64,000 nt of DNA, taken from assembly GCF_002215215.1 (NCBI RefSeq), contig NZ_CP018632.1:4088501-4152500 (forward strand). The letters run 5' to 3'. The position numbers and the translations under genes are program-made. Of this stretch, positions 1-64,000 are shown in pieces. The stretch's first letter is position 1. Each line of letters opens with the position of its first letter. This DNA is from Granulosicoccus antarcticus IMCC3135 (GTDB taxonomy: Bacteria > Pseudomonadota > Gammaproteobacteria > Granulosicoccales > Granulosicoccaceae). The notes beneath the pieces were generated by a model, which was given only the letters and a program-made list of their open reading frames with translations, was not told where the DNA came from and made no database searches.

Positions 1-185
1 CCTGAATTGACACAGTTCGACAGTGGAAAATCGATGATGCGAAACTTTCCGCCAAACGGCACACCAGGCTTTGCGCGCCAATCCGTGAGCTCATACAAAC
101 GTGAGCCGCGCCCGCCTGCCAATACCAGCGCCAAGGTCTTTTTGGTCAGACGGCTGACATAGCGATGATCCTGATCTAACGGCAT
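1..185 (-). CDS. glgC: Glucose-1-phosphate adenylyltransferase, N-terminal part (cut by window edge)
   Basis: Only the first 61 or so codons are in the window; the gene continues beyond base 1. GlgC makes ADP-glucose from glucose-1-phosphate and ATP, the committed step of bacterial glycogen synthesis. The nucleotidyltransferase signature is visible: [16 protein letters not shown], then [19 protein letters not shown]. The ATG at 183-185 has an AAGGAG six bases upstream, and that site overlaps the TAA stop of the mannitol dehydrogenase, so the two genes are probably co-transcribed and translationally coupled. That pairing suggests that carbon from polyols can be directed to storage, which is inference. 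Assignment to the sugar-nucleotide pyrophosphorylase family is firm; GlgC is by far the best subfamily fit. Confidence 0.9.
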
Positions 186-195
186 AACTTACTCC

Positions 196-1731
196 TTAGC
201 GGTGAGAATGGTCTGGCAGAGCAAACAACGTCCCGTCCAGGTATCGCTGCAGCACACTTTCTGTGCCCTCGGCCCACAATGCGTCAAGCGCTTGCGTAAA
301 CGGTTTTTTGAAGAGCATGACATGGGCTAATTCACCATAAATATCCCGCATGCCAAGCCAGGCCCCCGGGTCTGTGCGTGCTGCATGAGCACGCTCAACA
401 AGGTGATCCCAGGAAGGGTCATTGGGTTCAATAATGGCGCCACTCTCTGTTTTGCCAAAACAATAACGACACCAGAGGGCAGAAGCGAGTGCAAGCCCCT
501 CGACGCGTTGTCGATTGGTGGTACGGTCGACAATACTGGGCACGATGAATTTTGGCTGCCTGTTGGATCCATCCAGACAGAGTCGACGTATGGTATCGAC
601 CACGTGAGGATTGGAGAAACGCGACAGGATTATCTTGTAGTAGTCTTCAAGGTTGGTGTCCGGCACAGGCGGCACGATCGGCAATATTTCCTCAAGCTCT
701 ACTTTGTCGAGAAACCCCCGAATCAGAGGATGGGCCATGGCCTCACCTGAACCTTCGATATCGAGCAGTCCGGCTGGATAGGCAATCAAAGCATGACCGC
801 CATTGAGAATGCGAATTTTCATGGTCTCGAACGGCGTTACATCATCGACGAATTGAACGCCAACCTCCTCCAGTCGAGGACGACCGTCAACAAACTTGTC
901 TTCAAGTACCCACTGCAGATAGTCTTCGCAGAACACTGGTGCAGCATCGCCTATACCGATCTTGTCAACGACAAGGCTACGTTCCCGATCGCCGGTGGCC
1001 GGGGCAATGCGGTCAACCATTCCATTGGGAAAACTCGAGTGTGCGTCGATCCACATGGCCAGAGCAGGCTCGATCAACTGCGCCAGACCCACAACGGCAC
1101 GGCGCGTCACCACACCGTTATGTGGCAAATTGTCGCAGGACATAACAGTGAAGGCCTGATGACCTTCGTTCCGACGTGTCCTCAGCGCTCGTACAATCAA
1201 GCCGAACACCGTAGAGGGCGAATCAAAGTTCGACACATCCGCCTGAATTGCCGGGTGCTGATCATCGAACAGGCCGGTATCAGCATCGACGAAGTAGCCA
1301 CCTTCGGTCACCGTCAGGGACACAATACGAATCTCCGGATGCTCCAGTGTAGCCAGAATCGCTGCGCTGTCAGCAGGTGGCAGGTAGTCGATCATCACAC
1401 CCGTGACGCGAGCATCACTACCCGTTGCAGATTGCGCAGTCACGGAGCCTAGCCAGTCTTGCTTCATCAACAAATCGCGCACTCGAGCGTCACCAGGCAT
1501 GACACTCGCTCCAATAACGGCCCAGTTGTGGTCACGCCCGTCGTTCATCAAAGCATCCAGGTAGACGCCTTGGTGAGCACGATGAAAATTGCCCACTCCG
1601 AAATGCACGATCCCCGCGGACAATGATTTTCGATCATAGTTCGGTCGGACAACCGTCTCGGGTAAGTCGTCAAGCGTTCCTAATGAGAGCGGTACCGCTT
1701 TATCTCGCATTGCAACCTTGTCTGTTGTCAT
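196..1731 (-). CDS. Mannitol 2-dehydrogenase family protein
   Basis: A 511-residue long-chain polyol dehydrogenase, NAD-dependent, likely oxidising D-mannitol (or a related hexitol or hexuronate) to the ketose. The N-terminal Rossmann region carries IVHFGVGNFHRAHQ near residue 41. The family catalytic set is present in KIRILNGGH (Lys305, Asn310, His313), which matches the Lys/Asn/His triad of Pseudomonas mannitol 2-dehydrogenase. An in-frame ATG lies 5 codons upstream at 1746, but GGGAGG sits seven bases before 1731, so I prefer 1731. It lies downstream of a binding protein of mannitol/sorbitol type and a permease on the same strand. Fructuronate reductase and D-arabinitol dehydrogenase are the alternatives. 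Confidence 0.88.
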   Translation of the reverse strand: MTTDKVAMRDKAVPLSLGTLDDLPETVVRPNYDRKSLSAGIVHFGVGNFHRAHQGVYLDALMNDGRDHNWAVIGASVMPGDARVRDLLMKQDWLGSVTAQSATGSDARVTGVMIDYLPPADSAAILATLEHPEIRIVSLTVTEGGYFVDADTGLFDDQHPAIQADVSNFDSPSTVFGLIVRALRTRRNEGHQAFTVMSCDNLPHNGVVTRRAVVGLAQLIEPALAMWIDAHSSFPNGMVDRIAPATGDRERSLVVDKIGIGDAAPVFCEDYLQWVLEDKFVDGRPRLEEVGVQFVDDVTPFETMKIRILNGGHALIAYPAGLLDIEGSGEAMAHPLIRGFLDKVELEEILPIVPPVPDTNLEDYYKIILSRFSNPHVVDTIRRLCLDGSNRQPKFIVPSIVDRTTNRQRVEGLALASALWCRYCFGKTESGAIIEPNDPSWDHLVERAHAARTDPGAWLGMRDIYGELAHVMLFKKPFTQALDALWAEGTESVLQRYLDGTLFALPDHSHR

Positions 1732-1766
1732 GGCCGTGCCTCCCATCAGATGTCATGGTCGCCAAC

Positions 1767-1796
1767 GAGCGATGCGGATAAACCTCCGCATCGCTC
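1767..1796 (-). promoter_or_regulatory. Strong hairpin between permease and mannitol dehydrogenase genes
   Basis: Perfect 11-bp inverted repeat (GAGCGATGCGG and its complement) around an 8-base loop, placed after the permease stop and before the dehydrogenase start. No T run follows on the minus strand, so it is more likely an intra-operon stability or processing hairpin than a full intrinsic terminator. Confidence 0.5.
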
Positions 1797-1836
1797 AGCT
1801 TTCTACTTGTTTACGCGATCAGCCTGACTTTACTGA

Positions 1837-3609
1837 CTACACCGCGGGTGTCGCCTGCATCGGCTCAGCAGAGGCCGCGTTGCCCCTCTGCAGTGCCTTG
1901 GAACGCTGCAGATCCCACCAGGAGAAGACGAAATAGATGAGTGTGCACCAGATGGTCACGCTATAGAACGTTTCCCGATTCACATAGTAGGCGTAGAGAT
2001 CCGGGCTGTTGAACAGAACTCGCCATGCAAGAACAGCCGGTACTAACAGACCGATAATGCCCCATACTGCCCGAATTCCCATGGTCAACGCTGATTTGTC
2101 CTTGACATCATGATGGGTTTCCGTCGCGGCCAATTGCGCATGGTACTTATCGATCTTTCTATTGAATTCCTCCTCCCGTTGCTCTGCTTCCGGATAGCTC
2201 TTGTCGGCACCAGCCTGCTTCGCCAAAATGGTGTAGCAGACGATCGCGACGAACCAGGTCGGTAGGAATAAATACACGAAGTACAGGACGTTAAGGGCAT
2301 TCAGCCCGAAGCCGAACACCAGGCAAATAGCCCAGGTAATCAGTGCAGGCTTGTTATCCTTGAGACCCTTGAGTCGATGCCAGTTGCTCTTGTAGCCGAG
2401 ACGGGGAAAGACATGTTGCTCGGCGAATACGATGCCGCCAATCGGCACGAGTACGAGTCCCGCATAGGCAAGAATCGGCAGAATCTGGCGATAGATGAAT
2501 GGAAAACAGCTACCGACCACAACCACTGCACCAACGGCAAGCGTCACCTTTTGTCGTGGAACTTTGGGAAATACCGCTTGAGCTGCGAGTCCTGCGCGAT
2601 AGAGGTTGGGGTTAGCCGTTGTCCATCCCGCAATAATGACGATGACAAAGCCTGTAGCGCCTAGTGCGTAGTAGGCAACGTCCCCGGGGGACACCACTGC
2701 GATACTCAGTTTCATCATGGAAGCCGTCGCTGCACCCATCAGTGCTGCGGAAATCCAGGCGACATAATGGCCAAACATCATACCGGTTGCTGTACAGAGA
2801 CCGTAGACCGATTTTTTCGCGTAACGCAGCATCGCCATGTCTACCAGACCAAAATGCGCGAAAGTGTTCGCCGCCCAGGCAAAACCAATCACTTCTATCA
2901 AACCGATCCCGGGCTCACCATTAGCATTGATGCCGGTAAAAACGGTCGCGCCCGCCAGGTTCACGAATTCGGAGAAACTTGAAAGCGTCGTGTACCCTGT
3001 CAGGGTTTCATTCAACGCCGGTATCAGCACCATACCTCCGGCAGTGAACATAACCATCAGCCAGGGTGTGCAAATAGTGGCAAATTCGGCCACCACGTTG
3101 AAACCGTAATAGGCCACCAGCACTGCGATCACGCTCGCCGAAGCGGCAATGGCGGCAAAGGCAAAGTTGCTGGGATACGGATATATCTGCGGCGGGATAT
3201 CAAACAGCACCCGAACCGCGGTCGCCGACACCGTAATCATGGCTGCCGAAATAGCCGCAAATATCAGCACATTCGCACCGTTGTAAATCCGTGAGGTCAT
3301 ATCCCCCAAGTTGTACTCGATATAGGTATAGAGACTGAGCCTCGTTTTGACCGCGATTGGTGCGGTGATCAGCCAGAAACTCATAGCGGCAAGTGTGTTG
3401 CCGATGAGGAGCCCAAGCAGAATATCCTTGATGCCGGCGCCCATTGCCACAAATGCAGCGCCTATGACGAACTCCGTTGCCGCGACATGCTCCGCACCAT
3501 AAAGGCCAAGAAAGTGCTTGGGCCCGTGCAGCCTGTGCTTCGGCACGGGTAGTAATTCGTCGTCCATTTCCGCTACGGACCGACCTTGATCGGTTGCTGT
3601 GTCTACCAT
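1837..3609 (-). CDS. NCS1-type (purine/cytosine permease-like) transporter
   Basis: A 590-residue inner-membrane protein with about 12 hydrophobic segments. The N-terminal block (LHGPKHFLGLYGAEHVAAT, then a membrane segment rich in Gly and Ala) resembles the nucleobase:cation symporter-1 family, whose members carry cytosine, allantoin, hydantoins, thiamine precursors and similar small molecules with Na+ or H+. The start at 3609 is supported by AGGAGAGG eight bases upstream; an in-frame start at 3648 has no such site. The gene lies between an ABC-type binding protein and mannitol dehydrogenase, an unusual setting for NCS1. The substrate cannot be read from sequence; a polyol or a nitrogenous compound are both possible. 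Confidence 0.75.
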   Translation of the reverse strand: MVDTATDQGRSVAEMDDELLPVPKHRLHGPKHFLGLYGAEHVAATEFVIGAAFVAMGAGIKDILLGLLIGNTLAAMSFWLITAPIAVKTRLSLYTYIEYNLGDMTSRIYNGANVLIFAAISAAMITVSATAVRVLFDIPPQIYPYPSNFAFAAIAASASVIAVLVAYYGFNVVAEFATICTPWLMVMFTAGGMVLIPALNETLTGYTTLSSFSEFVNLAGATVFTGINANGEPGIGLIEVIGFAWAANTFAHFGLVDMAMLRYAKKSVYGLCTATGMMFGHYVAWISAALMGAATASMMKLSIAVVSPGDVAYYALGATGFVIVIIAGWTTANPNLYRAGLAAQAVFPKVPRQKVTLAVGAVVVVGSCFPFIYRQILPILAYAGLVLVPIGGIVFAEQHVFPRLGYKSNWHRLKGLKDNKPALITWAICLVFGFGLNALNVLYFVYLFLPTWFVAIVCYTILAKQAGADKSYPEAEQREEEFNRKIDKYHAQLAATETHHDVKDKSALTMGIRAVWGIIGLLVPAVLAWRVLFNSPDLYAYYVNRETFYSVTIWCTLIYFVFSWWDLQRSKALQRGNAASAEPMQATPAV

Positions 3610-3677
3610 CGGTTTACCCTCTCCTGATTGATGATTGTCGGAACGCAACCTTCTGGCTGCGTGCCCATCCCTATTAC

Positions 3678-4997
3678 TTACCTGTTAAGCATCTCAACTC
3701 GCACCATCTGCTTCTCTGTTACCCACTGGGAGTTCTTGAGCGCATCCTCAATAGTTGCAGCGTCCTCCAGGACGTTAGCGAACTGTTGGCCGACCGCTGT
3801 GGCGATTCCCGTAAATTCGGGCATGGCCACGAATTGCACACCGGTATAAGGCACCTCTTCTACTGTCGGTTTAGTCGGATCCGCCGCTTCAATACTGGCG
3901 AGTGTCATGGCAGCAAAAGGGACTTTCTGGTATTCAGGATTCTCATACAGAGACTTTCGGGTACCCGGCGGCACACTAGCCCACCCATCAGTCTCGGCAA
4001 CCAGAGCGAGATATTCTTTAGATGTTGCCCAAGCCACGAATTTCTTCGCAGATTCCTTACTGTCGGTACTCTGAGGTATGGCCAAAGCCCATGCCCATAG
4101 CCAGTTGGCGCGCTTGCCCAGCCCATTGTCAGGTGCCATAGCGAAGCCCACCGAATCGGCTACCGTGGATTCCTTGTTCGTGACGAACTGACCAGCAGCA
4201 GTGGCATCTATCCAGATTGCACACTGGCCTTGTTGAAACAGTGCCAGGTTTTCCTGGTAGCCTTTGGTTGATGCCTCCACAGGACCATTATTTTTCAACA
4301 GATCTGCATAGGTAGTCAGCGCGCTATTCCAGGCCTCACTGTCGAGCTGGGGTTTCCAATCCATATCAAACCAACTGGCTCCGTAAGAATTTGCCATGGA
4401 TGTCAACAGCGCCATGTTCTCGCCCCAGCCTGCCTTGCCCCGTAGACAAATTCCGGAGACACCCTTGTCTCGATCAGTCAGTGTATTTGCAGCCTCTTTG
4501 ATGAAATCCCAAGTGGGCTCATCGGGCATTTCAAGCCCTGCCTGCTCAAACAGATCGGTGCGATACATCGTGAAGGAGGACTCTCCATAAAAAGGCGCGC
4601 CGAACAAAACACCATCATGCGATAAACCCGATCGGATCGGCGGTAGAAGATCACCAATGTCATAATTACCCGGCAAATCGTCCAACGGCATCAACCAACC
4701 ACGCTCAGCCCAGATCGACGCCTCATAGGTTCCGATCGTGACCACATCGAACTGCCCACCACCAGTGGCTATGTCTGTAGTGGCACGTTGGCGAAGTGTA
4801 TTCTCATCCAGAGTCACCCATTCGACAGTAGTGTCAGGATTGTCTTTTGTAAAATGTTCTGTCAACGCTTGCATTCGAACCATATCGCCATTGTCTACGG
4901 TGGCGATGGTGATCGTGTCAGCGACAGCCGTTGACAGGGTTGCACTGAAGGCAAGGCACGCTATGGACGTTGCAGAGATACGTATGGAATTCATCAT
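3678..4997 (-). CDS. ABC sugar/polyol solute-binding protein (sorbitol/mannitol SmoE type)
   Basis: Periplasmic extracellular binding protein of family 1, 439 residues. A cleavable signal peptide (about 24 residues ending at TAVA-D) is followed by TITIATVDNGDMVRMQALT and a WVTLDEN block near residue 65, typical of mannitol/sorbitol binding proteins. Two adjacent ATGs (4997 and 4994) follow AGGAGG; the second has better spacing, so the start could be one codon later. No ABC permease or ATPase gene follows: the next gene is an NCS1-type permease. Its ABC partners must lie elsewhere or it may be an orphan receptor. The divergent AraC regulator is the likely controller. Confidence 0.85.
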   Translation of the reverse strand: MMNSIRISATSIACLAFSATLSTAVADTITIATVDNGDMVRMQALTEHFTKDNPDTTVEWVTLDENTLRQRATTDIATGGGQFDVVTIGTYEASIWAERGWLMPLDDLPGNYDIGDLLPPIRSGLSHDGVLFGAPFYGESSFTMYRTDLFEQAGLEMPDEPTWDFIKEAANTLTDRDKGVSGICLRGKAGWGENMALLTSMANSYGASWFDMDWKPQLDSEAWNSALTTYADLLKNNGPVEASTKGYQENLALFQQGQCAIWIDATAAGQFVTNKESTVADSVGFAMAPDNGLGKRANWLWAWALAIPQSTDSKESAKKFVAWATSKEYLALVAETDGWASVPPGTRKSLYENPEYQKVPFAAMTLASIEAADPTKPTVEEVPYTGVQFVAMPEFTGIATAVGQQFANVLEDAATIEDALKNSQWVTEKQMVRVEMLNR

Positions 4998-5455
4998 GGA
5001 TCCTCCTGTACATGACAACACCTCGATCATACGAGAGGCAATGAGCGCTCATTCGAACCTGATATGCAAGTGCGTATTTTTTACATCAACGTCTGCGGAT
5101 TCGGAAGAGCAATGTCGTGCCACTAGTCAGTCACTAGAATGATGACTATCACTCATGACATCCGATCTAGCCAGGCACAACTCAAACATACGCTGGTTAC
5201 ACATGCCAAACCAGTACTTGGATGTTCGGAATTTGTACTGAGATGCGAACTCCAAAACGGCTCAAGGCCAAATACTCGTTGAAAGTTACATTGGGAGCAC
5301 GTTGAGTCATGTAATTAATCGTGTATTGAAGAACTGCACTTTTATGGATAAGATAGATTTTCTGAGAGAAGCTGCAGCGTTCCGTTCCTACCTCACTCGA
5401 CATTTCAGGACACAGGAAAAGATTTACGAAGTCCTGTTTCGGAGATATTTTCAAT
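4998..5455. promoter_or_regulatory. Divergent intergenic region between binding protein and AraC gene
   Basis: About 460 bases separating two divergent genes, AT-rich near the AraC end. It must hold both promoters and probably the AraC-family binding sites. I did not find a clear palindrome, terminator or convincing small gene in it. Confidence 0.4.
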
Positions 5456-6343
5456 ATGCCTGATCCCGTCTACTCTCACCTGGATCCAGAGCTGGGACCG
5501 CCAGAGGTTGATCCGCGTTCTATACATGCTTTTTGGCATGGCTTCCCCAGCCCACTGGTCCGATGGCACTTTCACCACGAATTCGAGCTACACCTGATTG
5601 TCGCCAGCGAAGGCAAGGTATTTGTGGGAGATCATGTTGGCGAATTCTCACCAGGGCATTTGGTTTTGATGGGCCCTCGGCTGCCACACAACTGGATCAG
5701 TCAGACACAAGCCGGTGACACCGTCGAGATGCGCGATGGGGTAATACAGTTTCGAGAGAATCTAGTGCAGTCCATGGCGGCATTTGCTCCTGAGCTGAAG
5801 CGCGTACTGCCGATGCTTGACCGTGCTCGCCACGGTATAGAATTCCGAGATAGTCTTTGTGCTGAAGCAGTGAAGTGGTTTGAAGATCTCATCAGTAGCG
5901 ACGGACTTCGTCGTATCGGACTACTATTCGAAATACTTGAACGCCTGTCACGTGAGCGAGAATATCGAACGCTATCAACGGCACCACTGAGTTCTGGCAG
6001 GAACATCGCGCTGGTGAGTAAACTCGAACGAGCGATGAACCACATCAAAGAGCATCACGATAGCAGTATGAAAATGGACTCCGTGGCCGAACTTATTGGC
6101 ATGAGTAATAGCTCGTTTTCGCACTATTTTACAAAATCAACGGGAGGCAGTTTCACCCAATTTCTGAACAATGTACGAATTACTCATGCGTGTGAGCTGC
6201 TCAGCACCACAGAGAGTCAAATCACTGACATCTGCTACACAGTGGGTTTTAATAACGTCGCCAATTTCAATCGACGCTTCCGAATGATCAAGGGCATGAC
6301 GCCCAGGGAGTATCGAAAACGAATATTAGTAGGCCATTGTTGA
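5456..6343 (+). CDS. AraC-family transcriptional regulator with cupin sensor domain
   Basis: 295 residues. The N-terminal half is a cupin-like ligand pocket (WHFHHEFELHLIVASEG near residue 37, then FSPGHLVLMGPRLPHNW). The C-terminal ~100 residues hold the two helix-turn-helix motifs of the AraC/XylS family (MDSVAELIGMSNSSFSHYF and the second helix with ITDICYTVGFNNVANFNRRF). Closing residues GMTPREYRK are the usual family ending. It is divergent from the polyol binding-protein operon and is probably its activator in response to the sugar alcohol. Ligand identity is inferred from context only. Confidence 0.88.
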   Translation: MPDPVYSHLDPELGPPEVDPRSIHAFWHGFPSPLVRWHFHHEFELHLIVASEGKVFVGDHVGEFSPGHLVLMGPRLPHNWISQTQAGDTVEMRDGVIQFRENLVQSMAAFAPELKRVLPMLDRARHGIEFRDSLCAEAVKWFEDLISSDGLRRIGLLFEILERLSREREYRTLSTAPLSSGRNIALVSKLERAMNHIKEHHDSSMKMDSVAELIGMSNSSFSHYFTKSTGGSFTQFLNNVRITHACELLSTTESQITDICYTVGFNNVANFNRRFRMIKGMTPREYRKRILVGHC

Positions 6344-6393
6344 TCGTTGCAGGTCAATTCTCGTGCTCTCTGACTATTTGCAGCTGCAGTTCG

Positions 6394-8220
6394 CTAGAAA
6401 CTCCTTGAAATAATCGAATAACACAGCAGAAGCATTAACACCGCTGAAACGCATTGCCAGAAACGCACTGGGTGCCGTTCAGCCAGAGGCATTCTACCGG
6501 CTTGCCGACTAGCCTCTATGCTGGGTCGTCGCAGATCTTCAAGAAATTCAGAATATGAAGTGTGACGCTGCTCGGGGCGAGCTGCCAGAGATTTCCTCAG
6601 CGCAAACTCTACCCAAGGCGGCAGGTCTGACCTGATCTGCGATAACGGCTTGGCCAGATACGCCGAACTACCCGCACGCCCTTGTGTCTTGGGTGAACTA
6701 TCTGTCGGCAGAGAACCGGTCAAGGCCTCAAACGCGATCGTTCCCAATGAAAACAAATCTGAACGCCAATCGACAACCCCATTGAAGTTCTCTGGTGCAA
6801 CATAACCAACCGCCCCGACAGGGACCTCTTCAACAAGCGATATACCAAAATCCTCCAGACCATCAACTCTGGCTGTGCCAAAATCAATAATCGTGCAGCC
6901 ACCTTCGGCGCTGACGATGACATTCTCAGGCTTCAAGTCCCGATGGACAATGCCCGCACGCCGCAGAGCTCGCAAGCCATCAACGATACTCGACAATAAC
7001 GGTCTGAGTTCTGCCAAGGTAGGGGTTGGATGATCAATCATCCATTGGCGCAAGGACTCACCGGGAAGCTTTTCGGATAGCGAATATAAAAAGGGAGAGT
7101 CACTTGTGGGGCTGACACTTCTGGGTAACGAGGAATGATCAAACCCTTCCATAAGCCAGCATTCTCGTGCGAATCCCTGCAGATAGAGAGCATCATCGGC
7201 AAAGTTCCTCGACGGAGCTTTCAGCACAAATTCTCGTTTGTCTGTATCGCGACGCACAAGGTATACGTGGCTACGCGTGCTTTGATAGATAGTGCTGATG
7301 ACTTCCAGATCATCGATGCGCATTCCCGTACTCAGAACCGGAGGAATGATGACCGCAAGCGCTCGCCGGCGAATCTCTTGTTCGTCGTGCGAAGGCAATG
7401 AAACAACACGAGCAAACAAACAAGTCGCATCGTCATATTCAATTTCAGTACCCGAACTTGACCTTGCAGTATCCAGTACCTGTGCAGATGCCGATTCAAG
7501 ATCGTTGTCAGCCTGTTTCAATGACTCAACCAGAAGTTCGCGAACAGTTGAAACCGGCAAATCCCCATGAACACCATCAGTGGTGAGGGCGATCACATCA
7601 CCTTCAAGCAGACTGTGTTCTATATGGTCCAGTTCAACTGAGAGGTCTGCTCCAAGTGCTCTGGCAAGTAGCAGTCGGCCGCTGCTTCTTACCTGATGGT
7701 CTCGTGTCAGTTGCTGCGCGTTTTCGTCTCTGATAAGCCAGGCACGACTATCGCCTGCATGGAAAATATGTGCTGTGCAGGATTTAACGACAACGGCTGT
7801 GAACGTTGTCATCAGCCCATCGCCTTCCACTTCTCTGGCTCGATTCGGGGCATTCTGCGCATATAGCCACCCGTTCAGCGTATCCACAGTTGCAGCTGCA
7901 CAATCTCGTACGCTTCGGGTAGAGCCTGAGCCCAGGTATTCGTTGATAAATTCGGTGACAACCAACTCGCTGGCGATACGCGATGTCTGGCTTGATCCGA
8001 CACCATCGGCGATAGCCATGACAACGCCACGATGACTGCGAAGTGCTACTTTATCTGGCTGACAAGCTGCAAATGCATCGCGGTTTGGTCCATGGGCCCC
8101 GGCACGACTTGTGCCACCGAATACCAACTCGGGCGCATCGACCTTGGCCTTCTCTTTTACTTCACCTGTCGTGTCAGGTGCTGTATAGCCGGTGTCACTA
8201 TCAATCAGCTTGTTCACCAT
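6394..8220 (-). CDS. Bifunctional PP2C phosphatase / serine-threonine protein kinase, C-terminal membrane anchor
   Basis: 608 residues. Residues about 35-275 are a PP2C-type phosphatase (NRDAF, IADGVGSS, HAGDSRAWLI, LTTDGVHG, DDATCLFARV metal-binding motifs). Residues about 300-560 are a Hanks-type kinase with HRDLKPENVIV and IIDFGTARVDG; the ATP-binding glycine loop is degenerate (STIYQSTRSHVYLV). A single hydrophobic segment at the extreme C terminus would anchor it in the inner membrane. It is the last gene after narK in the nitrate operon, a linkage I recall from other proteobacterial nas loci, so a role in controlling nitrate uptake or reduction by reversible phosphorylation is likely but unproven. 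Start chosen at the ATG at 8220; a TTG lies three codons upstream. Confidence 0.9.
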   Translation of the reverse strand: MVNKLIDSDTGYTAPDTTGEVKEKAKVDAPELVFGGTSRAGAHGPNRDAFAACQPDKVALRSHRGVVMAIADGVGSSQTSRIASELVVTEFINEYLGSGSTRSVRDCAAATVDTLNGWLYAQNAPNRAREVEGDGLMTTFTAVVVKSCTAHIFHAGDSRAWLIRDENAQQLTRDHQVRSSGRLLLARALGADLSVELDHIEHSLLEGDVIALTTDGVHGDLPVSTVRELLVESLKQADNDLESASAQVLDTARSSSGTEIEYDDATCLFARVVSLPSHDEQEIRRRALAVIIPPVLSTGMRIDDLEVISTIYQSTRSHVYLVRRDTDKREFVLKAPSRNFADDALYLQGFARECWLMEGFDHSSLPRSVSPTSDSPFLYSLSEKLPGESLRQWMIDHPTPTLAELRPLLSSIVDGLRALRRAGIVHRDLKPENVIVSAEGGCTIIDFGTARVDGLEDFGISLVEEVPVGAVGYVAPENFNGVVDWRSDLFSLGTIAFEALTGSLPTDSSPKTQGRAGSSAYLAKPLSQIRSDLPPWVEFALRKSLAARPEQRHTSYSEFLEDLRRPSIEASRQAGRMPLAERHPVRFWQCVSAVLMLLLCYSIISRSF

Positions 8221-8312
8221 CGTTTGCAAACCATAAACGCCTGAACAACAGGCAGGCTTGTTTTCACGCGTTATACGTCAGTAGAAATTAAGGGATATCA
8301 GAGCTTGTTGCT

Positions 8313-8334
8313 CGGGCACCCTTGCAGGTGCCCG
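8313..8334 (-). promoter_or_regulatory. Hairpin downstream of narK
   Basis: Perfect 8-bp stem (CGGGCACC / GGTGCCCG) with a six-base loop, just after the narK stop and before the phosphatase/kinase gene. No T run follows, so it may only reduce read-through or protect the narK end of the message. Confidence 0.45.
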
Positions 8335-8345
8335 AAACGTCAGTC

Positions 8346-9812
8346 TCAGCTTACAGCGATCAGTTTGACTTTGCCATGCTCGTCAATCTCGGCGATCTCA
8401 CCGCTAGGCTCTTCCAGCAAGAGCAAGGCACAGAAGCCAACGACGGCGGTACCTGCAATGACAAGAAAGAAGGTGCTGGCAGGGACCATTGAATAAACCA
8501 GCAAGTACACGACTGCACCTACATTGCCATAGGCACCCGTCATACCCGCAATCTGACCTGTCTGACTACGCTTGATCAAAGGCACTACTGCGAACACTGC
8601 CCCTTCCCCTGCTTGTACAAAGAAAGAACAGGCCATGACAGCGATCACTGCCAAAGCCAGTGGCCAGCTAGAGCTCACTGTCGACATCAACAAATAGCCT
8701 ATTGCCAATCCAGCAGTCAGGATGAGAAGTGTACGACGTCGCCCGTATCGATCAGAGATCCAGCCGCCTCCAGGTCGAGACATCAGGTTCATGAATGCAT
8801 AGCCTGATGCCAGCATACCCGCTAGTACAGGCGTCAATTCAAAAGTATTGGCGAAGAACAATGGCAGCATGGAAACCACAGCCAGCTCTGAACCGAAAGT
8901 GGCAAAATACAGTACACAAAGGACCGCTACCTGCTTGAAGCTGAATTTCTGAACGGCGGGAATCTCTTCACTAAATACCTTTTTATTGATCTTCCAAACC
9001 AACGACACTTCGTAGACAAACAGCAGTACCAAACCCGTGTAGATAAGGTTCGACGTCATTTGGGAGATCATGTCAACGCGTGCCGGGGACAACCGCCATG
9101 CGAGTACAGCCAGGGCAATATACATCGGCACCTTCATCACAATGAGAAAGAAGAAATCGTTCTTACTCGTGATTTCCATTGCACCGGACTGCTTTGGCTT
9201 GTAGTACGTCGAACCTTTAGGCGTGTCACTGGTACCCGCATAATAGATAAATCCCATCACCAGACTCATCAAGCCGGTTATCGCCACCGCCCAGCGCCAA
9301 CCGTCTTCACCGCCAAACATCAATGCAACGGTAGGCAATGTGAAGGCCGCAGCAGCTGAACCGAAATTGCCCCAGCCGCCATAAACACCTTCGGCTGTAC
9401 CCAGCTCGTTGTGCGGAAACCACTCACTGACCATTCGAATACCAATAACAAAACCAGCTCCAATTGCGCCAAGTGCGAATCTGGCTATTGCGAGTTGCGT
9501 ATAGCTTTCTGCAAAAGCGAAAAAGAAACAAGGTATCGCCATGATCACCAACAGCGAAGAATAGACCAGTCTCGGACCAAAGCGATCGGTCAGAATTCCA
9601 ATGATTACACGGGCTGGAATGGTCAATGCGACGTTCAGGATCAATAAGGTTGTAACTTGTGCTTTCGTTAAACCAAAGGTCTCCTTGATAGCTTGCAGCA
9701 TCGGCGCAAGGTTAAACCACACGACAAAGGTGATAAAAAAAGCGATCCAGCTCAGGTGCAGGATCTTCATCTTCCCTGTGAAAGCAAGCAGATTGAAGCG
9801 TTCTGTTGTCAT
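8346..9812 (-). CDS. narK: Nitrate/nitrite MFS transporter, NarK family
   Basis: 488-residue inner-membrane protein with about 12 membrane segments. The first segment ([20 protein letters not shown]) and the MFS loop [12 protein letters not shown] are typical of the nitrate/nitrite porter family; a nitrate-signature-like glycine-rich stretch ([13 protein letters not shown]) follows in the middle, and a second ([18 protein letters not shown]) near the C terminus. It lies directly downstream of the assimilatory nitrate reductase and provides substrate uptake. ATG at 9812 chosen; an upstream TTG extension to 9887 is not family-like. Could exchange nitrate for nitrite, but the assimilatory setting favours nitrate import. 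Confidence 0.92.
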
Positions 9813-10001
9813 AGTTTTGTTTACTCGATTATCACTTTCTGGATGTTCGATAGTCTTGAATACTCGGAGTAGCCTACCGCTGGGCAAGATTCACGGCTGC
9901 TGCCCATTTCACAGCATATTGCTGCACAATTTGCATCGCGCTAAGTGAGCAACCCAAAAGCAAGTGTTCCAAGCGGCTGCTCTGCGACATGACGTTATTA
10001 T

Positions 10002-12637
10002 CTAGGTTGATTCCGCTACCGCTGGCTCATGGCAATCTTTCAAGATCGACGCTAGCTCTGACTTGCACGAGCCACAGTTTGTCCCGGCCGACAAGCTCCG
10101 ACCAATCTGATCGACACTTATCAGCGCCTCATTTGCGATGGCTCGCTTGACGGTGTTACGTCCAATCGCATAACACGAACAAACGACAGGTCCGGGGTCA
10201 GGAGTATCGCCACGTGCCTGTCCTGCCAATGCCCACGGGGCCTCGTGCCCTGGCAGACCAACAAGAAAATCACGCATCAGAACCACCGGCTCTGCCCCTA
10301 CATAAAGAGCTGCAAGTAGTATTTCACCGTCGAACAAACCAATACTGTGACGCCCACGCTTGTTATCCGACATGTGCTGAATCGCAGCATCGGGTAGTCC
10401 AAAAAGTAACCGGGCATAGTCTTCCCAATTATCAGGAGTACCAAGACCTGCCAGTTCGCAGCGGTATCCTGTATTTGTACGGGCCTGAGCCCAATAATCG
10501 CTTTCCGGTATGAATTGTGTCGTTGACATCGCGAACCCATACCATGCGGCCGCAAATTTTTTGGCAGCAACGGTAGACGCCTTGCTTTCCGGCTGACCCG
10601 ATACAGGGTCTGTAACCGGCGCCACTAAAGCATCAACTCGCGCAGTAGGAGCGTTCATTCCCGTCCAGTGCATCGGCACGAACAGATCACCCGGCACCAC
10701 ATCATCGGTCTGATGCAATCGAAGAATAGCGCTACCGTGAGTGCTGCTGAGTCGCACCAGATCACCATGATCGAGACCCAGCCGCTTTACATCTTGCGGG
10801 TTCATGTCGACGAAGGGCTCCGGCAAATGTGCCGAAAGACGTGACGACAAGGATGTACGTGTCATTGTATGCCACTGATCACGAAGCCGACCGGTATTCA
10901 AACGGAACGGCTGTGCTTCAGAAGGCGTTTCGGCCGGCCCACGAGGCGTGAGAGCCAACATCTTCGCCTTGCCGCCAGGGTGAAAGAACCCCCCGTTGGC
11001 GAAAAATCGACCACCCTGCTTCGATGCTGATTGAGGCCAGCGAATGGGGTCAAGTTTTTCGTATGCTTGAGTGCCTATCTCTGCCAGAGCGGAGATATCA
11101 AAGTCCTTGCCCAACTTTCCCGCGATACCGGAAAGTGCTGCATATTCAGCGAATATCTCGGCGGGACTCTCCCAGGCAAATGAATCGGACCAGCCCATAC
11201 GGCGAGCTACTTCTGCCAGAATCCACCAATCCGGTTTTGCCAACCCGGGCGCAGGCAGTACAGCACGTTGACGGCTGATCAAACGTTCCGAGTTTGTGAC
11301 CGTGCCCGACTTCTCAGCCCAGGCGGCCGCAGGCAGGATTACATCAGCCAGCCGTGCCGTATCGGTGTTACCGGTAATATCGCTGACAACCACAAAAGGA
11401 CAGGCAGCGATGGCATCACGTACGCGATCCGCATCAGGCAGAGTCACAGCCGGGTTGGAATGGATGATCCAGAGTGCCTTGATTCGCCCATCTTCGACGC
11501 CCTTGAACATGTCAACGGCTCTCAATCCTGCTTGTTCTGGCATAACCGGGGCTTTCCAGAAATTCTTCACAGCAGCGTTATGTTCGGGATTCTCGATATC
11601 CAGATGGCAAGCCAGCATATTGGACAGCCCCCCTACTTCACGTCCACCCATGGCGTTAACCTGGCCGGTGACCGAGAACGGGCCTGTGCCCGGCTTGCCG
11701 ATCCTGCCGGTAGCCAAATGACAATTGAGTATGGCATTGACCTTGTCGGTACCTGAGGATGATTGGTTCACGCCCTGACTGAAGATGGTCACCACCTTCT
11801 CAGTGCCAATCCACAGATCCAGAAATTCTTGAAGTTGCTCTGTACTCAACCCAGTGAGTGAGGAGTCAGAATCCTTTGCAGTAGCTATGGATTCGCTCAA
11901 ACCCTCGACATGGGCGTCAGCGTAGTTGGTATCGATTGCACCGCGTCGGTCGATCTCTGCCAAGAGCGCATTGAACAAGGCCACGTCACTACCCGCCTTC
12001 AACTGCAGGTGTAGTGCTCCTGCGCAAGAAGCAGTACGGCGTGGATCGATCGTCACTATTCGCGTGCCGCGTAACTCATGGGCGGCAATGACCCTCTGAT
12101 ACAGCACCGGATGACACCAGGCCAGATTTGATCCGACGAGAACCACAAGCTCTGCCTCGTCAAGATCATCATAGATACCTGGCACGGTGTCGGTGCCAAA
12201 GGCACGTTTGTGCCCCGCCACAGTCGAGGACATGCAGAGTCTTGAATTGGTGTCGATATTGGCCGAACCAATGAAGCCCTTCATCAGCTTGTTGGCGACG
12301 TAGTAATCCTCTGTCAATAACTGGCCTGCGACGTAGAAGGCCACCGAGTCAGGACCGTGCTCTGCGATCACATCACCAAATCGATTCGCAACCCCGTCCA
12401 GCGCAGTATCCCAGCCGACGCTCTCACCATTGACCACCGGCGACAACAGCCGGTGGTCTGTGCCAACGGTTTCTCCAAGAGCAGAACCCTTTGAACACAG
12501 CTTGCCTCTATTGGCAGGGTGATCGGGGTCCCCCTTAGCGTGATGCCACCGCTACTATCTGCCTTGATCAGTACGCCACACCCAACCCCACAATAAGGGC
12601 AGGTGGAGCGCGTTTCGCCGCTGGCAATAACGCTCAT
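10002..12637 (-). CDS. nasA: Assimilatory nitrate reductase catalytic subunit, frameshifted in this sequence
   Basis: Molybdopterin oxidoreductase reducing nitrate to nitrite in the cytosol, about 878 residues if repaired. The N terminus carries a 4Fe-4S motif (CPYCGVGCGVLIK, later GKLCSKG), then the Mo-bis-MGD domains, and at the C terminus a BFD-like 2Fe-2S domain (VVCSCYAIGRNTVKRA ... GTNCGSC), the NasA layout. The reading frame breaks at a run of five C on the plus strand (12530-12534): before it the frame reads GGITLRG, after it DPDHPANRGKLCSKG is in another frame. One extra G restores both. The total length is also one base short of a multiple of three. The ATG overlaps the nirD stop (TGATG). 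Either an assembly error or a true recent mutation. Confidence 0.9.
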
Positions 12638-12966
12638 CACGCGACCTTTGCGATCACCGCATCAAAATCCAGTAGTAGGCGACCGTTTTCAATCTTTACC
12701 GGATAAGTGGTTATCTGGCCCTGATCAGCGCCCTGCGCTTCACCGGTTTCCAGCGAAAAAATCCAGTTGTGCAAAGGGCACGTGATCTTGCGATCGTGCA
12801 CGATCCCCTCGGAAAGTGGCCCACCCTTGTGCGCACATTTGTTAGAGGTTGCGAATACCTCGGCTTCTGCCGTTCGGAACACAGCGATGCAACCTACGGC
12901 GGTTTTCACGATACGTGAGCCGCGAAGCGGTATGTCATTCAAGGTACCAATATCAGTCCAGCTCAT
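12637..12966 (-). CDS. nirD: Nitrite reductase (NADH) small subunit with Rieske ligands
   Basis: 109-residue partner of NirB. It is a Rieske-fold protein and, unlike enteric NirD, keeps both ligand pairs: CAHKGGPL (Cys-x-His) and CPLHNW (Cys-x2-His), so it can hold a 2Fe-2S cluster as in the NasE type. Its ATG overlaps the nirB stop by four bases (ATGA) and its TGA overlaps the nasA start, so the three genes are translationally coupled. It functions in cytosolic six-electron reduction of nitrite to ammonium. Confidence 0.93.
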   Translation of the reverse strand: MSWTDIGTLNDIPLRGSRIVKTAVGCIAVFRTAEAEVFATSNKCAHKGGPLSEGIVHDRKITCPLHNWIFSLETGEAQGADQGQITTYPVKIENGRLLLDFDAVIAKVA

Positions 12967-15410
12967 GTCACGGCCTCCTTCGTCAGATCTGCAATAGGTT
13001 TGTATTGATCAGCACGGTTGCGAACATGGTCCGCCCACGGGTCTTTCTGGTAGACGCTTTGGCTGATATCAAAGCGATCAACCAGTGCTTTACGTGTGTC
13101 CGAATCAGAGAGCTCTTCTTTCACCCAGTCGAGTCCCACCTTGGCAACCCACTTGTAGGCCCGATCCAGATACTTGCCATTCTCGCGGTAAAGCTGGACG
13201 AAGGCGGTGACCCACTCTTCCACTTCAGCTTCCGTGGCGACATCAACCAGACTCTCGGTCATCTTCACATCCATGCCTGCAGCACCAGCGACGCTGATCT
13301 GGTAGCCGGAATCCACGCAAATGATGCCGACATCCTTACAGGTCGACTCGGCACAGTTGCGCGGGCAACCCGACACGCCCAGCTTGACCTTGTGCGGTGT
13401 CCAGGAACCCCAGAGTTTTTTCTCCAGTTTGATACCCAGGCCTGTACTGTCCTGTGTACCAAAGCGACACCAGTCCGTACCGACGCATGTCTTGACCGTC
13501 CTGAGTCCTTTGGTATAGCCGTGGCCCGATACCATGCCAGCATCGTTCAGATCAGACCAGATTGCTGGCAGGTCTTCTTTCTTGATACCCAGAAGATCGA
13601 TCCGCTGACCGCCGGTTACCTTGACTGCCGCGCTGAACTTCTTGGCGGCAGTAGCAACTGCTATCAACTCATCGGGCGTTGTCATACCACCCCACATGCG
13701 TGGCATGACCGAGTAGGTACCATCCTTCTGAATGTTGGCGTGATTGCGCTCGTTCACAAAACGCGACTGCAAATCGTCCTGATATTCCAGCGGCCAGTCA
13801 GACAGTAGATAATAATTGACCGCTGGTCGGCAGACATGGCAACCATTAGGTGTTTTCCAGGCCAGTTCCTGCCAGACCGCAGGTTGTGTTTTCAGCTCCT
13901 GCGCCTTGATCAGACGGCGCACGTCTTCATGCGTCAGATCCGTGCATTTGCAAATGGGCTTTTCGGCTTTTATCTCAAACCCGTCGCCAAGACTCACAGC
14001 CAGAACCTGCTCAACCAATCCTGTGCAAGTGCCGCAGGAGGCAGACGCCTTTGTTTCTGTTCGCACCCCATCGAGAGTCTGCACGCCGCCCTCTATGGCC
14101 TTGATGATATCGCCCTTGCATACGCCGTTGCAGCCACAAATCTCCGCCTCAAGAGGCAATGCTGCAACGGCTGCCAGCGGGTCCACCGAAGCTCCACCAC
14201 CCCCTTGAAAAGAAGGTCCGAAGATCAGCGTCTCGCGCATCTCTTCAATGTCAGTGCCATCTTTTATCAGTCCGAAGAACCAGTTGCTGTCAGCAGTATC
14301 GCCATACATCACTGCACCAATCAAACGATCATTTTCAACAATGAGCCGTTTGTAGACGCGGCGTTTTGGGTCACGGAAAACAATATCCTCGCGACCTTCG
14401 CCCTCGGCAAAATCGCCGGCACTGAAAAGATCGCAGCCGGTCACTTTCAGTTTTGTTGAGATCTCACGTACTGTGAATGTGTCTTCCTTACCGAGCAAGG
14501 TATTGGCCAGCACCTTCGCCTGATCGTACAGCGGAGCAACAAGACCGAAAATATTGTCATCGAATTCAACGCATTCGCCAACGGCAAAAACATCGGGGTC
14601 AGAGGTGCGCATTTGTGCATCAACTTTGATGGCTCGCCCCATATCCAGGCCGGCTTCATGGCCAAGTTGCACAGCCGGTCGGATGCCCGCGGCCATCACG
14701 ACGATGTCTGCAGGAAGTTCGGTACCGTCGTCGAGCAATACTTTTTCGACTTTACCGTTACCGACGATTTGTTTGGTATTCGCTTCGACTATGACTCTGA
14801 TACCACGCTTTTCCAGATCATTTTTCAGCAGGTAACCAGCAGCTTCATCCAGCTGACGATCCATCAGGTGTCCGGCGATGTGCAAGACGGTCACTTCCAT
14901 CCCTTGCATGCGTAATCCGGCAGCCGCTTCAAGACCCAGCAATCCGCCACCAATGACGACGGCTGAAGCTTCCCGATTGGCAGCAGCATCGATCATTGCA
15001 TTGGTGTCTTCCAGATCACGATAGCCAACCACGCCTGGAAGGTCGTGACCGGGCATTGGGATAATGAAAGGCGCAGAACCCGTTGCAAGGATCAGCTTGT
15101 CATAAGCCACCTCGCCTTTCTCCCCGATAACAACCTTACGCTCGCGATCGATTCCCGTGACTTTTTCACCAAAGCGGGTAGTGATGTTGTTGTCCGCATA
15201 CCAATCGTCATCATGGGTGACGATCTCTTCGAAACTCCTGTCACCAGCAAGCACTGGCGAGAGCATGATGCGGTTGTAATTGCCGCGCGGTTCAGCATTG
15301 AAGATTGTAACCTCGAAAGCATCTGGCTGTGCTTCGTGGATATGCTCCAGCAGGCGACCCGAGGCCATTCCTGCGCCGATGATGACCATTTTCTGCATAG
15401 AATTTTCCAT
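12963..15410 (-). CDS. nirB: Nitrite reductase (NADH) large subunit
   Basis: About 815 residues. N-terminal FAD/NAD oxidoreductase (MVIIGAGMASGRLLEHI with the GxGxxG-like turn), two BFD-type 2Fe-2S Cys sets (EICGCNGVCKGD with CGTCTGLVEQ, and ICKCTDLTHEDVRR with GCHVCRPAVNYY), then sirohaem/4Fe-4S sulfite/nitrite reductase domains with CVGTDWCRFGTQDS and GCPRNCAESTCKDVG. It reduces nitrite to ammonium with NADH or NADPH. The ATG at 15410 follows the GAF gene stop by one base (TGAGATG); an alternative ATG at 15398 has a GGA site upstream and would give 811 residues. Long upstream in-frame extension to 15683 lies inside the GAF gene and is not real. Confidence 0.94.
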   Translation of the reverse strand: MENSMQKMVIIGAGMASGRLLEHIHEAQPDAFEVTIFNAEPRGNYNRIMLSPVLAGDRSFEEIVTHDDDWYADNNITTRFGEKVTGIDRERKVVIGEKGEVAYDKLILATGSAPFIIPMPGHDLPGVVGYRDLEDTNAMIDAAANREASAVVIGGGLLGLEAAAGLRMQGMEVTVLHIAGHLMDRQLDEAAGYLLKNDLEKRGIRVIVEANTKQIVGNGKVEKVLLDDGTELPADIVVMAAGIRPAVQLGHEAGLDMGRAIKVDAQMRTSDPDVFAVGECVEFDDNIFGLVAPLYDQAKVLANTLLGKEDTFTVREISTKLKVTGCDLFSAGDFAEGEGREDIVFRDPKRRVYKRLIVENDRLIGAVMYGDTADSNWFFGLIKDGTDIEEMRETLIFGPSFQGGGGASVDPLAAVAALPLEAEICGCNGVCKGDIIKAIEGGVQTLDGVRTETKASASCGTCTGLVEQVLAVSLGDGFEIKAEKPICKCTDLTHEDVRRLIKAQELKTQPAVWQELAWKTPNGCHVCRPAVNYYLLSDWPLEYQDDLQSRFVNERNHANIQKDGTYSVMPRMWGGMTTPDELIAVATAAKKFSAAVKVTGGQRIDLLGIKKEDLPAIWSDLNDAGMVSGHGYTKGLRTVKTCVGTDWCRFGTQDSTGLGIKLEKKLWGSWTPHKVKLGVSGCPRNCAESTCKDVGIICVDSGYQISVAGAAGMDVKMTESLVDVATEAEVEEWVTAFVQLYRENGKYLDRAYKWVAKVGLDWVKEELSDSDTRKALVDRFDISQSVYQKDPWADHVRNRADQYKPIADLTKEAVT

Positions 15411-15411
15411 C

Positions 15412-16356
15412 TCAGAGGTAGCAGGCGACCACATAGGCCAAATCGGCCTCGTGGTAGATTGGCAAAGCGAACATGGAGGTATAGCCTGCAGGCAACCCGG
15501 TACCTTCCCGCTGAACATAAGGCAGACCGTTGCCCAGTACTTGACCGATAGGACCTTTCCAGGCGCTGGCCATGGGGGGATCAACTGGCGGATTTTGTTG
15601 CGCCCAAAGAGGCCCATCACGCTCGCAAAGGCCGTCGATGAGCTGCGCCTTGCGGCTGGCCCCGACACATTCGGGCCGAGCATCCCAGATCTCGAAACGG
15701 TGAGCTATCGGTGTATTTGTCGCGGACAACAAAGTCAGGACAAAGGTGTTATCGCCAGGTGTCGGAATAGGCAGCCCCAGCCCTGTCTTGAGGCCTATGT
15801 TGGATGCCTGTTCACTACGCAAGAAACTGGCAGCACGGGCAATATTACGTTTGAGTATCGGCGTATTCGATGACCAGACACCGCCAGGTAGACCCTGACC
15901 GTGACTGAAGGCAATGTCCTTACTGGCAGCTTCGAACTCAGTCGCAGCGCCATAGTAGCCATCGGCAAGCCTCAACCGCTCCTCCCTATACTCCCAGACT
16001 TCGATGGCACCCATGTGATCGACATCGGAGCTGCAAAGTAGGACCAGTACAGCCTTCAAGATATCTTCTGCAAAAACCGGTATCGCTACAGCACTGGTCA
16101 GCCCAGCTTCTGCCGCGGCCTCTGTTCGCTTGAAATATGAGCCGTCGAATTCTTTCAGTACGATCGGCTTGCCGCTTTCCCAGACCTTGCCCGGCAATCC
16201 TTCACCTTTGGCAAAACTTGTCGCAACAGAGGCATCAGCGAATGCCTGAGAATGAGCATAATCACCCTCGGCATGAACGAGCCTGCCGTCTTTGGGTATC
16301 CAGACTTCTGCCACTCTGACAAAAGTATTGGGTACGGAGTCTGTGTTTGTGTCCAT
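15412..16356 (-). CDS. Tandem GAF-domain protein heading the nitrite/nitrate reductase operon
   Basis: 314 residues with no membrane segment. The sequence repeats three times at about 100-residue intervals: EVWIPKDGRLVHAEG / EVWEYREERLRLADG / EIWDARPE at residues 17, 119, 222; GEGLPGKVWESGKPIV / GQGLPGGVWSSNTPIL / GQVLGNGLPYV at 51, 153, 271; and SAVAIPVF / TGLGLPIP / SMFALPIY. This is the GAF small-ligand fold in triplicate, with no output domain. It is the first gene of the operon, ending one base before nirB. A sensor or allosteric partner for nitrate, nitrite or a nucleotide is plausible; no function is known to me. Confidence 0.75.
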   Translation of the reverse strand: MDTNTDSVPNTFVRVAEVWIPKDGRLVHAEGDYAHSQAFADASVATSFAKGEGLPGKVWESGKPIVLKEFDGSYFKRTEAAAEAGLTSAVAIPVFAEDILKAVLVLLCSSDVDHMGAIEVWEYREERLRLADGYYGAATEFEAASKDIAFSHGQGLPGGVWSSNTPILKRNIARAASFLRSEQASNIGLKTGLGLPIPTPGDNTFVLTLLSATNTPIAHRFEIWDARPECVGASRKAQLIDGLCERDGPLWAQQNPPVDPPMASAWKGPIGQVLGNGLPYVQREGTGLPAGYTSMFALPIYHEADLAYVVACYL

Positions 16357-16854
16357 GAATTATTCCCTTGGCAATCTGGTCTGATGTCGTCTGCGGACGT
16401 TTACAGAAGCGTTACCCATGATGGCGCTGGGATAGGCAGTAGAATTCTGTGCAACTTATCGTGACAATATTGTTCAAAACTGACACTGCTGAAGCTCCGT
16501 ATCAAGACAGTGATATACGGTAAAGAATACGGTCAGAGTTGTCGTGGGCTCATTTTGCAGCATGGTGCTGCACTACTTGCAGCAGAGCATAAACATGCGC
16601 TATTTCAGCCAGTTGGAGCTGCCTTCTTACCCGGTCACGAACGATTAGTGATACATATTCGTTGATGTTCTGGCGCGCCGATAACAGCTTGGGAGGTATT
16701 CTGTTTCGGCTTGCGTGGCTGTGTCCTCAGGCGCTTCGCATGGTTTTCTAGAAACTTGTCGATGTACTGCAGTTGGGTAGTCTTCAAGATACTGCGCAAC
16801 CGAGCCCAGTTGCACAGTCAATCATCAATCAAGGTGATCCTCTATGTTCGCCTG
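16357..16854. promoter_or_regulatory. Upstream region of the nitrate operon
   Basis: About 500 bases between the GAF gene and the sulfite-oxidase-like gene, both on the minus strand. It should contain the promoter of the nitrate operon. I looked for a clean sigma-54 (GG-N10-GC) element and saw only imperfect matches. No convincing coding sequence or terminator was found. Confidence 0.35.
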
Positions 16855-17961
16855 TCAAACATCATCAACGTAGACCTGTACTTTTTGTACGGCATTGTTG
16901 CCAAAGCCCGATGCATCCCAACGAGGCTCCAGAGGTTGAGAATCGCCATTGCTGTCGGTTGCCCTGCAACTCAACACATGTTCGCCCGGTCTGGCATCCC
17001 ACGCTATTGTCCACTGCGTCCAATCATATTGTCCTTGTGGAGGCGTCAGCTCTGCTACCTTCCAATGCTGACCATCATGAAATTCAACCTTTTCAATTGT
17101 GGCCCCATCGCCTGACCAGGCTCGCCCAATCACGGTCACCGGACCTGATCGAATATGGCGCAGACGCGTTGTCCAATCGGGAATTCCGGGAGGTGTCATC
17201 AAGGATTTCACACGCATGGCTGTAACCGGCCGTCCGGGATCGTTCTTGTGATCACGGTAGCGGTAGGTACGCACTTGCTGGAATCCTTGATAGGGACTGT
17301 CCAATGCTTCGATGGTTGTCAGCCATTTGACCGAAGCCATGCCATACCAGCCTGGCACAATGATTCTGAGCGGTGCTCCATGTTGGGGTAACAATGGCTG
17401 ACCATTCATCTCATGCACGAGAAGAACGTCCATTGATTCAATTTGTTCCAGGGTTAAACTACGACCAAACGCGTGTTCGACGCCTTTATCAAATCCACAG
17501 TCAGCACCGGTAAATGATATCTCTATGGTGCCTGCCTTGGGTTGTGCTCGCTCAATCAGCGGTGCTAAGGGAGTGCCTGTCCACTCTGATGTACCCACAG
17601 CTTCCACGCCCCAAGGCATGGAATGGGTACGCGGCGATAAACCGGTTCGGCCATTACCTGCGCATTCGAGCGTCACCGGCATGGTGTGTTGGGGTAATAC
17701 GCGAATATCATCAACGCTTAAACTAAATGGCGCATCAAAACCTTTGCCAAATTCCAGTGTGTGTGATTGCGCATTGATACTGGGTACATCGAAGTGAATC
17801 AACAGATAATGTAATCCCGTCGGTGTGATGTTGTACTTGAGCGTCTCGAGTAATATCCCCGAATTACGGTTGGACAACCGTACTTCGTCTTCGGAAAATA
17901 TGCCATCCCGGGTGTCAGGACGCGTACCAAAATTCTTGAATATATCGCTCAGGTATGACAT
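16855..17961 (-). CDS. Sulfite-oxidase-like molybdopterin enzyme (no export signal)
   Basis: 368 residues: an oxidoreductase molybdopterin-binding domain (about 30-240) with the Mo-coordinating cysteine in VTLECAGNGR (Cys100), followed by a Mo-co dimerisation domain (about 250-365). The family includes sulfite oxidase, SorA/SoxC and plant-type enzymes. No Tat or Sec signal is visible at the N terminus (MSYLSDIFKNFGTRPDTRDG), so it looks cytosolic. No haem partner gene adjoins. GAGGT six bases before the ATG supports the start. Proximity to the nitrate genes fits shared demand for molybdenum cofactor, but a functional link is speculative. Confidence 0.82.
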   Translation of the reverse strand: MSYLSDIFKNFGTRPDTRDGIFSEDEVRLSNRNSGILLETLKYNITPTGLHYLLIHFDVPSINAQSHTLEFGKGFDAPFSLSVDDIRVLPQHTMPVTLECAGNGRTGLSPRTHSMPWGVEAVGTSEWTGTPLAPLIERAQPKAGTIEISFTGADCGFDKGVEHAFGRSLTLEQIESMDVLLVHEMNGQPLLPQHGAPLRIIVPGWYGMASVKWLTTIEALDSPYQGFQQVRTYRYRDHKNDPGRPVTAMRVKSLMTPPGIPDWTTRLRHIRSGPVTVIGRAWSGDGATIEKVEFHDGQHWKVAELTPPQGQYDWTQWTIAWDARPGEHVLSCRATDSNGDSQPLEPRWDASGFGNNAVQKVQVYVDDV

Positions 17962-18364
17962 TCAGTTACCTCAATCACTACGCTCAATTGACTCTTGAGA
18001 GTCTACTCCACACGATTCGGAACTCGACATAAAAGTAATCATCTCTGTACCACAAGATTCCTTCTCTTGAGGGCTACCTCTGTTGTAGTTATGCAGATCC
18101 GCACTATTCCCCCAAACCTGATGAACATTCTTAGGGCTTGCTGAGATGTTGGATCACTTATCTTTCAACTCCAATGCAATGGTGGTATATATAATTAAGT
18201 AAAAACAGCGGCTCGATGTTCACCTTCAGCAGTTTCTGTACTTTGATTATGTCTATACAATAGAGTTCTTCAGCTTCATCATGAGCGTGCACTTTCACCT
18301 GTCAGTGGCTATTCAGGGCATCGGATTATCACGCTCAACTCCGGAAAATACACAAGGTGTTTCA
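17962..18364. promoter_or_regulatory. Divergent intergenic region
   Basis: About 400 AT-rich bases between the sulfite-oxidase-like gene and the DadA-like gene. Must contain both promoters; no palindrome or small gene stands out. Confidence 0.35.
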
Positions 18365-19603
18365 ATGTCTGAATTTCTAGTACTGGGTGCCGGCATCGTG
18401 GGTATCTCAACCGCTCTGGAGCTGCAATCCAGAGGCCATTCTGTGGTTGTCGTGGATCGCACATCTCCGGGCCTGGAAACAAGCTACGGCAACGCTGGCG
18501 TCATTCAGGGCGAGGCAGCCGAGCCCTATCTACTACCGAGAAATCTGCCCACGCTAGTACGTATGGCTCTGGGAATGACGAACGATCTGAGCTGGTCCAG
18601 TGCAGGAATTCTGGCAAATGCTTCGGCTCTGTGGAAATATTATCGCTTTTCTGAAACCCGACGTCATCGGGAAATATCTCAAACCTATGCACAGCTCACC
18701 TCTAGTGCAACGGCAGATCACGCTAGCTGGATCACAGCGGCGCAAGCAGATGATCTGATCACCCGAGATGGATTCTCTTGTGTGTACAAGGACGCCAGGG
18801 CATTTGATGCAGCGGCACAGGAAATGGACAGGCTTTGTACCACCTACAAGCTCAAGGCACGATTGCTGACCGGGACTGAGTACGCCGGAGAAGAACCTGC
18901 TCTCACTGGTGAGTTTGCAGGCGCCATCCACTGGCACGACAGCTGGACGTGCTCGGACCCTGGCCGCCTGACCCAACTGTACGCAGACCTGTTTGTCACT
19001 CGGGGTGGAGAGATTCGAACCGGAGATGCCAGTTCGTTAAAGCCGAATGGTTCTGGTTGGAGCGTCGACACCATAGAGGGCGTCACGGAGGCCTCCTCCG
19101 TCGTGATTGCCCTCGGCCCCTGGGCGCCACAGACACTCAAAAGGTTTGGCTACAAGATCCCCATGGTGCTCAAACGGGGCTATCACGGCCACTTTAATGC
19201 GCCTGTAAAACTGCAGCGTCCAATCCTGGATGTGGCCAACGGGGTTGTGGCCTCCTCCATGGTAAAAGGACTTCGAATTACCACAGGCGTAGCACTGGTC
19301 CCACAGAATGAGCCGGCAAATCCGAGTCAGTTGATACGAGGTGCAAAAGGCCTTGCCCAGATCATGGAGTTGGGAGATCGAGTAGAAGAGCCTCAATGGT
19401 ATGGTACTCGCCCCTTCATGCCTGACATGCTACCGGTAGTTGGAAAGGCTCCGAAGCATTCGGGCATGTGGTTTAACTTCGGCCATGGCCATCATGGACT
19501 CACTCTGGGACCGACGACAGCAAGGCTATTGGCGGATGCTATCGAAGCTCAGACTGACACCTTGCCGGTTCAATCAAAACTGGATCCGCAGCGACTCTTT
19601 TGA
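18365..19603 (+). CDS. DadA-like FAD-dependent amino acid dehydrogenase
   Basis: 412 residues. N-terminal dinucleotide-binding motif VLGAGIVGISTALELQSRG with an acidic end (VVVVDR) for FAD, then ETSYGNAGVIQ, typical of the D-amino acid dehydrogenase/glycine oxidase (DAO) family; the C-terminal stretch MPDMLPVVGKAP and GHGHHGLTLGP is the usual family ending. It probably oxidises a D-amino acid or a related imino or secondary amine at the inner membrane. ATG at 18365 has AAGGTG five bases upstream; a longer in-frame start at 18281 breaks the family N terminus. Followed by a terminator, so it is monocistronic. Confidence 0.85.
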   Translation: MSEFLVLGAGIVGISTALELQSRGHSVVVVDRTSPGLETSYGNAGVIQGEAAEPYLLPRNLPTLVRMALGMTNDLSWSSAGILANASALWKYYRFSETRRHREISQTYAQLTSSATADHASWITAAQADDLITRDGFSCVYKDARAFDAAAQEMDRLCTTYKLKARLLTGTEYAGEEPALTGEFAGAIHWHDSWTCSDPGRLTQLYADLFVTRGGEIRTGDASSLKPNGSGWSVDTIEGVTEASSVVIALGPWAPQTLKRFGYKIPMVLKRGYHGHFNAPVKLQRPILDVANGVVASSMVKGLRITTGVALVPQNEPANPSQLIRGAKGLAQIMELGDRVEEPQWYGTRPFMPDMLPVVGKAPKHSGMWFNFGHGHHGLTLGPTTARLLADAIEAQTDTLPVQSKLDPQRLF

Positions 19604-19609
19604 CACGAT

Positions 19610-19659
19610 AACTGACAGGCACCCGCCTATGTTTCATAGACGAGCACCTGTCAGTTTTA
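19610..19659 (+). terminator. Intrinsic terminator after DadA-like gene
   Basis: AACTGACAGG at 19610-19619 pairs with CCTGTCAGTT at 19647-19656, with an inner CTATG/CATAG helix and a short T run after the stem. Lies between the convergent DadA-like and malic enzyme genes and could serve both strands. Confidence 0.7.
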
Positions 19660-19717
19660 AAGATCGCTTCAGAAACCACATGGGTTTCCCCAGCCAGGGA
19701 GAGACGCCTGTTATTCC

Positions 19718-22000
19718 CTACTCCGCCAACACGCCGTGAGCAGTTGCATCAACGGAGGCCAGTGCCGTCATGTTCACGATACGGCGTACCGTGGATGATG
19801 AGGACATGATATGAACCGACTTGGCAGCACCCAGCAGAATGCCACCCATCGTCACACCACTGCTGACCACACGTAATGCGTTATACGTGATATTGGCAGC
19901 ATCGACATTAGGCATGACGAGCACATTGGCATTGGACGTCAGTGTGGAATCGGGGAAATCCCGCTCCCGGATGGATGCCGACAAGGCCTGATCTGCGCGC
20001 ATCTCACCATCGACTTCAAGATCTGGCCTGCGAAGCTTGATAATGGTCAAAGCGTCACGCATTTTCTGGGCAGAAGCAACCTCAGCACTGCCAAAGCTGG
20101 ATCGGGACAGTAATGCAACACTGGGTACTATGCCAAAACGACTGACTTCATCTGCAGCCAGAATCGCTATTTCAGCAATCTGCTCGGCACTCGGATTGTC
20201 ATTGACTTGCGTATCGCAGATGAAAAGCTGCCGGTCGGAAAGAACAATCATTTGCAGCTCTGCAAACGTGTTGACACCCGATGCTCTCCCGATCACCTTG
20301 CGCACATAACCCAGATGCTCGGCGTAGTGACCCGTGGTACCGCAAAGAAGCGCATCTGCATCGCCACGCTGTAGCAGCATGCAACCGATCAATGTTGTTC
20401 GTGTTCGCGTCTCCTCTTTGGCCTGCTCTTTGGTTACGCCCTGGCGTTTGCACAACTCGTAGTACTCGCTCCAGACTTCATGATAACGCGGGTCGTCCAG
20501 TACATTGACGCTCTCATAATGAACCCCTTCCCTTAGCCGTAAACCAAGCCGCTCTATGCGTGAACTGATGATGTCAGTACGGCCAATAAGCAGTGGCTGT
20601 GCAAGCCCCTCATCAACGGCAACCTGAGCAGCACGCAGTACACGCTCGTCCTCGCCTTCTGCATATATGACGCGTTTCGGATTGTTCATCGCTGCCAGGA
20701 AAACCGGCTGCATCGGTGAGCTTGACTCATAGACAAACTGAGACAACTGGTTCCGGTAGGCTTTCATATCACTGATGGGTTTTGTAGCTACCCCCGTGTC
20801 CATGGCAGCTTGTGCAACCGCGGGTGATATTTGAGTAATCAGACGCGGATCAAAAGCCCGTGGTATCAGGTAATCCGGGCCAAAGGGTGGCGTGGGCTCA
20901 CCATAGGCCTGCGCAACAATTTCTGATGTTTCCGCCTGAGCAATGGCGGCCAGTGCCTTGACGGCTGCCACCTTCATGGCCTCGTTTATTTCAGTAGCGC
21001 CAACATCCAGAGCACCACGAAAGATGAACGGAAAGCACAAGGAGTTGTTGACCTGGTTGGGATAGTCAGATCGCCCTGTACCTATCATGCAATCCGGCCT
21101 CACCTGCTTGGCCAGTTCCGGACGTATTTCGGGCTCAGGATTCGCCATGGCCAATATGACAGGATTGGCGGCCATCTGCTCCAGCATCTCGGGCTTGAGG
21201 GCTCCGCCCTTGGATAAGCCCAGGAATATGTCTGCCTCAACGATCGCCTCTGACAAGGTTCGCAGATGGGTATCACGTGCGTAGCCCGCTTTACTTTCAT
21301 CGACATTGTCGCGCCCCTTGTAGACCACGCCCCGCGAGTCACACAACAGGACGTTTTCGCGCTTCAGTCCCATACTGATCAACAGGTTGAGGCAGGCCAG
21401 TGCAGCAGCGCCTGCGCCTGAGGCAACCAGTCGAACATCCTCTATCTGCTTGCCTACCAGCTGCAGTGCGTTGGTGACCGCTGCGGCTGTAACAATGGCC
21501 GTACCATGTTGATCGTCATGAAACACGGGGATTTTCATGCGCTTGCGCAGTTCCTTCTCGATATAGAAGCATTCAGGCGCTTTGATATCTTCAAGGTTGA
21601 TGCCGCCAAAGGTCGGCTCCAGTGCTGCGACTACTTCTACGAATTTGGCAGGATCAGTCTCTGCCACTTCGATATCAAAAACATCAATACCGGCGAACTT
21701 CTTGAACAGACATCCCTTGCCTTCCATGACAGGTTTGCTCGCTAGTGCGCCAATATTGCCCAGGCCCAGCACGGCAGTACCATTGGTGATGACTGCCACC
21801 AGGTTTGCACGCGAGGTCAGCTCTGCTGCCAGCAAGGGATCTTCCTGGATTGCGGTGCAGGCATACGCCACACCGGGCGAATAGGCCAATGAAAGATCGT
21901 GCTGTGTCGTCAAAGCCTTGGTGGGGGCTAACGATATTTTTCCTGCGGTGGGCAGCCGATGGTAGTCGAGAGCCTCCTTGCGGATATGGTCTTCGCTCAC
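19718..22000 (-). CDS. maeB: NADP-dependent malic enzyme with C-terminal phosphotransacetylase domain
   Basis: 760 residues, the normal MaeB length. The first ~425 residues are malic enzyme ([39 protein letters not shown]), oxidatively decarboxylating malate to pyruvate. The remaining ~330 are a phosphate acetyl/butyryltransferase-like domain ([16 protein letters not shown]) that is thought to be regulatory, sensing acetyl-CoA. I prefer the GTG at 22000: AAGGAG lies nine bases upstream and the product starts [15 protein letters not shown] as in relatives; the upstream extension to 22048 lacks such a site. Monocistronic. Confidence 0.93.
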
Positions 22001-22256
22001 TGTGTGAATCTCCTTGTTAATAGTCGTCACAGACTTACAGTAACGCAAACATTATTTACCCGATAGTGGCGGACGGCCATAATCTCCCTTTTTTGCTGCA
22101 GCCTGCCCCACTGCGAGGCTCAACGTCACACCGATCAGCAAATGGGGACCGAGAAACACGGATTGCAGAATATCGATTACGCAAAGCTTGCACTGGATTT
22201 GCAACCGTTGCTCGCTACACTAGACTGACAGGTCAGATTCTGGTGGCCTCAAAGCA

Positions 22257-24614
22257 ATGACGATGTGTGTTCGGGAAAGGCGTACCTTCTTTTTAGCCAC
22301 TGTGATCTGCTATTCCCTGCTATTGATCTGCAACCTTGCCTACGCTCAACCCACGGAAAATACCGAGCTTTCCCTACAGCAGCGTTGGGGCGTGACACTC
22401 GACTGGATCGAACTCGAGCTGGAGCAAAATGAGGAGGTAGCCGCCGATTACGAACGCTACGAGAGCCGCTTAGGGACGCTGATTGATGCGGTTGAACAGC
22501 ACAAAGCCCAGGCAAGCGATGCTCTGAAAATTCCGCAGCTGGAATTGGAAGCTTTGGGTGCACCGCCAGAGGACAACGAGCCTGCCGAGACCGCTACCAT
22601 TAGTGCACAACGCACTGAGATCGACGGACAGATTGCCGCACTGCAGCAGCAGGAAAAACAAGCTGAACTGATGATTGTGCGCGCCGAGCAGCTCCTCGAA
22701 AAGCTGATCAGGAGTCGAGGTCAGCGCTTGCAGGCAGAACTGCTTACCCGTTCGCCAGCCATCTACACAAGTGGATTCTGGAAAAAAGTATTGACAGATT
22801 CAACGGCCATGAGCGCCAAGCTTGCGCAAGACGCACGTGAGCTACTGAACGGTCAGAGACGCCATGTCTGGACAGCCTGGCTGGCACTGGTGTTGGTACT
22901 GCTTTGTGCGCTCAGTGCATTGCCCTTCGGAAGCTGGTTGAAAGGCCGGTACGGACGTCAGCCTCAGGCAAACGAGACATCCTATACGCAGCGTACGCTG
23001 AGCGCTTTTGCTGAAGGGGTTGCCAGCGGACTGCTGCCCGCGGCCATCTTCGGCGGCATTGGCCTGACTCTCGTCCATCAGGAGCTAGTCGGCGAACAGT
23101 CCATGACGCTGGTCAAGGCTGTCACGCTGAGCCTTGTACTAGGTGTTGCTGCCGCAGCGCCTGTCAGAGCAGCCCTGGTTCCTTATGCCCCCAACTGGCG
23201 TCTGCTTACCATTGACTCAACCGTTGCCGCCAGACTCACACGACGAATACAATGGCTGATCGCCTTTTGTGCCGTAATGCTCGCCTTATATCGGGCGAGC
23301 GAGCCTTATCGCCCCTATAGCGTTGAACTCGATATCGTCGGAAAATTGCTCATCGCTTTCACGGTTGGTCTGATGCTACTGGATCTGCTTCGTCAACACT
23401 TCTGGCGGCCCGCAACCCTCCAAAGTGACGAAGCTCAACCATCACGACTGCCTGTTGCATTGCGCCGATCTCTCATGGTGGTCGTCACGACAGCCCTGAT
23501 ACTGGCCTTGGCCAGCTACGTCGAGCTGAGCGCTTTCCTGGTGTCACGCCTGGCGTTGACTCTGATTACGCTAGGGACCCTGCTACTCATACGCCGCCTG
23601 TTACACGACCTTTTGGATCGTCTGATCAGCGCGTGGCAGGATTTCATCAGAATTGAGCGCCTGTCGGGTGGTAGCTCTTCAGAATTCTGGCTTGGCAGCT
23701 TGCTGGATTTTCTCCTGCTGGGTCCCGTACTGTATGTCCTGGCCAGTGCCTGGGGCTTGCCACAGACATCAATCTATCTCTGGAGCCGACGCCTGCTGGA
23801 GGGTGTGACGATCGGGGAATTGACTCTCTCACCGGGCCGCTTCCTGCTTGCCTTGCTGGTGTTCACCATGACATTCGTTGCATCGCGATTATTACGACGA
23901 GTCATCTACGAACATGTTCTGACTGAATCTCGAGCCGACTTTGGTGTGCGTCATTCGGTGTATGTCGGTATTGGTTATCTGGGCTTGGCCATGGCGCTCA
24001 TTCTGGCCATTGTGACGCTCGGCGTCGGCTTGAGCAATCTGGTGCTGGTCTTTGGCGCTTTATCAGTGGGTATCGGCTTGGGCCTACAGAGTGTCGTCAA
24101 CAATTTCATGTCGGGACTGATATTACTGGCCCAGCGCCCTATTCGGGTTGGCGACTGGATTGAAGTTGGCGGGCATGAGGGCATCGTCAGGAACATCATG
24201 GGGGTATCAACCGAAATCGAAACGTTTGACAAGGCCTCTATCAATGTTCCCAACAGTGAGCTGGTGTCCAACTCCGTCGTCAACTGGACTCATACAGATC
24301 GCACCGTGCGCGTCATCATCAAGATTGGTGTGGCTCACGGTTCCGATATACAACAGTTCCAGAAGCTACTTCTAAACAGTGCGACAGCACACGAAGAAGT
24401 ACTGGAGGCTCCCGAGCCCTACGCCTTGTTTGTTGATTTTGGCGAAAGTGCGCTACTCTTTGAACTGCGTGTTTTTGTACGCGATGCAGAGCGCTATCCT
24501 ATCGTTGCCAGCCAACTACGCTTCATTATCGACCAGGCCTGCAGAGACGCCGGGATCAAGACCCCCTATCCACAGCGACACGTTCATATCGACCCCGGAC
24601 CCAAAAACGTATGA
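22257..24614 (+). CDS. MscS-family mechanosensitive channel with DUF3772-type periplasmic domain
   Basis: 785 residues. Signal peptide (cleavage near AYA-QP, residue 30), a periplasmic coiled region to about residue 190, then roughly ten membrane segments and a C-terminal MscS domain with the pore helix VFGALSVGIGLGLQSVVNNF and beta domain RPIRVGDWIEVGGHEG. It should gate under membrane tension and release solutes on osmotic downshock. The stop overlaps the start of the following hydrolase by four bases, so the two are coupled. Similar in plan to large MscK/YbiO-like channels. Confidence 0.88.
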   Translation: MTMCVRERRTFFLATVICYSLLLICNLAYAQPTENTELSLQQRWGVTLDWIELELEQNEEVAADYERYESRLGTLIDAVEQHKAQASDALKIPQLELEALGAPPEDNEPAETATISAQRTEIDGQIAALQQQEKQAELMIVRAEQLLEKLIRSRGQRLQAELLTRSPAIYTSGFWKKVLTDSTAMSAKLAQDARELLNGQRRHVWTAWLALVLVLLCALSALPFGSWLKGRYGRQPQANETSYTQRTLSAFAEGVASGLLPAAIFGGIGLTLVHQELVGEQSMTLVKAVTLSLVLGVAAAAPVRAALVPYAPNWRLLTIDSTVAARLTRRIQWLIAFCAVMLALYRASEPYRPYSVELDIVGKLLIAFTVGLMLLDLLRQHFWRPATLQSDEAQPSRLPVALRRSLMVVVTTALILALASYVELSAFLVSRLALTLITLGTLLLIRRLLHDLLDRLISAWQDFIRIERLSGGSSSEFWLGSLLDFLLLGPVLYVLASAWGLPQTSIYLWSRRLLEGVTIGELTLSPGRFLLALLVFTMTFVASRLLRRVIYEHVLTESRADFGVRHSVYVGIGYLGLAMALILAIVTLGVGLSNLVLVFGALSVGIGLGLQSVVNNFMSGLILLAQRPIRVGDWIEVGGHEGIVRNIMGVSTEIETFDKASINVPNSELVSNSVVNWTHTDRTVRVIIKIGVAHGSDIQQFQKLLLNSATAHEEVLEAPEPYALFVDFGESALLFELRVFVRDAERYPIVASQLRFIIDQACRDAGIKTPYPQRHVHIDPGPKNV

Positions 24615-25684
24615 AGCCCTACTTTGTCTGGATAATCTCTGCGATTTTTTTATTTAACGCCGCATTGCTTATTGCTTCGTATTTTCTCTCCCAACGTTCA
24701 ATGCAGCACTATCCGGCAATTGGGCAATTGATTTGCGTCGATGGTGTGACCATGCATGTCGTTGATACCGGAACGCCAGAACTTGTCGAAAACAACGATC
24801 AGCAAACCGATGTTCCCGTCGTTGTTCTTATCCATGGTGCCAGCACCAGCTTGCTGGACTTTGAGAAAGGCATCAAACAACACCTGGCGCAAAACATGCG
24901 CATCATCAGTATCGATAGACCGGGACACGGTTATAGCGAGCGAGGCAATGCAGACGCACCAGCGCTGTCCGCATCATCTTCAACAGCATCCGCTGCAAAT
25001 GAGGAGATAGCTCTACTGGATACCCCGGACCCGTGGACGAATCCGCAACGCCAGGCACGCTTGATCGCAGGCGCATTGGAAGCACTTGGTGCCGAAAACA
25101 GCATCTGGGTTGGGCACTCCTGGGCAGGTTCTGTAGTGATGGCAGGCCTGCTGAAGGAAAATGTCAGAGCTGGCGTGTTGCTGGCCGGAGCCACTCACCC
25201 CTGGGAAGGAGGCTCTGCCTGGCATGTGGAGTTGGCCGCAACCCCCATTATCGGTCCGCTGTTTAGCTGGCAGTACATTGAGCCGATCGGCAACCTGGCG
25301 CTTGAGGGTGCCATCGCCAGTGTATTTGCCCCCGAAGCTGTCCCCGACAATTACCTTGAAGAGATGGGTGTGGTGTTATCGCTAAGGCCTCAGACCTTTC
25401 AGCATAATGCTCAGGACTTGACTCGACTTAGCGGTTATCTGGAACAACAGTCCCTGGAGTACGGCAGTATCAGGCAACCGATACTGTCAATCACTGGCAG
25501 CAAGGATACGATCGTGCCTGCATGGAATCACGATGCACGTCTGGCCTTGCAAGTACCGCAATTACAGTCAGTCGAGCTGGAGGGCGCCGGCCATGCCCTG
25601 CACCACTCCCGTAGTCGGGAAGTCGAGCAGCTGATAGAGGCGTTTGTGCAATCTTTGCCGGATTCTGTTGGCTTGAGCCGGTGA
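24611..25684 (+). CDS. Membrane-anchored alpha/beta hydrolase
   Basis: 357 residues. A hydrophobic N-terminal helix (residues 6-26) likely anchors it to the inner membrane, facing the periplasm. The alpha/beta-hydrolase fold is shown by LIHGAST (oxyanion strand), RPGHGYS, the nucleophile elbow VGHSWAG (Ser170), an acid in GSKDTIVPAW and the histidine in GAGHALHH. An Ala/Ser-rich insertion lies near residues 118-130. ATGA overlap with the MscS channel gene suggests a shared membrane-stress role, but the substrate is unknown (esters, epoxides and lactones are all possible). Confidence 0.82.
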   Translation: MKPYFVWIISAIFLFNAALLIASYFLSQRSMQHYPAIGQLICVDGVTMHVVDTGTPELVENNDQQTDVPVVVLIHGASTSLLDFEKGIKQHLAQNMRIISIDRPGHGYSERGNADAPALSASSSTASAANEEIALLDTPDPWTNPQRQARLIAGALEALGAENSIWVGHSWAGSVVMAGLLKENVRAGVLLAGATHPWEGGSAWHVELAATPIIGPLFSWQYIEPIGNLALEGAIASVFAPEAVPDNYLEEMGVVLSLRPQTFQHNAQDLTRLSGYLEQQSLEYGSIRQPILSITGSKDTIVPAWNHDARLALQVPQLQSVELEGAGHALHHSRSREVEQLIEAFVQSLPDSVGLSR

Positions 25685-25846
25685 GTGATTGCCGAGATTT
25701 TCACAATCTGGACCGGACGAAGTGGGTACGACGTCTTTCCCCCTTTCTTGATCAACAGTGTCTGGTGGATGCTTCGCACGTTTTGGGTGTTTGGGCGTGC
25801 GGATATAAGCGGCGCATAGCAATGGTGGTATATTTTTAGCCTTTGA

Positions 25847-26215
25847 GAGCCTGCTCTACATAACCCGGAACTTGAAATAATAGTAATTCATGCGCATGGG
25901 ATCATCGTCTGCGGTGCCATCGTTGTAGCCGTTGCGATTGAAGAAATCATCACCAATCCGGCACAGACGGCACCTCTTCCAGTTATTGCTATCGCGGTTG
26001 CCGGGCCACTCATATTCGTGCTGGGCAATGCACTGTTTCGCCGGACGATTGCACGTCGGATACCGTTGACTTACCTGTTACCGTTCATTGCACTACCGAT
26101 TTTGGGCTATCTTGTACATATGACACAGGCGTCAGGTCTGATACTGGGCGTTGGAATAATGGTTACCCTGTTATTGACCGCATTTTTTCAGCCCAAAAAC
26201 CTACCTGTCGTGTGA
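25847..26215 (+). pseudogene. C-terminal remnant of a low-temperature-requirement (LtrA-like) membrane protein
   Basis: An open frame of about 120 codons, without a good start before the methionine at 26018. It reads HAHGIIVCGAIVVAVAIEE, then a block ending FVLGNALFRRTIARR and two further hydrophobic helices. This matches, from memory, the C-terminal third of LtrA-family proteins (family member: ...H-PIVAGIIV..., LYLLGNALFKR). The rest of the gene is absent upstream. Could alternatively be expressed as a 65-residue two-helix protein from 26018. Confidence 0.55.
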
Positions 26216-26301
26216 AAGATACGAGCCAGGGCAGTGCAGATGCACACTACCCCGGCGTGCTTAGATTCAAGCGTTATCGAAAATAGCGCTCATGCCCGTT
26301 T

Positions 26302-27978
26302 TTATTCGTCTAGCCAATCCAGACTGTCGTATGCTGCAAGTGGCAGATCAACAAGTTGAGCGCCGATTGTTTCACGCTGTTCGCCATCTGCATCCAATAA
26401 ATTGTAGTCAACGAACAGATACTGGCCTTCACTGGCTTCAGGATTGGCACTGATGGTCAGTACAGAATCGTCAGAGCCAAGCATTTGCAGCTGGCCACTG
26501 AAGGGAACATTTTCGCTTTCCAATGACCCCACTCCCAGAACACGGTTCAGAGGTGCGATGGTGGTTACGCTAACCGCGGTATCATCGGTCAGCTCGCCCG
26601 AAATCCAACCTTGCACATCCAGTGAAGAACTCTGGAGCGCACCATTGGATGTATTCGAAAACTCCTGGATGAAATTGGCATCAGCGATTGTCAGTGAAGG
26701 TGCGGAGAACGGTACACTGCTCTCCTGCAGTACATACTGTGGAATCGAGACGCTTCGCTGCCGATTGATACTAACGCCAGAAGTGTTGTCGCTGGCCTGC
26801 ACACTGGCGTTGACAGTCAATGCGAAACCGTCCGTCCGTATATCGAATCCCGTGAAGGCAATCGAATTCTCGATGGTGTTAAAACGGCTGCCGGAGACGA
26901 AATCTCTCTGAACTGCCAGCTTGCCAATGATTTCATAGGAGCCTGCGACAGGAACACCGGCGTCGAGTTCAGTCTGACAGTTGTCAAATTCCCAGATGTT
27001 GTAGCTGGTATCGTGCGAGTATTCAGATTCGCGGATACGCGTACGTCCGGTCTCCAACGTCATGGTGCCGCCTTCAGCGCAGGCATACTGCGTTCGTTCC
27101 GTGGGTTGTGCGATTTCATCAACCTCGTACTGTCCTGCTTCCAGTACCGTGACGCCGATATTGCCAGCAATGATGCTAGCGGCGACTTCGGGGGCCGCGG
27201 CCGCCGCCTCGTCCAGCCTGTAGCCAGCCAGCTCGGTAATAAGCTCGTTCGACTGTGTGTCCAACACCAGTCCCGTGCCTGCCCCATCATCGCCTTCCAC
27301 CACGATGCCCTCGTGGCGTTGACCGGTTGTCAGGTTGATGACAATGTAAACACCGGCAGCTACGGTGCATGACCTCCCGCCCTCGCAAAAGGATTCGTAA
27401 GTGTCGGCCGACTGCACCTGATACCAGCCATCGTCCGGCCAGCTGATGGTGTTGCCATCAACGAGTACCTCGTCCGTAGCCTGTGAAGATGAGACCGTGA
27501 CATCGGTGAAACGCTCACCGGTGGTATGGTTGATCACAATGTAGCTGCCTGGCTCAACCTGGCAGGATCGAGTGCCCTCACAAATATTGGTCAGGCCATC
27601 GGCGCTCTGCACTTGATACCAGCCATCGTCCGGCCAGCTGACGGTGTTGCCATCGACCTGAATGCTGCCCGTTGCCGGTGAAGCCGGAACCGTAACATGG
27701 GTGAAACGCTCACCGGTGGTATGGTTGATCACAATGTAGCTGCCTGGCTCAACCTGGCAGGATCGAGTGCCTTCACAAATATTGGTCAGGCCATCGGCGC
27801 TCTGTACTTGATACCAGCCATCGTCCGGCCAGGATATTTCGGATCCTGAGACCACCGGCTGCGCCTGCGCCAGTGGCGCTGCCAACAAGGCGGCTACTGC
27901 AGCGGCGACAAGGCTTACCTTGTTTGTCAAGACATACTGACCACTCACGTGTCTGTCCGTCTTTTTGCACATGATCAT
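26302..27978 (-). CDS. Secreted repeat protein with three WPDDGWYQVQS modules
   Basis: 558 residues, unknown family. A signal peptide (ending near LAQAQ, residue 40) is followed by three tandem 65-residue modules (Trp at 50, 115 and 180). Each reads SWPDDGWYQVQSA, then CEG-RSC (a likely disulfide), then PGSYIVINHTTGERF. Modules 1 and 2 are almost identical in protein and DNA. The rest (250-558) is a beta-rich domain with a Cys pair (YACAEGGTM ... EFDNCQ) shared with the two related genes at 29177 and 31471. Export to the periplasm, surface or medium is likely; ligand binding or envelope structure is a guess. The ATG at 27972 is an alternative start. Confidence 0.8.
   Translation of the reverse strand: MIMCKKTDRHVSGQYVLTNKVSLVAAAVAALLAAPLAQAQPVVSGSEISWPDDGWYQVQSADGLTNICEGTRSCQVEPGSYIVINHTTGERFTHVTVPASPATGSIQVDGNTVSWPDDGWYQVQSADGLTNICEGTRSCQVEPGSYIVINHTTGERFTDVTVSSSQATDEVLVDGNTISWPDDGWYQVQSADTYESFCEGGRSCTVAAGVYIVINLTTGQRHEGIVVEGDDGAGTGLVLDTQSNELITELAGYRLDEAAAAAPEVAASIIAGNIGVTVLEAGQYEVDEIAQPTERTQYACAEGGTMTLETGRTRIRESEYSHDTSYNIWEFDNCQTELDAGVPVAGSYEIIGKLAVQRDFVSGSRFNTIENSIAFTGFDIRTDGFALTVNASVQASDNTSGVSINRQRSVSIPQYVLQESSVPFSAPSLTIADANFIQEFSNTSNGALQSSSLDVQGWISGELTDDTAVSVTTIAPLNRVLGVGSLESENVPFSGQLQMLGSDDSVLTISANPEASEGQYLFVDYNLLDADGEQRETIGAQLVDLPLAAYDSLDWLDE
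27271..27855 (-). repeat. Three tandem 195-bp coding repeats
   Basis: Units at about 27661-27855, 27466-27660 and 27271-27465, each encoding one 65-residue WPDDGWYQVQS module. The first two (in reading order) share long identical stretches of DNA, for example the block starting ACGCTCACCGGTGGTATGG at 27511 and 27706, exactly 195 bases apart. The third is diverged. This points to a recent in-frame duplication or gene conversion. Confidence 0.85.
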
Positions 27979-28233
27979 AACTGCGGTGTCTCTGGAGAAT
28001 TGATAGGTTCGAACCGTTAAGGAGAAACGGCATCCGTGAAGAGATCGGCTTGGCCGTCTTGTTCACTGACGAGATTTTTACTCCTTTAAGCGATCAAATA
28101 CCATCCCGGACATTGGTATTTTTACACAGTTTCCGATCAACTAATCGACCCGCGAGTGCCTGGAATAATGTCTCTCCAGCCATCCCTTTTTTCCATCTCA
28201 GCGCCCTATAAAGGGTGATTCAAATCAGAACTT

Positions 28234-28740
28234 TCAACCACCGTAGCTCTCCTTGAAGTTTCGGTAAACATCATTCGATATACTTAAATAATAGGTTTCC
28301 GAGTAGTCAGCATATACAAGCTCGTAGTAAAATTCGTCTTTGCCTAACCAGCGATACGAGGCGTCCCCATCATCGTATACTTCTTCCCCATCTCCTAATG
28401 ACTCTGTTAGAAAATTGAAGAGGCGATCTCTGTTTTCATCACCTTTGAACGAGACATTAATAAGACCTATCTCTTTATCGAAAAGGCTGATAGTACAGTC
28501 TTCAAGCGTGAAATCCAACAGCTTGAAACTTGGCGAACCTGAGCTGTAGTAAGAGTCAGTAGAGGTATCACCATATTTTGCTGAAGAATGATCAAGCGTT
28601 TTCGCCAAGGTAATAGCCCCACTTGGGTTATCAGCCTTCAAGTAGGTAGACAGGTCAGGATTGTCTTTAGCCATTCCTACTTGAAAAAACAGGCTTGACG
28701 AGAGCGCGAATAGTAGTAAAAAAGGTTTACGTATATTCAT
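28234..28740 (-). CDS. Small secreted protein of unknown function
   Basis: 168 residues from the ATG at 28740. The N terminus (MNIRKPFLLLFALSSSLFF, then QVGMAKD) is a clean signal peptide with cleavage near MA-KD. The mature part is acidic and Tyr-rich (YYSSGSPSF, DGDASYRWLGKDEFYYELVY) with one Cys, and has no motif I recognise. The region is more AT-rich than its surroundings, which suggests recent acquisition. It sits between two members of the WPD-module paralog group and on the same strand as the first. The ORF could be extended upstream to 28821, but that part does not look like an exported N terminus. Confidence 0.65.
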   Translation of the reverse strand: MNIRKPFLLLFALSSSLFFQVGMAKDNPDLSTYLKADNPSGAITLAKTLDHSSAKYGDTSTDSYYSSGSPSFKLLDFTLEDCTISLFDKEIGLINVSFKGDENRDRLFNFLTESLGDGEEVYDDGDASYRWLGKDEFYYELVYADYSETYYLSISNDVYRNFKESYGG

Positions 28741-29176
28741 ATTTTTATAATTGCTTCGACTTATTACCCGGTAATTGAAAGCAACATGATAAACCAACAG
28801 AAACATGGTTTCCATAGCCATGAGCTGCCAACTACTTTTCCCATACTCCTTTCAAGACCTCAGCCAGCTGCTCCATCACACATCTGGCACAGAATCAATC
28901 TCCACCGAGCAGCCATTACCCTTGCTACTCCTTTCTGGTGCAGGACCCATCGACCGCAGTCAGATACATTTTCTCCAGCTAACCTACAACCTTGTATTGT
29001 GGGCACATCGTGCGACGATGTACGAAACCCTCACTAATCAAACCAACATTACAAATATGATTTAGTAACAGATAGGCCTCTGGATAAGGTACTAATACCC
29101 ATCAATGGTAAATCAATCATGATTCAATGTGCAGGCACATTTGATGGGTTCAGTGCTTCAATAACAAGGAGTTTTC
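28741..29176. other. Intergenic region, no clear gene
   Basis: About 435 AT-rich bases between divergent genes. It holds the promoters of the small secreted protein and of the FN3/WPD-module protein. A 73-86 codon open frame on the plus strand has no family resemblance or ribosome site and is not called. Confidence 0.3.
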
Positions 29177-30943
29177 ATGAAGACAATACGTCTGTTACCT
29201 GCTTTACCTTATCCCGCTATCGGCTTGTTGGGAGTTTTTATAGTTCCGGCCAGTTTGTTTGCTGCGCCAGTTGCAGAGGCTCCCGAGAACCTGAGAGCCA
29301 GCAATTACAGCTCGAGCCAGATCAGCTGGTCATGGGATGAGGCCATTGATGAAACCCGCGGTAAAGCCACAGGTTATTCTCTATATCTGGATGGCCAGAA
29401 GTTCGTGGATGATCGTCTGCTGACGAGCTACGCAATTGGGCAAGCTACTTTGTATAACGGTCACACCTATTCAATTGAAGTGAAGGCACACTACGCCAAT
29501 GGTGATGTGTCTGAACCAACCAGCTTTTCCTATACCAGTGACTACAGCCTGTCCAATGTCAGAGCTAGTGTTTATTCCTCCACTGCGGCGGAGTTGTTCT
29601 GGGACAGACCACCCTACAGTAGTTCTACACTGTTTGACATCTATCGCGATGGTGAGCTGGTCAGTACACAGAATAACAACAGCTACTTTGATGACGAGTT
29701 ACAGCCAGGAGTCACTTATACTTATCAAATCGACTATCGGGATAGCTATACCAGTAGCACACCCGCTATTTTGATCATATCCACATCTGAGCCAGATCGA
29801 ACAGACTCTCCTGATTACAGTAGTGCCGGAATTCTTGTTGATGGATTGGATATCAGTTGGCCAGATAATGGTTGGTATCAAGTTCAAAGCGCTACTGATT
29901 ACACTGCATTTTGCGAGGGCGGAAGATCGTGTCGTGTCACGCCGGGGGTCTATAACGTTATCAATCTTACCAGTGGTGAGCGATTTGAAGGTGTTGTGGT
30001 TGCGGCGAGTGAAAAAAGAGGCAGTAGCATCAATCAGGATAATTATGCGGCGCTATTGTCGCAGGTGTTCAAAGTCTACAGTGGTCAAGCCTATGACCAT
30101 CGTATTGATGTGTATTATGATGATATTCAGACCAATTATCTCAGTGAATTCGATACGCAGGACGAAGATGGAAACCCACGCACATATGTAACGCGTAGTT
30201 GCATGGGCCCGTTGTCTGGTGCCGAGGAAGAAACGGTGGAACGTGCAATAGATGCTTTTAATGGCATCGTATTTGACTCGATGGACTTCAATCGATGCAC
30301 GTTGAGCGGCTATGAGACGGCTGAGCAGCAGAATGATGTGGGAGATGTTCGGAACGGGCAAATAATTAATCATACTGATCAAGTTGCCAGTAGGTCTGAT
30401 TTTGCAAACTACTCTGTCTTACTCGACAACGCAGTAGGGTTCGGACGAATGTATATCGACGGCAGTGCTCAACGTGCATACGGACGAAGTACTAATGATT
30501 TAATCTCTGGATGGACAAGTGATGGCTTGAACTATGCTTTCACCCTTGATAGTGATACTTTGTTGATCGATACAGACAAGACAGAGTTCTTCTCCGGCAT
30601 TGATCTGCATCAGTTCATCGCGGGCATGAGTGGTAGTTTCACGATGCAGACTGAGGTGTTGCAAGGCCTCAAGGTTGCAGCGACGATCGAAAAAATATTT
30701 TCCTATCAAATCCAGGATCCCGAGGAAGGTATCTTGGACTCATGGTCTTTCGGAGAAGGCAAGCTCAGGCTTGTGGCGGCAGATAATAGTGAGCTGGTGC
30801 TTGATGCAGATAACGGTGATCAGAGCACCGTCGAGGTTACTATCATCAATTCTTCTGGGGAGCACGTATTAACAGACTCATGGGAGAACTGGCGATCTGA
30901 TTTACTTGTCAGAGAGCCTGCTACTCCGGCCTTGTTGTATTAA
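29177..30943 (+). CDS. Secreted protein with two FN3-like domains and one WPD-GWYQVQS module
   Basis: 588 residues, signal peptide ending near LFAAP (residue 31). Two fibronectin-type-III-like domains follow: about 34-115 (PENLRASNYSSSQISWSWDE) and 120-203 (VRASVYSSTAAELFWDRP). Then comes one module like those in the 26302 protein (ISWPDNGWYQVQSATD, CEGGRSC, PGVYNVINLTSGERF, about 220-275). The C-terminal ~300 residues resemble the lipoprotein at 31471: NYAALLSQVFKVYSG, a Cys pair, and ELVLDADNGDQSTVEVTI. AAGGAG lies six bases before the ATG. Likely extracellular or envelope-bound; function unknown. A terminator follows. Confidence 0.8.
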   Translation: MKTIRLLPALPYPAIGLLGVFIVPASLFAAPVAEAPENLRASNYSSSQISWSWDEAIDETRGKATGYSLYLDGQKFVDDRLLTSYAIGQATLYNGHTYSIEVKAHYANGDVSEPTSFSYTSDYSLSNVRASVYSSTAAELFWDRPPYSSSTLFDIYRDGELVSTQNNNSYFDDELQPGVTYTYQIDYRDSYTSSTPAILIISTSEPDRTDSPDYSSAGILVDGLDISWPDNGWYQVQSATDYTAFCEGGRSCRVTPGVYNVINLTSGERFEGVVVAASEKRGSSINQDNYAALLSQVFKVYSGQAYDHRIDVYYDDIQTNYLSEFDTQDEDGNPRTYVTRSCMGPLSGAEEETVERAIDAFNGIVFDSMDFNRCTLSGYETAEQQNDVGDVRNGQIINHTDQVASRSDFANYSVLLDNAVGFGRMYIDGSAQRAYGRSTNDLISGWTSDGLNYAFTLDSDTLLIDTDKTEFFSGIDLHQFIAGMSGSFTMQTEVLQGLKVAATIEKIFSYQIQDPEEGILDSWSFGEGKLRLVAADNSELVLDADNGDQSTVEVTIINSSGEHVLTDSWENWRSDLLVREPATPALLY

Positions 30944-31017
30944 TCTTCACGGCTTACTCGCTTTCGATTGATAGAGCGAATACCGTAGTATTTTTATTAT
31001 TAGCTACAGTAGTGAGG

Positions 31018-31052
31018 CGGGTGGTTCATGTCAGTGTGCCACCCGTTTTTTT
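31018..31052 (+). terminator. Intrinsic terminator after FN3/WPD-module gene
   Basis: Stem CGGGTGG (31018-31024) pairing with CCACCCG (31039-31045) followed by seven T. Textbook rho-independent terminator about 75 bases after the stop codon. Confidence 0.85.
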
Positions 31053-31123
31053 ATTATATTGAGGCATACGCTGATCGCCTGACTGTCAATAGCTCTAGCA
31101 GCTTGTGGTCAAGAAAAGCCCAC

Positions 31124-31285
31124 TAAGGGGTCGTGAAATAATTAACTATACTTTTCGGTTGGTCCTGCGCCTGCCCGGCAAGGCGTGAGGAGGGCGAATA
31201 GCGGGCTATTCAACCGACAAACAACGCAGAAGGGCAGGATGCAGGGGCGACTGAAAAGTATAGTTTATTGTTTCACGACCCCTAA
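31124..31285. mobile_element. MITE-like element with ~31-bp terminal inverted repeats
   Basis: Left end TAAGGGGTCGTGAAATAATT... (31124-31156) and right end (31253-31285) are inverted copies with two or three mismatches; both continue into AACTATACTTTTC. The ~96-bp core is GC-rich and holds its own small hairpins (GAATAGC/GCTATTC; GCCTGCC/GGCAAGGC). There is no coding capacity. A short related palindrome lies at 62503-62548. The structure fits a non-autonomous transposable element moved by a transposase elsewhere. Confidence 0.65.
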
Positions 31286-31470
31286 ATACTCATGGAATAC
31301 GCCGTGGATAATAGAACATGCCAGTGGTGACGTGTCGGTTGAAAACTACTGAACAATCAACAGAGCCTGACTACAGGTTCCAACAAATGCTTTTGCATGG
31401 TTGAAAAGCACCTTGTCAGAATCTAAAAGGGCAATGCCAATGGGCACTGCCCGCGCTACATCCTCAGCAA

Positions 31471-32445
31471 TCAGAACCCAGTAACGGTGACGAACCTGAA
31501 ACTGTCTGACAATAACGACCAGGGTTCAATCACGGTATCTGTCACCCCATCAGAGGTGATGCTTACTTCCACTGTGTTGACATCCCCGGTATCGGCATTG
31601 AAAACAAGAACATTGTCGTCACCATTGCGTACCTCAAACGACCCTTGATCGATGATTACGCCAGCGGAATCCACCAATAGCAGATTGTCAATCGTACTCA
31701 CTGCCAGTTCAATATCATTAGTCCAGTTGGCTTTCACATGAAACCCACCAGAAGTTCCGGTGAATGTGCCCGCGTAATAGTTCACATTGGATTCTGTGAT
31801 AACCAGATTGTCAACATTGTTTGAGTAGGTGAAGTCAACATCCTCGGTTATAAGGGTGCCAACACCGTCAGCTCTTTCGGTAGCGAAAGACGAGTAGTAC
31901 AAATCACCTGAAAATTCGATCTGCCTCGATTGCGATGTATTGGAATAGTCAGCGGATGTAAATCTGACCGACTCGTATATCTCTCTCTTGAGCTGCCCTT
32001 CTCGTACCGCCTCGCCCTTCTGACAATTATCAAATTCGAAGTCCCAGGAGGTAACAGCGTCAGCGGGTTGGCCATCGGTGGCTGGAGTGATACTGACCGT
32101 GCCACCATTTTCACAAACGATATCAACGGGGGTTGATATCAGATCGCCAGTCCCATCGGCCGCATATTCAACACCCGTGGGTACCAATCGGTCACCACTG
32201 TCAGGCTCTATCAGAACTTCGTCGGCCCAAAGTTTGCCTGAATAGATGGAAAGAACGTTTCTCAGCAGCTCGACGTGGTTATCCATCGTAATGAAATCAG
32301 CAATTGTTTCCTGCTCTGTATCCGTTGTGCCGTCATCCCCTGGGATTGAAGGGTCATTCTGCGATACCGGAATGTCATCATCGTCAGAGCTACTACAGCC
32401 AACGGCAAAAACAGCAGTAGCCAGTAGCAATACGCTAATTTTCAT
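31471..32445 (-). CDS. Lipoprotein paralogous to the secreted WPD-module proteins
   Basis: 324 residues from the ATG at 32445. The signal peptide ends in a lipobox (VFAVGCSS) with an acidic linker (SSDDDDIPVS). The mature part matches the C-terminal domain of the protein at 29177: DNHVELLRNVLSIYSGK against DNYAALLSQVFKVYSGQ, a Cys pair (IVCENGGTVS ... FEFDNCQKGE), and LVFNADTGDVNTVEVSIT against LVLDADNGDQSTVEVTI. It has no WPD module. Asp after the lipobox region suggests possible inner-membrane retention, although the +2 residue is Ser, which favours the outer membrane. Function unknown. Confidence 0.78.
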   Translation of the reverse strand: MKISVLLLATAVFAVGCSSSDDDDIPVSQNDPSIPGDDGTTDTEQETIADFITMDNHVELLRNVLSIYSGKLWADEVLIEPDSGDRLVPTGVEYAADGTGDLISTPVDIVCENGGTVSITPATDGQPADAVTSWDFEFDNCQKGEAVREGQLKREIYESVRFTSADYSNTSQSRQIEFSGDLYYSSFATERADGVGTLITEDVDFTYSNNVDNLVITESNVNYYAGTFTGTSGGFHVKANWTNDIELAVSTIDNLLLVDSAGVIIDQGSFEVRNGDDNVLVFNADTGDVNTVEVSITSDGVTDTVIEPWSLLSDSFRFVTVTGF

Positions 32446-32702
32446 TGTATGAACGTCCTTGAAGAATATGAAGGGCTGCATGATAAATCAGTTAGCACTT
32501 TGGAAAAAGCGGGAATATTAACCATTTCACATTTCCGGGTTCTAGCCCGATCGCGTCAAGGGCAAACTTCTAACCACGAAAATGCATCTCGTTACATTGT
32601 GCACCCACCGTAATATCACTCCGATTCATTACTGATCACGCATAGACACGACACTGTTGATACTTTTCGTGCTCTAACAAGGAGGACTGGACATCAGGCT
32701 TT

Positions 32703-35132
32703 TCAGCCCCTCATTCTGCTCCCATCAGCATCAAACACAGGCGCTCTTTGCAATCTGGCGGGCAATCGTTCTCCCAGAATCTCAACTTCCCAGCCGATCT
32801 GTGTATCGGCAACGTCACGCGGCACATACCCCATCGCCATAGACAGTTGACTGTGATGGGCATAACCACCCGATGTCACCCAGCCACAGACTTTGCCCTC
32901 AAGGTAGATAGGCTCATCCCCAATGACATCGGCATCGTGCACATCGACTACAAACCCGCGCAGACGCATGGGGCCACCCTTGTTGTCATGGGCCTCCACA
33001 GCGGCGGCCTTACCAATGAAATCTGCTGATTTATCCAATGCCACGAAGTACCCCAACTCTGCCTCAAAAGGGGTATAGATGGGTCGATATTCACGAGCCC
33101 AGCCACCGTAGTTCTTCTCTAATCGTAAGGAGTTAAGTGCACGTAACCCGAACAGACGAATACCGTACTGCTCGCCCGCTGCCATCAGCACATCATAGAC
33201 ATGACGCAGGTCTTCGGGTTTGGTCCAGATCTCGTAGCCCAGATCACCTGTGAAACTGACTCGCCCCACAAGCGCCTGCGCCATGCCAATGGACAAGTGA
33301 CGGATGTCCATGAACCGGAAACTCTCGGCCGATACATCCTCATCAGTCACCGCGGCAAGCACCTCACGTGCACGCGGCCCGACTATCGAAACTCCCATCA
33401 AGCTCATACCGTAGGGGCGTACATCAACCCGCTCGCTATCGCTGATCTGCTGCCTGAACCAGCGCATGTGATAATCCTCGGCAATACCCGAACCTGCAAT
33501 GAACCACTCCCCATCCCCCAGATTAGCGACAGTAAAATCTCCGATCAACTTGCCATCGTGCTTGAGCATCGGTGCCAGTGTCATGCGCCCCTCAGCAGGC
33601 AGCTGACAGGCCAGCACACGATCCAGATAAGCCGCTGAGTCTGCCCCGGTCACCGAATACTTTGCAAAGCCGGATATTTCAATCAGTCCCACGGCACTGC
33701 GTACCGCCCGTACCTCGTCACCAACCGGTGCAAAGTCGGTAGAGCGGCGCCATGAGAATTGTTCCTCAGTGCCCGGCGGTGCAAACCACAATGGCACCTC
33801 CAGGCCGTGGCTTGCCGTGAACTGTGCACCAGCAGCCTTCATCGGCTCATACAATGGGCTTGTTTTCAGAGGTCGCCCGGCAGGTAACTCCTCATTCGGA
33901 AAGCGTATCGAGAAACGTCGAGAGTAATTCTCACGCACCTTCTTGTTTGTATAACTGCGACTGGCAAAGTTACCAAAGCGTGCGATGTCCATTGCAAAGA
34001 CATCCATACCCGGATCACCATCAATCATCCAGTTGGCCAGTGCCAGCCCCACACCACCGCCCTGGCTGAAGCCTGCCATCACCGCACAGGCGGACCACAG
34101 ATTGCGTTTTCCAGGTACAGGCCCCACCAGCGGGTTACCGTCAGGGGAGAAAGTGAAGGGGCCATTGATGACCTGTTTGATACCGGCATTATTGAAAGCA
34201 GGAAAGTGCGTAAAGCCGACCTCCAGCTCAGGGGTGATGCGATCAAGGTCAGATTCGAGCAACTCGTGGCCGAATGTCCACGGCGTGGTATGGGCAGACC
34301 AGGGCCGACAGTCTTTCTCGTAGGTCCCCATCAACATGCCGCGCCCTTCCTGACGCAGATACAGCTCACCATCAAAATCCACGGCATGCAGCATCTCACG
34401 CCCGGTACGCTCGTTGAACTCGACAACCTCGGGCATCTGCTCGGTAATCAGATACATATGCTCCATGGCCAGCACTGGCAACTCCAGCCCCGTCATGCGC
34501 CCCACCTCACGTGCCCACAAACCTGCGGCATTCACCACATGTTCAGCATGTATGTTCCCCTTGTTGGTAATGACATCCCAAGTGCCATCAGCGCGTTGCA
34601 CCAGGTCTTCCACCATGGTGTGCAATTCGATCGTTGCACCATTTTTCTTCGCAGACTTGGCGTAGGCATGGGTCGTCCCATAAGGGTCCAGATGTCCCTC
34701 CACTTTGTCGTACAGAGCGCCAACAAACTGATCGGGGTCGATCAATGGCATCAGTTCGTGGGCCTCGGTGGGCGATAGAATCTGTGCCTCCAGACCCAGG
34801 TACCGACCTTTGGCCGCGATTGATTTAAGCCAGTCGAAACGCTCTCTGGTAGCAGCCAGCATTATTCCACCGGTCATGTGCAAGCCGATGTCCTGACCGG
34901 AGTATTCTTCTATTTCCTTGTACAGTTCGACGGTGTACTTCTGCAGCTTGGCAACATTCGGATCACCGTTGATGGTGTGCATGCCGCCTGCCGCATGCCA
35001 GGTTGAACCGGAGGTGAGCTCGGAACGTTCCAGCAGCATCACATCCGTCCAACCGAAGCGCGTCAGGTGATATAACACTGAACAACCGACCACACCGCCA
35101 CCGATGACGACAACTCTGGCTTGTGATTTCAT
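32703..35132 (-). CDS. FAD-dependent dimethylglycine/sarcosine dehydrogenase-like protein with GcvT domain
   Basis: 809 residues. The N-terminal DAO-type FAD domain (VVVIGGGVVGCSVLYHL, ELTSGSTWHAAG for covalent or tight FAD binding) spans about 1-400. The C-terminal half is a glycine-cleavage T-like folate domain (VGLIEISGFAKYSVTG, GDLGYEIWTKPEDL). This is the layout of dimethylglycine and sarcosine dehydrogenases, which demethylate N-methyl amino acids and pass the C1 unit to tetrahydrofolate. It is the last gene of the minus-strand catabolic operon with a GMC oxidoreductase. The exact N-methyl substrate is not readable. Confidence 0.87.
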   Translation of the reverse strand: MKSQARVVVIGGGVVGCSVLYHLTRFGWTDVMLLERSELTSGSTWHAAGGMHTINGDPNVAKLQKYTVELYKEIEEYSGQDIGLHMTGGIMLAATRERFDWLKSIAAKGRYLGLEAQILSPTEAHELMPLIDPDQFVGALYDKVEGHLDPYGTTHAYAKSAKKNGATIELHTMVEDLVQRADGTWDVITNKGNIHAEHVVNAAGLWAREVGRMTGLELPVLAMEHMYLITEQMPEVVEFNERTGREMLHAVDFDGELYLRQEGRGMLMGTYEKDCRPWSAHTTPWTFGHELLESDLDRITPELEVGFTHFPAFNNAGIKQVINGPFTFSPDGNPLVGPVPGKRNLWSACAVMAGFSQGGGVGLALANWMIDGDPGMDVFAMDIARFGNFASRSYTNKKVRENYSRRFSIRFPNEELPAGRPLKTSPLYEPMKAAGAQFTASHGLEVPLWFAPPGTEEQFSWRRSTDFAPVGDEVRAVRSAVGLIEISGFAKYSVTGADSAAYLDRVLACQLPAEGRMTLAPMLKHDGKLIGDFTVANLGDGEWFIAGSGIAEDYHMRWFRQQISDSERVDVRPYGMSLMGVSIVGPRAREVLAAVTDEDVSAESFRFMDIRHLSIGMAQALVGRVSFTGDLGYEIWTKPEDLRHVYDVLMAAGEQYGIRLFGLRALNSLRLEKNYGGWAREYRPIYTPFEAELGYFVALDKSADFIGKAAAVEAHDNKGGPMRLRGFVVDVHDADVIGDEPIYLEGKVCGWVTSGGYAHHSQLSMAMGYVPRDVADTQIGWEVEILGERLPARLQRAPVFDADGSRMRG

Positions 35133-35224
35133 GGGCAGGGTTTTTCCTTGAATGTTCTTTATCGAAGTTTGATATCCGTGATGTATTTATACGCCGATAT
35201 CAGCCCGGTATTAACTGGCCTCTA

Positions 35225-36847
35225 TCAGACACCTGACGGGCTATCTTCCAGAATCATATCGGCACCTTTTTCCGCAACCATCATGACAGGAGCATTGATA
35301 TTGCCCGACGGGATGCTCGGAAAAATGGAGGCATCCACGATTCGCAGGCCTTTGACTCCATGGACACGTAGCCGATTATCGACCACCGAAGTTGCAGCAT
35401 CGGATCCCATGGCACAAGAGCCACACAGGTGGTAGATAGAACCACCATTTTCCCGAAAGTACTGCAGCATCTGCTCGTCGCTGGCAACGGCGGCACCGGG
35501 AATCACTTCAGCTTCAGTGACCGATTGCAGAGCGCCCGAGTTCATGATCTTGCGAATCAATCGACTGCCTTGAATGACTTCATTGATATCCTTTTCCGTA
35601 CTCAGGTAGTTCGGCTTTATCAAGGCAGCATCACTCACTGAAGCCGAGGCCAGCTCGATACTGCCTCGACTGCTAGGACGGCAGGCGTTGAAGGCCAGCA
35701 GAAAACCCGAGTACGGCTCTGGAACCAGATCTGCTTTGGGATCCACCGGTATCTGATACGACATCGGATTGAAGTAGAGTTGAATATTAGCTTCCGCTTC
35801 ACTGTCATCCCCCTTGAAGAAGCCGCCCGCCTGATTGACACTCATGGACAGCGACCCCTTGCGTGTCAACAGATACTGCAAGGCCGCTTTCACCTTGCCA
35901 CTCAATGATAGAAACTCATCATTCAAGGTGCGTATATTGGCCCGATAGTAATAACTGACACACAGATGATCTTGCAGATTCTTTCCAACTGCCGGTAGGT
36001 GCTTCAGAACAGCAATCTGATGCTTCTCCAACTGCGCACTATCTCCTATTCCCGACAGTTGCAGCAGCTTGGGGGTATCCACTGCACCTGCCGACAGAAT
36101 CACTTCAAGCCTGGCAGAACAGGTCTCAACACCCTCAGGGGTACGCACACTGACCCCACTCACGCGGCCACTATCATCCAGTAGCAACTTCTCTGCGACG
36201 GCATGGCGCTTGATCTGCAGATTCTTGCGCTTCAGGGCAGGCTTCAGGTAAGCCGTATTGCTCGAGGCTCGCTGCCCCTTCGCTATATTGGTCTCATAAA
36301 TCCCGGCGCCTTCAAATTCGGCTCCATTGAAATCATCGTTTGCCGGGTAGCCCAACTCTTCAGCCCCATCCAGAAAATTCTGGCAGATCGGATGCGCACC
36401 CACCTTCATGGGCGTGATCCCGATCAGCCCTTGGCTCGAATGATGATCGTTATCGCCCAGTGGGTGATTTTCAAGTTTCCTGAAGTACGGCAACACCTCC
36501 TGATGTGACCACCCCTCGTTGCCAGCCGCCGCCCAGCTGTCAAAATCTGCAGCAGCGCCACGTACATAGATCATGGCGTTGATGGAACCCGAACCGCCCT
36601 GCACCTTGCCTCGAGGCGCATAGAGCTTGCGACCAGCCATGGATGCTTCCGGTTCGCTGTAATACATGTAGTTGTATTGCGGGTTGTAATAGGTCTTGGC
36701 AAAACCCACTGGCAGCTTTATCCAGGGACTGGAATCCTTGCCGCCTGCTTCGAGCAACAGGACCGAGTATTGCCCGGAGGCGCTCAATCGATGCGCCAGT
36801 ATGCAACCGGCGGAGCCTGCACCGACCACGATGTAATCAAACTGCAT
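35225..36847 (-). CDS. GMC-family FAD oxidoreductase (choline dehydrogenase-like)
   Basis: 540 residues. FAD-binding start FDYIVVGAGSAGCILAHRL, GMC signature blocks (GGSGSINAMIYVRG near residue 84; SAGAVDTPKLLQLSGIG near 255) and a C-terminal active-site region (GSIYHLCGSCAMG; IVDASIFPSIPSGN). The family oxidises alcohols such as choline, glucose or aryl alcohols; BetA-like length and motifs make choline-type or polyol substrates likely. Its ATG is two bases after the stop of the enolase-superfamily gene, so they are co-translated. Membrane association is common in this subgroup. Confidence 0.88.
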   Translation of the reverse strand: MQFDYIVVGAGSAGCILAHRLSASGQYSVLLLEAGGKDSSPWIKLPVGFAKTYYNPQYNYMYYSEPEASMAGRKLYAPRGKVQGGSGSINAMIYVRGAAADFDSWAAAGNEGWSHQEVLPYFRKLENHPLGDNDHHSSQGLIGITPMKVGAHPICQNFLDGAEELGYPANDDFNGAEFEGAGIYETNIAKGQRASSNTAYLKPALKRKNLQIKRHAVAEKLLLDDSGRVSGVSVRTPEGVETCSARLEVILSAGAVDTPKLLQLSGIGDSAQLEKHQIAVLKHLPAVGKNLQDHLCVSYYYRANIRTLNDEFLSLSGKVKAALQYLLTRKGSLSMSVNQAGGFFKGDDSEAEANIQLYFNPMSYQIPVDPKADLVPEPYSGFLLAFNACRPSSRGSIELASASVSDAALIKPNYLSTEKDINEVIQGSRLIRKIMNSGALQSVTEAEVIPGAAVASDEQMLQYFRENGGSIYHLCGSCAMGSDAATSVVDNRLRVHGVKGLRIVDASIFPSIPSGNINAPVMMVAEKGADMILEDSPSGV

Positions 36848-36849
36848 CT

Positions 36850-38085
36850 CTAACGCTCCGCAGGCTCGTTCCAGCTGCTTGAAGATTGCCTCTGGTAATC
36901 ATAGGGCCTGGAGTCCATCGACAGGTGCAAGGCTTTACCCGTATAAGGCGAGTGGGCCTTGACCACCTCCATATTCAATTCAACGCCCAGACCCGGCTTT
37001 TTGGAGGGAATGATGTAACCGTCTTGCCACTCGATCTTCTCCTGCAGCACCTCGGCATGAAAGCCATCCCAGCTACCAATGCTTTCCTGAATCAGAAAGT
37101 TGGGAGTGGCCGTTGCCAGCTGGATACTGGCGGCAGCGCCAATGGGCCCGTTATACAAATGAGGGGCAATCTGCACGTAATAGGCCTCGGCAATACTGGC
37201 AATCTTCTTGGCTTCAAGAATGCCACCCACACGCCCCAGGTTCATTTGCAGAATGGCGGCGGCGCCATTTTTCAACAAGTCATGAAACTCATATTTGCTG
37301 GTCAGTCGCTCACCCGTGGCAATCGGAATGCTGGTGTGTTGTGCCACTCTGGACATCGCCTCACTCTGACCCGGAGGGACCGGCTCTTCGAACCACATGG
37401 GGTCGTAGGGTTCCAGACGCTTCGCCAGGCGTATAGCCGAGGCTGGCGTCATTTGCCCGTGGGTACCGAACAACAGATCACAGCTATTGCCTACGGCCTC
37501 GCGAATACGCCGACAGAAGGTGGCGCTCTTGTCCATGTCTTCCAGCGAAAGCATATGTCCTGAGTAGGCCGTGTAGGGGCCAGCAGGATCAAACTTCAAG
37601 GCCGTAAATCCACGCTCCTTGTTCTCTAGGGCACAGTCAACGGCTAATTCAACGTTGTCATAGTCATAGTCGCCGTGCTTGTTTTTCGGGTAGAGATAGG
37701 TATAGCAGCGCAGTTTCTCATTCACCATGCCACCAATCAGCTCGTACACCGGCTTGCCTGCCGCCTTGCCGATAATGTCCCAACACGCCATCTCCAGCCC
37801 ACTGACAATACCCATCATGGTCAGGTCGGGGCGCTGCGTAAAACCACTGGAATAGGCTTGCCGGAAGAAGCGTTCGATATGGTGCGGATCATGCCCCTGC
37901 AGACAGCGCTCGAAGACATCACTGATCGCCGGCACCATCACTTTGGGGTGGAAGGTGGCCGCGTAGACCTCCCCGACGCCTTCAATGCCACAATCGGTGC
38001 GCAAGGATACGAAGATCCAGTACATACCACCCACGTGGGGAGCGGGTGTTGCTACGACATGTGTCTCGCAAGAAATAATTTTCAT
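36850..38085 (-). CDS. Mandelate racemase/muconate-lactonizing (enolase superfamily) enzyme
   Basis: 411 residues. N-terminal capping domain, then the (beta/alpha)7-beta barrel with ALKFDPAGPY (base region), LLFGTHGQMTP (third strand), MWFEEPVPP (metal Glu), IATGERLTSKYEF (metal Glu) and QIAPHLYNG (catalytic His). The GTHGQ motif is known to me from sugar-acid members such as 3,6-anhydro-L-galactonate cycloisomerase; acid-sugar dehydratase activity is the most likely reaction, but I do not assign a substrate. It sits between an aldehyde dehydrogenase and a GMC oxidoreductase, fitting oxidation of a sugar alcohol or aldehyde to an acid followed by dehydration. Confidence 0.85.
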   Translation of the reverse strand: MKIISCETHVVATPAPHVGGMYWIFVSLRTDCGIEGVGEVYAATFHPKVMVPAISDVFERCLQGHDPHHIERFFRQAYSSGFTQRPDLTMMGIVSGLEMACWDIIGKAAGKPVYELIGGMVNEKLRCYTYLYPKNKHGDYDYDNVELAVDCALENKERGFTALKFDPAGPYTAYSGHMLSLEDMDKSATFCRRIREAVGNSCDLLFGTHGQMTPASAIRLAKRLEPYDPMWFEEPVPPGQSEAMSRVAQHTSIPIATGERLTSKYEFHDLLKNGAAAILQMNLGRVGGILEAKKIASIAEAYYVQIAPHLYNGPIGAAASIQLATATPNFLIQESIGSWDGFHAEVLQEKIEWQDGYIIPSKKPGLGVELNMEVVKAHSPYTGKALHLSMDSRPYDYQRQSSSSWNEPAER

Positions 38086-38223
38086 CAGAGTGCCTTTTTA
38101 CGTGCTGTCATTGATTTCAATTTTAGAACTGCCAATGTGCCAATGCCACCCATCAGCGCGATATAGCTGACATGAAGAGCCTCTACCGGGTGAGGACACC
38201 AGGCAGAGACGGGTATCGCTCAC

Positions 38224-39648
38224 TCAGTAATTCAGAACAACCAGTCTTGTCTGGGTGTAGTCCAGCATGCCGTGCTTGCCATCATCGCCACCCAGCCCCG
38301 AGCGCTTCCAACCGGCGTGATAGCCCTGATACGGATCGGCCGGTGTGCGATTGACATACACCTCACCGGCTTCGATATTGTTGGCAAGCTTCATCGCCGT
38401 ACGGTAGTTCTCGGTATAGACAACCGAGGCCAGTCCGAACTGATGGTCGTTGGCCAGCTGCAAAGCCTGGTCAGCATCACTGTACTTGAGCACCGGCAGT
38501 ACGGGGCCAAATATCTCCTCCTGCACGATCTCCATTTCCTGGCGGCAGTTGGTCAGCATTGTCGGTGGGTAGAAATGCCCTGGCCCTTCTGGAATGAAGC
38601 CGCCCATCTCAAGCTTTGCGCCATCATCAATCGCGCGCTCAACCATCTGATGAATATTCAGGCGCGAGCTTTCATTGATCAGTGGCCCCATATCACCGGG
38701 CTCTACACTGCGATCGCCATACTGGCGTGCCGACATATGCGTGCGCAGTAGCTCGACAAAGCGCTCATAGACCGCTTCATGCACATAGACGCGTTCAATG
38801 GCGGTACACAGCTGTCCGCAGTTAGTCGTCTTGGAGGCCACAATCTCCCGTGCCGCCTTTTCCAGATCCGCATCGGCCTCAACGATAGCCGGGCTCTTGC
38901 CACCCAGTTCCAGTGAAGACTTGCAGATATTGACCTGGGAATACTCCAGCACCTTGCGGCCCGCACCCACACTACCGGTCAGCGTGATCATGCCTACGGC
39001 AGGGTGCGTACAGACCTGTTCGGCAATAGCGTGATCCATGGTCAGAATATTGATCACACCAGCAGGAATGCCTGCCTCAAGCACCGCCTGTGCGATCTCG
39101 AAGGCTGAGCCTGGTGTGTTGTTACTGGGTCGAACAACAACCGTATTACCGGTAATCAGTGCTGGGGCGATCTTTCGCAACAGAGTATAGACGGGATAGT
39201 TGAAGGGAATCAGACAGGCAATGACACCGATCGGCTCTCGCTGTAACAGCAGGGTCTCATCAGGGGTATCACTGGGAACAATCTCCCCTTCAATCCGACG
39301 TGCCCACTCGGCATGATAACGGGTGATATCCCCGGCATATACAGCCTCATTGCAAGCATCCTCCAGGCTCTTGCCAGACTCATCAGCCAGCGCCTGCCCG
39401 ATCAGCTGCTTGCGTGCCACCAGAGCATCGGCCAGACGGTGCATATAGCCTGCGCGTTCCACACTTGTCAGCTTGCGCCAGTGCTTTTGTGCCGCAGCCG
39501 CAAACTGGACAGCCTCGATAGCCTCCTCGGCGGTTGCCAGCTGTACCTGACCAACCAGCTCTTCGGTGGCAGGATTATAGACAGGCAGCGTTTGCGCCTG
39601 ACTGGACACTACAAATTCGTTATTGACAAAGTTCTGGTCAATGCGCAT
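38224..39648 (-). CDS. Aldehyde dehydrogenase (lactaldehyde/glycolaldehyde dehydrogenase-like)
   Basis: 474 residues from the ATG at 39648, which has GGAG six bases upstream; the in-frame GTG at 39660 is less likely. NAD(P)-binding and catalytic motifs are intact: PFNYPVYTLLRKIAPALI, TLTGSVGAGRKV, LELGGKSP (Glu) and NCGQLCTA (Cys). Length and sequence are close to AldA. It is the promoter-proximal gene of the catabolic operon and its upstream region carries a palindrome that the divergent IclR regulator probably binds. Likely oxidises a hydroxyaldehyde or sugar aldehyde to the acid. Confidence 0.88.
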   Translation of the reverse strand: MRIDQNFVNNEFVVSSQAQTLPVYNPATEELVGQVQLATAEEAIEAVQFAAAAQKHWRKLTSVERAGYMHRLADALVARKQLIGQALADESGKSLEDACNEAVYAGDITRYHAEWARRIEGEIVPSDTPDETLLLQREPIGVIACLIPFNYPVYTLLRKIAPALITGNTVVVRPSNNTPGSAFEIAQAVLEAGIPAGVINILTMDHAIAEQVCTHPAVGMITLTGSVGAGRKVLEYSQVNICKSSLELGGKSPAIVEADADLEKAAREIVASKTTNCGQLCTAIERVYVHEAVYERFVELLRTHMSARQYGDRSVEPGDMGPLINESSRLNIHQMVERAIDDGAKLEMGGFIPEGPGHFYPPTMLTNCRQEMEIVQEEIFGPVLPVLKYSDADQALQLANDHQFGLASVVYTENYRTAMKLANNIEAGEVYVNRTPADPYQGYHAGWKRSGLGGDDGKHGMLDYTQTRLVVLNY

Positions 39649-39708
39649 GACGGGCTCCACAGGATCGATGGCGGCATCCTAAGAGCTGGAAAAACGGGAG
39701 TCAATAGA

Positions 39709-39746
39709 ATTTTCACATATAAAATAAGATTTTCATATATGAAAAT
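39709..39746. promoter_or_regulatory. Candidate IclR operator: two copies of an ATTTTCATATATGAAAAT-type palindrome
   Basis: 39729-39746 is a perfect 18-bp palindrome (ATTTTCATATATGAAAAT). Directly beside it, 39709-39725 is an imperfect copy (ATTTTCACATATAAAAT). Both lie 60-100 bases upstream of the aldehyde dehydrogenase start and about 190 bases from the divergent iclR-like gene, the expected position for repression of the operon or of both genes. Confidence 0.6.
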
Positions 39747-39934
39747 ATTTTGATGAATGATAAGCTGGGATAAATGATTTCAGTCGTGATAGGGCCCATA
39801 CAAGGACAAACTGTACAGGCTGTTCTCAGCAGATACGGATCAAAAATGGTGCTCTCTCAAACGTTACAGCCATCATCGTCGTCAGCTCACAACCGGGTGT
39901 CACCAAGACAGGGGCTTTTGCATTTTTTCCGCTT

Positions 39935-40711
39935 ATGAAAAACAGCTCTATGCAACCCTCAATAAAGTCCAAAGCCCCTGCCGTAGACAGCACGGTGATG
40001 ATTCTGGATCTACTGGCAGCCACTTCCTACCCGATGACCTTGTCCGAGATCTGCGAACAGACAGGCATTGCCGTGGCAAGCGGTCATCGTCTCGTCAAGA
40101 CGCTTCTGGATCATCAGCTTGTGGCTCTGGATCCGAGTCGAAAAAGAGCCTATTGCATTGGCTCACGCATTTTTCAGATAGCCTCCACCATCTACAACAA
40201 GCAGAGTCTGATCCCCTACTTTCATCCCATTGCCGAGATTCTGAAAAACGAGATCCACAAACCGATCTTTCTGTGTGTCCCTATCGGCAACAGGGTTGTG
40301 GTGGTCTCCAAGGTCGAGCATTCAGCCAGCAGCGCTTTCAATATTCACATTGGCCTGACCATGCCCCTGCATCAATCGGCATCCGGCAAGGCCATACTCT
40401 CCATGCGCTCCGAGTCATTCCAGCAGGATTATTTCAAGAACGAACAGAGCAGCCACCCCGATAGCAAGCCACTGCTGGAACGCAGCCAGGAGGACATCGT
40501 TCGCGCCAAGCGCCTGGGGTATGCAGTCACACAAGGGGAGATCGATAGCCATGTCAGCTGTATCGCCGCCCCCATACTGAACTTGCGTAACGAGCCTGTG
40601 GCCGCCATCAGTGCCGCCATCAATGGCGAGCTTCTCAACCGGCAATCGGCCCGGGATTATTCCAAATACCTGGTGCAATCAGTGCGTCAGCTTTCGTCCA
40701 GGATTGTTTGA
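39935..40711 (+). CDS. IclR-family transcriptional regulator
   Basis: 258 residues. N-terminal winged helix-turn-helix (PMTLSEICEQTGIAVASGHR), then the IclR effector domain (HKPIFLCVPIGNRVVVVSKV, LHQSASGKAILS, YAVTQGEIDSHVSCIAAPI). It faces away from the aldehyde dehydrogenase/enolase/GMC/DMGDH operon and probably controls it in response to a pathway acid. A second ATG at 39950 could also serve. A 10-bp hairpin at 40732-40754 lies downstream but overlaps a DUF1016 remnant. Confidence 0.9.
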   Translation: MKNSSMQPSIKSKAPAVDSTVMILDLLAATSYPMTLSEICEQTGIAVASGHRLVKTLLDHQLVALDPSRKRAYCIGSRIFQIASTIYNKQSLIPYFHPIAEILKNEIHKPIFLCVPIGNRVVVVSKVEHSASSAFNIHIGLTMPLHQSASGKAILSMRSESFQQDYFKNEQSSHPDSKPLLERSQEDIVRAKRLGYAVTQGEIDSHVSCIAAPILNLRNEPVAAISAAINGELLNRQSARDYSKYLVQSVRQLSSRIV

Positions 40712-40728
40712 AGCAGACTGAGTGCTGG

Positions 40729-40886
40729 CTATTGTGCAAGCACCGCTTGCACAAATTCGTTGTCATGCCAAGCCTCTGCGAAGGCCCTCATGTACTTGTG
40801 ATTACGCGGTGAAAAACCTTTCATGTCCCGAAATACTGCCCGTAAATCCTGCGCTAAGCGCTCGATCACCTTCGAGCCCCATCCTT
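40729..40886 (-). pseudogene. Remnant of a DUF1016/YhcG-type nuclease-family gene
   Basis: On the minus strand one frame reads QADQGWGSKVIERLAQDL, then FRDMKGFSPRNHKYMRAFAE and AWHDNEFVQAVLAQ before a TAG. From memory this is the N-terminal DUF1016 core (WGAKVI-RL--DLR--FP-MKGFSPRN--YMR-FA-AWP), a family of PDDEXK-related proteins. Both ends are missing: it starts at the 3' end of the Rap1a-like gene, overlapping it in another frame, and stops just where LPWGHN would follow. A broken scar of an accessory gene. Confidence 0.6.
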
Positions 40887-41221
40887 GATCTGCTTGAAGT
40901 ACTTGTTAGCCATGCCGTCCTTGTGTCCCAGCTCAATCTCGATAGCCAGCGACTTCTCGACGACCTTTGTTAGCTGTCCGACCGTTACCATGTCGGGCAA
41001 GCAAAGATCATCGTCATAGGCATCGGTTTGTGTGATCGTATCGACCACGCCGATAACATAGCCACTACATCTAGCATTTTCACTGTAATAGCTCGAAGAT
41101 GTCTTGCCAGTTCCGCAGAACTTGGTCATATCGTTGCCAGTGTAGAAGGTCGCATAGCTCGTAGTGGTAGTCAGAGCGAGAGTGAGAGTGAGAGCACCAA
41201 GAGATTGGGTTAGGTGTTCAT
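40866..41221 (-). CDS. Rap1a/Tai-like small secreted protein, start disrupted by a 1-base shift
   Basis: About 118 residues if repaired. The core (FYTGNDMTKFCG, CSGYVIGVVDTI, LCLPDMVTVGQLTKVVEKSL) matches the Rap1a/Tai family of periplasmic proteins, some of which are immunity proteins for T6SS amidase effectors. The natural ATG at 41221, preceded by AAGGAGG, runs into a stop at codon 4 (M-N-T-stop). Adding one A gives M-K-H-L-T-Q-S-L-G-A-L-T-L..., a good signal peptide leading into TSYA-TFYTGND. The C terminus diverges from the family. As it stands only the methionine at 41129 starts an intact frame. No effector gene adjoins. Confidence 0.6.
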
Positions 41222-41230
41222 GATGCCTCC

Positions 41231-41602
41231 TTACTGGGTTTCGAACTGCACAGTCTTCTGTGCCTCTTTTAGTTCCCGCGACTGCCTGACTTGTTCATTC
41301 AAGCGCCTGATCTGTAGCCTCTGTTCTTCTAGCTGCTCGTCCAAGCGGCCTATCTCTATCTTCATGCTGTTCGTAATTTCTAGTTCCTTGCGGTCTGCCT
41401 GGGTCATCGGACCAGACTCAACGTCACTTGCTAATACGGTTACGCATTCTACATACCTCCTAACCTTCACCGCTTTGTAGTATGGATACTCTCTCTCCAC
41501 CTGTAACAACGCTTGAATATCAGTTTCCGCCATTGTCTTGATGTCGCCCATAGACTCGCAAGGCTTTCTTCTGCGCACAACTTCTATGTAATAGACTCTC
41601 AT
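41231..41602 (-). CDS. Small hypothetical protein with C-terminal coiled coil
   Basis: 123 residues, no family recognised. The last ~50 residues (MKIEIGRLDEQLEEQRLQIR and following) form a probable coiled coil. No signal peptide or membrane segment. Its stop lies 9 bases from the start of the Rap1a-like gene, whose ribosome site overlaps it, so the two are likely co-transcribed. Could be an accessory gene brought in with its neighbour. Confidence 0.5.
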   Translation of the reverse strand: MRVYYIEVVRRRKPCESMGDIKTMAETDIQALLQVEREYPYYKAVKVRRYVECVTVLASDVESGPMTQADRKELEITNSMKIEIGRLDEQLEEQRLQIRRLNEQVRQSRELKEAQKTVQFETQ

Positions 41603-41693
41603 TTTTTGATGATTGCTCTGATTTGCTTGGTAACTATCGAGGACACGTTAGTTCTCCTTTTTGTTCGCTTAAGTGATGGATCATCGCATGATG

Positions 41694-42011
41694 CTATAAG
41701 AGCTCGCAAAGCACGTCAGGACACTTCTCCTCATTGTTTTCGCCATTCGTGAGTTCCAACTCTCCGAATCCATTTCTTTTGTAGAATCGTCGCGCTCCGT
41801 GATTGTCTTGGAACGTCCATAGGCGTACTGGCCGGCCGAGTCCTCCCAGAGCATCTCTCAACAACGACGTGCCTATTCCCTTGCCAACGAGATCAGGGGC
41901 GACATACAAGTGATCGATCCAGTCAAGGCCCTCGTCGTGTGAGGTCGCGACCATGCCGACGACGGCACTGTCTAGTGTGGCGACGCGCACCTTACCCCCG
42001 GGCATTAGCAC
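41694..42011 (-). pseudogene. GNAT acetyltransferase lacking its N terminus
   Basis: The frame holds the GNAT core: VVGMVATS, WIDHLYVAPDLVGKGIGTSL (acetyl-CoA binding Q/R-x-x-G-x-G/A type loop), and ARRFYKRNGFGE. Upstream the same frame stays open to about 42120 and continues the family (RERHVAFAPLAHANDGVRRW) but no ATG or ribosome site is found, and the first ~20 residues of the fold are missing. So it is probably a 5'-truncated gene. If translated from the GTG at 42011 it would make 105 residues. Confidence 0.6.
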
Positions 42012-42295
42012 ATCCCGAATCCAACGTCGAACGCCATCGTTAGCGTGCGCAAGCGGTGCGAAGGCGACGTGCCGCTCGCGCGAGCCGATGTTTGTGCGCA
42101 GCCCTGGCCATGTTTCAGTTCAAATGGCCCTCCCTGCTGCAGTTCGATGAAGCTGGCCACGACGACGAGACTATCCGCGGTAACTGCGTCGACTCTATGG
42201 GCTAGACGATGTCGCTTCGGAGAGCTACCGGAGTGCTTCAAACAACGTTACGGCAGTATCGAAGTGGGCAATCGGGGCGGGATCATCACCTGACA

Positions 42296-43921
42296 CTACT
42301 GTCGATGAGCGTCCACATACTCCCATACCCGGGAGATCACCACCGAGCCTTCGCCCACTGCCGAAGCCACCCGCTTGATTGAACCGGAGCGCACATCTCC
42401 AACAGCGAAAATGCCATCGTGCGAAGTTTCATAGGAGGAGGCCCGGCGCACATCAGAACCCGTCATCACGAAACCGCGCTCATCAAGTTCCACGCAACCG
42501 TTCAACCAACGGGTATTGGGTGCAGCCCCCACCATGACAAAGACACCCCGGGTCTCTATTCGCCTGGTCTGGCCACTGGTGCGATCAAGGACATCGATCG
42601 CCTCCAGATGCTCATCGCCATAAACAGCACTCATCTGCGCGCCGAAATGGATTTTTATGCGAGGGTCACTTGACAGCCGATGAGAAAGATAATCGGACAT
42701 GGATGCCGCTAGCGACTCTCCACGTACCAGCAGATGAACGCAGTTGACCGTGCGCGACAGGAACATGGCAGCCTGGCCTGCAGAATTGCCCCCACCGATA
42801 ATCACCGCATCCGTGTTGCTACACCAGCGTGACTCGACCGAAGTTGCCGCATAGTAGATACCCAGGCCTTCAAAACGTTCCAGATCCGGTATTGGCAATC
42901 GGCGGTACTGCACACCAGTTGCCACCACCACGGCATGAGCACGCACCACTTGCTCATCCTCGAGCGTGATCTGAAAGACACCATCCTTGCCCTGCTTCAG
43001 AGAGGTAACTTGTGAAGGCACAGTGAAACGGGTACCAAATTTCATGGCCTGCAGCTCACCTCGCCAGATCAGATCACCTCCCGAAATACCGGTGGGAAAG
43101 CCCAGGTAATTTTCAATGCGACTGGAGGTGCCTGCCTGACCACCAATAGCCATGCCCTCGACAACCAATGCAGACAAGCCTTCGGCCCCTGCATAGACGC
43201 CAGCGGCCACCCCTGAGGGTCCGCCGCCAACGATGACGACATCCATCAATTCGCAATGGCCAAACTCGATGCTAAGACCGATCTGCCTTGCAATCTTGCG
43301 CGGAGTCGGCTCCTCGATCACCTCATTCTTACCAAGGATGACGGCTGGCCTCCCAAGCTCGATGCCACACCGGGTGGCGATCTGTGCCGCTTCGGGCTCA
43401 CCGATTGACAGCGAGCGAACCGGAATCCGGTTACGATCGGCAAAAGCTGCAATCTGGCGAATATTGCGATCGATCTCAGCACCCAGCAGCGTCAATCCAA
43501 TATCGTTAGCCTCCAGGAACCGCCGCCGGCGTGCAGCGAATACGGTGACAATCCGATCACTGAGCTCGGGTATACGGCTCATCAGTCGCAGCATGTCGGG
43601 CCGCGGCACCCCGATCAGCTGGCTGCGACATACAGCGCGTGCACTGACCATTTGTCTGCCGCCCGAGAGAAACGAAATATCACCGATGTACTGTCCCTCT
43701 CGCAGTGTTGAGTCGCCATAGCGAGCATCGGTTGCAGGATCAACAATTTCGATTTCTCCCTGCTCGACGTACCAGAACGTATCGATCGGATCGCCCAGGG
43801 ATATAGGGCACTCGCCCGCTTCAAAGACCTGGCACCGACCCACTTTTCGCATCGCCTCGATATGCTCGTCGGCAAGCGGTGTACGGATCATTGTTTTCAG
43901 ATCTTCGGCCAGTGATTCCAT
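42296..43921 (-). CDS. Cyclic-nucleotide-binding domain fused to thioredoxin-reductase-like flavoprotein
   Basis: 541 residues. Residues about 10-130 are a CRP-type cNMP-binding domain (FEAGECPISLGDPIDTFWYV, GQYIGDISFLSGG). Residues about 225-535 are a thioredoxin-reductase-fold domain (DVVIVGGGPSGVAAGVYAGAEG, AVIIGGGNSAGQAAMFLSR, GIFAVGDVRSGSIKRVA). The redox CxxC that normally follows the GVSYCATCD strand is absent here (GIYYAATSVESRW), so it is not a thioredoxin reductase; an NADPH oxidoreductase with another electron acceptor is more likely. Known in other bacteria as a fused architecture; role undefined. Confidence 0.85.
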   Translation of the reverse strand: MESLAEDLKTMIRTPLADEHIEAMRKVGRCQVFEAGECPISLGDPIDTFWYVEQGEIEIVDPATDARYGDSTLREGQYIGDISFLSGGRQMVSARAVCRSQLIGVPRPDMLRLMSRIPELSDRIVTVFAARRRRFLEANDIGLTLLGAEIDRNIRQIAAFADRNRIPVRSLSIGEPEAAQIATRCGIELGRPAVILGKNEVIEEPTPRKIARQIGLSIEFGHCELMDVVIVGGGPSGVAAGVYAGAEGLSALVVEGMAIGGQAGTSSRIENYLGFPTGISGGDLIWRGELQAMKFGTRFTVPSQVTSLKQGKDGVFQITLEDEQVVRAHAVVVATGVQYRRLPIPDLERFEGLGIYYAATSVESRWCSNTDAVIIGGGNSAGQAAMFLSRTVNCVHLLVRGESLAASMSDYLSHRLSSDPRIKIHFGAQMSAVYGDEHLEAIDVLDRTSGQTRRIETRGVFVMVGAAPNTRWLNGCVELDERGFVMTGSDVRRASSYETSHDGIFAVGDVRSGSIKRVASAVGEGSVVISRVWEYVDAHRQ

Positions 43922-44020
43922 GAGTCCTTTGGGTCTATCAATACAATATCGGGAAGGCCTCAGACTCGCACAGTCACTGCGTATTGTCCAACTGACAACC
44001 AGGGTGCGGAAGTTTGCTGA

Positions 44021-44347
44021 TTAGGCCGCTCTGGGTCCCCAGAGAATGATAGCGGCACCCAGCAGACACAGAGTGGCGCCGGCAAGATCCCAACGGTCGG
44101 CCCGCACGCCCTCAACCGCCCATAGCCACAGCAGAGAGGTAGCTATATAGACACCCCCATAGGCAGCATAGGCTCGTCCGGCAAAATCAGCCTCAACACG
44201 GGTGAGCAGATAGGCGAACACGGCAAGCGCCAACAAGCCAGGGATAAGCCAGAAAACCGATTTTCCGAGCCGCAACCAGGCCCAGAAGGAGAAGCAACCA
44301 GCGATTTCGGCAAGAGCCGCACCCAAATATAGAAATAGAGTCGTCAC
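44021..44347 (-). CDS. YnfA-family small membrane protein
   Basis: 108 residues with four membrane helices and the family blocks [40 protein letters not shown] and [12 protein letters not shown]. This is the UPF0060/YnfA family, related to small multidrug transporters; some members affect drug efflux. Free-standing, minus strand, next to metal/redox genes. Confidence 0.9.
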
Positions 44348-44406
44348 GGAGTTGACCTGGTTGTTGATCAGAGGATCGGCGATCGGTCATGATACAAGAC
44401 AGGCTA

Positions 44407-45150
44407 TCACCTGATAAGCATCCAGACGGCCATGACCATCATCATGATATTTTCAGTCAGCGAAATAAAACCAAGTGGCACATTGCTGTCACCACCGACA
44501 CAGGCGCATTTAAGCTCTCGCTTGTCGATATAAACAGCCTTGACTACCGACACTGCTCCCACGGTACCAATAAACAGCGCCACGGGTATGGCGAGCCAGA
44601 GCAGCGCACCTGCGATCATCAAAATACCGGCCAGAGCTTCTCCGAAAGGATAGACATAGGCATACCGGACGACACGCTTGGCCAGCAAGTCGTAACCGAG
44701 AAACATATTCGAAAAACTCTCAAGATTCTGCAGCTTCTGAATCGCCAGAATACACATGCTGATCGCAATGAAGAATTCAAAGCTGCGCATGGTCATAATC
44801 GACCCTGAAAGAGCCCAGTTTGTTGCCAGCGCCATCAAAAAGGCCACGCTAAAGATGGCGATAACAGGCTTGTAGCTGGTGCTCTCGGTGTCCTGTACAG
44901 GCATATCCAGATGTCGGCGCAATGCCTCGTAGCCACCAATCCGCGTATTGTTGATAAATATTTGCGGTGTCGTCTTGACCTGTTGTTCTTCCTTGAAACT
45001 GTCAGCCTCTGATCGAGAAGTCAGGCGTTGGTCATCAACCTGGTACCCCTTGCGTTCAAGAAGGTCTTTCGCCTTCAGTCCGAACGGACATACATGCTCG
45101 TCCGTCACCATCCGGAAAAGAGTGGCTTTCTGTTTAACTACTGTTGACAT
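44407..45150 (-). CDS. Glutaredoxin-MauE/DoxX fusion membrane protein
   Basis: 247 residues. The first ~85 are a glutaredoxin domain with a monothiol-like motif CPFG (Cys22) and the TTPQIFINN (cis-Pro) and GGYEALRRH motifs. The last ~150 carry four membrane helices of the MauE/DoxX type, with a Cys pair in LKCACVGGDSNVPLG. The fusion suggests transfer of thiol electrons across the inner membrane, possibly for metal or disulfide handling in the periplasm. ATG at 45150 is set by GAGGAG seven bases upstream. Confidence 0.85.
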   Translation of the reverse strand: MSTVVKQKATLFRMVTDEHVCPFGLKAKDLLERKGYQVDDQRLTSRSEADSFKEEQQVKTTPQIFINNTRIGGYEALRRHLDMPVQDTESTSYKPVIAIFSVAFLMALATNWALSGSIMTMRSFEFFIAISMCILAIQKLQNLESFSNMFLGYDLLAKRVVRYAYVYPFGEALAGILMIAGALLWLAIPVALFIGTVGAVSVVKAVYIDKRELKCACVGGDSNVPLGFISLTENIMMMVMAVWMLIR

Positions 45151-45309
45151 GGATTTACTCCTCAATTGAGCATTTCGCTTCACAGCGTGAAGTATTCGAA
45201 AATACCTATTCCTCGTGCAGATCTACAACACAGCAGGCATGCCTGAAACAGCCTGCGTTCTATTGTTGTAATCTGATTGCCAGTGGGTCGTATCTTCTGG
45301 CCCGCCTGG

Positions 45310-45618
45310 CTACTTCATTCCAATACTGTTGACCACTTTAGTTGCATTCTCTACCCGATTTGCCAGCTCCTCAAGCTCGCCATTTTCGAAAGGACCTTTC
45401 ACGAATCCCTGAAGTGTAATGACGCCCTCATCACTCATAGTGACGTTGACACGAGGGTAGCTGATTAACCTGTCCTGAAAATCCTGCCAGCTGATATGCG
45501 AATCCATTTTCACGGCTTGCTCAATCGGCGCCGGCTCTTCGATCAACGCATCCTCTGCATTGACAACATTGAACATCAGTGACAGAAGCAGCACGGTGGA
45601 GGCGGTTATTACTTTCAT
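45310..45618 (-). CDS. Small periplasmic BON-like protein (paralog 1)
   Basis: 102 residues with a signal peptide (ending NVVNA-ED). The mature domain HISWQDFQDRLISYPRVNVTMSDEGVITLQG and LANRVENATKVVNSIG resembles a single BON domain. It is clearly paralogous to the plus-strand gene at 49514 (HISWHEFRHELGSYPGV... GVITLAGH... LATQVRGTIEVNNLIG). GAGGA eight bases upstream supports the ATG. BON proteins bind phospholipid or stabilise envelope complexes; here the role is unknown. Confidence 0.7.
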   Translation of the reverse strand: MKVITASTVLLLSLMFNVVNAEDALIEEPAPIEQAVKMDSHISWQDFQDRLISYPRVNVTMSDEGVITLQGFVKGPFENGELEELANRVENATKVVNSIGMK

Positions 45619-46140
45619 TAGTCTATATCCTCTAAAAATTTATAGATGATTGCAGATGCGGCATACCTCACCTGCTTGGAGGCGATCGCACAAAAACCTG
45701 GAAGGGTCATGGCGTCGTTGCATACATGTTAGGCCAGCAACCTGACAAACAATCGACATCAGGATGACAATTGCAATCATTACATGAGGCACAGCCGTGC
45801 TGGATGCTTGTCTCAAGCATGAAATCTAAAACGGCGCTCCAAATTGCTATTTTTACAGACAGTTAATGACACTTATTAAATTATTTAATACAAGCATGTC
45901 ATATCTGGATATCAGAAATTAATTTCCCCTGGCAATCGATTCCAGCCGGTGGAAGGTCAATCACTATCGCCTCGATCAGTAATTTTCATACTGCCTCAAG
46001 AGGACCAACTCGGTCCTCGAGCTGATGGGTAACTTCATTTTTACAAATATTTCCTACTTGAACAGGGCCTTTGGGTTTGTCTCTTACCATTAGCGCTGAG
46101 TCCACAACACAACTCTGCTCAAACAAGATGGAGATAAAAA
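45619..46140. promoter_or_regulatory. Divergent intergenic region with AT-rich palindrome
   Basis: About 520 AT-rich bases between the BON-like gene and the DUF305 gene. Holds a perfect interrupted palindrome TATTAAAT-T-ATTTAATA at 45874-45890, with ATGACA and TGTCAT flanking it at a distance (45865, 45896). These could be binding sites for the nearby CusR-like regulator but do not match a known box cleanly. Confidence 0.35.
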
Positions 46141-46587
46141 ATGTCTAAGTACGCCAGATTTTTTTTGATGATTGCAACCTCGACCCTTGTGATGTTCGGT
46201 CTGATGTATCTGAACACCTATCAAACGGATCATCTTTTTTTCAGTGAAACGCGTTTGTACATGGCCTTTTACATGGGAGCTGCGATGGCCGTCATCATGT
46301 TGCTCTTCATGCTGAAAATGTACACATCAGCAGCTAAAAACAGCGCAATTTTCGTGACTGCAATCGTCATTTTTTCAGGCTCATTATGGCTGCTGCGCAG
46401 TCAATCTACCGTAGAGGACGTGTCATGGATGAAAGCGATGATACCGCACCATTCTATCGCCATACTGACCAGCAGCCGAGCTAACATCAGCGATCCCCGA
46501 GTGAAGGATTTAGCCAACAGGATCGTCGAGGCACAGAAGAAGGAAATCGATGAGATGAAGCAACTGATAGAGGGTCTGAGCCAATAG
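46141..46587 (+). CDS. DUF305-type membrane protein
   Basis: 148 residues. Three N-terminal membrane helices (about 8-25, 38-58, 68-86), then a short DUF305 segment with the family's MIPHHSIAI motif and the helix DLANRIVEAQKKEIDEMKQLI. DUF305 proteins are common in copper-resistance loci, and the His pair may bind metal. GGAG seven bases upstream supports the ATG. Confidence 0.8.
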   Translation: MSKYARFFLMIATSTLVMFGLMYLNTYQTDHLFFSETRLYMAFYMGAAMAVIMLLFMLKMYTSAAKNSAIFVTAIVIFSGSLWLLRSQSTVEDVSWMKAMIPHHSIAILTSSRANISDPRVKDLANRIVEAQKKEIDEMKQLIEGLSQ

Positions 46588-46609
46588 TCTGCGCAGAGCC
46601 TCTGACAGT

Positions 46610-47989
46610 CTATCGGAGCTCTTCATCCGGTGCCGACACAGCATCCTGCCCTCGGTGCCTGGCCAGGGTGAACCCTATACATGTCAATCCATTCTCCGAG
46701 CGAGCGAAGTGATGACCGCCATGCATACGGGCGATAGCGGCAACAATGGACAGACCCAGACCATGGTGTTTTTCTGACAACGAACGAGCGATATCAGAGC
46801 GATAGAAACGATTGAAGATCAGTGCTAGCGCCTGTGAGTCGATCGTCTGTCCACGATTGCACACCGAGACACTTATGCAATCCTCTTTCAATAGCGAGAT
46901 TGTGACCTGTATTCTTGATTCCGGCGTTGCGTATTCACTGGCGTTACCCAGAAGATTGGATAAAGCACGCTTTAGCAACGAGACATCGAATTCACCATTG
47001 GCATCGCCTTTTACCTGGACCTCAAGCTCAGACTCTGACAACAACGCTTCATGGTAATCGATCACTTCTGAGGCTATCTGCGCAATGCTGCCTACTTTCT
47101 CGCAGCGAGCCTGAGAGCCTCGCTCAGCCTTGGACAGAAACAGCATGCTGCGTATGATTTCAGACATACGATGCAATTCTTCCAGATTCGAGCCTACTAC
47201 GGCACCCTCGACCAGCCCCTTTTGCATCGTTCGTAGCGACAGCTCCGAACTGGTAATCAGGTTGGTTAACGGTGTGTTCAATTCATGTGCAACATCGGCA
47301 TTGAAATTTTCCAGCTGTTTGTAAGAACTGGACAAACGTTCAAGCAGGTCGTTGAATTGCAATACCAGCGGTTGTAATTCCGTCGGCAGCGATGAGCCAT
47401 CCAATCGGGACTCAAGGGTACTGGCTGTCAGCTGGTCAATCTGTTCCACCAGACTATCGACCGATTTCAATTCATGCCGAACGATCCAGTAAACACCGTA
47501 GACTACCGCTATTGTCGCCAGCAATGAGGCCACGGTTAACGCAAAGACCAACCAGTGCAGCAGCTCGTCGTCGGCGTGCTGATTAACACTGATAGTCACC
47601 AGGCCCGGCTGTGTATCACCACCAAAGGCTGGCACCACAAAGCTCACCTCTTTGACATCGGGATCTCCTGCAAAAGTGTCGTCACCCTCATAGACAACAG
47701 GGCCGTTCTGATACCGGAGAGCGACTTGAAGCTCTTGATGCCCTGCCAGAAAATCGTCCAGCTGATGACGCAGTTCGTCCATATTCGGGTCCAGTCTGGA
47801 CTCAACCATCAGGTGTTCGATAATGTCCTGCTTCTCAAGCAGGCTGCTGGCTTGACGGGAAGTAAGATAGTTTGCAATGACCAGATAGACCACCAGAGAA
47901 ACCAGTGTAAAGCTGATCAATACCTGCAGTGCCAACCAGCGTGAGAGTCGCTGACCTAATGAGAGTGAATTTGAGCTAGCAAGCTTCAC
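46610..47989 (-). CDS. Heavy-metal-type sensor histidine kinase (CusS-like)
   Basis: 459 residues. Two membrane segments (about 15-40 and 160-185) enclose a periplasmic sensor loop, followed by HAMP, the phosphoacceptor box FNADVAHELNTPLTN and an ATPase domain with NLLGNASEYATP, FNRFYRSD and HHGLGLSIV. It overlaps the response regulator by four bases (ATGA). Length and arrangement match the CusS/CopS/SilS group sensing periplasmic copper or silver. Confidence 0.88.
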   Translation of the reverse strand: MKLASSNSLSLGQRLSRWLALQVLISFTLVSLVVYLVIANYLTSRQASSLLEKQDIIEHLMVESRLDPNMDELRHQLDDFLAGHQELQVALRYQNGPVVYEGDDTFAGDPDVKEVSFVVPAFGGDTQPGLVTISVNQHADDELLHWLVFALTVASLLATIAVVYGVYWIVRHELKSVDSLVEQIDQLTASTLESRLDGSSLPTELQPLVLQFNDLLERLSSSYKQLENFNADVAHELNTPLTNLITSSELSLRTMQKGLVEGAVVGSNLEELHRMSEIIRSMLFLSKAERGSQARCEKVGSIAQIASEVIDYHEALLSESELEVQVKGDANGEFDVSLLKRALSNLLGNASEYATPESRIQVTISLLKEDCISVSVCNRGQTIDSQALALIFNRFYRSDIARSLSEKHHGLGLSIVAAIARMHGGHHFARSENGLTCIGFTLARHRGQDAVSAPDEELR

Positions 47990-48678
47990 AGCGCAGAACG
48001 ATCTTCCAGCACATAACCCATACCCCGTTCGGTATGTAAAAGCGTGTGCTCAAAGGGCACATCCAACTTGGTACGCAGTCGTCGTATGGCCACTTCGACC
48101 ATATTCGTATTGCTATCAAAGTTCATATCCCAGACCTGCTCTGCAAGAGAGGTACGTGAAATCACTTCGCCTTTTCTGCGTAGAAGCAAGATGAGCAATG
48201 TGAACTCTTTAGCGGTGAGTGCCAATGGCTGACCTGCCCGGGTCGCTTTGCGCCGAACCAGATCCACCTCCAGATCAGCCAGGTTCAGCTTTGTGGCTTC
48301 TGAAGGCTTTTCTGCCAGGGAGGAGCCGCGTCGGGTAATCACCTGCAATCTGGCCACCAACTCACTGAAGGCGAAGGGTTTGACCAGATAGTCATCGGCT
48401 CCTGACTTCAACCCCTCAACTCGATCCTCTACGCCACCAACCGCTGTCAACATCAGTACAGGGGTCGATTTTTTACTACGTAACGCTGACAATAATGCCA
48501 TGCCATCAAGCCCAGGCAGCATACGATCAAGCACAATGACGTCATATTCGCCTTCGAGTGCCAGATGTAACCCTTCCAAGCCATCGTTGGCGACATCGAC
48601 CACGAACCCTTCGGCGTTCAACCCCTTCCGAAGATACTCTGCGAGCTTGGCCTCATCCTCTACCACCAGCAGCTTCAT
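47986..48678 (-). CDS. OmpR/CusR-family response regulator
   Basis: 230 residues. Receiver domain with LVVEDEAKLAEYL, the phosphorylated Asp in VIVLDRMLPGLDG and KPFAFSELVAR; C-terminal winged helix (LTAKEFTLLILLLRRKGEVI, VAIRRLRTKLD, TERGMGYVLE). Upstream of and overlapping the CusS-like kinase. Likely activates the copper genes on both sides. Confidence 0.9.
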   Translation of the reverse strand: MKLLVVEDEAKLAEYLRKGLNAEGFVVDVANDGLEGLHLALEGEYDVIVLDRMLPGLDGMALLSALRSKKSTPVLMLTAVGGVEDRVEGLKSGADDYLVKPFAFSELVARLQVITRRGSSLAEKPSEATKLNLADLEVDLVRRKATRAGQPLALTAKEFTLLILLLRRKGEVISRTSLAEQVWDMNFDSNTNMVEVAIRRLRTKLDVPFEHTLLHTERGMGYVLEDRSAL

Positions 48679-48734
48679 CGGTTTGATCTCACGTGTTCTT
48701 GTATTTCCAATTTCAACGGCAAAAAAAGAGCCAA

Positions 48735-49224
48735 TCAGGATATTAAATTTACCAGTCGCAAGCTTACACGTATGTAGCCGTCCAACGGCACCTGATCAGG
48801 CTCGATCTCTTCTTCTGTTGCTGTCGGAGCGGATCATTTGCGCGATTTTGGCGGCCATATCGAGCATTGCCCGAACCGCCTTCCCCATCCCCTCGCAAGC
48901 ACGTAACTCCATGACCTGCCCCAGCAACACCAAGGTGACGATCACGGCAGCCACCTCGAAAAACACGCCGACCTGACCATTGGTAGACAGTACCAGCAGC
49001 GGTACGCTCAACCCGATACCCACCCACAATCGCCGTGTAATGTCGTGCAGCTCCGAATCAGGCCCCTCACCTTGCAGGCCGACACACTCAAGCCCCATGC
49101 TGCAAAGAGGACAGGCGCCAGGTCCAGGGTGACGAACCTCAGAATGCATTGAACAGGTGTAGATGGCACCAACATAGCCTTCTGGTAGCACATCAAACTC
49201 GCCACTCTTCTCCTTCATATGCAT
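48735..49224 (-). pseudogene. Decayed copper-translocating P-type ATPase
   Basis: The frame begins with a metal-binding YHS-like/heavy-metal motif (YTCSMHSEVRHPGPGACPLC) and passes through the first helix (RRLWVGIGLSVPLLVLS). It then jumps directly to FFEVAAVIVTLVLLGQVMEL, so several helices are deleted, and reaches MLDMAAKIAQMIR. There the frame shifts: ATEEEIEPDQVPLDGYIRV, the expected continuation, is in another frame. After about 48770 homology ends. So there is an internal deletion, a frameshift and loss of the whole catalytic domain. It once encoded a CopA/SilP-like exporter next to its regulator. Confidence 0.8.
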
Positions 49225-49352
49225 TGCAGTAGCTCATGTCCGACCCAGCCATCCTCGGATGACAACAAGAATCAAATCACCGTGCTTCACAACAAGCGAT
49301 CTGTTATCTATCAGCAGTATATGAAGTGCGTCTTACCGACAGCTAACTCAGT

Positions 49353-49421
49353 GATTACATTCCTGACGGTTACGCACTCTCAGGCTCTACTCAGTGTTGC
49401 AAGAGTCATACGAATGTAATC
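49353..49421. repeat. Short inverted repeat upstream of second BON-like gene
   Basis: GATTACATTC (49353-49362) and GAATGTAATC (49412-49421) are exact inverted copies 49 bases apart, 90-160 bases before the BON-like gene at 49514. Possible looped regulator sites for the copper regulator; unproven. Confidence 0.3.
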
Positions 49422-49513
49422 TCAATGAACTCTAAATGACAGGCTACAAACACTATCGTAGATGGCGGTAACACCGTAATTTTTTGACTTAACCTTTGTT
49501 TCGGAGAATCGCC

Positions 49514-49813
49514 ATGAAAAAATTAACATCCGCTTCAGTCGTCGCCTTACTGGTACTCGCAAGCCCCACTTACGCCTCTCATGACCTGGCAAAGCCTCCT
49601 GCTGAGCAGGCACCGGTCGACAACCATATTTCATGGCATGAGTTCCGACACGAGCTGGGCTCCTATCCTGGAGTAACGGCAACAATTGATCATCACGGCG
49701 TCATTACACTGGCCGGGCATACCGACTCGTCTCCTGAAAAGCAGAGAATAAGCAATCTGGCCACTCAAGTCAGAGGAACGATCGAAGTGAATAATCTTAT
49801 CGGCACCGACTGA
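49514..49813 (+). CDS. Small periplasmic BON-like protein (paralog 2)
   Basis: 99 residues from the ATG at 49514 (GGAG upstream). Signal peptide ends near PTYA-SH. The mature part HISWHEFRHELGSYPGVTAT and GVITLAGH, LATQVRGTIEVNNLIG is a BON-like domain paralogous to the minus-strand gene at 45310. The pair brackets the DUF305/CusRS/ATPase-remnant segment in opposite orientations. Confidence 0.72.
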   Translation: MKKLTSASVVALLVLASPTYASHDLAKPPAEQAPVDNHISWHEFRHELGSYPGVTATIDHHGVITLAGHTDSSPEKQRISNLATQVRGTIEVNNLIGTD

Positions 49814-49877
49814 ACCCATTGACATGGATTCCACCTCAAACGTCCTGGCTTGCAAGATGGATCCCGGTTGATCGGAT

Positions 49878-50457
49878 GAAGCGGATATTCGTGTACTGAC
49901 AAATGCACGGATAGTCACCATGGATTCGGCTCACCCACGGGCCGAAGCCATGGCCTGGGACTCGGCAGGCGTCATTCTGGCAATAGGCATGGAATCCGAG
50001 GTGCTATCGGCCATTGGTCATGACTATGAGATGACAAGCGCAGAAGGAAATCTCGCTCTACTAGGGTTCGTTGACACTCATGTACATGTCCCCGAAGCCG
50101 GTATTAACGAAAGTCTCTGCTTTCTCCCCCCCGGCGAAGGCATAGACGTCTATGAGACTTTAAATAGCGGAGTGCGCCGAGAAGCAGCGCACTGATGACT
50201 GGGTTCGCGCAGCGGGTGCAACGCTATTTCTCCTTGCGTGATTCACCGGATGAATTTCCATGCCATTGGCGATCGAGCAGTGCGCCTGGCATTGGATTCG
50301 ATCGAAGCATTGGGCGATCAGCATGCCTCCTTGCCGGTGCGGCCTCATCGCACCACACATACCTACCTGATACCGATCCACTGTCCCCATTTGGCATCAT
50401 TGAGCGCGCACTAACCCGTAAAACCTTTTCAGTACCGGATGTAGTTACTGGCACGTG
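49878..50457 (+). pseudogene. Decayed YtcJ-like amidohydrolase
   Basis: Pieces of a metal-dependent amidohydrolase are spread over three frames. The N-terminal part reads LTNARIVTMDSAHPRAEAMA, LLGFVDTHVHVPEAGINESL, then a shift to DDWVRAAGATLF, a stop, a deletion, then NFHAIGDRAVRLALDSIEAL and finally, in another frame, HTYLPDTDPLSPFG. The order matches the YtcJ family but more than half of the gene is missing and there is no proper start. Best seen as a relic; the only long intact frame is 49920-50195. Confidence 0.75.
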
Positions 50458-50458
50458 A

Positions 50459-51004
50459 TTATTGGACAGTCACTGATCCTTTCATGCCACCTTCCAGGTG
50501 CCCGGGTTTCAGACAAGCGATGTCAACCACACCTGCGTTGGTAAACGACCAGGTCACCGTACCAGCCCCATTGGTATCGAGCGATATCGAATTGGGTTCA
50601 TCATGCTCCATTCCCGGAAACTTCTTCATCAGTTCGTGATGCTCTTTGATCTCTTCGGCAGAACCCAAAACGAACTCATGTGCAAGTTTGCCTTGGTTCA
50701 CGACATAGAACTGTATCGTTTCACCAGCAACAACCTCGAAACTATCGGGTATGAATCTCATGGTGTCATCCATAACCACAGAGATAACACGATCCACTGA
50801 ATTGGCATCACCCGGTTTGCCAATACCACTGTCGTGATGAGCTTCATCAGCATGGCTATCGTCATGCCCATGCCCCTCTGACACCTGATGGCCCCCTTCC
50901 GAGTGGTGATCCTCATCCTCGCCATCCGACTCGTGACTCATGGAGCATCCCGTCATGATCAGCATCGGAGCCAGTAGTGCGAAGACAAGGATTGGATGAC
51001 GCAT
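50459..51004 (-). CDS. Cupredoxin lipoprotein with His-rich linker
   Basis: 181 residues from the ATG at 51004. Lipobox LIMTGCSMS anchors it to a membrane; a His/Asp/Glu-rich linker (about residues 25-65) could bind metal. The C-terminal plastocyanin/azurin-like domain has the type 1 copper ligands: His in HEFVLG and C-x4-H-x4-M in CLKPGHLEGGM. Paralog of the exported cupredoxin at 54979; both share HEFVLG and FPGMEHDEP. Likely stores or passes copper in the periplasm. Confidence 0.87.
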   Translation of the reverse strand: MRHPILVFALLAPMLIMTGCSMSHESDGEDEDHHSEGGHQVSEGHGHDDSHADEAHHDSGIGKPGDANSVDRVISVVMDDTMRFIPDSFEVVAGETIQFYVVNQGKLAHEFVLGSAEEIKEHHELMKKFPGMEHDEPNSISLDTNGAGTVTWSFTNAGVVDIACLKPGHLEGGMKGSVTVQ

Positions 51005-51312
51005 AGTTGAGATATCGTTTGGCAATGGGGATGGGGTGAGCGCTTATCAGCACCGTCGCATCGAAGCCTAGTGTTTGCAGATGTCGCCTTGCCAACAGTC
51101 AGATTACTTTTTTGTCAGCTGAGAAGAGCGTCGCCTGAGGCCTCTGAGCCCAGACCTCAATGCCGATACCGTTTGTCGGTGTTTTGTAATCCTGGTGCAA
51201 CTCAACTGCAAACTGCATAGGGCAACATCAGTCCCTGTTGTGCCGCTATGTATGATTGTGGCACCTACTCTGCTGGCTTATCCCTGATCATCAACAAAAA
51301 CACAGCGAACCC

Positions 51313-51999
51313 ATGCTCTTGACAATACAGCACCATCAACCGATCAAATCACCAGGCAAATTACTCACGCTGGCACTGTCGACAGCCTCTCTGGGGATCG
51401 CTGCAATGAGCCCCGTTCTCGCTGATTCTCATGCAACAACACAGTCCACGCCCAGTGCTCTGGACTATGAATCTGCGTTGACAGGTTACAAGTCGCTGGA
51501 TGGCGATGAGCGCACAGACTGGAAACAGTCCAACGATACCGTTGGCAAGATCGGTGGATGGCGCAGCTATGCCAACGAGGCGTATCAGGCGAACCAGGCT
51601 GACGCCAAAGCGCAGAGTGATGCCAAGCTCCTTGTTGAAGGGTCGAGCAAGCTTCAGGAGCCTGCTGCTGCCCCCACACCAGATACCGATAGCAAACACA
51701 TGGATACCACCTCGGTCGCATCCAGCAACACGAAAATGACGCCCATGCAGGACGATTCGCAAACACAGCTTGATGTGCAATCCAACACATCCCCGCTGAC
51801 GATGAACTACCAGTCGGCAATGACGAGCTACCGTCTCTATGACGACAACCCTCCGGGAGACTGGAAAGCGGCCAATGATCGTGTCAGAGAAATCGGTGGC
51901 TGGAGAGCCTACGCACAAGAAGCCTACGAGGCTTCCAAACGAGATGCTCAGGCGCAGGCTGAGTTCGAATCCGGGGCCGGGACCGGAGACTCACAATGA
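51313..51999 (+). CDS. Periplasmic protein with a duplicated ~45-residue motif, co-translated with TolC-like gene
   Basis: 228 residues from the ATG at 51313. An N-terminal hydrophobic segment ending SPVLADSHA looks like a signal peptide. Two copies of one motif follow: YESALTGYKSLDGDERTDWKQ...IGGWRSYANEAYQAN (about 55-95) and YQSAMTSYRLYDDN...DWKAANDRVREIGGWRAYAQEAYEAS (about 175-218), joined by a Ser/Thr/Pro-rich linker. I know of no function; it overlaps the TolC-like gene by four bases, so a role beside the efflux channel is likely. Confidence 0.72.
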   Translation: MLLTIQHHQPIKSPGKLLTLALSTASLGIAAMSPVLADSHATTQSTPSALDYESALTGYKSLDGDERTDWKQSNDTVGKIGGWRSYANEAYQANQADAKAQSDAKLLVEGSSKLQEPAAAPTPDTDSKHMDTTSVASSNTKMTPMQDDSQTQLDVQSNTSPLTMNYQSAMTSYRLYDDNPPGDWKAANDRVREIGGWRAYAQEAYEASKRDAQAQAEFESGAGTGDSQ

Positions 52000-53429
52000 A
52001 ACTGACACAAAGACGGATTACCAGGCCACTGAGCATTGCTTTTCTGACAACCACGGTATTGAGCGGTTGTGCCACCTTTGACGTCAATGAATCCATTGGC
52101 TGGACGAATGAGGAGGCGGCGACGTTCACGGGGGGCAATCTGGAACTCGCCCGTACCGCTGGCCAACGCGCTGCACGTACCGAGGCGGCCACCGCCTTGC
52201 TGGCAGAACCACTGACACGTGACAGCGCGGTGCAACTGGCCCTTGTCAATAGCCCCACCATTCAGGCCTTGATCGCACGCAGCTGGGAGACCGGGGCGAG
52301 TGCGGCGCAAACAGGCCGTATCCCCAACCCGGTTTTCTCGTTTGAACGCCTGGTCTCTGACGACAGCCAGACCAAGGATCTGGAACGCTTTATCGCTTTC
52401 GGATTGCTGGATGTACTGCTGCTGCCAATGAAAAAAGGGGTTGCGGAACGCGGCATGGAGAGTGCCCGGGTCAAGCTTACCTCTGATGTTGTCGCCGAGG
52501 TCACAGCCGTACGGCAAGCATGGACACAGGCGGTCGCAGCCAAACAACTGGTCGCGTTCGCCGAACAGGTCAGAACCAGTGCCGATGCCTCTGCCGAGAT
52601 GGGTCGCCGTCTGGAGAGCGTCGGCAACTTCAGCCGCCTGGAAAGAGCACGCCAGCAGGTGTTCTACGCCGATGCCACCATGCAGCTGGCAACCACTCGT
52701 CACGAAGCGGTGGTAGCCAGAGAAAAACTGATTCGCGCACTGGGGCTCGATGACAGGCAGCTAGCGATGCTCAAGCTGCCTGAGCGACTGCCCGATCTTC
52801 CTGCTCAACCCATACTGCCCGGCGAGGCCACCCAGACGCTTGGCGACAGACGCCTGGATGTGCGGATGGCCAAAGCCTCGCTTGATCGCGCCGCCCGCGC
52901 ACAAGGCATCACCAACATAACCTCCTTTACCGATATCGAGGTGGGCTATCGCGAAACAAAAGCGACCGGGCCTGAGGAATCAGAGGAGCTGAGCGGCTAT
53001 GAAGTCGAGATCAGTCTGCCTTTGTTTGATTGGGGGAACATGAGACGCGATGCCATGAGTGCGCAAACGCTCGCTGCTGGCAACGAATATGCGGCAACAC
53101 TTCGAAATGCTTCTTCCAGCCTGCGCGAAACCTACTCGGCCTACCGCACCAGTTTTGATCTGTCCAGCTTCTACCGTGATGAGGTGGTCCCGCTGCGTAC
53201 CCTTATCTCCGAAGAGAACGTCATGCAGTACAACGGCATGCTGATTGGCGTCTTCGAGTTACTCGCCGACTCACGCACACAAACCTCATCGATCATGTCG
53301 GCGATCGAGGCATCCGAACAATTCTGGATGGCCGATGCCGCCCTGCAAGCAGCCATGATGGGTCGCCCCATGGATGCCTCCGTCGGCACGATGGCGGCAG
53401 CCGGTGGTGGCGAAGAGGCAGGCCACTAG
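51996..53429 (+). CDS. TolC/CusC-type outer-membrane efflux channel
   Basis: 477 residues. Signal peptide with a lipobox (VLSGCAT), then two repeats of the outer-membrane efflux fold, with long helices rich in Ala/Glu/Arg (VGNFSRLERARQQVFYADAT; LREAYSAYRTS-type segments) and the family's LFDWGNMR turn. It should form the outer-membrane exit duct of a tripartite pump, but no RND pump (CusA) or adaptor (CusB) gene lies in this window. Overlaps the preceding gene by ATGA. Confidence 0.83.
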   Translation: MKLTQRRITRPLSIAFLTTTVLSGCATFDVNESIGWTNEEAATFTGGNLELARTAGQRAARTEAATALLAEPLTRDSAVQLALVNSPTIQALIARSWETGASAAQTGRIPNPVFSFERLVSDDSQTKDLERFIAFGLLDVLLLPMKKGVAERGMESARVKLTSDVVAEVTAVRQAWTQAVAAKQLVAFAEQVRTSADASAEMGRRLESVGNFSRLERARQQVFYADATMQLATTRHEAVVAREKLIRALGLDDRQLAMLKLPERLPDLPAQPILPGEATQTLGDRRLDVRMAKASLDRAARAQGITNITSFTDIEVGYRETKATGPEESEELSGYEVEISLPLFDWGNMRRDAMSAQTLAAGNEYAATLRNASSSLRETYSAYRTSFDLSSFYRDEVVPLRTLISEENVMQYNGMLIGVFELLADSRTQTSSIMSAIEASEQFWMADAALQAAMMGRPMDASVGTMAAAGGGEEAGH

Positions 53430-53534
53430 CGTGCTGAGCCTCGCCCCGACAACAACATCAAGATCAGCGCTACAGGGCAACATAGCCTGGAGCGCGTTGA
53501 TCGCCTACTCAATTCACACGGATATCGATCTGAC

Positions 53535-54944
53535 ATGAGTTCAAGACGTGATTTCATGAAGTACGCCTCCATGACCGGCGGGGCTGTGGCAGCAGGCAGC
53601 GTCAGTCGCAACCTGATGGCAGCCTTGCCTGAGGCAGTCATTCAAACAGAGGTGAGCACCATGCCACCGCTGTTTCCAGACAGCGGTCCAGACTACAACC
53701 CGGTGGTCACCCCCAACGGTTGGACCCTGCCTTTTCGTATGCGCAACAACGTCAAGGAATTCCACCTGATTGCAGAGCCTGTGGTTCGAGAAATGACGTC
53801 TGGCTTCAACGCCAACCTGTGGGGCTACAACGGCCAGAGCCCCGGACCCACAATCGAGGTTGTCGAAGGTGACAGGGTACGAATCTATGTGACCAACAAC
53901 CTGCCCGAACACACCAGTGTTCACTGGCATGGACAACGGCTGCCCAATGGTATGGACGGTGTCACAGGTTTGAATCAGCCTGCAATTCCTGTGGGCAAGA
54001 CCTTTGTTTACGAATTCGTGGCAAAACGCCCCGGCACGTTCATGTACCACCCCCACGGTGATGAGATGGTGCAGATGGCGATGGGCATGATGGGCTCCTG
54101 GGTCACGCACCCCAAAGGCAAGAACAATCTGATCAGCGATGTTGATCGGGATTTTTGCGTCATCATGAATGCCTACGACATCGTGCCCGGCGCTGCAACG
54201 CCCAAGATCATGACCATGCTGGATTTCAACCTGTGGTCCTGGAACAGTCGGATCTTCCCCGGCATTGACTCGTTCAACGTGCGCCAGGGTGACAAGGTGC
54301 GCATGCGATTCGGCAACCTGACCATGACCAACCACCCTATCCATCTGCATGGCCACGAGTTTGTCGTCTCAGGAACCGACGGTGGACCGGTTCAGACATC
54401 GGCACGTCAGTGGGAGGTGACCACCGATGTCGCCGTGGGCCAGATGCGACAGTTTGAGTTTGTTGCCGATGAGCTAGGCGACTGGGCCTTTCATTGCCAC
54501 AAGAGTCACCACACCATGAACGCCATGGGGCACGATGTACCCACCATGATCGGTGTGGATCATTCGGGCATGGCCCAGCAGATCGGTAGCGTCATACCTG
54601 ACTATATGGTGATGGGCGAGCGCGGCATGGCCGACATGACCGAAATGGAGATGCCCATACCGGACAATACGGCCAATATGATGACAGGCGACGGCCCGTT
54701 TGGCTCGGTGGAGATGGGCGGCATGTTCTCCATGCTCAAAGTACGAGCAGATCAGCCTCGTGGTGACTACACAGACCCAGGATGGTATGAACATCCTCCG
54801 GGCACGGTGGCATGGGAATACACGGGCGAACTGGACCAGCCAGAGCGCTTCAAATCCGAAGTGTCATCCTCGAATATGGCCCCTGCACCACCCACAGAGA
54901 GCGTCGAGATTGATGTCAGAAAGCCAAGACGCCGACTCGGTTAG
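53535..54944 (+). CDS. Tat-exported multicopper oxidase
   Basis: 469 residues. A Tat signal (SSRRDFMKYASMTGGAVAAG) is followed by cupredoxin domains with all four copper motifs: HWHG, YHPHGDEM, HPIHLHGHEF and HCHKSHHTMNAMG. The C-terminal tail is Met-rich (MADMTEMEMP, MMTGDGPFGSVEMGGM), as in CopA/PcoA-type cuprous oxidases, but the protein is shorter than classic CopA (~600). It probably oxidises Cu(I) in the periplasm. Flanked by a TolC-like gene and a cupredoxin. Confidence 0.88.
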   Translation: MSSRRDFMKYASMTGGAVAAGSVSRNLMAALPEAVIQTEVSTMPPLFPDSGPDYNPVVTPNGWTLPFRMRNNVKEFHLIAEPVVREMTSGFNANLWGYNGQSPGPTIEVVEGDRVRIYVTNNLPEHTSVHWHGQRLPNGMDGVTGLNQPAIPVGKTFVYEFVAKRPGTFMYHPHGDEMVQMAMGMMGSWVTHPKGKNNLISDVDRDFCVIMNAYDIVPGAATPKIMTMLDFNLWSWNSRIFPGIDSFNVRQGDKVRMRFGNLTMTNHPIHLHGHEFVVSGTDGGPVQTSARQWEVTTDVAVGQMRQFEFVADELGDWAFHCHKSHHTMNAMGHDVPTMIGVDHSGMAQQIGSVIPDYMVMGERGMADMTEMEMPIPDNTANMMTGDGPFGSVEMGGMFSMLKVRADQPRGDYTDPGWYEHPPGTVAWEYTGELDQPERFKSEVSSSNMAPAPPTESVEIDVRKPRRRLG

Positions 54945-54978
54945 GCAGCGGAACCATTCACACACCAGAGACCTGATC

Positions 54979-55485
54979 ATGACAAAAACTGTACTTACGG
55001 CACTAGCGCTTGTTGCCGCCCTATCTGCACCTGCTGTTTACGCCCATGGAACCAAGGCCGGGAAAGACGATCACAAGGCGTCTACGGACGTGGTCAAGGA
55101 ACAAAAACCATGGGGGATCGCAGGCGATGCCACGCAGGTATCACGCACCATTGACGTTTCGATGATGGACAGCATGGAGTTCCAACCCAGCTCACTGACG
55201 ATCAAACAGGGTGAGACCATTCGTTTCATCGCAAACAACCAGGGGCAGGTACTGCACGAATTTGTACTCGGAACCTCGGCGACCAATGACGAACACGCCA
55301 AAATGATGATCAAATTTCCGGGCATGGAACACGATGAACCCTATATGGCTCATGTCGGGCCCGACGAACAAGGCGAAATCATATGGACCTTTAATCAAGC
55401 AGGTGATTTTGATTTTGCCTGTCTTATCGCCGGGCATTACCAGGCTGGCATGCGAGGAACTATTTCGGTGCTCTCGGGCAGCTGA
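54979..55485 (+). CDS. Periplasmic cupredoxin
   Basis: 168 residues from the ATG at 54979. Signal peptide ends near VYA-HG. The plastocyanin-like domain has IDVSMMDSMEFQPSSLTI, the His ligand in HEFVLG and CLIAGHYQAGM (C-x4-H-x4-M), a type 1 copper site. Follows the multicopper oxidase by 34 bases, so it may donate or accept its electrons. Paralog of the lipoprotein at 50459. Confidence 0.88.
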   Translation: MTKTVLTALALVAALSAPAVYAHGTKAGKDDHKASTDVVKEQKPWGIAGDATQVSRTIDVSMMDSMEFQPSSLTIKQGETIRFIANNQGQVLHEFVLGTSATNDEHAKMMIKFPGMEHDEPYMAHVGPDEQGEIIWTFNQAGDFDFACLIAGHYQAGMRGTISVLSGS

Positions 55486-55562
55486 CTCAGTCTTGTTACC
55501 CAGCGGTATCAGGTAACTGCATTACTCACTAACACACACAATCAAACAGAAACCATTCATAC

Positions 55563-55868
55563 ATGAAGATCCGAACACTACTATTACCTATTACGCTGCT
55601 TACAGCCATTTTCACCACAGCTGCAGTATTCGCCGAAGGCGATCATCCGATGACTGAGGGTGTCGTCAAGAAGGTCAACACCAGTACTGGCAAAATCACC
55701 ATCAAGCATGGACCCATCGTCAACCTGGATATGCCTCCGATGAGCATGGTGTTTACAGTTCAGGACGCTGCCATGTTAGAAGGGTTTGCAAAAGGTGATA
55801 ACGTGAAATTCTACGTTATCGACAAGGATGGCAAGATGGTCATCGAAGAGCTTGAAAGCGCCAACTGA
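55563..55868 (+). CDS. cusF: CusF-like periplasmic copper-binding protein
   Basis: 101 residues with a signal peptide (AAVFA-EG). The core TSTGKITIKHGPIVNLDMPP and MSMVFTVQD matches CusF, with the His and two Met ligands (KHGPI, MPPMSM). The Trp that makes a cation-pi contact in E. coli CusF is replaced (LDMPP), as in many CusF relatives. It shuttles Cu(I)/Ag(I) in the periplasm. Last of the plus-strand copper genes. Confidence 0.85.
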   Translation: MKIRTLLLPITLLTAIFTTAAVFAEGDHPMTEGVVKKVNTSTGKITIKHGPIVNLDMPPMSMVFTVQDAAMLEGFAKGDNVKFYVIDKDGKMVIEELESAN

Positions 55869-55909
55869 GCGATTGTTCGCGCAGGCGTCTATATAGTATT
55901 TGGCAACAG

Positions 55910-56260
55910 GTGCATAGAGAGAAATTCACACTCTCTGTGCGCAGAACTTCCTGCTCTATAGCCATCTTGTGCTTTGCGTGTTTGCAATCAGTGCCGTTCT
56001 CAAAACAGATATCGCACTGGTTCTCGGTGATTTCACTCGCAGCGGGTGAATCGGTTCTATTGGTCACAACCGGTGCCTTGAGCACCAGTCACTGGATGCT
56101 GGCAGCCTTTGTGGGCATGTCAAAACCACTGGGCCGTTTACCGTTTGCCACACTGTTCGGTGCCTACAGCCTGTTCGTCATGGCGGTTCTGACTACCTCG
56201 CTGTTTTTCATACCCTTGTTGGCTCGTATCAAGCCTGCTCCGGTGGTCATGAATCAATAG
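55910..56260 (+). CDS. Possible small membrane protein, unknown
   Basis: 116 codons with two or three hydrophobic stretches (SVISLAAGESVLLVTTGAL; LFGAYSLFVMAVLTTSLFFI). No family recognised and no good ribosome site; may be a remnant. Its place after cusF suggests a metal-related origin, but that is weak. Confidence 0.3.
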   Translation: MHREKFTLSVRRTSCSIAILCFACLQSVPFSKQISHWFSVISLAAGESVLLVTTGALSTSHWMLAAFVGMSKPLGRLPFATLFGAYSLFVMAVLTTSLFFIPLLARIKPAPVVMNQ

Positions 56261-56344
56261 AGGCTGGCATTTCGGGGGTTGCTGGCTCATGAGCACAGCC
56301 CTGGGCCACCTGCACACTCCTTGGTCATCAATAGATCGAACATT

Positions 56345-56382
56345 CAATCACAAACAATCATATTAATGATTGTTTGTGATTG
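56345..56382. promoter_or_regulatory. Candidate DeoR operator: perfect 17-bp inverted repeat
   Basis: CAATCACAAACAATCAT (56345-56361), four-base spacer ATTA, and its exact complement (56366-56382), 48 bases upstream of the DeoR start. Each arm holds two GATTG/CAATC elements seven to eight bases apart, so the whole site has four half-elements, fitting a DeoR-family oligomer. Likely autoregulatory operator for the sugar operon. Confidence 0.7.
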
Positions 56383-56429
56383 TAATTTCTGTATACTCGA
56401 TCGAAATCTTGCTCTATTGGACTTCAGGG

Positions 56430-57236
56430 ATGACGAAAAGTGAACGTTTCACATCCATACGTAAACATCTCTACAGCACAACCTACAGCTCCGTTCATGC
56501 CATAGCGACAGCCGTCGGCGCCTCCTTGGCCACCGTTCGTCGTGACCTGCAAGAGCTGGAACAGGCCGGTGTGATCATTCGTGAGCATGGCGGTGCCAGC
56601 ATCTCGGAAAGTGTTGAAATCGAGGTAGCTTTCGAGCAGCGTGTTCAGCACAACCTGCTTGCCAAGCGGGTCATTGCAGATGCTGCCTATCGGGAAATTC
56701 TGCCCCACAGCTCCATATTTCTGGATGCGGGCACCACCGTCTACCAGCTGGCTCGACGTATCCGTCTGGAGCCCTTCCCGGTCAACATCTTCAGTAACTG
56801 TATATCGGTTGCCCAGGAATTCTCGAACATCGATGGTGTGAGCGTGACACTGCTGGGTGGACGAGTGCGCCCGGAGAATGCCTCAATGGTCGGTAGCATC
56901 GCTGAGCAGACGCTGGACCAGTTGTGGTTCGATCACTTGTTTCTGGGCTGTGGTGCGATTGCGGATGATGGCTGCATCTACGGTGTTGATGCTGATGAGT
57001 CGCGCCTGAATCAGAAGATGTTAACGCGGGCAAGCAAAAAACACCTGTTGGTCGACTCCAGCAAATTCGGTCGTCACCTGACCTATCGCGTCGCCGAATT
57101 AGGCGATGACATCAACCTCTTTACCGACTCGAACCTGGACGCTTTATGGTCTGAAAAGCTTGAAGAGAAAGGCGTGCATGTCACCATCGTCTATCTTCCT
57201 GCCGCAAATGAAGACAAGCTCGATGCCACGCAATGA
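56430..57236 (+). CDS. DeoR/GlpR-family transcriptional regulator
   Basis: 268 residues from the ATG at 56430. N-terminal HTH (SVHAIATAVGASLATVRRDLQEL) with the family's RRDL helix and the GGA turn (IIREHGGASI), then the sugar-phosphate-sensing DeoRC domain (IFLDAGTTVYQLAR, VSVTLLGGRVRPE, LVDSSKFGR). First gene of the sugar operon and overlapping the kinase by four bases. It probably senses a phosphorylated sugar made by the operon. Confidence 0.9.
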   Translation: MTKSERFTSIRKHLYSTTYSSVHAIATAVGASLATVRRDLQELEQAGVIIREHGGASISESVEIEVAFEQRVQHNLLAKRVIADAAYREILPHSSIFLDAGTTVYQLARRIRLEPFPVNIFSNCISVAQEFSNIDGVSVTLLGGRVRPENASMVGSIAEQTLDQLWFDHLFLGCGAIADDGCIYGVDADESRLNQKMLTRASKKHLLVDSSKFGRHLTYRVAELGDDINLFTDSNLDALWSEKLEEKGVHVTIVYLPAANEDKLDATQ

Positions 57237-58189
57237 GCATCGTAGCCGGCATTGATAGCGGTGGTACCAAAACCATCTTCGCCGCCTGTGACAAGAACGC
57301 CAAAGTCACCTCTTTTCATTTGGTCGATAGCATCGCCCCCACACCCAATGCACCTTGGGTCGGCAAATTCGAAGACCTGCTGTCGCTTGATAGCTCTGTT
57401 GTCAATGACGCTGAACGCTTAGTGCTGGGACTGCCTTTTCATGGCGAAGATCAGGCCTACAGCGAGCATCAAAGCGAAACAGTCAGGCGCTGTCTTGGTG
57501 ATCGGGCCGTTGTACAAAACGATGTACACATCGCTTTTGATGGCGCTTTGGCAGGAAGCGCAGGCGTTTTAGTACTCGCGGGTACAGGCTCCATGGCCTG
57601 GGGAAGTTTGAATGGCCCGAATGACAGGCATTTTCGAGTCGGCGGCTGGGGAGAGACCATCGGCGATGAAGGCAGCGCCTTCTGGATTGGTCGATCGGCA
57701 TTACAGACCCTGTCAAGGCACCTGGATGGTCGAGAGACAGCGGCTGAGTTTTCACAACATATCCTGAGCGATCTTGGCATTGAGCCCACCCAGCTACACA
57801 GCTGGATACACAGCTCCAAGGAGCCACGCAAACACGTTGCAACGCTTGCGATCATCGTCTCAAAGCTGAGCCAATCGGGCAATGCAACAGCGCATACGAT
57901 ACTGACGCAGGCAGCAGATCATCTGGCTGAGCACGTTCTGACGCTATGGCGTCAGCTCAAGACAGACAAACCTTTGGCTTGGAGCTATGCAGGCGGTGTA
58001 TTCAACAGCCCCTACATAGTGGAACGACTACAGGAGCGTTTGAGCAGCGCCCCTCTATTACCACGACTACCTCCGATTGGAGGTGCGCTACTGCAAGCTT
58101 CGCACAAGGCAGGCTGGTCAATTGATGATGCCTGGATCTCGCAACTTGCACTGTCGCTCGAAGCCAGGCTCAAAACCACATCCAACTGA
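57233..58189 (+). CDS. BadF/BadG-type ATPase family sugar kinase (N-acetylglucosamine kinase-like)
   Basis: 318 residues. ASKHA fold: phosphate-1 loop GIDSGGTKTIFAA at the N terminus, VLAGTGSMAWG and GGWGETIGDEGSAFWIG in the middle, YAGGVFNSP near the end. The family contains mammalian-type GlcNAc kinases. In this operon it most likely phosphorylates the imported (amino)sugar in the cytosol. ATGA overlap with deoR. Confidence 0.85.
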   Translation: MSIVAGIDSGGTKTIFAACDKNAKVTSFHLVDSIAPTPNAPWVGKFEDLLSLDSSVVNDAERLVLGLPFHGEDQAYSEHQSETVRRCLGDRAVVQNDVHIAFDGALAGSAGVLVLAGTGSMAWGSLNGPNDRHFRVGGWGETIGDEGSAFWIGRSALQTLSRHLDGRETAAEFSQHILSDLGIEPTQLHSWIHSSKEPRKHVATLAIIVSKLSQSGNATAHTILTQAADHLAEHVLTLWRQLKTDKPLAWSYAGGVFNSPYIVERLQERLSSAPLLPRLPPIGGALLQASHKAGWSIDDAWISQLALSLEARLKTTSN

Positions 58190-58203
58190 TAGGGACATAA
58201 GTA

Positions 58204-59481
58204 ATGCGTTATCCAAAAGCAGGAAGTACGTTTCTGGTTGCAGCCATTGCAGCCACTCAACTGATGGGTGCAGCACCGACGTGGGCTGCCGACGATAAAC
58301 CATTTGATGGACAGACCTTGTCTGTTCTACTGCCACCCTGGGGCACGCTACCCAAGGATATGACAGACCAGTTCACTGCCGATACGGGAATTTCTCTGGA
58401 TGGTCAGACCTTGGGATGGGATGAGATTCGAACAAAGATCGTCACCTCGATGATCGCCAATACAGCACCGGCCAGCGCCGTTGAAATCGATTGGTCATGG
58501 GTGGGCCAGTTCGGGGCTGCAGGCTGGTTCCAGCCACTGGATGGCCTGGTCGATGCAGCCGCCATCAAGGATGCCCCGACAGCCAAGATCTTTGTCTACG
58601 ATGGAGCCCAGCTGGCGGTGCCCTACAACAATGACTTTCGCATCCTGATCTACAACAAGGCGCACCTGAAGCAAGCTGGCATCAGCGCGCCACCCACCAC
58701 CCCGAACGAGATGCTCGAGGCTGCCCGCACCATTAAGGCTGAAGGTATCGCAGACTATCCAATCGGCTTGCCATTGTCCGCCACCGAAGGCAGTGCCACC
58801 GCCTGGTATCTACTGACCAAGGCCTTTGGTGGTGATCTGTTTGATGCCGATTTCAACCCCTTGTTCACCACACCCGATTCTGCCGGGTACAAGGCCATGG
58901 CTTTCGAGATCGAAGCGCTTAACGAAGGGCTCATCAGCCCAGCGGCTACGGGTCTGAAAGATGTCGACATCCAGGAGCTGTTCAAAAATGGGCAGACCTC
59001 ATTTGATGTAGCAGGCTGGGCAGGTTCTATTTCGGTCTACGAGGATCCGGAAAAATCAACAGTTGCAGGTGATGCCGCACTGGCACTCATGATTTCAACC
59101 ACCGGTACGCCACGCTCATTCGGTCTGCCAGAGGCGGTCGGTATTCCATCAAACGCCAAGAATCCGGGTGCAGCAGCTGCATTTATAGACTGGATCCAGA
59201 CTGCCGAGACTCAAATCGGTGCCTACCACTCGCTGGGCAATCTGCCGCCACGTCTGAGTGTCCTGGAGACGCTCAATACTGCCGGCGAATTGAAAGATGG
59301 CGACATTCTGCTTGAGCAAGCCGCATTCGCAGAGCCGCTGTTTGCACAAGGGACACCAGGCTGGTACCCGGAGTTCTCGGCCGCGGTTGCAAGCAACCTG
59401 AACCTGGCTGCCAAGGGTCAGATCAGCGTGCAAGAAGCCGTTGATCGCATCGCCGATCAAGCTACTGCAGCGATGCAATAA
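58204..59481 (+). CDS. ABC sugar-binding protein
   Basis: 425 residues with a signal peptide ending near TWA-AD. Family-1 extracellular binding protein: SVLLPPWGTLPKDMTDQFTA, AVPYNNDFRILIYNKAHLK (sugar-pocket hinge), and AVGIPSNAKNPGAAAAFIDW near the C terminus. Delivers the substrate to the two permeases directly downstream. Substrate inferred as an amino sugar or related hexose from the operon. Confidence 0.9.
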   Translation: MRYPKAGSTFLVAAIAATQLMGAAPTWAADDKPFDGQTLSVLLPPWGTLPKDMTDQFTADTGISLDGQTLGWDEIRTKIVTSMIANTAPASAVEIDWSWVGQFGAAGWFQPLDGLVDAAAIKDAPTAKIFVYDGAQLAVPYNNDFRILIYNKAHLKQAGISAPPTTPNEMLEAARTIKAEGIADYPIGLPLSATEGSATAWYLLTKAFGGDLFDADFNPLFTTPDSAGYKAMAFEIEALNEGLISPAATGLKDVDIQELFKNGQTSFDVAGWAGSISVYEDPEKSTVAGDAALALMISTTGTPRSFGLPEAVGIPSNAKNPGAAAAFIDWIQTAETQIGAYHSLGNLPPRLSVLETLNTAGELKDGDILLEQAAFAEPLFAQGTPGWYPEFSAAVASNLNLAAKGQISVQEAVDRIADQATAAMQ

Positions 59482-59511
59482 GCGCTGAATCCAGCAGAGG
59501 CCACAGACACC

Positions 59512-60417
59512 ATGAACACAATACGAGAAAAACTGTGGCCTCTACCCAAGCTGAAGGCAAGCCTTCTGGGCTGGGGCTATGTCGCCCCGGCGCTGCTGAT
59601 CATGGGCGCCCTGGTGCTTTGGCCCCTGGCCTCGACAATCTGGGATAGCTTCTACAGCGTCAACCCCATGAAGGTAGGCAAGCCCTTTGTTGGCCTGGAC
59701 AACTATATAAACCTGCTCTCCGATCCCAATGTCCGACAAGCATGGAGCAACACTTTCCTCTATGTGCTTTTCACGGTCGTCATCGAAACCGTTCTGGGTG
59801 TCAGTGCTGCCTTGCTGTTGAACAAGGTCAAGTTCGGCCGAAGCTGGCTGCTGGCGGCACTGATACTGCCCTGGTGTCTACCTCCGGTAGTCAATGCCAT
59901 CGTCTGGGGCTGGATCTTCAATCCAAGCTATGGCGTGCTGAACAACGCCTTGCTTTCCATGGGCGTCATTAGTGAAAACAAGGTCTGGTTCAATGAGCGC
60001 CTGTCGGCACTGTTCATGATCTCTGTGGTACATGCCTGGCGCATGATGCCTCTGACTGCCATTATCATACTGGCAGCCCTGCAAAGCATTCCAAAAGAGC
60101 TTTATGAAGCGGCGAAACTGGATGGCGCCGGTGCTATCAAGATGTTCCGCAAGATCACTCTGCCACTGATCGCCAGCGGACTGGCCATAGCCCTGAGCCA
60201 GTCAACGGTTTTCGCCTTCAACATGTTTGACGAGGCGTGGATCATGAATGGCACCGGCTACGACACCCGCTCGGTCATGATACAGGTGTATATGTCGGCC
60301 TTCCAGAATCTGAAATTCTCCTACGGGATGGCTCTGTCAATCATGGCCATGCTCGCCTCTCTGATCATCTCCGCCGTGTATGTACTGCGTGTCTATCGTG
60401 AAACGAGGTTCGACTGA
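59512..60417 (+). CDS. ABC sugar permease, MalF-type
   Basis: 301 residues, six membrane helices. The cytoplasmic EAA loop (ELYEAAKLDGAGAIKMFRKI) that contacts the ATPase is present. Ends with TGATG, the stop overlapping the next permease start by one base. Confidence 0.92.
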   Translation: MNTIREKLWPLPKLKASLLGWGYVAPALLIMGALVLWPLASTIWDSFYSVNPMKVGKPFVGLDNYINLLSDPNVRQAWSNTFLYVLFTVVIETVLGVSAALLLNKVKFGRSWLLAALILPWCLPPVVNAIVWGWIFNPSYGVLNNALLSMGVISENKVWFNERLSALFMISVVHAWRMMPLTAIIILAALQSIPKELYEAAKLDGAGAIKMFRKITLPLIASGLAIALSQSTVFAFNMFDEAWIMNGTGYDTRSVMIQVYMSAFQNLKFSYGMALSIMAMLASLIISAVYVLRVYRETRFD

Positions 60418-61295
60418 TGTATTCACCCACTTTGAAGATATTTGCGGGTCGCGCCGGACTTTGCCTGGCCGTATTGGTGCTGCTGCTCTGGTCAATAGGT
60501 CCGGTCTACTGGTCGCTGGTGACCAGCCTGACGCCCCCCAATGATCTGGTATCAGCAGAGCTGCATCTGTGGCCACAGACGCTGACGTTCGAGCACTACA
60601 ATAAGCTGTTCGGGGCAACCAGCCAGTCACAGGGCAATGAGGTGCAGTCGGTATGGCCGCAGTTTTCACGCGCCTTTTTCAACAGCATTGTTACCTCTGT
60701 AGGGGCCACACTGCTGACGGTAGTGATTGCCGCCTTTGGTGCCTACGCCTTTGTCCGGTTCAGCTTTCCCGGTCGCGACATACTGTTCTTCATTGTCGTG
60801 GCAACCATGGCAATTCCGGCCTACACGGTCATGATCCCGCTTTATCGGCTGATGATCTCTGTGTCGCTGATTGACACCATGACAGGCGTTATTCTGATTT
60901 ATGTCTCAGCCTTTCTGCCACTGGCCTTGTGGCTTATGCGCAGCATCTATCAGGCCATTCCCATCTCTCTTGAGGAGGCCGCCTATCTGGATGGCGCCGG
61001 TAAAACCCATACCTTGATCAAGATCATTCTGCCTATCGCAGCCCCTGGTCTGATCGCTGCGGCCATTCTTACTTTCCTGAATGCCTGGGGTCAGTTCATG
61101 GTGCCACTGGTCTTCTCACCCACGCTGGCAACAAAACCACTGACCGTGCTTATCCCTGAGTTCGTGACCCGCAACTATATCGACTACGGTTTGATGAACG
61201 CGGCAGGCATCATTGCCGTGGTGCCCCCCATATTGCTGGTGATTTTCCTCAACCGGTTTCTGGTCAGCGGCTTGATGGCAGGTGCGGGAAAATAA
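60417..61295 (+). CDS. ABC sugar permease, MalG-type
   Basis: 292 residues, six membrane helices with the EAA loop (SLEEAAYLDGAGKTHTLIKI). Forms the membrane channel with the MalF-type partner; translationally coupled to it. Confidence 0.92.
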   Translation: MYSPTLKIFAGRAGLCLAVLVLLLWSIGPVYWSLVTSLTPPNDLVSAELHLWPQTLTFEHYNKLFGATSQSQGNEVQSVWPQFSRAFFNSIVTSVGATLLTVVIAAFGAYAFVRFSFPGRDILFFIVVATMAIPAYTVMIPLYRLMISVSLIDTMTGVILIYVSAFLPLALWLMRSIYQAIPISLEEAAYLDGAGKTHTLIKIILPIAAPGLIAAAILTFLNAWGQFMVPLVFSPTLATKPLTVLIPEFVTRNYIDYGLMNAAGIIAVVPPILLVIFLNRFLVSGLMAGAGK

Positions 61296-61402
61296 CGCTC
61301 CCCGCGCACATCAGAACACCTTAACCGCCGCGCCGGGCAATACACAGGTGCAGGCCACTCTACACACTTGCACTTGCGTGCTCTTTGGAAAAGGATAGAA
61401 CT

Positions 61403-62485
61403 TTGGCCAAGCTGGAAATATCACAACTGAAGAAGCGTTACGGTCGGGTCGAGGTGATCCATGGCGTCGACATGACGGTTGAGGATGGCGAGTTTGTCTC
61501 GCTGATCGGCAGCTCGGGATGTGGTAAATCAACCATGTTGCGCATGATTGCAGGCCTGGAATCGGTGAGCTCGGGGAGCATGTCGCTCGATGGGCGGCTG
61601 ATCAATAGCGTTGAACCCAAAGATCGTGATATCGCCATGGTCTTCCAGAACTACGCACTGTACCCTCACCTGAGCGTTGCACAGAACATGGGGTTCAGTC
61701 TCGAACTTCGCAAAGTGCCCAAGAAAGAGGCAGCCATTGCGGTTGCCAAAGCGGCAGAGATGCTGGGTCTGACCCCCTACCTGGACCGAACACCCAAAGC
61801 ACTGTCAGGTGGTCAGCGTCAGCGGGTGGCCATGGGGCGTGCCATCGTGCGCAATCCTCGCTTGTTCCTGTTTGATGAACCGCTGTCAAATCTTGACGCC
61901 AAACTGCGAGTACAAATGCGCATGGAGATCAAGGCGTTGCAAAAGCGCCTGGGCACAACCTCGATTTACGTCACCCACGACCAGGTCGAGGCGCTGACCA
62001 TGTCCGATCGCGTGGTTCTGCTCAACGCCGGACGTGTCGAACAGATCGGCACGCCGATGCAGGTCTACAAACGTCCTGCAAACGTATTTGTTGCAACCTT
62101 CATCGGATCCCCTGCAATGAACCTCTTGTCAGGCACCCTGTTGCGCGACGCTGATCAGTGCTTTGCCAAGGTGGATGGAAAAACGTTTGCCCTGCCCGAA
62201 TGCGAAGGCGTTGCCGATGGAACAAGCATCAAACTGGGTGTGCGGCCCGAGCACCTGAGAATTGTCGATGGCCCTGATGCTCAAGACACGTTCAATATGA
62301 GCGTTGAGGTGGTTGAGACAACGGGCGCGGAAACCCATGTCTATGGCTGCCTGGGGGCTGACAACATGACGGTCACCCTGGATGGTGAAATATCCCCCAC
62401 AGTGGGTGAGACGATCCGCTTGCAATCCCCCACAAAAACTCTGCACGTGTTCGATGCCGCCAGTGGCGCACGACTCAATTCCTGA
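61403..62485 (+). CDS. ABC sugar transporter ATPase, UgpC/MsmK type
   Basis: 360 residues. Walker A (GSSGCGKST), signature (LSGGQRQRVAMGRAI) and Walker B (LFLFDEPLSNLD) followed by the TOBE-type C-terminal regulatory domain (LGVRPEHLRI). The start is taken at TTG 61403: AAGGA lies seven bases upstream and MAKLEISQLKKRYG is the usual family beginning. An upstream TTG at 61385 is less likely. Completes the importer; the palindrome at 62503 follows. Confidence 0.9.
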   Translation: MAKLEISQLKKRYGRVEVIHGVDMTVEDGEFVSLIGSSGCGKSTMLRMIAGLESVSSGSMSLDGRLINSVEPKDRDIAMVFQNYALYPHLSVAQNMGFSLELRKVPKKEAAIAVAKAAEMLGLTPYLDRTPKALSGGQRQRVAMGRAIVRNPRLFLFDEPLSNLDAKLRVQMRMEIKALQKRLGTTSIYVTHDQVEALTMSDRVVLLNAGRVEQIGTPMQVYKRPANVFVATFIGSPAMNLLSGTLLRDADQCFAKVDGKTFALPECEGVADGTSIKLGVRPEHLRIVDGPDAQDTFNMSVEVVETTGAETHVYGCLGADNMTVTLDGEISPTVGETIRLQSPTKTLHVFDAASGARLNS

Positions 62486-62502
62486 AGAATGCACACCCAG
62501 CC

Positions 62503-62548
62503 CTTAGGGCTCGTGAAATATATAGCTAATTATTTCACAAACCCTTAG
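62503..62548. repeat. Short imperfect palindrome related to the MITE-like element
   Basis: TTAGGGCTCGTGAAATA (62504-62520) mirrors TATTTCACAAACCCTTAG (62531-62548) with a few mismatches. The arms resemble the TIR of the 31124-31285 element (AGGGGTCGTGAAATAATTA). It lies inside the sugar operon, between the ATPase and SIS genes, and would form a hairpin in the mRNA. Confidence 0.5.
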
Positions 62549-62586
62549 TGCAGCTGAACTTAACAATGAGAGAAAAGGAGAGAATA

Positions 62587-63549
62587 ATGTCCCCGACCTT
62601 AACCAGTATCACTGGTCAATTCGACTATTGGCGCGACGCCAATATGCCTGCGCCACTGCCCCCGGCAGAGGGTGTGCGGATCATCATCGGCTGCGGCACA
62701 TCCTACAACCTTGCCCTTGCCGTGGCAGCGGCGATGAATGCTTGCGGCTTGCACGCCTTGGCGGTACCGGCCGGTGAGTGGACGATACGCTCCCATGCCT
62801 ATCTGGCCAAAGGGGTGAAGATCGACTGTGTCATCGCCCTGTCTCGCAGTGGCGAGACCACTGAAACGGTTCAAGCAACAGCTGCCAGCAATGCCCGTGG
62901 CCAGAAAACCATCGGTATAACCTGTGCGCAAGATTCTGCATTGAGCACCGTGGCACAAACAGCTATTGAGTTTGCAACCCATTCAAGTGAAGGCATCGTC
63001 ATGACCTGCTCTGCCAGCCTGATGCTTCTGGCAGGCTACGCACTGGCAGGCCTGAGCATCGATGATGCCCTGGCAACACAGGCGCAAGCCGCACTTCAAG
63101 CTCTGGATGCGATACCGCCCAGTGCTTATTCAGAACGAACCCATTTTGTCTTTCTAGGTGGTGGTGCCCACTACGGTGTCAGCCTGGAAGGTGCCCTGAA
63201 GCTGCAGGAAATGGCCATCTGCTATACACAGGGTTTCCATCCCGGAGAATACCGTCATGGGCCTGTTAGCCTGGTTGACCAGCGTACGGCTGTGATCATG
63301 CTGTATCACACTGATACCTGTGAAGAAGAGGCGCTACTGGTCAAGGAATTACAGGCAAAAGGTGCCTGGGTACTGGGTCTTGGCGGCCCCGGTGATGCCT
63401 CTATCAACGTAACGAGCGTCGGCGATCTGTCCGGCGCCGAAGTGCTACCGGCCTTACAACTGCTCGGGGAGCGCTATGCACAGGCACACCGAATCGATAC
63501 AAGCACACCCCGTCATCTGACAAAAGTCGTCATGTTGGATTCAGAATGA
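62587..63549 (+). CDS. SIS-domain sugar-phosphate isomerase/deaminase (AgaS/GlmS-like)
   Basis: 320 residues from the ATG at 62587 (AAGGAG six bases upstream). Two sugar-isomerase domains: [20 protein letters not shown] and [13 protein letters not shown] in the first, [21 protein letters not shown] and [14 protein letters not shown] in the second. The family includes GlmS, FrlB and AgaS (galactosamine-6-phosphate deaminase/isomerase). Between a sugar importer and a tagatose-type aldolase, AgaS-like conversion of a hexosamine-6-phosphate to the ketose phosphate is most likely. Its stop overlaps the aldolase start. Confidence 0.85.
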
Positions 63550-64000
63550 TGCAGCCATTGAACACCTTGCTGGATCTTCCGGCACAACATACAGCGGGCC
63601 ATCGTACAGGGATCACCTCGATATGCAGCGCGCATCCCCTGGTCATAGAGGCAGCGCTTCTAGAGGCTGCAGATACAAGCGGCACAGTTCTGATCGAAGC
63701 CACCTGTAACCAGGTCAATCAGGACGGCGGTTACACCGGTATGAACCCGGCCGGGTTTCGTGATTTTGTGCTCAATATCGCGGCCAGCATCGGCTTTCCG
63801 GCTAAGAATATTCTGTTCGGTGGTGATCACCTCGGCCCCAATCCCTGGCGTAAATTGCCAGCCGCCGAAGCAATGGAAAAAGCCTGTGTGATGACGGCAG
63901 CTTATGCGCAAGCAGGGTTTTCAAAGATCCACCTGGACGCCAGCATGGCCTGTGCCGACGATCCTGACCCCTTGCCCGCCACAACGATTGCGCAACGCGC
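63546..64000 (+). CDS. Tagatose-1,6-bisphosphate aldolase subunit GatZ/KbaZ-like, N-terminal part (cut by window edge)
   Basis: 151 codons before the window ends. Opening sequence [39 protein letters not shown] and [13 protein letters not shown] is the GatZ/KbaZ family, which works with GatY/KbaY to cleave tagatose-1,6-bisphosphate, or stabilises it. The ATG overlaps the SIS-gene stop (ATGATG). Its partner aldolase and a phosphofructokinase-like gene would be expected just beyond the window. Confidence 0.88.

Follow-up and report, generated by a model that had tools for sequence, protein, structure and literature searches.

Within the window, the 64,000-nucleotide stretch of Granulosicoccus antarcticus DNA that was analysed, the locus comprises four genes, referred to here as A to D. 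Their layout, including the repeated WPD module and a shared C-terminal domain (CTD), is as follows:

26302-27978, minus strand: gene A, 558 aa, opening with what looks by eye like a Sec-type signal peptide, followed by WPD modules at residues 41-100, 106-165 and 172-230 and by the CTD (profile match residues 277-514)
27286..27858, minus strand: DNA span of the tandem three-module array in gene A, calculated from residues 41-231; each copy scores 109 to 111 bits
28234-28821, minus strand: gene B, 195 aa, an exported-looking orphan between A and C
29177-30943, plus strand: gene C, 588 aa, starting with a signal peptide as judged by eye and carrying FN3 in two stretches, a single WPD module and the CTD (residues 285-576)
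29831..30010, plus strand: single WPD module of gene C, about residues 219-278 (profile match to 279)
31471-32481, minus strand: gene D, 336 aa as listed, a lipoprotein with the CTD and without a WPD module

A sequence-only reading of this DNA had placed the module three times in A and once in C, and a search with a profile derived from 28 G. antarcticus seed modules, those of A and C among them, scored each of these four copies at 102 to 111 bits. The sequence motifs quoted at the time are present, and the FN3-like domains proposed for one gene correspond to two stretches of PF00041 in C, which match above the cut-off (E 3.9e-10) and lie outside the WPD module. That A, C and D have a CTD in common was likewise borne out, as a profile search seeded with D only needed no more than five rounds to recover C at E 6e-48 and A at E 2.3e-37. 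All reported open reading frames were found; gene D, on the minus strand, is listed with its start at 32481, but the lipoprotein signal is, by eye, better from the earlier reading's 32445, the likely start. Gene B showed no sign of belonging to the module/CTD family, with no match in Pfam and NCBIfam at a threshold of E 1 and none by tblastn at 1e-6 against 99 loci.

The four genes lie on the minus, minus, plus and minus strands, respectively, and hence do not form one operon. Module or CTD genes are adjacent to each other in six other loci examined besides the window, whereas the orthologue of A in locus L055 is flanked by different genes. Judged by these comparisons, the gene cluster of the window is not a conserved unit, and the module family is scattered genome-wide, the G. 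antarcticus genome containing 37 WPD modules in 15 proteins.

A constrained module family of the Granulosicoccaceae

The WPD..GWYQVQ module is about 61 residues long and carries a near-invariant Cys-x5-Cys pair. Its composition is acidic and nearly lysine-free; the B-C loop has paired Asp/Asn residues, and the F-G loop contains Asn. When conservation was combined with predicted strands, the conserved spots were the B-C loop (WPDDGW), the F-G loop (NHTTGxR) and a face comprising Q17, Q19 and R51. The predicted model has seven short strands and is Ig-like, with a weak fold match.

No Pfam or NCBIfam model matched the module above its cut-off. Nine families were matched by 33 single modules in Pfam at E <= 1, and neither BACON (PF13004, PF19190) nor FN3 (PF00041) was among them. 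The seven strands predicted for the module recall the FN3 domain, which occurs in the same proteins, but the WPD module, with its ~60 residues and near-invariant cysteine pair, lacks an fn3 match at E 1 and, when compared by hhalign with 66 aligned FN3 segments from the same genomes, reached a probability of 0.2%. Two further candidates were rejected: bacterial SH3 (PF08239), matched by 3/33 modules (best E 0.011) and by whole gene A at 18.8 bits (E 0.0018, cut-off 27), and LBP_C (PF17386), matched by 2/33 modules (best E 0.11) and by whole gene A at 20.2 bits (E 0.00053, cut-off 26.6). The proposal of an undescribed envelope or extracellular family thus gained support, having come through both tests set for it: a database match of the module, of which there was none above cut-off, and its presence in a second genome, of which many were found.

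By genome, the module was detected in 25 of 27 members of the genus and in 30 of 48 members of the family Granulosicoccaceae. In a phylum sample it was present in 1 of 398 genomes, that one being the source genome's own, and 63 of 64 module loci in a contig search were titled Granulosicoccus or Granulosicoccaceae, the last one 'uncultured bacterium'. Among the genomes searched, the module was found only in Granulosicoccaceae.

Modules from different G. antarcticus proteins share a mean identity of 54.7% over 634 pairs (53.5% by the measure used for controls), while their fourfold sites are saturated, matching at 0.31 vs 0.27 expected from composition. As controls from the same genome, FN3 domains exhibited 27% identity between proteins (8 domains, 26 pairs) and the CTD 23% (12 domains, 66 pairs). 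An identity of ~54% together with saturated synonymous sites favours selection for a common role over recent copying. Across 617 modules, the B-C and F-G loops of the first modules of arrays were about as conserved as those of later ones, so that loop conservation is independent of a preceding module.

Array architecture, partner domains and the lipid anchor

Array architecture was counted in 189 distinct proteins; the homologue list, obtained with a three-module query and comprising the best 120 of 513, favours large arrays. One fragment was dropped, leaving 188 proteins for position. The array is N-terminal in 159 of these, C-terminal in 13 and internal in 16, and a signal-peptide-like segment directly precedes it in 147 of the 159 array-first proteins. 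Two to eight copies occur in 184/189 proteins (27 with two, 86 with three, 65 with four and 6 with five to eight) and one copy in 5/189.

The partner domains are unrelated to one another. For 65 of the 92 module ORFs in the loci, Pfam at E 1e-5 gave 33 families, of which the 25 listed include GH16 (9), FG-GAP (6), Kelch_6 (4), fn3 (4), GSDH (2), M90 peptidase (2), VWA (2), GH10 (1) and fasciclin (1); trypsin and the CTD are also among the domains fused to module arrays. Outside GH16 (9/65) and GH10 (1/65), module proteins carry other domains or no match. The module-bearing GH16 of G. antarcticus is closest to beta-1,3- and 1,3-1,4-glucanases and laminarinases. The statement that the module keeps company with no known enzyme is accordingly valid within the cluster of the window, but not elsewhere, given the fusions to GH16, GH10, GSDH, trypsin and peptidase domains.

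Among CTD proteins, a lipobox was present in 0/66 with modules vs 10/15 without modules (Fisher p 1.6e-9, relatedness uncorrected). A lipobox-like signal was found in 1 of the 189 module proteins. Lipid anchor and modules are thus mutually exclusive on the shared CTD.

The WPD module as a putative retention handle

We propose that WPD modules are small binding domains with an Ig-like fold and a bracing disulfide, and that their tandem copies serve as a retention handle for exported proteins, where a lipid anchor is otherwise used; we give this reading a probability of about 0.5. The module would probably be a multivalent, glycan-binding retention device able to replace lipidation. Sequence shows the existence and spread of the family, the terminal position of its arrays, the constraint on the modules and the lipobox exclusion; binding, ligand and secretion route we add by inference.

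Export from the cytoplasm would proceed via Sec, as suggested by the signal-peptide-like segment just before the array, and the near-invariant cysteine pair would form a disulfide in the periplasm. The folded proteins would then cross the outer membrane, plausibly via a type II system; the type II secretin GspD, the one export component searched for, is encoded in the genome (match above cut-off). Modules, usually two to four and at most eight, would then attach to a repetitive target common to all of them; the likeliest is a glycan, from the own cell surface, the biofilm matrix or the seaweed wall. The conserved B-C loop, F-G loop and Q17/Q19/R51 face may constitute the binding surface. In place of a lipid anchor, the array would retain a variable partner, be it a GH16 or GH10 glycosidase, a protease, a beta-propeller, FN3 or the CTD.

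Known systems offer partial parallels. As in carbohydrate-binding modules, WPD modules are terminal, tandem and attached to GH16 and GH10, but they match no listed Pfam family, most of their partners are non-glycosidase and glycan binding is putative. SLH and choline-binding repeats, which are terminal, need neither lipid nor covalent anchoring to keep many unrelated exported proteins on the surface. WPD modules are similarly repeated, terminal and present on many unrelated exported proteins; however, neither repeat is among the Pfam matches of the module at E 1, and the host is Gram-negative. A more far-reaching version, possible but doubtful, envisages a non-covalent surface display that evolved in Granulosicoccaceae. 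In it, a multivalent Ig-like tag could be exchanged for a lipid anchor and sit at either protein end; it would present enzymes, propellers and adhesin-like domains by the dozen on a target made by this family only. The acidic modules, through the Asp/Asn of their loops, would form calcium bridges to the own LPS or exopolysaccharide. A target on the own surface, if true, would account for why other families that share algal habitats lack the module.

Protein-protein docking, in which the modules bind a surface scaffold or the CTD of neighbouring proteins and not a glycan, would fit the one-family restriction, indicative of a lineage-specific receptor, and the position of module genes beside CTD-only genes in the window, L063 and L114. 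Yet the CTD also occurs in genus g275, where modules are nearly absent, and in another family, and genomes G016, G015 and G009 have modules without a CTD match at E 1e-5; we consider docking improbable. WPD modules could also act as a sorting or secretion signal, read by an export machine in the way that type IX substrates are recognised by their Ig-like C-terminal domain. Such a signal normally occurs once, at one protein terminus, the type IX sorting domain being a single one at the extreme C-terminus, whereas 184/189 proteins carry 2 to 8 modules, arrays occur at either end, with C-terminal ones in 13/188, and most proteins have 2 to 4 copies, making a sorting role the least probable of the readings.

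Passive spacing, whereby modules only distance the partner from the cell and bind nothing, has a precedent in BACON and DUF1735 of Bacteroidota, which are Ig-like, often N-terminal, joined to very diverse partners including glycosidases and present in several copies per genome; a spacer role has been argued for DUF1735 and for the BACON of BoGH5A (PMC11216935). The WPD array has a similar architecture, preceding diverse partners in 159/188 proteins. BACON and DUF1735, however, are mostly confined to one phylum, with a predicted lipoprotein signal in 76% and 96% of proteins, respectively (PMC11216935), whereas the WPD module is without a Pfam match above cut-off, belongs to Gammaproteobacteria, is repeated 2-8 times in tandem and has its Cys-x5-Cys near-invariant. 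A spacer would also have to be anchored at its free end; a lipobox-like signal, however, occurs in 1/189 module proteins, and 13 arrays are C-terminal. Moreover, FN3 domains of G. antarcticus, likely spacers, fall to 27% identity, in contrast to ~54% for the modules at saturated synonymous sites. A mere spacer is thus unlikely.

The retention reading bears on a family of marine bacteria that is frequent on seaweed. On bull kelp blades Granulosicoccus was more abundant than any other genus, and it belonged to the core genera of several seaweeds; the sections of these reports considered here name type IV pili but mention no adhesin dedicated to Granulosicoccus (PMC8944128, PMC9238374, PMC10233909). 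A module tagging many exported proteins would provide a direct handle on the target that tethers them all. The WPD module represents a domain family new to Pfam and NCBIfam, and the CTD a second unnamed domain, which exists as lipoprotein and as module-tagged protein; with this pair, nature itself has set up an experiment on whether surface anchors can be exchanged.

Four window genes and the spread of the module

The genome carrying the window is a single contig of 7.78 Mb. According to the ORF listing, three exported family members (A, C and D) and one orphan (B) lie together:

26302-27978, minus strand: gene A, three modules and the C-terminal domain (CTD)
28234-28821, minus strand: gene B, orphan of 195 aa, exported-looking
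29177-30943, plus strand: gene C, one module and the CTD
31471-32481, minus strand: gene D, lipoprotein form of the CTD, without module

The sequence-only reading had described a repeat of about 50 residues, present three times in A and once in C. Our profile search found the same copy numbers, with the module (a WPD..GWYQVQ repeat with Cys-x5-Cys, modelled as seven short, Ig-like strands) extending over about 61 residues. The Cys-pair domain at the C-terminus of A, C and D was likewise recovered and spans about 270 residues: an iterated profile search from D alone, run against 1279 locus and window ORFs plus 120 homologues, retrieved C and A and in its fifth round comprised 80 matches in 79 proteins. 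Gene B had no match in Pfam, NCBIfam or the first 99 fetched loci. When gene C was used as query, 75 matches turned up in its own genome. Many were other large ORFs aligning to the FN3 part of C, which indicates an abundance of FN3-bearing proteins in this genome. Three consecutive genes at 59512-62485 of the window have relatives near module genes in other fetched loci (raw counts: three each in L081 and L088, one each in L074, L114 and L117).

Searching the same genome with gene A yielded 24 matches, and the module profile marked 38 places, 37 of which are modules in 15 proteins. The remaining place, C1:262146-262343, contains part of a module whose reading frame is broken by one stop codon. 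It lies upstream of L026's module gene and is possibly a decayed copy. In counts that all include this genome, the module occurred in 17 of 29 relatives, all matches falling within the genus. The initial proposal would have suffered had no second genome carried the module; we found it in 25 of the 27 genus members and in 30 of the 48 family genomes, which represent 4 of the 6 genera (one of these through a single weak match), the order-level search covering the same 48 genomes. The class and phylum samples, with at most 16 or 17 candidates scored per genome, gave 3 of 369 (all from the genus) and 1 of 398 (the window's own genome). Among the contigs of 84,980 species, 103 stretches fitted two exact peptide patterns, which divergent relatives would escape, and 67 encode a relative. 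These make up 64 loci, of which 63 have Granulosicoccus or Granulosicoccaceae in the title and the last is named 'uncultured bacterium'. A protein search with A, restricted to 0.55-1.75 times its length, returned 513 proteins, the best 120 being listed. The module family is not local to the window.

No Pfam model reached its cut-off on A, the module region of C, or D. The two nearest on gene A were LBP_C, at 20.2 bits (E 0.00053) against a cut-off of 26.6, and SH3_3, at 18.8 bits (E 0.0018) against one of 27. When 33 modules were scanned singly, nine Pfam families appeared at E 1, the best matches (E 0.011) being SH3_3 in three modules and Proteasome_A_N in one. NCBIfam gave nothing on A, B and C, and a match on D (E 0.11) was dismissed as meaningless. 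Gene A had no match in a PDB sequence search, and the module profile found one very weak match there. The suggestion of an undescribed family thus holds, the module lying below the cut-off of every Pfam model and NCBIfam being empty on A and C: the family is real, missing from the libraries searched, and assigned here to no known family.

Array placement and partner domains

All of the best 120 of the 513 homologues carry the module, 115 in three or four copies; since the search started from a three-module protein, the list is skewed to large arrays. Merged with the locus ORFs, they represent 189 distinct proteins with 617 modules. With one fragment dropped, the array is N-terminal in 150 proteins, N-terminal with a later module in 5, C-terminal in 13 and internal in 16, including gene C, although some internal arrays may be N-terminal, as protein starts were taken mechanically; 4 proteins contain nothing besides 5 to 8 modules, one of these proteins being cut short where its locus ends. 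A hydrophobic segment precedes the array in 147 of 159 N-terminal cases, at a median of 8 residues from the first module. In locus L114, an eight-module-only gene (5686-7404) adjoins a gene with two tandem CTDs (7428-9173), and in L063 a CTD-only gene (4876-5817) adjoins one with module and CTD (5863-7413).

We scanned 65 of the 92 module ORFs of the loci against Pfam (E 1e-5). Among the 25 of 33 families listed, the partners were GH16 (9), FG-GAP (6), Kelch_6 (4), fn3 (4), FG-GAP_2 (3), GSDH (2), M90 peptidase (2) and integrin-type VWA (2), with single matches to GH10, fasciclin, Rax2, mucin WxxW, peptidoglycan-binding and metallophosphatase families. Listed homologues added trypsin (P0014) and PF06452 (P0108), which we take to be a family-9 carbohydrate-binding domain. 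NCBIfam assigned beta-glycanase and kappa-carrageenase names to 9 of the same 65 proteins, and the GH16 domain of the window's genome is closest in PDB to beta-1,3- and 1,3-1,4-glucanases and laminarinases. Glucanase-like GH16 is fused to modules in 9 of the 65 proteins, one of them at L030:7189-9165. A passage in PMC9238374 notes with surprise that its kelp-associated genomes lack laminarinase genes; under the strict cut-offs applied there, GH16 genes of this module-fused kind may have been overlooked.

The C-terminal domain and the lipid anchor

The CTD exceeds the module in range, occurring in 31 of 48 family genomes. In one genus (g275) it is present in 7 of 14 genomes, with a weak module match in 1 of 14. 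Outside the family, the class sample contains it in three genomes, two of one genus (g53), and a CTD protein from another family of the class (L123:1234-2208) has a lipobox and is thus a lipoprotein. This occurrence outside Granulosicoccaceae, together with the near lack of modules in g275, indicates that the CTD predates the module or has a wider range. Among 81 distinct CTD proteins, none of the 66 with modules has a lipobox, as compared to 10 of the 15 without (Fisher p 1.6e-9, uncorrected for kinship). Of the other five module-free proteins, two look truncated and three seem, on visual inspection, to have an ordinary signal peptide. Across all 189 module proteins, a lipobox-like signal appeared once. 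The window itself contains both forms, D being the lipid form of the CTD and A and C the module-tagged ones.

Constraint and putative function of the module

C28 and C34 hardly vary at all over the 617 modules, G30, G39, Y41, N45, R51, Q17, Q19, W15, Y16, V18 and I44 are at least 93% conserved, and H46 and the B-C loop residues P11, D12 and D13 71-88%. In the modelled fold, the conserved polar and aromatic residues would map to the B-C and F-G loops and to a single face of the C and G strands. Array-first modules are about as conserved at these positions as later ones. Within the window's genome, mean identity was 54.7% over 634 between-protein module pairs, and third bases of conserved fourfold codons agreed in 31% of 9582 comparisons, as against 27% expected from composition. 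By a control measure, identity was 53.5% for modules, 27% for FN3 (8 domains, 26 pairs) and 23% for CTD (12 domains, 66 pairs). High module identity with near-composition fourfold agreement and lower controls argues that the modules are old and under selection across unrelated partners. Comparison of orthologous A genes (window and L055) gave 80% identity in modules and 76% elsewhere, an uninformative contrast. Modules have a mean net charge of -5 and 0.3% lysine, versus 1.1% in the rest of the same proteins; as net charge per residue is alike inside and outside, these proteins are acidic throughout.

Several features together point to a putative retention module, which would have one common target: arrays at either terminus, tandem copies, diverse partners, a shared surface under constraint, and modules standing in for the lipid anchor. 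Such an architecture could be accounted for by a passive spacer, the role argued for the Bacteroidota domains BACON and DUF1735 in PMC11216935, but a spacer leaves the constraint and the missing anchor unexplained, and we consider it unlikely. Judged from its sequence features, the module's way of working would come closest to that of a binding or anchoring domain used in tandem.

As to its target, algal glycans are hinted at by the habitat: passages in PMC8944128 and PMC9238374 describe Granulosicoccus as the dominant symbiont of bull kelp, located close to the kelp surface, and one table of PMC10233909 puts its share at 4.3-11.7% in four columns, with values of 0.13 and 0.22% in another two. 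However, the G. antarcticus type strain is described as free-living (a passage of PMC9238374), which tells against a role confined to algae, and the acidic modules are a poor fit to direct binding of acidic glycans unless calcium mediates. The confinement of the module to one family, in turn, hints at a target made by the Granulosicoccaceae themselves.
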